DNA from: a virus
IMG/VR virus record: IMGVR_UViG_3300032331_000070
Coordinates: 1 to 23,262 of that record
DNA: 23,262 nt
Strand: one strand, 5' to 3'
How positions within the stretch are numbered: the stretch's first letter is position 1; each line of letters starts with the position of its first letter. Shown one piece after another: positions 1 to 23,262 of the stretch. A program made the translations under genes and the position numbers. The notes beneath the pieces are model-generated. The model was not told where the DNA came from. It ran no database searches and saw only the letters and a program-made list of their open reading frames with translations.

Positions 1-59
1 AGCGTTATTCGTTCGGCTGGTCTGATCCCCTCGGTATGTGGGGCTCGGCAGGAGCTTGA
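1..59 (+). CDS. 3' end of upstream virion gene, probably major capsid protein (partial)
   Basis: Only the last 18 codons are present, in the frame that begins at base 3. They end SFGWSDPLGMWGSAGA and are closed by a double stop, TGA then TAG. An aromatic-rich FGWSDP tail followed by Gly/Ala is reminiscent of the C-terminus of some podovirus major capsid proteins. The position fits as well: it is followed by a strong terminator and then by accessory head genes, which is where a capsid gene usually lies. The product call is inferred from context and a short stretch, so it is weak; that this is a gene end is better supported. Confidence 0.5.
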   Translation, partial: RYSFGWSDPLGMWGSAGA

Positions 60-63
60 TAGT

Positions 64-93
64 AAAAGGGGGCCTTGTGCCCCCTTTTCTTTT
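64..93 (+). terminator. Intrinsic terminator after the capsid-type gene
   Basis: A perfect 10-bp stem, AAAAGGGGGC (64-73) and GCCCCCTTTT (79-88), closes a 5-base CTTGT loop and is followed by CTTTT. It starts five bases after the TGA stop at 57-59. A terminator here, with late genes continuing in the same direction, would lower downstream transcription relative to the capsid gene. That role is inferred; the hairpin itself is plain. Confidence 0.9.
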
Positions 94-149
94 GGTGTAT
101 ATTGCATTCATTCCGGGGTTCCCGGTGTATCTGACAGTCCCGGCTGACG

Positions 150-180
150 ACATGCAGACAGATACGCCCCACTTGCATGT
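150..180 (+). promoter_or_regulatory. Inverted repeat in the leader of the 193 gene
   Basis: ACATGCA (150-156) and TGCATGT (174-180) are perfect 7-base inverted arms around a 17-base spacer, ending just before the ribosome binding site AAGGA upstream of ATG 193. A second small palindrome, CCGGG-GTT-CCCGG, lies at 113-125. This 99-base leader is the only real non-coding gap in the window. It may hold a promoter or a stem that protects or controls the mRNA made past the terminator, but no clear -35/-10 pair is visible. Confidence 0.3.
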
Positions 181-192
181 AAGGAAAAAATC

Positions 193-732
193 ATGGCACG
201 CACTACATTCCAAGGCCCAGTTCGTTCTTTGGGCGGTTTCTATCAACAAGGCCCTGCCTCTGTTGTTGCAATCACAGCTTCAACCACTTTGAACCCTGTT
301 GACCACGGCGGTCGCATTCTTTCTGTTGGTGGCACTTTGGCCGCAGACATCACATTGACGCTGCCTACCATCGACGCTTCAACCAACCCAGTTACCTCTG
401 GCCCCGGCCAAGATCCCAGCACTTCAAACAACCAAGGTGTTGTGTACACAATTTGGGTTCCTACAACCATCGCTACCAGCTCTTTGAAGATTGGTACTGA
501 CGGCACTGACAAATACATTGGCACAATCTTTGGTGTGGACACCGACAGTTCAAACGCTTTGGTTGCCTACACAGCCGCAGCCGCAAACGACTTCATCAAC
601 TTCAACGGTGGCACTACCGGCGGTGTTGCTGGTACTTGGGTGCAGATTTACGCAATCGCTGCTCTGAAGTACATGGTCAATGGTATTGCTTTGGGTACAG
701 GCACTGTTGCCACACCGTTTGCCAATTCCTAA
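193..732 (+). CDS. Probable capsid accessory (decoration-like) protein
   Basis: 179 aa, rich in Thr, Ser, Gly and Ala, with almost no long charged stretches and no membrane segment or signal peptide. The pattern of short Thr/Val/Ile strands is that of an all-beta virion protein. Start ATG is preceded by AAGGA seven bases upstream. It is the first gene after the probable capsid gene and its terminator, a place where capsid decoration or head-vertex proteins often lie. I do not recognise a named family; the virion role is inferred from composition and position. Confidence 0.7.
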   Translation: MARTTFQGPVRSLGGFYQQGPASVVAITASTTLNPVDHGGRILSVGGTLAADITLTLPTIDASTNPVTSGPGQDPSTSNNQGVVYTIWVPTTIATSSLKIGTDGTDKYIGTIFGVDTDSSNALVAYTAAAANDFINFNGGTTGGVAGTWVQIYAIAALKYMVNGIALGTGTVATPFANS

Positions 733-745
733 TTAGGAGCATCAC

Positions 746-1036
746 ATGACGATGCAGTATGACGTCAAGTCAACGCATTTGAACGCGTCTGGTACGGTGT
801 TTGCCCAACCAGCGCGTATCAAAGGATTTTCAATCTGCGCCACGGCTAGCTCTACTGGAACACTGCTGTTGAAAGACGGCGGTTCCGGCGGCACAACTGT
901 GATTGAGATCGACATCCCATCCAACTCAAACCCCAACTCGTTCTACGTGTTGGTTCCGGGCGAGGGGGTCAAATGCTCCACCAACATTTATGCAACGCTG
1001 ACAAACATTGCCAGCGTGACTGTGTTCTATGGCTAA
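746..1036 (+). CDS. Small beta-rich virion protein, unknown family
   Basis: 96 aa, starting MTMQYDVKSTHLNASG. The start follows TAGGAG by seven bases. The sequence has a Gly-rich turn (KDGGSGGT) and alternating hydrophobic residues (FYVLVPGEGVKC), suggesting a small beta sandwich of the kind used in head or tail accessory proteins. It lies 13 bases after the 193 gene and overlaps the next gene by eight bases, so it is probably made together with its neighbours. No function can be given. Confidence 0.7.
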   Translation: MTMQYDVKSTHLNASGTVFAQPARIKGFSICATASSTGTLLLKDGGSGGTTVIEIDIPSNSNPNSFYVLVPGEGVKCSTNIYATLTNIASVTVFYG

Positions 1037-1352
1037 GTCCCCAGCATGGCAACGCAAGGAAGGGAAGAGCGAGAAAGGCGGCTTGAACGCCAAAGGTCGC
1101 GCTTCCTACAACGCAGCGAATCCCGGGAAACCGGGGTTGAAGCGTCCTCAACCCGAAGGCGGCAGCAGACGAGATTCTTTCTGCGCCCGTATGAAAGGGA
1201 TGAAAGCGAAGCTTACGAGCGCCAAGACCGCAAACGATCCGGATTCGAGGATTAACAAGTCCTTGAGAGCTTGGAACTGCGCTGATGGCGGGTATGTAAC
1301 CAAAGCTGATGGTTGTGCAACCAAAGGCAAAACGAAGGGCAAGTTCGTATGA
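1029..1352 (+). CDS. Small basic phage protein (DUF6321-like)
   Basis: 107 aa, very rich in Lys, Gly and Arg. It begins MAKSPAWQRKEGKSEKGGLN, continues with GRASYNAANPG and RRDSFCARMKGMKAKL, and ends in a DGCATKGKTKGKFV tail. The PAWQRKEGK...GGLNAKGRASY pattern matches a family of short phage proteins that I associate with DUF6321; I could not check this by search. The ending DG.A.KGKTKGK recurs in the next-but-one protein (1539-1916), so the two share a short module. The likely site is the virion or its assembly, perhaps binding nucleic acid through the positive charge; that is inference. The start overlaps the upstream stop by eight bases. Confidence 0.75.
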   Translation: MAKSPAWQRKEGKSEKGGLNAKGRASYNAANPGKPGLKRPQPEGGSRRDSFCARMKGMKAKLTSAKTANDPDSRINKSLRAWNCADGGYVTKADGCATKGKTKGKFV

Positions 1353-1555
1353 CCGAGCACACAGACAGCGTAAAAAATGTACTGGACATCGTGGCAATTT
1401 TTACCACGCTCGGTACGTTTTTGGATTTGCTCACCCCCGTATTTGGTTTGATCGGTGCGGTGGTGGGTGTCATGCGTATTTACGAAATGGCCACAGGCAA
1501 AGAATTTTATACGTTGTTCCGTAAAAAGAAAGACGACGATGCCGAGCACAAGTAA
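1349..1555 (+). CDS. Small single-span membrane protein (holin-like fold)
   Basis: 68 aa with the chosen ATG at 1349, which overlaps the previous stop as TATGA. An upstream in-frame GTG at 1313 would add 12 residues inside the preceding gene and is less likely. Residues about 12-42 form one long hydrophobic stretch (LDIVAIFTTLGTF, then FGLIGAVVGVM), followed by RIYEMATG and a charged C-terminus, RKKKDDD. Small proteins of this shape, with a helix ending in RIYE, are common beside phage head genes and resemble small holins. A dedicated lysis cassette lies at 13.6-15.3 kb, so a role other than lysis is quite possible. Confidence 0.7.
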   Translation: MTEHTDSVKNVLDIVAIFTTLGTFLDLLTPVFGLIGAVVGVMRIYEMATGKEFYTLFRKKKDDDAEHK

Positions 1556-1916
1556 AAAACAGCACAATTTCATGGAAGCGGTGGCGCACAGCCCAGCGTT
1601 TGCCAAGAAAGCGGGAGTCCCACAGTCTGTGGGCAAAGATTTTTCAAACGCCGACAAAGGCAAAACTTTTAAAAGAGGTGGTGATATGGCTAAAGCAAAT
1701 CCTTTCATGGACATGATTGCTAAGAAAAAAGCAATGGGCACAAAGAAAATGGCTTCTGGTGGCATCACCAACGCCAAGATGGGTTCTGTTCGCACAGCAG
1801 CCCCCAGCAAAGACGGCATTGCCTCCAAAGGCAAAACCAAGGGCAAGCAAGTCGTAATGTCTGGTTCTAAGCCTCTGGGCATGAACAAAGGCGGCTACGC
1901 AAAAGGCAAGTGCTGA
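1539..1916 (+). CDS. Small Lys/Gly-rich phage protein
   Basis: 125 aa from ATG 1539, overlapping the end of the 1349 gene by 17 bases. This start is preferred because the N-terminus MPSTSKKQHNFMEAVAHSP and the following FAKKAGVPQSVGKDF pattern are typical of a widespread family of short phage proteins. The second half (from residue 50) begins MAKANPFMDMIAKKK and contains the DGIASKGKTKGK module shared with the 1029 protein. It is very basic with little predicted fold. An internal ATG at 1686 has its own GAGGTG five bases upstream and could give a 76-aa short form. Function unknown; probably a virion or assembly factor. Confidence 0.75.
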   Translation: MPSTSKKQHNFMEAVAHSPAFAKKAGVPQSVGKDFSNADKGKTFKRGGDMAKANPFMDMIAKKKAMGTKKMASGGITNAKMGSVRTAAPSKDGIASKGKTKGKQVVMSGSKPLGMNKGGYAKGKC

Positions 1917-1917
1917 A

Positions 1918-2196
1918 ATGATGGCCAGCCGTGGGATGGGGGACATAAACCCATCCAAGATGCCAAAAGCCAAGACGATCACTCGCAAGGATGATCCGAA
2001 CAAGGTGGACGTGTACAAAGAAGGCGGCAAAGTAAATGCCGCTGGAAACTACACCAAGCCGGGTATGCGTAAGTCGCTGTTCAATTCCATCAAGAATTCA
2101 GCAACGCAAGGCACAGCGGCAGGTCAATGGTCAGCACGCAAAGCGCAGTTGCTGGCCAAGAAGTACAAAGAAAAAGGTGGGGGCTACAAAGATTGA
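1918..2196 (+). CDS. Small basic phage protein of conserved unknown family
   Basis: 92 aa, 20 Lys+Arg against 7 Asp+Glu. The N-terminal part MASRGMGDINPSKMPK and the C-terminal part VNAAGNYTKPGMRK...GQWSARKAQLLAKKYKEKGGGYKD are both recognisable as conserved blocks seen in many phages beside head-tail genes. The start is one base after the upstream TGA. Two ATGs lie side by side at 1918 and 1921, and either may be used. The QWSARKAQ...YK..GGGYK block suggests a small helical nucleic-acid-binding or packing protein, but no activity is known to me. Confidence 0.8.
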   Translation: MMASRGMGDINPSKMPKAKTITRKDDPNKVDVYKEGGKVNAAGNYTKPGMRKSLFNSIKNSATQGTAAGQWSARKAQLLAKKYKEKGGGYKD

Positions 2197-2426
2197 AAGC
2201 ACCGCAGACTTCCCTGAAAAACTGGACTGACCAGAAATGGCGTACCAAGTCAGGCAAGCCTTCGTCAAAAACAGGTGAGAGGTATCTCCCTGAAGCAGCT
2301 ATCAAATCTTTGTCTCCTGCTGAGTATGCGGCTACAACCCGAGCCAAGCGCAAGGGTAAAGCGGCGGGTAAGCAGTTTGTGGCTCAGCCTAAAGGCATAG
2401 CAAAGAAAACAGCAGGATTTAGATAG
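2193..2426 (+). CDS. Small basic phage protein (DUF5872-like), TTG start
   Basis: 77 aa if TTG at 2193 is the start. The TTG overlaps the upstream TGA as ATTGA, copying the ATGA coupling used elsewhere in this window, and AAGGTGG lies about a dozen bases upstream. No ATG in this frame occurs near a ribosome site. Conserved blocks are SLKNWTDQKWRTKSGKPS, GERYLPEAAIKSLSPAEYAATTRAKR and GKQFVAQPKGIAKKT, a pattern I associate with DUF5872. It has 19 Lys+Arg and 4 Asp+Glu. It usually occurs beside the GQWSARKAQ protein, as here. Function unknown; charge suggests nucleic-acid contact. Confidence 0.8.
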   Translation: MKAPQTSLKNWTDQKWRTKSGKPSSKTGERYLPEAAIKSLSPAEYAATTRAKRKGKAAGKQFVAQPKGIAKKTAGFR

Positions 2427-2435
2427 GGGTAAATC

Positions 2436-3176
2436 ATGGCAGGTGGCGGCGGATCAACTGGTGGCATCGGGGCACAAAGCCCAGCGGTGAACCCTCCAAG
2501 CCCTATGGGGCAGGCAGGTAATGCTATTGCCGGTCAAATAGGTAACATGGGTGCTTCTGCTTTTGGCGGTGCGCAACAGCCAATAAAACAAGACACGTCA
2601 AGCATGGGTGGAAATGTGGACACCGGAATGGGTTACACCCCCGGAATGCAGCAGCCCGGATACGACCCAAGGTTGGCGGCTATGTTTGGTGGCCCTAATG
2701 GTCAGCAAGATCCAAATATGTTTGGTGGTATGCCGCCTGACTACGCCAATAGTTTTCCAGCACCTTCCGGCTTTGGAGCCGCCGCCGCGCAAAGGATGGA
2801 TCCCCGCATGATGGGCGGCGAAGGCTTTACTCCCGGCTTTGGCCAGCCTCCTCAACAGCTTGGCGGACAACCAAATCCGTATCTTGCGCAAGTTGAACAA
2901 CAACAAATGGCTCAAATGGCGCAAGACGGGGCCATGCGAGGGGCGCAGCAGCTACAACAGCAATCCCCCGCAGGCTTAGCGGCACTTTTGGGTGGAAGAT
3001 CCACTGCACAACCTGCACAAACGTCACCCCCAACACCAACTGCGCAACCAACACCAACAGCAAAGCCTGCGCCCGTGGCGGCAAAGCCTTCTGTTGTGCC
3101 TCCGAGAACTCCTCCGGGTGTGGCAAGTGCCATTCAAAAGCTTGCAGCAAAGAAACCCCTCTTTGGAAGACGATAA
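2436..3176 (+). CDS. Gly/Gln/Pro-rich disordered phage protein
   Basis: 246 aa of low complexity: Gly-Met-rich at the start, Gln-rich in the middle (VEQQQMAQMAQ, QQLQQQSPA) and a Pro/Thr/Ala linker near residues 185-215 (TSPPTPTAQPTPTAKPAP). The C-terminus is basic (KLAAKKPLFGRR). No folded domain is visible. Start ATG follows AGGGGT. It sits between the small basic proteins and the first ring protein. Disordered proteins in this position may act as scaffolds or be packed in the head; no specific role can be shown. Confidence 0.75.
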   Translation: MAGGGGSTGGIGAQSPAVNPPSPMGQAGNAIAGQIGNMGASAFGGAQQPIKQDTSSMGGNVDTGMGYTPGMQQPGYDPRLAAMFGGPNGQQDPNMFGGMPPDYANSFPAPSGFGAAAAQRMDPRMMGGEGFTPGFGQPPQQLGGQPNPYLAQVEQQQMAQMAQDGAMRGAQQLQQQSPAGLAALLGGRSTAQPAQTSPPTPTAQPTPTAKPAPVAAKPSVVPPRTPPGVASAIQKLAAKKPLFGRR

Positions 3177-3179
3177 AAC

Positions 3180-4118
3180 ATGGCAACAACTTCTGGGTCA
3201 GCAAGCTTTAATTTAGACCTCACCGAACTGGTGGAGGAGGCGTTTGAGCGTGCCGGTTCAGAGTTGCGCACGGGCTATGACCTGAAGACGGCTCGCCGGT
3301 CGCTGAATTTGTTGTTTGCTGACTGGGCAAACCGTGGTGTCAATATGTGGACGTTTGAGCAGGGCACGATCACCCTAACTCAAGGCTTGAACACCTACGC
3401 AATCCCCACAGATACGGTCGATTTGCTGGATCATGTGATCCGCACACAGGCAAATGTCCAGTCAACACAGTCAGATTTGACAATTACACGCATCAGCGTG
3501 TCAACCTACGCCACTTTGCCCAACAAATTGACTCAAGCTAGGCCAATTCAGGTCTGGTATCAGCGTTTGGACGGCCAAGTCAGCCCGACTTCAGCGGTTT
3601 TGGCCACAAGTATCAGCGCCACAGACAACACAATCGTCTTGTCCAACGTGGTTGGGCTTCCTGCCATCGGTTACATCAACCTTGACAGCGAAACCATCTT
3701 CTACAACTACATCACTGGCAACACTTTGGGCGATTGCTTCCGTGGACAGAACGGAACTACGGCGGCTTCCCATACTGCAAGCTCAACAGCCAAGATTTAC
3801 GTCAACAATGTCCCCCGCGTTACCATGTGGCCTACGCCTGACGGCTCCCAAACCTACCAGTTTGTCTACTGGCGTATGCGTCGCGTGCAAGATGCCGGTA
3901 ATGGTGTCAATGTGATGGACGTGCCTTTCCGTTTTGTGCCCTGTATGGTCGCTGGACTGGCCTACTACATCGCTTTAAAAGTGCCCGGCGGCATGGACAG
4001 GCTACAAGTGCTCAAACAGCAGTATGACGAGGCATGGATGACAGCGGCTGACGAGGATCAGGAACGCGCCGCGTTGCGTCTTGTGCCTAGACAGATGTTC
4101 ATTGGGAGCGGTACGTAA
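3180..4118 (+). CDS. Head-to-tail ring / packaged-DNA stabilising protein with inserted beta domain
   Basis: 312 aa. The N-terminal 60 residues are helical and read LTELVEEAFERAG, TARRSLNLLFADWANRG, VNMWTFEQ, a pattern typical of podovirus connector-extension proteins (analogues of P22 gp4 or T7 gp11). Residues about 134-208 look like an inserted small beta domain: TSISATDNTIVLSNVVGLP, then YINLDSETIFYNYI and FRGQNGTTAASH. A similar domain occurs in the 15270 protein. The core resumes with TMWPTPDGSQTYQFVYWRMR and a helical end. It likely forms a ring under the portal. Neighbours and the second adaptor-type gene (4971) support this. The exact ring position is inferred. Confidence 0.8.
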   Translation: MATTSGSASFNLDLTELVEEAFERAGSELRTGYDLKTARRSLNLLFADWANRGVNMWTFEQGTITLTQGLNTYAIPTDTVDLLDHVIRTQANVQSTQSDLTITRISVSTYATLPNKLTQARPIQVWYQRLDGQVSPTSAVLATSISATDNTIVLSNVVGLPAIGYINLDSETIFYNYITGNTLGDCFRGQNGTTAASHTASSTAKIYVNNVPRVTMWPTPDGSQTYQFVYWRMRRVQDAGNGVNVMDVPFRFVPCMVAGLAYYIALKVPGGMDRLQVLKQQYDEAWMTAADEDQERAALRLVPRQMFIGSGT

Positions 4119-4546
4119 TGGGGAACAGGTTTTCCTCTGGCAAGAACTCGATTGCCGAGTGCGACCGGTGCGGATTCAGGTTCAAGCTCACCGTACTCAG
4201 GAAGCTTGTCGTCAAGACCAAGGTCTACGACTTGAAAGTGTGTCCCGAGTGCTGGGAGCCAGATCAGCCCCAGTTGCAGCTTGGCATGTACCCCGTGGAC
4301 GATCCGCAGGGCGTGAGAGACCCAAGGCCAGACTTGAGTTACAAGCTCTCTGGTAGGACAGGTTTGCAAATCGTCCTGACCAACAGCCCCAACGTGGATG
4401 CGCAAGGTATTGTTGGTGGTGGTAGCAGGGTGTTTGAGTGGGGCTGGGCACCAGTTGGTGGGTCAAGAGCAAATGATGCCGGTTTGACCCCAAATAACTT
4501 GGTTTTAGTGGTAGAAGTTGGTACAGTTACAGTTGCAACGACATAA
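4118..4546 (+). CDS. Zinc-ribbon virion-region protein
   Basis: 142 aa, coupled to the ring gene by a TAATG overlap. The N-terminus has two CxxC pairs, C15-x2-C18 (ECDRCGF) and C42-x2-C45 (VCPECW), the layout of a zinc ribbon. It is followed by a conserved block around residues 57-71, with YPVDDPQGVRDPRPD. The rest is Gly/Val-rich without motifs. Such short zinc-ribbon proteins occur next to podovirus connector genes. It might help assemble the head-tail joint or bind DNA at the vertex, but no role is established. Zinc binding is inferred from the cysteines only. Confidence 0.75.
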   Translation: MGNRFSSGKNSIAECDRCGFRFKLTVLRKLVVKTKVYDLKVCPECWEPDQPQLQLGMYPVDDPQGVRDPRPDLSYKLSGRTGLQIVLTNSPNVDAQGIVGGGSRVFEWGWAPVGGSRANDAGLTPNNLVLVVEVGTVTVATT

Positions 4547-4556
4547 GGAGTCGAAC

Positions 4557-4772
4557 ATGGCTAAAAGTGATAGCAAAGAAGATATGAAGATGGACTTGGC
4601 TCAGGACAAGAAAATGATTAAAGCCGCTGTTGGTAAGCATGAGAAACACATGCACCCCGGCAAGCCCATGACCAAGCTCAAGGCTGGCGGCAAGACCAAC
4701 GGCGACATGCTTAAGTATGGCCGCAACATGGCCAAGATTGTTAATCAGCGTAGTGCTGGTCGGGGTAAATAA
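4557..4772 (+). CDS. Small His/Lys-rich phage protein
   Basis: 71 aa from ATG 4557, chosen because TAAGGAG lies six bases upstream; an upstream in-frame extension overlaps the previous gene and has no ribosome site. It begins MAKSDSKEDMKMDLAQDKK, contains KHEKHMHPGKPMTKLKAGGK and ends in LKYGRNMAKIVNQRSAGRGK. This is a conserved phage protein type I recognise by pattern but not by function. It belongs to the same class of small basic proteins as those at 1-2.4 kb. Confidence 0.8.
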   Translation: MAKSDSKEDMKMDLAQDKKMIKAAVGKHEKHMHPGKPMTKLKAGGKTNGDMLKYGRNMAKIVNQRSAGRGK

Positions 4773-4773
4773 C

Positions 4774-4974
4774 ATGGCTGAGTACAAGCAACCCAAAACC
4801 ATCCCCACTGTGGATGTGTACAACCAACCCAACAAAGAGTATTTGCGTGAGGCCAATGTGTCTGTCGCCAATACTCGCAGCGGCGAGTACAAGCCAACCA
4901 AGACTGACGGCATCAAAATCCGTGGCACTGGTGCGGCTACCAAAGGCGTAATGGCACGAGGCCCGATGGCATGA
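4774..4974 (+). CDS. Conserved short phage protein ending RGTGAATKG
   Basis: 66 aa, starting one base after the upstream TAA; the ribosome site CGGGG lies in the end of the previous gene. The sequence MAEYKQPKTIPTVDVYNQPN, then YLREANVSVANTRSGEYKP and a closing GIKIRGTGAATKGVMARG is a block I recognise from many environmental phages. It always seems to sit by the tail adaptor gene, and here its TGA overlaps that gene's ATG. Function unknown. The near-invariant C-terminus suggests a protein contact. Confidence 0.8.
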   Translation: MAEYKQPKTIPTVDVYNQPNKEYLREANVSVANTRSGEYKPTKTDGIKIRGTGAATKGVMARGPMA

Positions 4975-5702
4975 ATTACACGACGTTGTATAACACTATT
5001 CAGACATACACGGAGAACCAGTTCCCCGATGTATACCTTGCGAGTGGGAGTACTGTTGATGCGACTACGCAGATCAATACTTTCATCACGCAGGCTGAGC
5101 AGCGCATATACAACAGCGTGCAGTTCCCTTCACTTCGTAAAAACGTGACAGGTGTGACAACCAGCGGAAACAAATACCTGTCTTGCCCAAGTGACTTTTT
5201 GTCTTCGTACTCTTTGGCGGTAATTGATGCTACGGGCGCGTACGAGTATCTGTTGAACAAGGATGTCAACTTTATCCGTCAAGCGTATCCAACGCCAACA
5301 GATACAGCCATTCCCAAGTACTACGCATTGTTTGGCCCCACAACCACTAACGATGCGACACCTGTCGTTACCAACGAACTGAGCTTTATTCTTGGCCCAA
5401 CTCCCGATGCGGCGTACAACGTCGAGTTGCACTATTACTACTACCCCGAGTCAATCACTACCGCTTCGTCTGGCCAAACATGGCTGGGCGACAACTTTGA
5501 CTCTGTGTTGCTGTACGGCTCACTGGTTGAGGCGTATACCTTTATGAAAGGTGAGGCTGACATCATTGCTGGGTACGATATGAAATACAAAGAAGCCCTT
5601 GCACTGGCCTCACGTCTTGGCGATGGTATGGAGCGTAGTGATGCTTACCGTAGTGGTCAATATCGTCAAGCGCCGTTGCCTCAGAATAATGGGGTGCGTT
5701 GA
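4971..5702 (+). CDS. Tail adaptor / tail tubular protein A-like
   Basis: 243 aa, coupled to the previous gene by ATGA. The N-terminal helices (YTTLYNTIQTYTENQFPD, INTFITQAEQRIYNSVQFP), the strand block YLSCPSDFLSSYSLAVID and the later helix FDSVLLYGSLVEAYTFMKGE are the pattern of phage adaptor proteins that form the 12-fold ring below the portal (T7 gp11 and SU10 adaptor type). Length fits the family. With the 3180 protein it makes two ring-type proteins in one module. The C-terminal tail is Arg/Gln-rich. The adaptor call is well supported by pattern; the precise family name is not verified. Confidence 0.8.
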   Translation: MNYTTLYNTIQTYTENQFPDVYLASGSTVDATTQINTFITQAEQRIYNSVQFPSLRKNVTGVTTSGNKYLSCPSDFLSSYSLAVIDATGAYEYLLNKDVNFIRQAYPTPTDTAIPKYYALFGPTTTNDATPVVTNELSFILGPTPDAAYNVELHYYYYPESITTASSGQTWLGDNFDSVLLYGSLVEAYTFMKGEADIIAGYDMKYKEALALASRLGDGMERSDAYRSGQYRQAPLPQNNGVR

Positions 5703-6142
5703 TGGCATTTACCGGCAACTACTCCTGCAACGTGTTTCGTACAGGCATATTGGATGGCGTGTATAACTTTGGCACGGGCACAACGGACGTGTTTAAGATT
5801 GCGCTCTACACCAATGCGGCCACGCTTGATGCGTCTACCACGGCGTACACGTCTACTGGCGAAGTTGTGGACTCTGGGTATACGGCTGGTGGCGAGGTTT
5901 TGGTGGTCAATCAAATACCAACCACCGGCAACGAGCCCAACACAACCGCATATTTTTCATTTGCAAACGCCTCATGGACAGGTGCAATCACGGCTCGCGG
6001 CGCTCTGATCTATAAAGCCAACGGTACAACCAACCCCGCAGTTTGTGTTTTGGATTTTGGCGCAAACAAGACCTCAGCAAACACATTCGTGGTGCAGTTC
6101 CCTGCTGCCACCAATACAACCGCAATTATCCGAATCGCATAA
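5702..6142 (+). CDS. Tail-associated beta-rich protein, unknown
   Basis: 146 aa from ATG 5702, which overlaps the adaptor stop by one base. The start MAFTGNYSCNVFRTGILDG leads into LYTNAATLDASTTAYTSTGEV and later YFSFANASWTGAITARGALIYK. It is a compact all-beta protein found beside tail genes in similar phages. The GALIYKAN...AVCVLDFG strand pair resembles phage fibre or baseplate domains. There is no catalytic motif. It was probably a structural piece of the tail; this is inferred from position. Confidence 0.7.
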   Translation: MAFTGNYSCNVFRTGILDGVYNFGTGTTDVFKIALYTNAATLDASTTAYTSTGEVVDSGYTAGGEVLVVNQIPTTGNEPNTTAYFSFANASWTGAITARGALIYKANGTTNPAVCVLDFGANKTSANTFVVQFPAATNTTAIIRIA

Positions 6143-6152
6143 GGAGCAACAA

Positions 6153-6734
6153 ATGTCAACCGTAGAAAAAGCCCAAGCTGCCGATGTTATCGGTAGCGCA
6201 ATCACTAAAACTTTGGAGAGCGGTGAATCCGCAACTGCCAAAGGCGTGTATCACATGCAGTGCTTCGACAAAGACGGAAACCTGAAGTGGGAAGCTGAAT
6301 GCCCCAATCTGGTTGTCAATGGGGGCTTGCAAGACATGAACAACAAGTACTTCCTTGGCAGTGCGTATACCGCCGCTTGGTACATTGGCTTGTATGGCGC
6401 AGGAGCATCAAACACTCCAGCCGCTGGCGATACCGCATCTTCACATGCCGGATGGACTGAAGTTACTCCCTACAGCCAAGCCACTCGCCCAGCCTGTACA
6501 TTTGCCACCCCCACTACAGCTAACCCATCTGTAGCTACCAACTCAGCCTCTCCTGCTGTGTACAGCATCAACGCAACTCAAACTGTTGGTGGCGCGTTCT
6601 TGATTAGCAACAGCACCAAGGGTGGCTCAACAGGTACTTTGTACTCTGCGTCTGACTTCACTTCCCCCGGCGACCGCTCTGTTGTTTCAGGCGATACGCT
6701 GAACGTCACTTACACACTTAGCTTGGCAGGTTAA
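6153..6734 (+). CDS. Tail/fibre-associated beta protein
   Basis: 193 aa from ATG 6153, which has AAGGAG seven bases upstream. A short helical start (residues 1-25) is followed by LKWEAECPNLVVNGGLQDMN and YTAAWYIGLYGAG, then ASSHAGWTEVTPYS, VGGAFLISN and SVVSGDTLNVTYTLSLAG. This order (N..V..GL..ml, WY.GL, HAGW.E...Y, GGAFL, SGD.LNVTYT) is a widespread phage protein pattern, usually near tail fibres. It is likely a virion protein of the tail tip or fibre base; no enzyme motif is present. Confidence 0.75.
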   Translation: MSTVEKAQAADVIGSAITKTLESGESATAKGVYHMQCFDKDGNLKWEAECPNLVVNGGLQDMNNKYFLGSAYTAAWYIGLYGAGASNTPAAGDTASSHAGWTEVTPYSQATRPACTFATPTTANPSVATNSASPAVYSINATQTVGGAFLISNSTKGGSTGTLYSASDFTSPGDRSVVSGDTLNVTYTLSLAG

Positions 6735-6736
6735 TC

Positions 6737-6913
6737 ATGGCAACATTCAAAAAAGGCGATGTCTTAAAGCTGGCTGGCGTTGTTCCTCAAGGCCCAGTGA
6801 TTGGTATGCGTATGGACGATGATGGCAATGTGTCTTACTTGATTGAGTGGACAGATGCTGACGGTCACGCGCAACAACGCTGGTTCGCTGAGTCTGATTT
6901 GGCTGCTGTTTAA
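6737..6913 (+). CDS. 58-aa DUF2158-like mini-protein
   Basis: A complete small gene of 58 codons, ATG 6737 to TAA 6911-6913, two bases after the previous stop. It starts MATFKKGDVLKLAG, has a PVIGM strand, then YLIEWTDADGHAQQRWFAESDL. This matches the layout of small SH3-like proteins of the YodC/DUF2158 type: F..GD.V.L, a PxM strand, a W.D..G..Q turn and a final F....L. Function of that family is unknown. It is the only gene here that looks like a common bacterial mini-protein and may have been picked up from a host. Confidence 0.75.
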   Translation: MATFKKGDVLKLAGVVPQGPVIGMRMDDDGNVSYLIEWTDADGHAQQRWFAESDLAAV

Positions 6914-6931
6914 ATGAGTGGGGCATGACGA

Positions 6932-8020
6932 GTGTTCGGCATATCCGCATTCTCACAAGCCCCGTTTTCGTCGCTTAGTAACTCTGTCTACAACGCATCA
7001 ATAGCAGAGACAGCCACAGCGACGGATAGCGCATCTTCGCTTTTAACTTTCCTCTCTTCTGTATCTGAGACATCAACTGCCACGGATGCGGTGTCTTCTT
7101 TGGTGACTTTCCCAGCCTCGGTGTCTGAAACATCGACAGCTACAGATTCAACTTCATCAGCCCAAACATTTGCTACGAACATAGCAGAGGCTTCCACGGC
7201 AACGGATTCATTTGCCGCTGCGCAGACATTTGCGTCTACGGTTAGCGAGACAGCCACAGCCACTGATTCTGTGTCTGGTACACAAAGCTTTGCGTCCTCG
7301 GTATCGGAGACATCAACTGCTACAGATTCAGACACAGTTGCCGCCAGCACATTTAATGCCCCAGTGGTAGAGTTTGCTACAGCCACAGATTCAATTTCAG
7401 CGGCAGCCACATTCCCAACTACGGTAACTGAGGCGGCAACAGCCACAGAAACAAACTCTGCGGCTCAAACCTTTGCTACAAATGTAGCGGAGACTGCCAC
7501 AGCCACGGACTCTACGTCAGCAACACCGACGTTTAAATCAACCATTGCAGAGACAGTTACAGCCACAGATTCTGTGTCAAGCTCTTTTGCCTTCAACGGT
7601 CTAATAAGTGAGACGGCGACAGCCACGGATACGAATGTGGCATCAAACTTGTGGCTCACAAACATTTCTGAGTCTTCCACGGCTACGGATGCGTTCAATG
7701 CTGCCGCCACATTTGAAGCGCTTGTTCAGGAGTTTGGCTCGGTAACCGATGAAATGTTTGCCACTCAGGTGTTCCTGTGCGCCATCCAAGAGACAGTCAC
7801 GGCATCTGATTCATTCTTTGCCCGATTCCTGTGGGAGCTTATCAATGACAGCCAGACCGCAAACTGGGGCAATATAAATACCTCAGAAAGCACAACATGG
7901 GCGACAATCAACGCTGCACAAACTGCTGGCTGGGCAACGATAAACACCGCAGAGTCAACTAACTGGGAATTGATAAATGACAGCAACCCCAACACTTGGA
8001 CAAAGATTGGGACAACCTGA
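6932..8020 (+). CDS. Tandem-repeat virion/fibre protein, GTG start
   Basis: 362 aa. GTG 6932 is the first usable start: an in-frame ATG at 6914 runs into TGA after four codons. After 23 residues come 14 tandem units of 20 residues (24-304, one unit of 21) with consensus [IV]-x-E-[TA]-x-T-A-T-D-S-x-S-x-x-x-T-F-x-x-x. The C-terminus has Trp at 301, 312, 323, 334, 345 and 356, exactly 11 apart, each as W-x-x-I-N-x-x-[QE]-[TS]. There is no signal peptide or membrane helix. The place between tail and fibre genes suggests an elongated fibre or a spacer. I know of no solved protein with this pairing of repeats. Confidence 0.8.
   Translation: MFGISAFSQAPFSSLSNSVYNASIAETATATDSASSLLTFLSSVSETSTATDAVSSLVTFPASVSETSTATDSTSSAQTFATNIAEASTATDSFAAAQTFASTVSETATATDSVSGTQSFASSVSETSTATDSDTVAASTFNAPVVEFATATDSISAAATFPTTVTEAATATETNSAAQTFATNVAETATATDSTSATPTFKSTIAETVTATDSVSSSFAFNGLISETATATDTNVASNLWLTNISESSTATDAFNAAATFEALVQEFGSVTDEMFATQVFLCAIQETVTASDSFFARFLWELINDSQTANWGNINTSESTTWATINAAQTAGWATINTAESTNWELINDSNPNTWTKIGTT
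7001..7843 (+). repeat. 14 tandem coding repeats of 60 bp
   Basis: Fourteen in-frame units, each 60 bp except the sixth (63 bp), encode the 20-residue E-T-x-T-A-T-D motif of the 6932 protein. Copies differ at many third codon positions while keeping the motif, and the last two or three units are the most diverged at protein level (GSVTDE, TVTASD). This indicates old copies kept by selection, not a recent slippage array. Confidence 0.9.
7832..8017 (+). repeat. 33-bp coding repeats (11-residue Trp units)
   Basis: Five complete 33-bp units followed by a partial one encode W-E-L-I-N-D-S-Q-T-A-N and relatives, with Trp at a strict 11-residue step. The first Trp lies inside the last 20-residue unit, so the two repeat types overlap by four residues. 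The first and fifth units are almost the same at protein level (WELINDS). Confidence 0.85.
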
Positions 8021-8029
8021 GAGTAAGAC

Positions 8030-8488
8030 ATGGCTTTAGTTTTAGCTGATCGCGTTCGAGAAACCACTACCACCGTTGGTACAGGCACAGTCACGCTTGC
8101 TGGAGCCGTAACAGGGTATCAATCGTTTGCAATTGTTGGTAACGGCAACACCACGTATTACACAATTGCTGGGCAGGGTACTTCCGAATGGGAAGTCGGT
8201 ATTGGTACTTACACCTCATCAGGTACGACATTGGCTCGGACAACTGTGCTGGACTCCAGCAATTCTGGCAGTTTGGTGTCATTTAGCGCAGGTACAAAGG
8301 ATGTGTTTGTCACCTATCCAGCCGGTAGGTCGGTATACGGCGGGGATGGATATACAGAAAACGATGCAACCATCAGTGTCAGTTCAACCATCAATACAGG
8401 CAGAAACGCCATATCTGCTGGGCCAATATCCATAAATTCAGGTATTACAGTGACTGTACCCACCGGCTCCGTATGGACAGTGGTTTAA
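8030..8488 (+). CDS. Tail-fibre anchor-like domain, free-standing
   Basis: 152 aa. Residues 1-105 read MALVLADRVRETTTTVGTG, TVTLAGAVTGYQSFAIVGNG, TTYYTIAGQGTSEWEVGIG, TLARTTVLDSSNSGS and TKDVFVTYPAGRSVY. This block is a common N-terminal or shaft module of phage fibre proteins (analytic pattern: V.ETTTT.GTG...L.GA..G...F). Here it stands alone, with only a short beta-rich tail (NDATISVSSTINTGRNAISAG) that resembles the start of fibre shafts. It probably links the following fibres to the tail or is the proximal fibre segment. GAGAGTAAGAC precedes the ATG. Confidence 0.75.
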   Translation: MALVLADRVRETTTTVGTGTVTLAGAVTGYQSFAIVGNGNTTYYTIAGQGTSEWEVGIGTYTSSGTTLARTTVLDSSNSGSLVSFSAGTKDVFVTYPAGRSVYGGDGYTENDATISVSSTINTGRNAISAGPISINSGITVTVPTGSVWTVV

Positions 8489-8497
8489 GGAGAACAC

Positions 8498-9028
8498 ATG
8501 AGCTTAGTACAAGTACAAGGCAATGCAAGCGGCACAGGTACGCTGACTATTGCCGCACCAAACACAAACAGCAACTACACGCTGACGTTGCCACAGACAA
8601 CTGCAACATTGGGTATCAATGGCCCTGCATTTAGCGCATCACCAACAACAACACAATCAGTTACAACCGCAACTTTTACTAAAGTAAATCTTGGAACTGT
8701 AGCTTTTGATACAAATAGTAATTTTGCATCATCAAGATTTACGCCAACTGTTGCAGGGTATTATTTTTTCAGCGGTACTTTATACGCAGTGTTCGCATCT
8801 TCTGCTACTTATGTTTGGCCTTCTGTTTATAAAAACGGCTCTCTTGCTATTGGTGGAACTTCGCAAGGTGTGGCATCCACTGTTGATGGTTTGGGAACAG
8901 TAAACGGATTGCTTTATATGAATGGTTCATCAGATTATGTTGAGTTATACGTTTACTTAAGTGGGACAACTCCTGTTTCACAATCAGCCTATACCTTGTT
9001 TTCTGGTTTCTTGGCAAGGGGCGCTTGA
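8498..9028 (+). CDS. Fibre protein with C1q-like tip
   Basis: 176 aa with AAGGAG seven bases upstream. Residues 1-42 are a short shaft (TLTIAAPNTNSNYTLTLPQ). Residues about 44-176 are a C1q/TNF-like jelly roll: GPAFSASPTTTQSVTTATFTKV, then FDTNSNF...RFTPTVAGYYFFSGTL, VYKNGSLAIGG and a final YTLFSGFLARGA. Phages use this fold as a trimeric receptor-binding head. The DNA is clearly AT-richer than its surroundings (8701-8760 has 21 G+C in 60), a sign of transfer. Overlaps the next gene by TGATG. Confidence 0.85.
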   Translation: MSLVQVQGNASGTGTLTIAAPNTNSNYTLTLPQTTATLGINGPAFSASPTTTQSVTTATFTKVNLGTVAFDTNSNFASSRFTPTVAGYYFFSGTLYAVFASSATYVWPSVYKNGSLAIGGTSQGVASTVDGLGTVNGLLYMNGSSDYVELYVYLSGTTPVSQSAYTLFSGFLARGA

Positions 9029-9189
9029 TGACTTTAATTGAAAAAATCAAAACACTTTACCCAGAACTGCAAGACACAGATTTCATGTTTAAGATTAAAT
9101 TGCAAAATGATTCGGATGGCAAAGGTGATTACATAGCAGAATGGAATCATCCAACTTTACCCCGCCCTACTGAGGAACAGTTAGCATGA
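9028..9189 (+). CDS. Small fibre partner (XkdW/chaperone-like), 53 aa
   Basis: 53 codons, ATG 9028 to TGA 9187-9189, coupled at both ends by overlaps. It reads MTLIEKIKTLYPELQDTDF, then DSDGKGDYIAEWNHPTLPRP and ends TEEQLA. The W.HP.LP.PT.EQL ending is typical of small proteins encoded straight after fibre genes and of the XkdW type. Probable role: folding or assembly of the preceding fibre. Supported by position and motif, not by proof. Confidence 0.75.
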   Translation: MTLIEKIKTLYPELQDTDFMFKIKLQNDSDGKGDYIAEWNHPTLPRPTEEQLA

Positions 9190-10274
9190 CCATAACAGTA
9201 TCAGGAACAGATGGCATAGCCCTTGCAGGGCAGTTTAATTCTGCATCCACGTTTGGATTCAAAAACCGCATCATCAATGGTGCAATGGTGATTGACCAAA
9301 GGAATGCGGGGGCGAGTGTTACCCCTACTAATAACACATACACAGTAGACCGCTGGAAGGCTTACCTTTCGCAAGCATCTAAATATACAGTTCAACAATC
9401 TTCAACTGCGCCTACTGGTTTTATAAAAAGTTTGCTTGCTACATCGTCATCAGCCTACACAGTTGGCGCTTCTGAATTTTTCTTAGTGGCTCAACCAATT
9501 GAAGGATTTAATGTTGCAGATTTAGCTTGGGGAACAGCATCTGCCGCAACAATTACTTTGTCATTTTGGGTTCGTAGTTCATTGACAGGAACTTTTGGCG
9601 GCGCTTTAGGTAATAGTGCTGGCAATAGAAGTTATCCATTTACATACACAATTAATGCCGCAAACACATTTGAACAAAAAACCATAACTATTGCTGGAGA
9701 CACAACAGGAACATGGGCAACAGATAATGGGACTGGAATTATTATTTATTGGAGTTTAGGTTCAGGCGCATCAGTAAGCGGAACTGCTGGCGCATGGGCG
9801 GGTGCTTTTTATTCATCAGCCACAGGTGCAACATCCGTAGTCGGCACAAACGGCGCTACTTTCTACATCACAGGCGTACAGCTAGAAAAAGGCTCAACAG
9901 CAACAAGTTTTGATTACAGACCTTATGGGACTGAGTTGGCTTTGTGTCAGCGGTATTATGAAAAGTCATACAACGTAGATGTTGTACCTGCAACAGTTAC
10001 GCAAGTGGGCGCTGTAGGTGTCTATTTTAGACCCGGCCCAACTTATTTGAGCTTGACTTTTGCATTTAAAGCTACAAAAAGAATAACACCCGCAACTATT
10101 GTTTACTATAGCCCAACAACAGGGGCAAGCGGTAAATTTGCAGACAATAATGGTGCTGTTGATGTAAATGCCACTGGATATCTTTCTGGAATGAATTCTA
10201 TAACAGCTTATTCAGCCATAGCGTCTGGCAATGGTGATTTGCGTGGTCACTTTACAGCAGATTCGGAGTTATAA
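9186..10274 (+). CDS. Tail fibre / receptor-binding protein
   Basis: 362 aa, coupled by ATGA to the previous gene. N-terminal motif NRIINGAMVIDQRNAGASV (27-45) and YTVDRW (51-56) mark a very common phage fibre and carbohydrate-binding family. The middle, about 60-225, is a beta sandwich (VADLAWGTASAATITLSFWVRS). Residues 226-262 carry FYITGVQLEKGSTATSFDYRP and LCQRYYEKSY, the family's C-terminal signature. A variable tip follows (263-362). It most likely binds host surface sugar. AT-rich like the 8498 gene. Confidence 0.85.
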   Translation: MTITVSGTDGIALAGQFNSASTFGFKNRIINGAMVIDQRNAGASVTPTNNTYTVDRWKAYLSQASKYTVQQSSTAPTGFIKSLLATSSSAYTVGASEFFLVAQPIEGFNVADLAWGTASAATITLSFWVRSSLTGTFGGALGNSAGNRSYPFTYTINAANTFEQKTITIAGDTTGTWATDNGTGIIIYWSLGSGASVSGTAGAWAGAFYSSATGATSVVGTNGATFYITGVQLEKGSTATSFDYRPYGTELALCQRYYEKSYNVDVVPATVTQVGAVGVYFRPGPTYLSLTFAFKATKRITPATIVYYSPTTGASGKFADNNGAVDVNATGYLSGMNSITAYSAIASGNGDLRGHFTADSEL

Positions 10275-10430
10275 ATGTACAAACTTGTCAAGTTATTAAA
10301 CAATGAATTAAGCGAATATGCAGTCAGACTATCTGATAACGCTTTGGTGCATCGCGAATTAAACCAAGCCTACCTTGCATGGCTTGCAGAAGGCAATACA
10401 CCACTTCCCGCAGATGAGGTAACAGAATGA
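10275..10430 (+). CDS. Small fibre partner, 51 aa
   Basis: ATG 10275 follows the fibre stop TAA (10272-10274) directly, and TGA at 10428-10430 overlaps the next ATG. It is 51 aa: MYKLVKLLNNELSEYAVRLSD, then NQAYLAWLAEGNTPLPADEVTE. The AYLAWLAEGNTPLPAD ending is a known pattern of mini-proteins beside phage fibres, thought to be fibre assembly helpers. It is the second fibre-partner pair in a row. Confidence 0.75.
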   Translation: MYKLVKLLNNELSEYAVRLSDNALVHRELNQAYLAWLAEGNTPLPADEVTE

Positions 10431-10903
10431 CTACAGTAATAGACGGAACAAACGGGGTCACATTCCCAGCAGGCGGCATAGGTAACCCTGCAAGCGCAGT
10501 TGTCGGTATAACTGACTCTCAGACGTTAACCAACAAGACTATTAACGGTTCTCAGTTGGTTGCATCAAGTGTTGCTTACGCAAAGCTGCTTACGACTGAC
10601 TGGACAAATTCACAAGCCGCAAGTGGGTATCAAAAGTTGCCAAGTGGGTTATACATTCAGTGGGGGAACTTTGCCACAGGAGCAGTTGCTGGAAATAACT
10701 TCGGAAGTGGCACTCTTACATTCCCCAACGCCTTTCCAACTGCGTGTTTCAACATTATTTTTAACCCTTCTAGAGGCTCTAACGCGTATGTTTACATGGG
10801 GTCTTATGGAGTGCCAACGGCAACAACTTGCGCTTGGTTTATAAATAACGCGGCTGGCTCGTCTCAATCACCAACTGCCCACTGGATAGCCATTGGCAAC
10901 TAA
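10427..10903 (+). CDS. Tail fibre with gp53-like C-terminal domain
   Basis: 158 aa, ATGA-coupled. The N-terminal 50 residues are a shaft with DGTNGVTFPAGG and DSQTLTNKTI, a repeat motif of phage fibres. The C-terminal domain begins near residue 66, SGYQKLPSGLYIQWGNF, continues LTFPNAFPTACFNIIFNP and ends AHWIAIGN. G.Q.LPSGL..QWG...FP.AFP......WIAIGN is the signature of the gp53-like fibre C-terminal domain, a receptor-binding tip. The gene is short, so it may form a side fibre tip. Confidence 0.85.
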   Translation: MTTVIDGTNGVTFPAGGIGNPASAVVGITDSQTLTNKTINGSQLVASSVAYAKLLTTDWTNSQAASGYQKLPSGLYIQWGNFATGAVAGNNFGSGTLTFPNAFPTACFNIIFNPSRGSNAYVYMGSYGVPTATTCAWFINNAAGSSQSPTAHWIAIGN

Positions 10904-10911
10904 GGAAAAAT

Positions 10912-11238
10912 ATGTTTTATTCAAAATCTACTGGGGGCTTCTATAGCGTTGAAATTCATGGCAACAACATGCCGGACGACGCTTTGGAAATTACTGATGA
11001 AAACTATGCTGCTTTAATTGCAGGGCAAGCGCAGGGCAAGGAAATTGCAGCCGATGACAACGGCGCTCCTATTCTGGTTGATAGGCCCGTAGTTGAATTA
11101 ACTTACGCGCAGAAACGTGCGTCAGAGTACCCACCCATGACTGACTACCTTGATGGTGTTGTTAAGGGTGACCAAGCGCAAATTGACAAGTACATAGCCG
11201 ACTGTTTGGCGGTCAAAGCCAAATACCCAAAGGTATAA
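10912..11238 (+). CDS. Tail fibre assembly chaperone-like protein
   Basis: 108 aa, with AAGGA upstream. The N-terminus MFYSKSTGGFYSVEIHGNNMPDDALEITDENYAAL matches phage Tfa-type fibre assembly proteins (YS..TGGFY...I.G.NIP.DA.EIT...Y..L). The C-terminal part TYAQKRASEYPPMTDYLDGVV...YIADCLAVKAKYPK resembles that of the 13313 protein. The last codons carry AAAGG that may serve the ATT frame at 11242. Confidence 0.85.
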   Translation: MFYSKSTGGFYSVEIHGNNMPDDALEITDENYAALIAGQAQGKEIAADDNGAPILVDRPVVELTYAQKRASEYPPMTDYLDGVVKGDQAQIDKYIADCLAVKAKYPKV

Positions 11239-11241
11239 GAC

Positions 11242-11331
11242 ATTGACCCAATCCACACCTTCTTTGCCGCCAGTGCTTGTATTGCCGCAATCAACGAACA
11301 GCAAAACGTAGATAATCAACCAAATCCATAA
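11242..11331 (+). pseudogene. Truncated copy of the 13601 gene, ATT start
   Basis: 29 codons: ATT GAC CCA ATC ... TAA. It begins one codon after the stop of the 10912 gene, in the same frame, and reads IDPIHTFFAASACIAAIN before ending EQQNVDNQPNP. The first 18 residues match the start of the 13601 protein at 12 positions; the DNA matches at 41 of 54 bases. After that the two diverge. AAAGG lies eight bases before ATT, as at 13601. It may be a broken relic or a real micro-peptide made from ATT. No ATG, GTG, TTG or CTG occurs in this frame. Confidence 0.6.
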
Positions 11332-11340
11332 GGAGCAGCC

Positions 11341-13311
11341 ATGAGCAGCACATATTCCACCAGCTTACGAGTCGAGCTTATCGGCTCGGGCGACCAAGCC
11401 GGTACATGGGGAACCACTACCGACAATAACTTTGCCTACATTTTTGACGCAGCAATCGCTGGGTATCAGGCGGTCACAATTTCCTCTACCGCCCAAGCCT
11501 TGACTTATGTGAACGGGCCGACATCCTCTGCGTCTTTGAACCAGTCTGTGTATGCCATTCTGAAATTCAACGGCGCGGCTGCGGCTTCTGCTGTCTATGC
11601 TCCGCCCGTCTCCAAGCAGTACATCATCTGGAACAACTCCAGCTACGCAATCACCATCTATAACTCGACCGTGATTGGCAACACAACTGCCGCCGGTACT
11701 GGGATTGCAATTTCCGCTGGTGACAAGATCATGGTGTGGTCAGATGGCACAAACTTCTACGACCTACAAGCGCAGAACCTGACCAGCACACTGGCTATTG
11801 CCAAGGGCGGTACAGGACAAACCACAGCAAACGCCGCATTCAACGCGCTGGCTCCCGCACAAACCAGCACTGTTACAGCGGGGAATTTTGTAGTTGGCGC
11901 TACATACACCATCCTTACTGTAGGAACAACAAACTTTGTAGCGATTGGCGCATCCTCCGATACGGTGGGTGTTGTATTTACTGCCACAGGAGTTGGATCT
12001 GGTACAGGAACAGCAACTACCCCTTCTCCTAATAGATACCTAAAGACTGACGGCACAAATACTTCTTTTGACCAATTCAATTTAGCATCAACTACAACTG
12101 TTACTGCTGGCAGCTTTGTAATTGGGACTACATACACAATACTGACTGTTGGAACAACAAGCTTTACGTCAATTGGTGCAGCATCAAATACTGTTGGCGT
12201 GGTGTTTACAGCTACAGGCGCGGGTTCTGGAACAGGCACGGCATTCACAGCCGACTATGTTGGTTTGCTCCCCGCCAGTTCAGGTGGTACAGGCGTTACA
12301 AGCTCTACTGGTTCAGGTAGCGTTGTACTGTCTACAAGCCCAACACTAACTTCGGCTACAGAAAACTTCCCTACACTTAATTACTTTACGCTTAACACGT
12401 ATGGAAATATTAAGGCGTTATTTGAGGCGGCGACTGTCACTGCATCTGCGCCTACCTCAACAACAAACTTTGATATAACCACGCAGGCAATTCAGTATTA
12501 CACCAGCAACAACTCAACCAACTTTACCCTTAACTTTAGGGGTGCGGCCACCGCCACAATAACAGCCGGTAGTTTTGTTGTCGGGACAATTTACACAATT
12601 GCTTCAATTGGCACAACTGACTTTACATTGATTGGCGCAGCATCAAATACAGTAGGTGTAATATTTACTGCAACAGGTGTTGGCGCTGGTTCAGGCACGG
12701 CCACAACAGGATCTTTAAATAGCATCTTGGCTATAGGGCAAGCAGTAAACTGCACGTTGATTGTGACAAACGGGGCAACAGCGTACTACCCCACGGCCTT
12801 CCAAATTGATGGCGCATCGGTCACACCCAAGTGGCCTAGAGGAGCTGCGCCAACGGCGGGTACTGCAAATGCTGTCGATGTGTACACGTTCTCAATAGTT
12901 AAAACAGCGAGCGCAACATATACTGTTTTAGCTGATTCTGGTAATGTCGTTATACCCGTTGCTTCTGGTGGTACAGGGCAAACTACGGCAGCTTTGGCTG
13001 GCGCGGCTTTTGGGGCAATTGGTGTTGGTCAAACTTGGCAGGCACCATCAAGAGCATTTGGAACAACATATACCAATAGCACGGGCAGACCAATCTGTGT
13101 TGTGATTTGCGTAACGCCGCCTGGCACAAACGGGTATGTCAACGTGGTTGTTCAAGGAGTAACAATTGCAATTCTTGGCGTAACAAGTGGTGCCGCATCG
13201 TCAGTTCCTGCAACCGCGTGTTTTGTTGTTCCTGATGGCGCAACATATAGCTCAAGCGTTGCAAGCGGTTCAACCCCCGGTTTGCAATATTGGAAAGAAT
13301 TAAGGACATAA
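11341..13311 (+). CDS. Large tail fibre with three 50-residue repeats
   Basis: 656 aa after GGAG. Residues 1-150 are a fibre anchor type (YSTSLRVELIGSGDQAGTWGTTTDNNF, then VPKQYIIWNNSS-like and MVWSDGTNFYDL). The shaft has fibre hinge motifs GGTGQTT or GGTGVT three times (near 155, 318 and 542). Between them are three copies of AG.FVVGT.YTI..VGTT.F..IGAASNTVGVVFTATG.G.GTGTAT. The C-terminal 100 residues (GVGQTWQAPSRAFGTTYTNSTGRPICVVICV) form a beta jelly-roll tip common in phage fibres. It is the longest fibre here and probably the main receptor-binding one. Confidence 0.85.
   Translation: MSSTYSTSLRVELIGSGDQAGTWGTTTDNNFAYIFDAAIAGYQAVTISSTAQALTYVNGPTSSASLNQSVYAILKFNGAAAASAVYAPPVSKQYIIWNNSSYAITIYNSTVIGNTTAAGTGIAISAGDKIMVWSDGTNFYDLQAQNLTSTLAIAKGGTGQTTANAAFNALAPAQTSTVTAGNFVVGATYTILTVGTTNFVAIGASSDTVGVVFTATGVGSGTGTATTPSPNRYLKTDGTNTSFDQFNLASTTTVTAGSFVIGTTYTILTVGTTSFTSIGAASNTVGVVFTATGAGSGTGTAFTADYVGLLPASSGGTGVTSSTGSGSVVLSTSPTLTSATENFPTLNYFTLNTYGNIKALFEAATVTASAPTSTTNFDITTQAIQYYTSNNSTNFTLNFRGAATATITAGSFVVGTIYTIASIGTTDFTLIGAASNTVGVIFTATGVGAGSGTATTGSLNSILAIGQAVNCTLIVTNGATAYYPTAFQIDGASVTPKWPRGAAPTAGTANAVDVYTFSIVKTASATYTVLADSGNVVIPVASGGTGQTTAALAGAAFGAIGVGQTWQAPSRAFGTTYTNSTGRPICVVICVTPPGTNGYVNVVVQGVTIAILGVTSGAASSVPATACFVVPDGATYSSSVASGSTPGLQYWKELRT
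11869..12708 (+). repeat. Three dispersed ~150-bp coding repeats
   Basis: Copies lie at about 11869-12020, 12097-12249 and 12556-12708. Each encodes a unit of about 50 residues built on TAG.FV.G..YTI...GTT.F..IGA.S.TVGV.FTATG.G. Copies 1 and 2 are close together and similar; copy 3 is set apart by 300 bases of other shaft sequence. The same unit is frequent in phage virion proteins. Confidence 0.85.
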
Positions 13312-13312
13312 C

Positions 13313-13597
13313 ATGCCACATTTTAAAGATTCAGAAAATAAAATTTATTGGCTTGACGAGGGCGATGATCCTGCGGTCTGGTTGCCTCAATGCACGCCAA
13401 TAACAGAAGCAGAAAAGGATTCAATCCTAGCTGCGCAACAAGCCGCTGCTGAGGCTATGTTGACCTATACGCAGAAACGTGTAGGTGAATATCCGCCCAT
13501 CGGTGACCAACTTGATGCACTGTTTAAGGCCGGAGTATTCCCTGCTGACATGGCGGCACGCATACAAGCAGTCAAGGATAAGTACCCCAAGGCGTAA
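13313..13597 (+). CDS. Tail fibre chaperone-like protein
   Basis: 94 aa, starting one base after the fibre stop. It reads MPHFKDSENKIYWLDEGDD, WLPQCTPITEAEKDSILAAQQ and TYTQKRVGEYPPIGDQLDALFKAG, and ends RIQAVKDKYPKA. The EYPPIGDQLDALFK...KYPK block is common in small phage proteins after fibre genes and is shared with the 10912 protein, while the N-terminal halves differ. It likely helps fold or attach the 11341 fibre. Confidence 0.8.
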   Translation: MPHFKDSENKIYWLDEGDDPAVWLPQCTPITEAEKDSILAAQQAAAEAMLTYTQKRVGEYPPIGDQLDALFKAGVFPADMAARIQAVKDKYPKA

Positions 13598-13603
13598 AAA
13601 ATT
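13589..13603 (+). promoter_or_regulatory. Ribosome site and ATT start of the 13601 gene
   Basis: AAGG (13589-13592) is followed by eight bases and ATT (13601-13603). The same layout occurs at 11229-11244 (AAAGG, eight bases, ATT). The upstream stop TAA (13595-13597) lies between the site and the start. No common start codon occurs in this frame until ATG 13694, which has no ribosome site and would remove the conserved IDPI end. Confidence 0.55.
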
Positions 13604-14266
13604 GATCCGATCTCCATCATCTTTGCCGCCAATGCCTGCGTCGCCGCAATTAAACAGGGATGCAAGCTATACAAAGACGCCAAAACGTCTTTCATGGAGG
13701 TCAAGAAGACTGTTGATGAAGTTGTTTCAGATGCCAAGGCTGTCAGAAGTTTCTGGCAAAAGCTATTTGGAGCAGCGCCCACCTCAAGCCCCAAGCCTGT
13801 GGCGAAAAAGGAAGCCTACGTTGCCGTTGACGAAACCCAAGTCATGTCAGACATCGTTACCCAGCTTACAAAACTTTTCAGGCTTGAGGAGCAGCTTGCT
13901 GACCACATAAGGGAAGAGGAAGAGAAGAGCAAGACAGTTTACGACCCTGATGCCAACTTGATGGAAGCTGCGTTGCAACGTGTATTGGCGCAGCAGCAGA
14001 TGGCGGATTTGATAGTGACGGTAAGGGAAACAATGGTGTACCAATCCCCGCCTGAGTTGGGTGCGCTGTACAGCAAAGTGTTTGAGATGCGAGATGTCAT
14101 CAAAGCAGAACAGGACAAGGCAAGGAAGAAACGGGATGATGAGTCATGGCAACGCAGGGAGGAAGAGCGGCTTCTAAAGGAAAGGCAAGCGTATCTGCTG
14201 GCGACTTTCCTATTCCTCCTATATATGTGGTTGCTCCTCGGCCTCTTGTACAGGATTGGGAAGTAG
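13601..14266 (+). CDS. Coiled-coil membrane protein at head of lysis cassette, probable ATT start
   Basis: 221 aa if read from ATT 13601 (190 aa from ATG 13694). The N-terminus IDPISIIFAANACVAAIKQGCKLYKDAKTSF matches small phage proteins that begin MDPI with a helix followed by K.YKD. The 31 codons before ATG 13694 are also conserved at 11242, so they are coding. The middle is acidic and helical, residues about 130-195 are a charged coiled coil (EQDKARKKRDDESWQRREEERLL), and 196-217 form a membrane helix (AYLLATFLFLLYMWLLLGLL). The small protein, holin and endolysin follow at once. A lysis or regulator role is plausible; not proved. Confidence 0.65.
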   Translation: MDPISIIFAANACVAAIKQGCKLYKDAKTSFMEVKKTVDEVVSDAKAVRSFWQKLFGAAPTSSPKPVAKKEAYVAVDETQVMSDIVTQLTKLFRLEEQLADHIREEEEKSKTVYDPDANLMEAALQRVLAQQQMADLIVTVRETMVYQSPPELGALYSKVFEMRDVIKAEQDKARKKRDDESWQRREEERLLKERQAYLLATFLFLLYMWLLLGLLYRIGK

Positions 14267-14268
14267 TT

Positions 14269-14451
14269 ATGGGTTGGATCGCGGCGTGTGTATTGGTTGT
14301 GTTGATGTTGCCCTTGCTTGGGATGTTGTACATGGATGTGCTGCAAACCAAAAAGGAAGCCCAAGCGCAGATTGAGAAGATGGAAAAAGTGCGTAGACAA
14401 GTTGAAAAGGAAAAACGAGATGATTCCAATAGTCGCAACTCTCCTCAGTAG
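14269..14451 (+). CDS. Small membrane protein with coiled coil (inner-spanin-like layout)
   Basis: 60 aa: MGWIAACVLVVLMLPLLGML is one membrane helix, followed by a charged coiled coil (KKEAQAQIEKMEKVRRQVEKEKRDD). The start is two bases after the upstream stop. An earlier in-frame ATG at 14146 would add 41 residues inside the preceding gene; it has no ribosome site. A short N-terminal helix plus a coiled coil is the layout of inner-membrane spanins, but it is very short and no lipoprotein partner is visible. It overlaps the holin start by 32 bases. Lysis partner is the likely role. Confidence 0.65.
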   Translation: MGWIAACVLVVLMLPLLGMLYMDVLQTKKEAQAQIEKMEKVRRQVEKEKRDDSNSRNSPQ

Positions 14452-14929
14452 CCTAGCCGAGAATGGCCTTGGGTTACTGTCGTCTGCCATCCAAGCCAAA
14501 GGCAAGGAAGTGGTGGAGAACACCCTTGGTGTGAAGATTCCCGATGCCCCTACCGCAGAAGATGTAAGCAAGCTGCGCCAGCTTCAGTTTGAGCATGAGG
14601 AAAAGCTCCTTGAACTGGGTATTGAGAAAGCCAAGCTGGAACTGGAAGAGATGAAGGTTTTGGCGGCGGCAGCACAAAACGATGCCGACAACATCACAGA
14701 CCGCTGGGAAGCAGATATGTCCAGCGACTCTTGGCTGTCCAAAAACATTCGCCCCATGAGTCTGATTGCCATCTTTTTGGGGTATTTCCTGTTTGCCATG
14801 ATGAGTGCCTTTGGCTACAACGCCAACGAGTCGTATGTCACCCTTCTGGGTAACTGGGGTATGCTTATCATGGGTGCTTATTTTGGTGGTCGCACAGTTG
14901 AAAAACTGGCAGAAATGAGGAAGAAATGA
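14420..14929 (+). CDS. Holin, GTA 3TM type
   Basis: 169 aa from ATG 14420, inside the end of the 14269 gene. A helical N-terminal half (TAEDVSKLRQLQFEHEEKLLELGIEKAKLELEE) leads to RWEADMSSDSWLSKNIRP (95-112), then two membrane helices, about 113-133 (MSLIAIFLGYFLFAMMSAFGY) and 139-158 (VTLLGNWGMLIMGAYFGG), with a basic tail. The RW.ADM.SDSWLSKN.RP block before the helices is the signature of the holin_3TM family of gene transfer agents and phages. It should form the membrane pore for the M15 endolysin that follows. Confidence 0.9.
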   Translation: MIPIVATLLSSLAENGLGLLSSAIQAKGKEVVENTLGVKIPDAPTAEDVSKLRQLQFEHEEKLLELGIEKAKLELEEMKVLAAAAQNDADNITDRWEADMSSDSWLSKNIRPMSLIAIFLGYFLFAMMSAFGYNANESYVTLLGNWGMLIMGAYFGGRTVEKLAEMRKK

Positions 14930-15267
14930 GCCTTAACCAAGAACAAGCCGCATTCCTGCTGGACATGTGCAAGCTAATCCAATATGCTACAGACCAAGGG
15001 TTTGTGGTGACTGGCGGGGAACTTGCCCGTACACCTGAACAGCAAGCAATATACTTCAAGACGGGTCGATCCAAGACAATGAACTCCATCCATCTAAAGC
15101 GGTGCGCCATAGATTTGAATTTTTTCAAGGATGGAAAGATCATTTGGGACAAAGCAGTCCTTGCGCCTCTGGGTGCGTATTGGGAGACCTTGCATCCAAA
15201 GAACCGTTGGGGCGGCAACTTCAAGTCCCTTGTTGATTGCCCTCATTTTGAGCGCAATGTAGGTTAA
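14926..15267 (+). CDS. Endolysin, M15 peptidase (L-Ala-D-Glu / D-Ala-D-Ala type)
   Basis: 113 aa, ATGA-coupled to the holin. The M15 fold is shown by the zinc motif SIHLKRCAIDLNFF, with H56 and D63, and the third ligand H107 in VDCPHFE, with D104 as the likely catalytic acid. RTPEQQAIYFKTGRSKT and RWGGNFKSL are further family blocks. It cuts peptide bonds in peptidoglycan. No signal peptide is present, so it needs the holin to cross the membrane. Length is usual for phage M15 endolysins of this kind. It cleaves another bond than the GH108 domain of the 20916 protein. Confidence 0.9.
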   Translation: MSLNQEQAAFLLDMCKLIQYATDQGFVVTGGELARTPEQQAIYFKTGRSKTMNSIHLKRCAIDLNFFKDGKIIWDKAVLAPLGAYWETLHPKNRWGGNFKSLVDCPHFERNVG

Positions 15268-15269
15268 TC

Positions 15270-17519
15270 ATGCCCTTACAAAAACTTCAATTCCGTCCCG
15301 GCATAAATAGAGAGAACACCTCTTACGCCAATGAGGGCGGGTACTACGCCGCAAATAAAATTCGGTTTCGCTCAGGTCAGCCGGAGAAAGTTGGCGGATG
15401 GACTAAGGACACTGGGACAAACCTATCCGCGCTAAAGCCAACCACTGGCACGCTCTGGGGAGTGTGCCGTGCGTTATGGAACTGGCTGAACCTTTCAGGA
15501 TACAACCTGTTGTCCCTTGGCACAAACTTTAAATACTACATTCAAAGCGGCACAAACGGTTTCTATTACGACGTTACCCCATTGCGCACCACCACAACAG
15601 CAGGGGAAGTAACTTTTGCAGCGTCCAACGGGTCTACGACAATTACTGTGAGTGATGCGGGGCACGGCGCTCAGACAGGTGACTTTGTTACTTACAGCGG
15701 CGCGGTGTCTTTGGGCGGCAATATCACAGCCACCATACTTAATGCAGAGTTTCAAATCACCTACGTAAGCTCCAACCAGTACACCATCACATCTTCAGTT
15801 GCAGCAACCGCAGGGGACTCCGGCAATGGCGGCGCGTCCGTTGTTGGCGCATACCAAATCACAACAGGTAATGCAATTTATACCCAGAACGTAGGTTGGG
15901 GTGCGGGTACTTGGGGTGGTGTTGTTTTTGGCACGGCGACTACTGCGGTATCGGGTGGCACGTTATCTTCATCAAACACCACAGTCACAGTAACCTCAAC
16001 AACTGGGTTTTCTACGCCGACTGGTACGTTGCTGATCGACCAAGAAACAATTACATATACAGGCACAACAGGCACAACATTTACAGGCTGTACTCGAGGT
16101 GTTAGCGGTACAGGCTCCGGCGCGGCTACTACCCATGCAAATGGCGCAGCCGTTGTGCAGTCCACCAGCTTTACTGGTTGGGGTGTTTCGGCTCCTGCTG
16201 GTCAGGGTATTGGCCAACAACTCCGCACATGGAGCCAGTCAAACTTTGGCGAGGACTTGGTCTTTAATCCCCGTGGCGGCGCTTTGTATTACTGGGCAAA
16301 CTCTGCGTCAGCAAATACATTCAACCGAGGTCAGTATCTTGGCCCAAGCACCGCTGTTGTTACCAAATCAGGAACAATTACCACCGACGCATACTGCCCA
16401 ACAGTTGCCAACTTTGTTACGGTGTCTGATGCCTCAAGATTTGTGTTGGTGTTTGGGTGTAACGACTATGGCAGTACTGTCCAAGACCCATTGCTGATTC
16501 GATGGTCTGACCAAGAGAGTTTTGCGACATGGTATCCGGCTATTACAAACCAAGCAGGCAGCTATCGCTTGAGCCACGGCTCACAAATCATTACCGCCAT
16601 GCAGACTCGCCAAGAGATCTTGGTGTTGACCGACTCTGCCATTTATTCAATGCAGTACCTTGGCCCACCCTATGTCTGGAGCTTCCAGATTATGGGCGAC
16701 AACATATCTATTGCTGGGCCAAATGCGATAGCAACCGCTAACAACATCACGTACTGGATGGGTACGGACAAGTTCTATATGTACTCAGGCCGCGTTCAAA
16801 CGCTGCCATCCACCCTGCGCGAGTACGTCTACAACGACATCAATCTTGACCAGTCTTTCCAGTTTATGGCCGGAACCAATGAAGGCTACAACGAAGTGTG
16901 GTGGCAATACTGTTCTTCTGGCTCAAATGTGATTGACCGCTATGTGATTTACAACCACTTGGATGATGTTTGGTATTACGGCGACTGGGTTAACTACACC
17001 GGCACAGCGTACCAAGGGCGCACCGCATGGCTTGACAGTGCATTACGCGCATACCCGATGGCAACAACCTACGGTGTGGCTGGCGGCAGCACAAACACGC
17101 TACTTGTGTACCATGAAAACGGGGTGGACGATGGCACAGTTAACCCAGCAGTTCCTATCGTGGCGCAGGTCACATCTTCTGACTTTGACATTGGTGACGG
17201 GCATAACTTTGGGTTTGTCTGGAGGCTGATCCCCGACTTAACTTTTGATGGCTCAACCGTAAACCAGCCAATAGCTATGTTCACAGTACTCCCCCGCGCT
17301 AACTCAGGTGCGCCGTATGGGAACTCAAACAACCCCGATGTCGTCAGTGCGCAAAACTACCAGAACCAAAGAAACTACGCTGTTCAGCAGTTCACTCAAC
17401 AGGTCTACGTGCGGATTCGCGGTCGCCAGATGGCTTTCAAGGTAAGTTCAGACGAGCTTGGAGTTCAGTGGCAGTTGGGCGTACCCCGCATAGATATTCG
17501 TCCTGACGGTAGACGCTGA
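15270..17519 (+). CDS. Tail nozzle / tail tubular protein B-like
   Basis: 749 aa. The N-terminus LQKLQFRPGINRENTSYANEGGYYAANKIRFRSGQPEKVGGW is the pattern of podovirus nozzle proteins and DNA stabilisation proteins. Residues about 108-198 contain the insert VTFAASNGSTTITVSDAGHGAQTGD...; residues about 225-296 carry a second insert, VTVTSTTGFSTPTGTLLIDQETITYTG...TRGVSGTG, like that of the 3180 protein. The rest is a beta-propeller-like run (VLVFGCNDYGS, LLIRWSDQESFATWYP, QEILVLTDSAIYSMQY, YWMGTDKFYMYSG). It probably forms the tail nozzle below the adaptor. Fold call is inferred. Confidence 0.85.
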   Translation: MPLQKLQFRPGINRENTSYANEGGYYAANKIRFRSGQPEKVGGWTKDTGTNLSALKPTTGTLWGVCRALWNWLNLSGYNLLSLGTNFKYYIQSGTNGFYYDVTPLRTTTTAGEVTFAASNGSTTITVSDAGHGAQTGDFVTYSGAVSLGGNITATILNAEFQITYVSSNQYTITSSVAATAGDSGNGGASVVGAYQITTGNAIYTQNVGWGAGTWGGVVFGTATTAVSGGTLSSSNTTVTVTSTTGFSTPTGTLLIDQETITYTGTTGTTFTGCTRGVSGTGSGAATTHANGAAVVQSTSFTGWGVSAPAGQGIGQQLRTWSQSNFGEDLVFNPRGGALYYWANSASANTFNRGQYLGPSTAVVTKSGTITTDAYCPTVANFVTVSDASRFVLVFGCNDYGSTVQDPLLIRWSDQESFATWYPAITNQAGSYRLSHGSQIITAMQTRQEILVLTDSAIYSMQYLGPPYVWSFQIMGDNISIAGPNAIATANNITYWMGTDKFYMYSGRVQTLPSTLREYVYNDINLDQSFQFMAGTNEGYNEVWWQYCSSGSNVIDRYVIYNHLDDVWYYGDWVNYTGTAYQGRTAWLDSALRAYPMATTYGVAGGSTNTLLVYHENGVDDGTVNPAVPIVAQVTSSDFDIGDGHNFGFVWRLIPDLTFDGSTVNQPIAMFTVLPRANSGAPYGNSNNPDVVSAQNYQNQRNYAVQQFTQQVYVRIRGRQMAFKVSSDELGVQWQLGVPRIDIRPDGRR

Positions 17520-18175
17520 TGGCAACAACAATCATCAACCGTTACAGACCTGTTGTTCAGCCGCGCCTGCCTGCGGCCCCTGCCGAATATGACGCTCAGT
17601 TTATTGAGCAGTACTCGAATATCCTGCGCCTGTATTTCAACCAGCTTGATAACCTGACTGGCGTTTTGCTTGGCGAATCTGGTGGACGGTTTATTCGGTT
17701 TCCCTATGGGGCGTTTTCCAGCAACCAAGACCAAACCGTAACGGCGAACACAGCCACGCTGATGACGCTTAACACCACGGATTTTGCCAATGAGGTGTCA
17801 ATTGCTTCGTCCAAGATCACGGTGGTAAACGCCGGTATATACAACCTCCAGTTCAGCGCCCAGTTCCAAAACACGGACAACCAAATCCAAGACATCAGCA
17901 TTTGGCTAAAACAAAACGGTGTAGACATTCCGGGGTCTACTGGGTTTGTGTCTATCCCTGCGCGAAAAAGTGCCTCGGCAGGTGAAGAGGCGCACCAAAT
18001 TACCGGCTGGAACTATTATCTTGAAATGGACGCAAGTGACTACGTTGAAATTTACTGGTCAGCCACGCTTAACTCTGTAAGTATCCAATACTACGCAGCT
18101 TCTACTGGCCCGGTTCGGCCTGCAACCCAATCCGTCGTAGCCACGCTTTCATTTGTGTCTGCGCTCGCAACATGA
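17519..18175 (+). CDS. Virion protein with fibre-type beta domain
   Basis: 218 aa, coupled to the nozzle gene by TGATG. The first 48 residues, MATTIINRYRPVVQPRLPAAPAEYDAQFIEQYSNILRLYFNQLDN, form an attachment part with a helix (FIEQYSNILRLYF). Residues about 60-215 are a C1q-like jelly roll (IRFPYGAFSSNQDQTVTANTATLMTL, then VVNAGIYNLQFSAQFQNTD, WLKQNGVDIPGSTG, YLEMDASDYVEIYWSA). A tail-anchoring segment joined to a receptor-type domain is typical of proteins that hold fibres on the tail. It lies apart from the fibre block, beside the nozzle. Confidence 0.75.
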   Translation: MATTIINRYRPVVQPRLPAAPAEYDAQFIEQYSNILRLYFNQLDNLTGVLLGESGGRFIRFPYGAFSSNQDQTVTANTATLMTLNTTDFANEVSIASSKITVVNAGIYNLQFSAQFQNTDNQIQDISIWLKQNGVDIPGSTGFVSIPARKSASAGEEAHQITGWNYYLEMDASDYVEIYWSATLNSVSIQYYAASTGPVRPATQSVVATLSFVSALAT

Positions 18176-18205
18176 TACGATTTGACATATATTTAGGAGG
18201 CTGAT

Positions 18206-19354
18206 ATGGCTGGTGGAGGATTCGGCGAAGCCGCATTGATGAGTGCTGTTGTTGGCGGTGGCGTGTCAGCAATAAAAGGTGAAGACCCCTTAAAAGGCGC
18301 GTTGCTTGGCGGTTTGCTGGGCGGAGCCACGGGCGGTATTGGTAATCTTTTAAGTCCCGCTGCAACCACCGCGGCCACCGCTGGCCTTGCGGCCCCCGTT
18401 GCTGAAACTGCGGTGCTTGGTAGCGCGGCAAGCCCGTTTGCAACACAGGCGGCAAACCAAGCTGCGCAAACCGCAGTGGCAGCAACAAGCGCTCCTGCGT
18501 TAGCCGCAGAGCAACTTGCACTAGGGCAGGCCGCTGTGCCTTCAATAACAGCAAACGCACAACAGGCTGCTTTAGTTAAGGCAGCTTCGCAAATTCCCAA
18601 AGAAGCAGTAACAAGTCCCGGAGGTTTAGAAAGTCTGTTTAATAAGTTTAATACCTTGTCTACCCCCGAGAAGATTCTTTATGGCAGTAGTGCGGCACTT
18701 GCTGCGCCTACTGTAATGAGTTTGTTCAAAGACAAGAAAGAACTTGGTGGCGGCAAAGAAGAGTACAGCGGCCCTCTGAAGAAGTTTAAATACGACCCCA
18801 ACCGCTACGTACCGTTGGAAGTCACACCCCCCACTCCCTACCGACCTGTTTATACAGACTATCAAAACTACGCAAGCGGCGGCGATGTTGACAGCTATGC
18901 TTTTGGCGGTCGTACTGCTGGCGTAGGGCCAATGGGCCCTACGCTTTTTGCTAATAGAGCCGTTAATAACAGAGCACCAAAATCACTACCCGTATTTAAT
19001 GTTCCTGCTGCGCAAGCGCCTGTTGCGGCCCCTACACCTTACAAAGCTCGTTATGCTCAAGGCGGCATTTCTGATTTAGGGGGTTACTCTGATTACGCTG
19101 GTGGCGGTCGTATGCTCAAAGGCCCCGGAGACGGTATGTCTGACAACATTCCTGCGACAATTGCTGGCAAGCAACCCGCACGTTTAGCCAACGAAGAATT
19201 TGTAATTCCTGCCGATGTGGTTTCCCACCTCGGTAATGGCTCGTCTGAAGCAGGAGCCAAGCAGTTGTACAAGATGATGGACAGAGTTCGTCAGGCGCGT
19301 ACAGGCAAAAAGAAACAAGGCAAGCAGATCAACCCTGAGAAATACTTAGCTTAA
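18206..19354 (+). CDS. Internal/ejection virion protein with Gly-zipper N-terminus
   Basis: 382 aa with a strong TAGGAGG six bases before ATG 18206. The N-terminus is Gly/Ala-rich and could be a membrane-inserting zipper (AALMSAVVGGGVSAI, LLGGLLGGATGGIGNLL). The middle is Ala/Gln-rich and helical. The C-terminus, about 306-382, carries GDGMSDNIPATIAGKQPARL, EEFVIPADVVSHLGNGSSEAGAKQLYKMMDRVR and GKKKQGKQINPEKYL, a conserved block in ejection proteins of similar phages. It begins the ejection gene run. A terminator-like hairpin lies in the coding sequence at 18921-18949. Confidence 0.8.
   Translation: MAGGGFGEAALMSAVVGGGVSAIKGEDPLKGALLGGLLGGATGGIGNLLSPAATTAATAGLAAPVAETAVLGSAASPFATQAANQAAQTAVAATSAPALAAEQLALGQAAVPSITANAQQAALVKAASQIPKEAVTSPGGLESLFNKFNTLSTPEKILYGSSAALAAPTVMSLFKDKKELGGGKEEYSGPLKKFKYDPNRYVPLEVTPPTPYRPVYTDYQNYASGGDVDSYAFGGRTAGVGPMGPTLFANRAVNNRAPKSLPVFNVPAAQAPVAAPTPYKARYAQGGISDLGGYSDYAGGGRMLKGPGDGMSDNIPATIAGKQPARLANEEFVIPADVVSHLGNGSSEAGAKQLYKMMDRVRQARTGKKKQGKQINPEKYLA
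18921..18949 (+). terminator. Terminator-like hairpin inside the 18206 gene
   Basis: GCGTAGGGCC (18921-18930) and GGCCCTACGC (18935-18944) make a perfect 10-bp stem with the 4-base loop AATG, followed by TTTTT (18945-18949). It meets all usual marks of an intrinsic terminator but lies within the reading frame, encoding about VGPMGPTLF. It could stop part of the transcripts and lower the expression of the ejection genes after it. It could also be a chance product of Gly-Pro codons. Structure is plain; function is inferred. Confidence 0.5.
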
Positions 19355-19356
19355 AC

Positions 19357-19764
19357 ATGCCCCTGTACCACATACCCCCTACCCACTTGCCTCAAGTTTG
19401 GCCGATTGCCGCCCCGATGCTACAAAAAGCCATTGACCTTGACCCGTCGGCTATCACCATTGAGCAGGTTGAGTATGCGGTTCGTACTGGGCGTTCGCAT
19501 TTGTTGGTGTGGGAAGAACCTGATGAGGGCATCACTGGCGCTGTGACAGTGGACTTTATTGACTACCCAAGGGAGCGCGTAGCGCACGTAAACCTGATGG
19601 GCGGCAAGGGTGTTGTTAGGGATCACGTTTTTGACGAAGCCAAGAAGTGGATGAAGCTCAACGGAGCTACCAAAGCCCAGTGCTGGGCGCGAGGCACATT
19701 GGTTCAGATGTACGAGAAGATGGGTATGGAAAACACCCATCAAGTCATGAGGATTAAATTATGA
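19357..19764 (+). CDS. GNAT-like acetyltransferase-fold protein in the ejection module
   Basis: 135 aa, starting two bases after the stop before it. The order fits the GNAT fold: a strand-rich centre (SHLLVWEEPDEGITGAVTVDFIDYP, VAHVNLMGGKG), a helix (VFDEAKKWMKLNGATKAQCWARGTL) and QMYEKMGMENTHQVMRIKL, like the family's final Y.k.GF. There is no clear acetyl-CoA binding loop (Q/RxxGxG/A); GGKGVV is the nearest. Similar proteins occur among podovirus internal genes, so it may be a structural relative and not an active enzyme. Overlaps the next gene as ATGA. Confidence 0.7.
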   Translation: MPLYHIPPTHLPQVWPIAAPMLQKAIDLDPSAITIEQVEYAVRTGRSHLLVWEEPDEGITGAVTVDFIDYPRERVAHVNLMGGKGVVRDHVFDEAKKWMKLNGATKAQCWARGTLVQMYEKMGMENTHQVMRIKL

Positions 19765-20906
19765 ACATACTAGACATGAAACGTAAGTTGCTCCCCATGA
19801 GCGGCTATTACATGGATGGCGGTGGTGGCGGTGGCCAACCTTCGCAGTCAAGTGTGTACCAGACCAATATCCCAGAATACGCTCGTCCTTATGTTGAGCA
19901 AATGTTGGGTACGGCACAACAGCAAATTTTTAATTACGAAAAAGATGCTGACGGTAATTTAGTGCCAACTACCATGAAAGGTTACCAACCTTTTAGTAAC
20001 GATCCAAGCTCCTATTTTGCTGAAGCATCTCCTATGCAAAAGCAATCTTACCGAGGGGCGGCAAATATAACCACCGCTCCACAACTGGCTGGTGCAACGG
20101 GTATGGCGGCAGAAGCTGGACTTCGCGGTTTAGATACCCGATACGGCACCGGACAGTTTGACGCAAACGCGTTTGACCAAGGTGCTGCCCAGCAGTACAT
20201 GAACCCTTACATGCAGTCCGTTGTGGATATGCAGATGCAAGAAGCCCAGCGTCAAGCGGATATTGCTGGAACTCAACGCGGCGCTCAAGCAGTTCAAGCC
20301 GGTGCGTTTGGCGGGTCTCGCCAAGCCATCATGGATGCTGAAGCGGCAAGGAATCTTGCGTCTCAAAAAGGGTCAATCCAAGCTACGGGCTTACAGAATG
20401 CCTATAGCCAAGCACAACAACAATTCAACGCCGACCAAGCTCGGCAACAACAAGCCCAGCAAATGTATGAGCAGTCCCGTCAGTACGGCGCTGGATTGGG
20501 TCTCCAAGGTTTGCAAACCGCGTTGCAAGGCGCGGGTGCGTTGGGTCAGTTGGGTCAGACTCAGTATGGTCAGCAGGTAGGCAACATTGAATTGCAAAAT
20601 AGGCTTGGCGGACAGCAACAGCAACAGCAACAGGCTATCTTGAACCAGCAAATTCAAGACTACGCTATGGCGCAGCAATACCCAATGATGCAGTTGGGCA
20701 ATATGAGCAACTTGTTGCGCGGTCTGCCTATGCAGTCCACCAGCGTTCAAAACTATCAAGCCCAGCCTAACGCACTAACTCAGCTTGGTGGTTTGGGGTT
20801 GACTACGGCAGCTATTGCCGGTGCAGGTAAAGCCAAAGGCGGTCGCATTAAAGAAAAGAAACGCCCTGCTGGTTTAGCTGAGTTGGCTCTTTCAAAGATG
20901 GCGTAA
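19761..20906 (+). CDS. Gln-rich ejection protein (T7 gp14-like role)
   Basis: 381 aa, ATGA-coupled, with GAGG upstream. Blocks include YMNPYMQSVVDMQMQEAQRQADI (residues about 137-159), GAFGGSRQAIMDAEAARNLA (180-199) and a long Gln/Ala-rich helical part, AYSQAQQQFNADQARQQQAQQMYEQ, with a QQQQQQQ run near 286. The YM.PY...V.D........R..........AGAFGGSR pattern is typical of podovirus internal virion proteins that enter the host envelope at infection. The C-terminus is basic (KAKGGRIKEKKRP). Its genome place between two other ejection-type genes supports this. Confidence 0.8.
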   Translation: MNILDMKRKLLPMSGYYMDGGGGGGQPSQSSVYQTNIPEYARPYVEQMLGTAQQQIFNYEKDADGNLVPTTMKGYQPFSNDPSSYFAEASPMQKQSYRGAANITTAPQLAGATGMAAEAGLRGLDTRYGTGQFDANAFDQGAAQQYMNPYMQSVVDMQMQEAQRQADIAGTQRGAQAVQAGAFGGSRQAIMDAEAARNLASQKGSIQATGLQNAYSQAQQQFNADQARQQQAQQMYEQSRQYGAGLGLQGLQTALQGAGALGQLGQTQYGQQVGNIELQNRLGGQQQQQQQAILNQQIQDYAMAQQYPMMQLGNMSNLLRGLPMQSTSVQNYQAQPNALTQLGGLGLTTAAIAGAGKAKGGRIKEKKRPAGLAELALSKMA

Positions 20907-20915
20907 GGAAACAAA

Positions 20916-23141
20916 ATGTACAGCCCTCAAATCACACCATTCCAACCTGCAAATATTGACGCTACCACCAAGATGCTGATGGGGCTTCAGGCAAAAGGCC
21001 AGTTGCAAAACTATGTTGCACAGCACAAAAACGATCCCAATCTGGTGTCGTTGGCGCTGTTTGTCAGCAACATGAGCAAAGCCAAACCCGCTGTTCAGGC
21101 CGAAGCAAACCAGCCCAAGGTGGTAGATCAGGCTATTGCAGGCATGGTTCCCCAACAGATGATGCCTGAAGATCAAGGCATTGCTACGCTCCCCGCGCCC
21201 AACATGCAGAACCTAGCAGGCGGCGGTATTGTTGCATTTGATGATGGCGGTGAAGTACCGGGGTACAAAACTGGCGGTATGTCAGATCAAGAGTACTCTG
21301 ACGCATTTAACCGCGCATACAAACGCTTGCTTAAAGTTGAAGGCGGATTTGTTAAAAACGATGCGGGTATGGGGCCATCAATGTATGGCGTTAACTGGAC
21401 AGCAAACAAAGACACGTTAAAGAAACTTGGGTATACCGAAGACACCGTAAAGACCTTGACACCTGAACACGCCAAACAAATCTACAAAAGAGACTATTGG
21501 GATGCTATTGGTGGGGACAAACTTGCCGAAAAAGATTTTAACTTTGCAAACATTGCTTTTGATGGGGCCGCTAATCAAGGCGTTCCCACAATTAAACCAA
21601 TGATTAAAGCGGCTGAAGATGAGCCTTATAAACTTTTAGCTTTGCGACAAAAGCGGTACGTTGATTTGGCAACCCCAAAAGAAACAGATACACCTAAACA
21701 AGCTGAACGCCGTAAAGAACATCAGAAAAATTTGGCAGGGTGGACAAACCGTATGGCGGCGTTACAAACTGAATTAGAAACAAGCCGAAACAAACAAGGT
21801 TTGCCAGCACTCACTCCCGGCGCACAAGCCTTGGCAGCTACGGGATCGGAATCTACTCAGCCTAATTTAGACGAACAAAAACGGCAAGCATTGTTAAATC
21901 AAATCCCCGGACAAACGGTTAAAGCGCCAGAGTTTAAAGATACCAATACTTACTTTGGTGGTGTTGCTGACAGAATGGATATACCACAAGATGTTCAGCG
22001 CAACATCTCAAATGCGTTAATGGCTCCAACACCTTTGGCACCAGTGACAACATTACCAAAAGCAAGTTCAAGTGGGTTAGGTCTTGCCGCTTTGGGTGAA
22101 AGGTTTTACAACAAGATTGTTCCTGCTGCGGGTATGTCCCAGAAAGAAATTGCCGCACTTAGAGCCGAAACTGAAGCCGCTAGAGCGGCGGAGATTGCAC
22201 AAGCCTCGCAGTTACCCCAACGCTTAACACCTCCTGCACAAGTTCTTGAACAGGGAAGTCAAGTTATTCCCGTTACGCAGGCAGGTGAAGCCACTGTCCA
22301 AAGTGCAGCAGATTTGGAAAAAGTTCGCGGTGTCAATCAATCAATAGATCAACTTGAAGCAACCCAAAGGGCTGCAAAACTGGCGCAAGAATCTTCAAAA
22401 CTACCAAGCGCCGCTGAGCGTCTGCAACAAGCTTCGTACTTGCGTGAGTCTGACGAAGCCGCCAGATTGATGGCCCGTGCCCGTGCCGCCACCAATGCAA
22501 AAACTGCAATTCAAACTGGAGAGGGATTGGCAGCAATAGCTCCTACCGATGCACTTTATGCAGATAACACAACCGCCAACAAGTACCCTGAAGGCATCAT
22601 GGGCGGTGCTCCACTTCCTTCTGCTGAAGACGACATTGTGGCGGCATTAAAAAATAAACCAGAAACTGTCGCTGCTGCACCAGAAGAAAAGACCGGTGGC
22701 ACGGACTGGAACAAGTTGATGTTGCAAATGGGCTTACATTTGATGACGGGTAAGTCCCCCAATGCTTTGACCAACGTGGGCGAAGCGGGGTTGGGTACGT
22801 TGGCTATGCAACAGGCTGAGGAAAAAGCTAAGTCTGAACGCGAAGCCAAAATGTCCGAGGCTGAATATCGCAAGGCAATGGGCAAATATTACGAAGCAAA
22901 TGCGGCTTCTATTGAACGCGGTGCCAAAGAAAAAAACTTGGAACTGGAAGCCGAAAAGCTTATTGCTCAAGAAATTTCCAAAGACAAATTCCTCAACATG
23001 CCCGGCCAAGAAGCGGCGCGTGCCGCAAGGGAGCGCGAAATGCGTGCAACCATCTACCGCAATCTTGGAATTAAGCCTACAATGGCAGCAGGTGCCCCAA
23101 CGGGCGGAGCAAAATTCCTCGGGTTTGAAAACCCAGCATAA
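20916..23141 (+). CDS. Large ejection protein with GH108 muramidase domain
   Basis: 741 aa after AAGGA. Residues 1-120 end in AGGGIVAFDDGGEVPGY, a motif frequent in phage ejection proteins. Residues about 125-260 resemble the GH108 (zliS-type) lysozyme: LLKVEGGFVKND with likely catalytic E142, MYGVNWTANKDTLKKLG, LTPEHAKQIYKRDYWDAIGGDKL and NIAFDGAANQGVPTIKPMI. The rest (to 741) is long helical and coiled coil, Ala/Glu/Lys-rich. It would cut glycan as DNA enters. The usual second Asp-Gly-Gly block is changed to AGMGPS. Role like T7 gp16, which carries an SLT domain in place of GH108. Confidence 0.8.
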   Translation: MYSPQITPFQPANIDATTKMLMGLQAKGQLQNYVAQHKNDPNLVSLALFVSNMSKAKPAVQAEANQPKVVDQAIAGMVPQQMMPEDQGIATLPAPNMQNLAGGGIVAFDDGGEVPGYKTGGMSDQEYSDAFNRAYKRLLKVEGGFVKNDAGMGPSMYGVNWTANKDTLKKLGYTEDTVKTLTPEHAKQIYKRDYWDAIGGDKLAEKDFNFANIAFDGAANQGVPTIKPMIKAAEDEPYKLLALRQKRYVDLATPKETDTPKQAERRKEHQKNLAGWTNRMAALQTELETSRNKQGLPALTPGAQALAATGSESTQPNLDEQKRQALLNQIPGQTVKAPEFKDTNTYFGGVADRMDIPQDVQRNISNALMAPTPLAPVTTLPKASSSGLGLAALGERFYNKIVPAAGMSQKEIAALRAETEAARAAEIAQASQLPQRLTPPAQVLEQGSQVIPVTQAGEATVQSAADLEKVRGVNQSIDQLEATQRAAKLAQESSKLPSAAERLQQASYLRESDEAARLMARARAATNAKTAIQTGEGLAAIAPTDALYADNTTANKYPEGIMGGAPLPSAEDDIVAALKNKPETVAAAPEEKTGGTDWNKLMLQMGLHLMTGKSPNALTNVGEAGLGTLAMQQAEEKAKSEREAKMSEAEYRKAMGKYYEANAASIERGAKEKNLELEAEKLIAQEISKDKFLNMPGQEAARAAREREMRATIYRNLGIKPTMAAGAPTGGAKFLGFENPA

Positions 23142-23143
23142 AA

Positions 23144-23262
23144 ATGCCAATAGCACGCTTCCAATTGCCGGATGGTCGGATCGCAAGATTTGAAGTCCCT
23201 GAAGGAACAACGCCAGAGCAAGCTCAGGCGATGATGGAGGCACAGGTAGCGGAAATGGCTTC
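23144..23262 (+). CDS. Start of another large virion protein (partial)
   Basis: 39 full codons up to the window edge, starting two bases after the previous TAA. It reads MPIARFQLPDGRIARFEVPE, then GTTPEQAQAMMEAQVAEMA. P..R...PDGR.ARFEVPEGTTPEQA is a frequent N-terminus of very large phage virion proteins that are ejected with the DNA or that line the ejection channel. The reading frame is open to the end; the rest is outside the window. Confidence 0.75.
   Translation, partial: MPIARFQLPDGRIARFEVPEGTTPEQAQAMMEAQVAEMA

Follow-up and report, generated by a model that had tools for sequence, protein, structure and literature searches.

A truncated copy of an ATT-started phage gene as a probable recombination scar of a fibre-cassette insertion, and a parent gene with probable overlapping starts in two frames

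The window analysed here, that is, the whole stretch of 23,262 nucleotides that makes up positions 1 to 23,262 of the IMG/VR virus record IMGVR_UViG_3300032331_000070, carries two open reading frames that begin with ATT, a long one at 13601 and a short one at 11242. What is the short frame, and is ATT a genuine start codon in the long one? The evidence assembled below makes it very probable that 11242-11331 is a recombination scar from the insertion of a cassette, that the ATT of the parent gene is real, and that, most likely, one ribosome site feeds both the ATT frame (frame 0, 221 aa) and a TTG frame (+1, 102 aa).

The two ATT codons stand in nearly the same surroundings. Behind the TAA of chaperone A, the sequence GAC is followed by the ATT at 11242-11244, which opens a frame of 29 codons, IDPIHTFFAASACIAAINEQQNVDNQPNP, closed by a TAA at 11329-11331, nine bases before fibre gene B; at the full-length gene, the TAA of chaperone B (13595-13597) is followed by AAA and by the ATT at 13601-13603. 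Comparison of the two copies bore out the original prediction in several respects: 11242-11295 repeats the start of the 13601 gene in 41 of 54 bases and 12 of 18 residues over the first 18 codons, with five silent codon differences; the spacing is equal, AAGG lying 8 nt before ATT at both copies (11230-11233 and 13589-13592); and both copies sit just behind a chaperone TAA (11236-11238 and 13595-13597). A profile of the first 20 residues of the ATT gene scores 58.7 at 11242, compared with 35.5 for its best unrelated score in the six frames of about 80 loci and the window, and blastn matches the copy to the locus L010 with E = 3e-12, so that the resemblance is not a matter of chance.

Table. 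Features of the window around the two ATT-started frames.
Feature	Positions	Strand	Evidence
Tail-fibre gene A, gp53-like C-terminal domain	10427..10903	+	Pfam PF21882, E 1e-15
Fibre-assembly chaperone A, C-terminus KYPKV then TAA (11236-11238)	10912..11238	+	phrog_188 tail fiber assembly, E 5e-19
AAGG, ribosome-binding-like site of the relic	11230..11233	+	read in the sequence
Relic, first 53 bases of the ATT gene; ATT 11242-11244, overlapping TTG 11243-11245	11242..11294	+	85% to L010, E 3e-12
Relic's +1 frame, 22 codons then TAG	11243..11311	+	read in the sequence
End of another small gene (..EQQNVDNQPNP, stop), joined in frame behind the relic	11292..11331	+	85% to L169 over 11292-11345, E 8e-13
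GGAGCAGCC, leader of fibre gene B	11332..11340	+	identical in L169
Tail-fibre gene B, inserted cassette	11341..13311	+	PHROG phrog_5906
Chaperone B, C-terminus KYPKA then TAA (13595-13597)	13313..13597	+	phrog_9114, E 9e-11
AAGG, ribosome-binding-like site of the full ATT gene	13589..13592	+	read in the sequence; family G-rich at -10 to -7
Full-length ATT gene, frame 0, 221 codons	13601..14266	+	393 relatives in viral contigs
Overlapping +1-frame ORF, TTG start, 102 codons, TAA 13908-13910	13602..13910	+	+1 stops avoided in codons 2-86, three clades
Holin-like gene, downstream context	14426..14929	+	phrog_3427 holin, E 4e-14
Endolysin-like peptidase M15, context	14926..15267	+	PF13539; phrog_465 endolysin

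It had been proposed that the copy takes up all 29 codons of 11242-11331. It is indeed a truncated second copy, but the homology ends after 53-54 bases, and another gene supplied the last 11 codons. Blastn splits the stretch between two parents, 11242-11294 going to the ATT gene of L010 and 11292-11345 to L169 (both at 85% identity; E values in the table), and the two matches overlap by 3 bp, the CAA at 11292-11294, which is common to both parents. In L169, the gene before the same kind of fibre ends ..IQKEAKEQQNVDNPPSA, followed by a stop, GGAGCAGCC and ATG; the window at the same place reads ..AINEQQNVDNQPNP, stop, GGAGCAGCC, ATG. The split between two parents with a three-base overlap thus identifies the 29-codon ORF as an accidental in-frame chimera of two genes. 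As in a gene remnant, the 11242 copy is homologous to part of an intact gene and ends at a junction with other DNA.

The genes around the junction indicate how it may have arisen. A similar fibre end lies directly before a complete ATT gene in L009, L010 and L014, and a chaperone does so in L230; a fibre or chaperone followed by the full ATT gene is the expected ancestral order, and no contig with the exact pre-insertion gene order of this phage was found. The simplest history, with an order of events that is itself reconstructed, would be that a new fibre cassette entered at the 5' end of the ATT gene. An ancestor with the order fibre A, chaperone A, ATT gene would have received a cassette of fibre B and chaperone B that cut the ATT gene after codon 18, via the 3-bp match CAA, and joined the cut end to the tail of a small gene travelling with fibre B. 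A complete ATT gene lies behind the new cassette, and the stranded 5' end, retaining its ribosome site and ATT, would decay without selection. The closest relative of tail-fibre gene A is in L089, the counterpart of chaperone A in that locus is 90% identical, and fibre gene B has 574 encoding relatives, several of which are directly behind other genes. Fibre and chaperone modules are exchanged mosaically between phages (PMC10579305), and here, too, fibre and chaperone move as a module; unlike in the described exchanges, 53 bp of the downstream gene remain as a measurable stump, together with a 3-bp junction. Taken alone, the relic is an ordinary thing, a dated trace of the swapping of tail-fibre cassettes between phages. 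Between 9186 and 13597, the window contains three tandem fibre genes with a chaperone-like gene after each (10275-10427, 10912-11238 and 13313-13597), an array that points to repeated cassette gain.

A dN/dS check for purifying selection on the short frame had been suggested, and its outcome does not support such selection. The relic differs from the window's own 13601 gene by 6 silent and 7 replacement changes, but that gene is not its closest relative. Against L010, the nearest full-length relative, the relic shows 2 silent and 7 replacement changes, with dS of 0.18 and dN of 0.19 over 54 bases, a modest test; pairs of full-length ATT genes with 10-16 differences show on average 8.9 silent and 3.4 replacement changes. 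The silent changes counted within the window mostly reflect the divergence between gene lineages. Since dN and dS are about equal against the nearest relative, the 11242 copy is best read, given a short sequence and a modest test, as a decaying relic without purifying selection and not as a selected micro-peptide.

A second, independent truncated copy of the ATT gene exists. In L235 (L235:2489) and in L252-L256, 54 bases of the ATT gene follow a different fibre; the gene is again cut at codon 18, with another gene directly after it and different neighbours, the frame runs straight into that next gene, and in L235 the full ATT gene is present further on. Two pattern scans of the viral collection revealed no other relics. 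Both relics share, in addition to the cut at codon 18, an ACC (Thr) at codon 6, and chance decay does not account for the two common features.

Of the alternatives suggested for the short frame, the original prediction had left that of a micro-peptide beside that of a relic, and only the relic is supported. A functional, ATT-started peptide of 29 residues would fit the intact ribosome site with its spacing, the in-frame fusion and the 29 open codons; against it, replacement changes outnumber silent ones relative to the nearest relative and fall on the near-constant family residues S5, I6, N11, V14 and K18, while in the other relic the frame just continues into the next gene. A search of related phages for the frame had been suggested, and it yielded no relative of the chimera: the two pattern scans of the viral collection detected no other contig with such an ORF, and the other relic has an unrelated tail. 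We therefore regard a functional micro-peptide as highly improbable. It has to be considered, too, that the truncated 5' end might be retained as a recombination anchor, a short common sequence that guides the exchange of fibre cassettes, given that two relics end at the same codon, each at a cassette border, and that the 5' end of the ATT gene stands behind many different genes. With only two events found in the collection, with 53 bases at 81-85% identity offering poor homology, and with common descent or coincidence as possible sources of the same breakpoint, such an anchor appears improbable, and a relic stranded by cassette insertion remains the preferred interpretation.

We then turn to the start of the parent gene. 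The first scan detected 393 encoding relatives of the ATT gene in viral contigs, and later scans added two clades at 33-37% and 52-61% identity, resulting in three clades (A, B and C) that share 33-61% identity in frame 0. With duplicates removed, about 196 full-length 5' ends remain (one contig enters two clades); their codon 1 is ATT in 138, GTG in 54 and ATG, followed by GAT, in 4. The assertion that ATT is no sequencing error thus holds, the 138 ATT cases among these distinct relatives ruling out an error at this place. ATC or ATA never occurs as codon 1 in the same 5' ends; elsewhere in the first 86 codons, ATC is the commoner isoleucine codon compared with ATT. A G-rich block is present at -10 to -7 upstream of the ATT types, and clades A and C have AA at -2 and -1; in most of the GTG types, the G-rich site is absent or weak at the usual place. 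A test on mean Shine-Dalgarno run length found no excess over shuffles, the signal being visible only in the position profile, and RNA folding at both starts is unremarkable. In clade A, a stop codon ends at the base just before ATT in 34 of 83 cases, and in none of the 83 is there a usual start in frame ahead of ATT. Frame 0 is constrained from codon 2 on, with D and P nearly invariant and third bases free. Read-through of the chaperone stop codon was ruled out, the genes and frames upstream of ATT varying between relatives; the internal ATG at 13694 (codon 32) was likewise rejected as the start of the full protein, because codons 2-31 keep their amino acids while their third bases are free, and ATG32 is not present throughout.

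At all of the ATT and GTG starts, a second start overlaps the first in another frame. ATT followed by GAY always places a TTG in the +1 frame, and in the GTG types the +1 start is an ATG at -2 (48) or a GTG or ATG at -5 (6), so that two overlapping starts in different frames are found in the 138 ATT types, with TTG, and in 54 of 54 GTG types. Beginning at the overlapping start, the +1 frame runs without a stop for about 100 codons, compared with the 30 expected from synonymous shuffling. At sites in codons 2-86 that synonymous choice could turn into a +1 stop, a stop is present in 13 of 1166 cases in clade A, 3 of 310 in B and 0 of 885 in C (16 of 2361 in total), counts that come from related sequences and not from independent trials, in a pattern that recurs in three diverged clades; after codon 114, stops occupy 49%, 50% and 60% of the possible sites in clades A, B and C, respectively. 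The avoidance depends on codon context: within the overlap, xTG never precedes A, where it would create a +1 stop (0 of 928), and precedes other bases at 13-21%, while xTA precedes A or G at 0-1% and C or T at 7-18%; downstream of the overlap, this dependence is absent. Plain codon bias is accordingly excluded as the cause of the open frame because the stop-making codons vanish only in a stop-making context. An antisense or +2 gene was also considered and rejected, no other frame, sense or antisense, being depleted of stops.

Both frames are thus under selection to be readable, frame 0 keeping its amino acids with varying third bases and the +1 frame avoiding stops, with +1 stops after 40 codons in 6 of 97 members of clade A. 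The +1 product is weakly conserved, with a single S-L-W-R-K block that is invariant in clade A and also occurs in B. In clades A and B it contains much Ser, Pro, Arg and Leu, a make-up that is usual for overlapping genes (PMC6195259); selection on its composition was not apparent, the clades sharing no direction. Silent diversity in the overlap shows no general reduction apart from the S-L-W-R-K block. The segment CCAAGCCTGTGGCGAAAAAG, which encodes this block in the +1 ORF (window 13602-13910), is nearly fixed at the nucleotide level.

We infer that a conserved ambiguous start site opens two overlapping translated genes, with translation of both frames and initiation at both codons; ATT is probably paired with a second, overlapping start, the +1 frame beginning with the TTG inside ATTG. 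A single ribosome site would bring both of these start codons close to the P site. In the ATT types, TTG would be a stronger start than ATT, making the long protein the minor product; the GTG types have the AUGUG arrangement. More broadly, we lean towards the view that this is a widespread freshwater phage gene family in which an AUUG or AUGUG site would give two overlapping proteins (of ~220 and ~100 residues) from one ribosome site, with side branches that would keep a lone +1 start and reach frame 0 by frameshifting, and with the 11242 copy as a stump.

These side branches make it necessary to ask whether the parent gene is initiated solely in the +1 frame, frame 0 being entered by a -1 frameshift. 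In L263, L266, L267 and L288 (at about position 1490-1520), there is a lone ATG in +1 (ATG GAT CCR TTT TTA GCC), and frame 0 is still selected behind the T run, which suggests that ribosomes in this branch shift by -1 close to the start. The distant relatives at L093:5949, L141:4538 and L143:4538 (MIDPFTAFAMAQGAVAGIKK) have a dnaX-type slippery A AAA AAG right after codon 20; there, reading without a shift stops at 46 aa, and the long protein is reached in the -1 frame. In the ATT and GTG types, however, no slippery site is seen after the start, and frame 0 is constrained from codon 2, so that a shift behind the start would have no space; this fits initiation at ATT or GTG better than a later shift, and frameshifting as the general route is unlikely. 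That ATT would be the sole start, the open +1 frame being an accident of codon choice, has a precedent in infC of E. coli, in which AUU is a known start that is repressed by IF3 (PMC5472188), and is compatible with the poor conservation of the +1 peptide. Yet the stop avoidance is confined to the +1 frame, to the first 86-100 codons and to stop-making contexts, in three clades whose frame-0 identity is 33-61%; ATC and ATA, which are just as weak as starts, are absent; and every GTG type has an in-phase +1 start just before its GTG. We consider ATT as the sole start quite unlikely and favour the two overlapping starts.

Known systems provide both parallels and differences. AUGUG sites in E. coli are translated in both frames, AUG being used several-fold more than GUG, and ambiguous AUGUG or GUGUG starts are represented by pqiA, tamA and narQ in E. 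coli, as well as by the Thermus rnpA-rpmH overlap (PMC9841429). The ATT gene resembles these in having two starts a few bases apart, one ribosome site and two overlapping frames, but the site of most members is AUUG, with AUU read in frame 0 and UUG in +1, and this AUUG would represent a new variant of the dual-frame start; moreover, the second frame extends over ~100 codons and is open in three clades, whereas it comprises 15 codons in pqiA and 10 in tamA (PMC9841429). Translation has been demonstrated for the E. coli sites and is deduced for the ATT gene. The use of AUU as a conserved start codon is shared with the infC gene, which encodes IF3; unlike infC, the phage gene is not known to be linked to IF3, alternates ATT with GTG and always overlaps a +1 start. 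The dual-start holin S of phage lambda has two neighbouring starts in one shared frame. Like lambda S, the ATT gene has two neighbouring starts and lies in a lysis region, but its starts open different frames and its lysis role is a guess from position. Dual-frame starts in E. coli were demonstrated only recently, with very short second frames, and hundreds of natural phage sequences now appear to keep such a start with a second frame of ~100 codons. Gene finders see neither start of the two frames; if the proposed reading is true, a hidden gene would lie beside the lysis genes, AUUG would be a new start motif, and the family would offer a natural series with changes in how the second frame is entered.

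With regard to function, searches of Pfam, NCBIfam, PADLOC and PDB assigned neither the frame-0 nor the +1 product to a family, and PHROGs gave unknown families only. None of the bacterial genomes searched encodes a relative, and phage records yielded no DNA match and three distant protein matches. The frame-0 protein has a conserved N-terminal helix and a hydrophobic stretch near the C-terminus, which may anchor it in a membrane. It is encoded between the fibre cassettes and the holin-like and endolysin-like genes; from this position, a role in lysis can only be guessed at. In two annotated relatives, at L082:4025 and L083:4022 (MW202462 and MW202484), the start was set within the conserved N-terminus, about 24 bases in. 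In L089, behind the ATT gene, small lipoprotein-like ORFs that overlap other genes (L089:5398-5592 and L089:6114-6362) resemble the outer-membrane spanins of a lysis cassette.

Follow-up and report, generated by a model that had tools for sequence, protein, structure and literature searches.

The four bases ATTG at positions 13601..13604 of a 23,262-base IMG/VR virus record (the window, meaning the whole stretch analysed) probably constitute a shared dual start site, and the presence of a gene overlapping in the +1 frame would explain why the gene that begins here uses ATT. In the mechanism that we propose, a single ribosome-binding region would serve two start codons overlapping by two bases: AUU would open a 221-aa protein in frame 0, and UUG would open an ORF of about 102 codons in the +1 frame, ending at a conserved TAA. 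The family has toggled many times between ATT and [A/G/T]TGTG, the first-codon choices with which both starts are kept. Comparison among relatives shows that the gene starts with ATT or GTG only, that frame 0 is translated from codon 2 and that the +1 frame is under selection. From these comparisons we infer that UUG is the start of the +1 ORF in the ATT loci, and AUG its start in the loci reading ATGTG; selection on both frames suggests that both products are made. Initiation in the +1 frame would be the stronger of the two.

All features of the locus lie on the plus strand. The upstream ORF of 94 aa (13313..13597), which matches PHROG families of unknown function, ends with a TAA (13595-13597) that is in frame with the ATT; AAA and then the ATT itself (13601-13603) follow. 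A Shine-Dalgarno-like AAGG (13589..13592), weak for its class, lies 8 nt 5′ of the ATT, exactly where the first-pass annotation had placed it. The ATT opens the frame-0 gene (13601..14266; TAG at 14264-14266), whose 221-aa product is mostly helical with a hydrophobic C-terminus. The TTG one base further on (13602-13604), singled out by the census of loci and the enumeration of possible start contexts described below, would open the overlapping +1 ORF of 102 codons (13602..13910; TAA at 13908-13910). This ORF is recognized by stop avoidance, a conserved stop and its composition; its product is basic and includes a motif, SLWRKR (13794..13811).

Downstream, a 101-aa ORF (14146..14451) occupies the +2 frame relative to the 221-aa gene across 121 nt and starts with ATG in 127 of 130 loci; its product is likely a membrane protein, as judged by a hydrophobic stretch. 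It is followed by a holin (14420..14929; phrog_3427, E 4e-14) and an M15-type peptidase, the endolysin (14926..15267; phrog_465, E 7e-17; PF13539, E 4.5e-8). The lysis-cassette setting assigned earlier is correct, since these two genes, together with the small hydrophobic protein, lie downstream of the 221-aa gene. Synonymous changes in codons 183-217 of the latter avoid +2-frame stops (1 vs 10.7 expected). Given this avoidance and the conserved ATG at 14146, the 221-aa gene is overlapped at both ends. Within the 14146 ORF, the codon at 14269-14271 is GTG in 70, ATG in 54 and TTG in 6 loci (130 of 135 in all); this resembles a kept internal start rather than a kept residue, and the ORF may yield a long and a short form of the protein.

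The relatives came from four scans of viral contigs and from two GenBank records. The scans contributed the best 80 of 393, at least 468, at least 483 and 221 confirmed relatives, respectively, and the census is a sample. With L081, the window's own copy, set aside, there were 288 sequences (287 loci and the window). From these we excluded 81 duplicates over the interval -150..+300, and L091, L104 and L149, which are cut ahead of the start; 204 loci were left. In these distinct viral loci, codon 1 was ATT in 132, GTG in 68 and irregular in 4. ATG, TTG, CTG, ATC and ATA were found at the aligned codon 1 in none of the 204 sampled loci; the expectation that relatives would begin MDPI with an ATG did not hold when the alignment was made. 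In three irregular loci (L082, CTA; L107, CTT; L095, GTT), the codon immediately upstream in the frame is GTG. The reading frame of the fourth, L144, is disturbed: at about 1190-1230 it reads ATGGATCCG and then shows a 1-nt frame disturbance, either a sequencing error or a genuine frame change.

The neighbouring genes at the same loci start with ATG: besides the 14146 ORF, the holin (64/64), the peptidase (57/57) and the gene at 15270 (37/39). Chance or sequencing error as the source of the ATT was considered and is ruled out by the number of distinct loci that share it. A conserved AUU start, the feature looked for as IF3-type, is thus present in 132 of the 204 loci. From the last in-frame stop to the ATT, no ATG, GTG, TTG or CTG occurs in 127 of the 132 ATT loci; of the other five, four have a CTG in that stretch and one has no stop in the sequence examined.

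The next question is where frame-0 translation begins. In 73 independent sequence pairs, codons 2-30 showed 17 nonsynonymous vs 453 synonymous differences, and D2 and P3 were invariant in both sets aligned. Since these codons are under strong protein-level selection, translation must start at or ahead of codon 2. Rechecked coordinates confirmed that the frame of 13601-14266 has no ATG, GTG, TTG or CTG ahead of the ATG at 13694 (codon 32). Initiation there, which annotation programs would call because it is the first ordinary start in frame, and which would suit a relative of 191 aa found in the viral structure library, is untenable in view of the coding signature of codons 2-30 and the invariant D2 and P3; we regard it as extremely improbable. 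The alternative that readthrough of the TAA at 13595 joins the upstream ORF to the 221-aa frame is suggested by the window, in which that stop is in frame with the ATT. It is not general: the upstream ORF can be read in 128 ATT loci, and in 55 of them its stop lies in a different frame from the ATT. We give readthrough practically no chance. The first-pass annotation took ATT for the start codon of the 221-aa protein. The census and the selection on codons 2-30 strongly support this proposal, and the comparisons make it very probable that the frame-0 protein begins at the ATT. Common gene callers accept ATG, GTG and TTG; for this reason, they would shorten the 221-aa protein by 31 residues and overlook the overlapping gene. 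In the two distant GenBank relatives, MW202462 (L082) and MW202484 (L083), the annotated CDS starts only around codon 8-9 in the protein alignment, and the deposited N-termini are probably too short.

We then consider the +1 frame. The codon alignment covers 198 of the 200 ATT or GTG loci. The +1 frame stays open for a median of 103 codons vs about 30 in synonymous shuffles. Within the first 100 codons there were 143 +1 stops vs 718 expected, 1428 +2 stops vs 1406 expected and, as a control, 1901 vs 1906 stops in 161 downstream ORFs, which show no deficit. After thinning to 14 sequences of less than 60% identity, 5 +1 stops remained vs 38. When only the codon usage of the first 100 codons was used for the expectation, the +1 deficit was smaller but persisted: 92 vs 176 in 90 sequences (90% thinning), 40 vs 61 in 25 sequences (70%) and 5 vs 22 in the 14 sequences; under this usage the +2 frame also had a mild deficit (591 vs 679 in the 90-sequence set).

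In the cleanest test, close relatives were compared and the synonymous changes that create or abolish a stop were counted. In codons 2-100, 15 such changes touched a +1 stop vs 85.1 expected, and 192 touched a +2 stop vs 184.4; in codons 105-180, the +1 count was 54 vs 56.4, without a deficit. The deficit in codons 2-100 was seen in each subset: close (11 vs 63.1), far (4 vs 21.8), ATT-only (15 vs 57.9) and GTG-only (3 vs 28.6). The +1 frame also has a conserved end. Codon 103 is ATA in 76 of 79 close loci, whereas only 100 of the 650 Ile codons at other positions of the gene are ATA. Where codon 104 begins with A, the ATA at codon 103 creates a +1 TAA. Stop avoidance, the conserved stop and the conserved motif together indicate that the second frame is open and selected beyond the demands of frame 0.

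Could the +1 frame be kept open merely as a decoy or as ribosome cover of the message, the peptide itself being irrelevant? Stops are avoided although most +1 residues in codons 2-60 vary freely: substitutions that are synonymous in frame 0 and change the +1 residue occur there at the frequency of the control region, and amino-acid conservation throughout the +1 product was not found. Competing starts, moreover, reduce yield in the experiments described in excerpts of Kohl et al. (PMC9841429). Against this stand the conserved +1 stop, the retention of SLWRKR through changes that are synonymous in the +1 frame, and a synonymous constraint in the close family, where frame-0 synonymous variation is lower at codons 62-81; the far family has no such drop. 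The motif persists through the frame-0 changes V/L, K/Q and K/A, and its pattern is present in 135 of 198 loci. Of the 135 close loci, 118 have it; of the 63 distant ones, 17 do, and one of these, L124, carries it at another site. We consider a peptide-independent role a minor possibility.

The start contexts themselves also speak for the shared dual start. A start codon overlapping codon 1 in a different frame is present as TTG (+1) in 132 of 132 ATT loci and as ATG (-2) in 66 of 68 GTG loci: ATTGAY holds a TTG in the +1 frame, and ATGTGGAY holds an ATG in the same frame. We enumerated all five-base contexts with Asp as residue 2, allowing CTG, ATT, ATC and ATA as weak frame-0 starts and ATG, GTG or TTG as overlapping +1 starts. 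The only solutions were ATT, with any two preceding bases, and GTG after AT, GT or TT; ATG as the first codon is excluded by this result. Given the Asp (GAY) at residue 2 of the 221-aa protein, only ATT and [A/G/T]TGTG keep both starts, and these two solutions are the two observed states, the GTG loci reading ATGTG in 66 of 68 cases. Two loci, L082 and L152, have no ATG, GTG or TTG at either overlapping +1 position, and in both the +1 frame is closed before codon 20; in L155, which has GTG at -2, it is closed as well, at codon 16.

The first-pass annotation had inferred that ATT limits synthesis of a membrane-active protein. In this reading, ATT would be retained for weak initiation alone, possibly under IF3 control, to keep the protein scarce. 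ATT is indeed conserved, the strong ATG never occurs at codon 1, and IF3-repressed non-canonical starts are known from infC and sigR, as described in excerpts of PMC5472188. Pure selection for a weak start is disfavoured, however, since TTG, CTG, ATC and ATA would then be expected and the bases ahead of GTG would be free; instead, the other weak starts are absent, AT precedes GTG in 66 of 68 loci and +1 stops are selected against. The dual start fits better, because the observed states match the enumeration and the loci without a +1 start have a closed +1 frame. As the sole explanation, throttling is unlikely. It is incomplete, but it may still arise as a side effect or act as an additional reason: in 17 of the 132 ATT loci the +1 frame closes early (in 9 ahead of codon 20, in another 8 ahead of codon 70), and ATT is kept nonetheless. 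In addition, 14 ATT loci have another NTG in the +1 frame 6 nt upstream of the TTG, which would make the TTG unnecessary there, and still keep ATT; some in-frame NTG lies within 45 nt upstream in 57 of 132. Since both the 17 and the 14 loci keep ATT, the need for TTG is perhaps not its sole reason, and a weak frame-0 start may be wanted besides the dual start.

A further alternative is that initiation occurs solely at UUG (or AUG in the ATGTG loci), followed by an immediate one-base backward slip into frame 0, with AUU never serving as a start. UUG or AUG is found in nearly all loci, and sequence comparison gives the same expectation for this scheme as for initiation at AUU. Inspection by eye revealed no slippery heptamer, and any slip must be immediate, since five ATT loci reach a +1 stop after three codons; we judge this route improbable.

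The two start types differ in their upstream architecture. Shine-Dalgarno pairing in the ATT loci has a median of -5.15 kcal/mol, with 83% at -4 or better; the window, at -3.5 kcal/mol, ranks 112th of 132 and is weak for its class. Pairing in the GTG loci is no better than at random upstream positions (medians both -1.9; 15% vs 21%). The upstream ORF can be read in 64 GTG loci, and in 52 of these its stop begins 4 to 10 nt 5′ of the GTG, which makes it plausible that these starts are coupled with upstream translation. On a tree of 147 rows, built with codon 1 left out, the start type changes at least 30 times; well-supported branches provide 15 independent pairs. The Shine-Dalgarno motif switches together with the start type (10.7 the same way vs 0.1 the opposite way in independent pairs). 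The sequence 5′ of the ATT or GTG varies widely among relatives while the gene itself is conserved, as if upstream tail-region genes had been exchanged here.

As for the products, the 221-aa protein had no convincing match in Pfam, PHROG, PDB sequences or fold comparison, and no lysis family could be assigned to it. Its predicted model is all-helical, with a mean pLDDT of 74, and the proteins whose folds match it well are unnamed ones from phages. No prophage relative carrying it was confirmed in the genome_contigs collection; the GenBank matches were three environmental records only, of which MW202462 and MW202484 were examined and found to have a CDS started at a later codon. The +1 product is predicted to be disordered (pLDDT 61, pTM 0.18), and it had no match in Pfam, PHROG or PDB. 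It is basic, with 19 K+R and 3 D+E in its 102 residues in the window, and +1 products from 176 loci have medians of 19% K+R and 3% D+E. Both ORFs lie beside the holin and endolysin genes, so a lysis-related pair is our first guess; that the two products cooperate in lysis, perhaps one as effector and the other as modulator, is a guess only. In the lambda Rz/Rz1 spanins, one gene is nested in the +1 frame of a lysis gene and the starts do not overlap. The present locus resembles them in having a second gene nested in the +1 frame in a lysis setting and differs from them in that its starts overlap and that inspection of the +1 product by eye showed neither a signal peptide nor a lipobox.

Overlapping starts have precedents. 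According to excerpts of Kohl et al. 2022 (PMC9841429), AUGUG and GUGUG sites, for example in pqiA, tamA and narQ, can launch both frames in E. coli, as found by experiment; the balance between the frames is set by Shine-Dalgarno spacing, and yield falls. The present loci share with those sites two overlapping starts, two frames and one initiation region, and 66 of the 68 GTG loci carry the very ATGTG motif. They differ in that AUUG (AUU/UUG) is the site found in 132 of 204 loci, the window included, AUGUG being confined to GTG loci; in that the GTG loci have no Shine-Dalgarno motif, unlike the E. coli sites as these excerpts describe them; and in that the second frame is about 100 codons long and under selection, compared with the 10 and 15 aa given there for the tamA and pqiA peptides. 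The string AUUG is absent from that paper. The same excerpts cite Thermus rnpA-rpmH and lambda S as earlier cases (PMC9841429). The Thermus overlap (AUGGAUG) likewise yields two proteins from two frames with starts a few bases apart, but has two separate AUGs and is not from a phage; lambda S, a dual-start holin, likewise has two close starts in a lysis gene, but these share a frame and produce a single protein in two forms.

AUU itself also has parallels. IF3-repressed non-canonical starts are described for E. coli infC and Streptomyces sigR in excerpts of PMC5472188, and pcnB is reported to be a further case. In the staphylococcal cvfC1, the AUU start is conserved and accompanied by an extended Shine-Dalgarno motif (excerpts of PMC13009471). 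As in infC and sigR, a non-canonical start here opens a functional gene, and in infC it is conserved as such (PMC5472188); those sites are not described as dual-frame starts in these excerpts. Our search of the open-licence PMC literature for AUU/ATT starts in phages, AUUG starts or dual-coding lysis starts found no such arrangement among the papers listed. AUGUG sites were thus already known in E. coli, and AUUG appears to be new.

On balance we lean, if only slightly, towards a wider reading of these comparisons: AUUG would be a new natural dual-frame start, at which one Shine-Dalgarno sequence serves two lysis-linked proteins in a fixed ratio and which has been exchanged at least 30 times with AUGUG as its functional equivalent. 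ATT would then be the sign of a hidden gene, not of a throttle, and second genes may likewise be hidden in other phage genes that seem startless. The overlapping gene would be missed by gene callers in a family with hundreds of metagenome relatives. The family also suggests a search rule: look for conserved ATT starts in which the TTG begins a +1 frame poor in stops. The family, which toggles between ATT and ATGTG and never uses ATG, is a natural experiment on how start codons are chosen, how far initiation depends on the Shine-Dalgarno motif and how one initiation site is shared between two frames.
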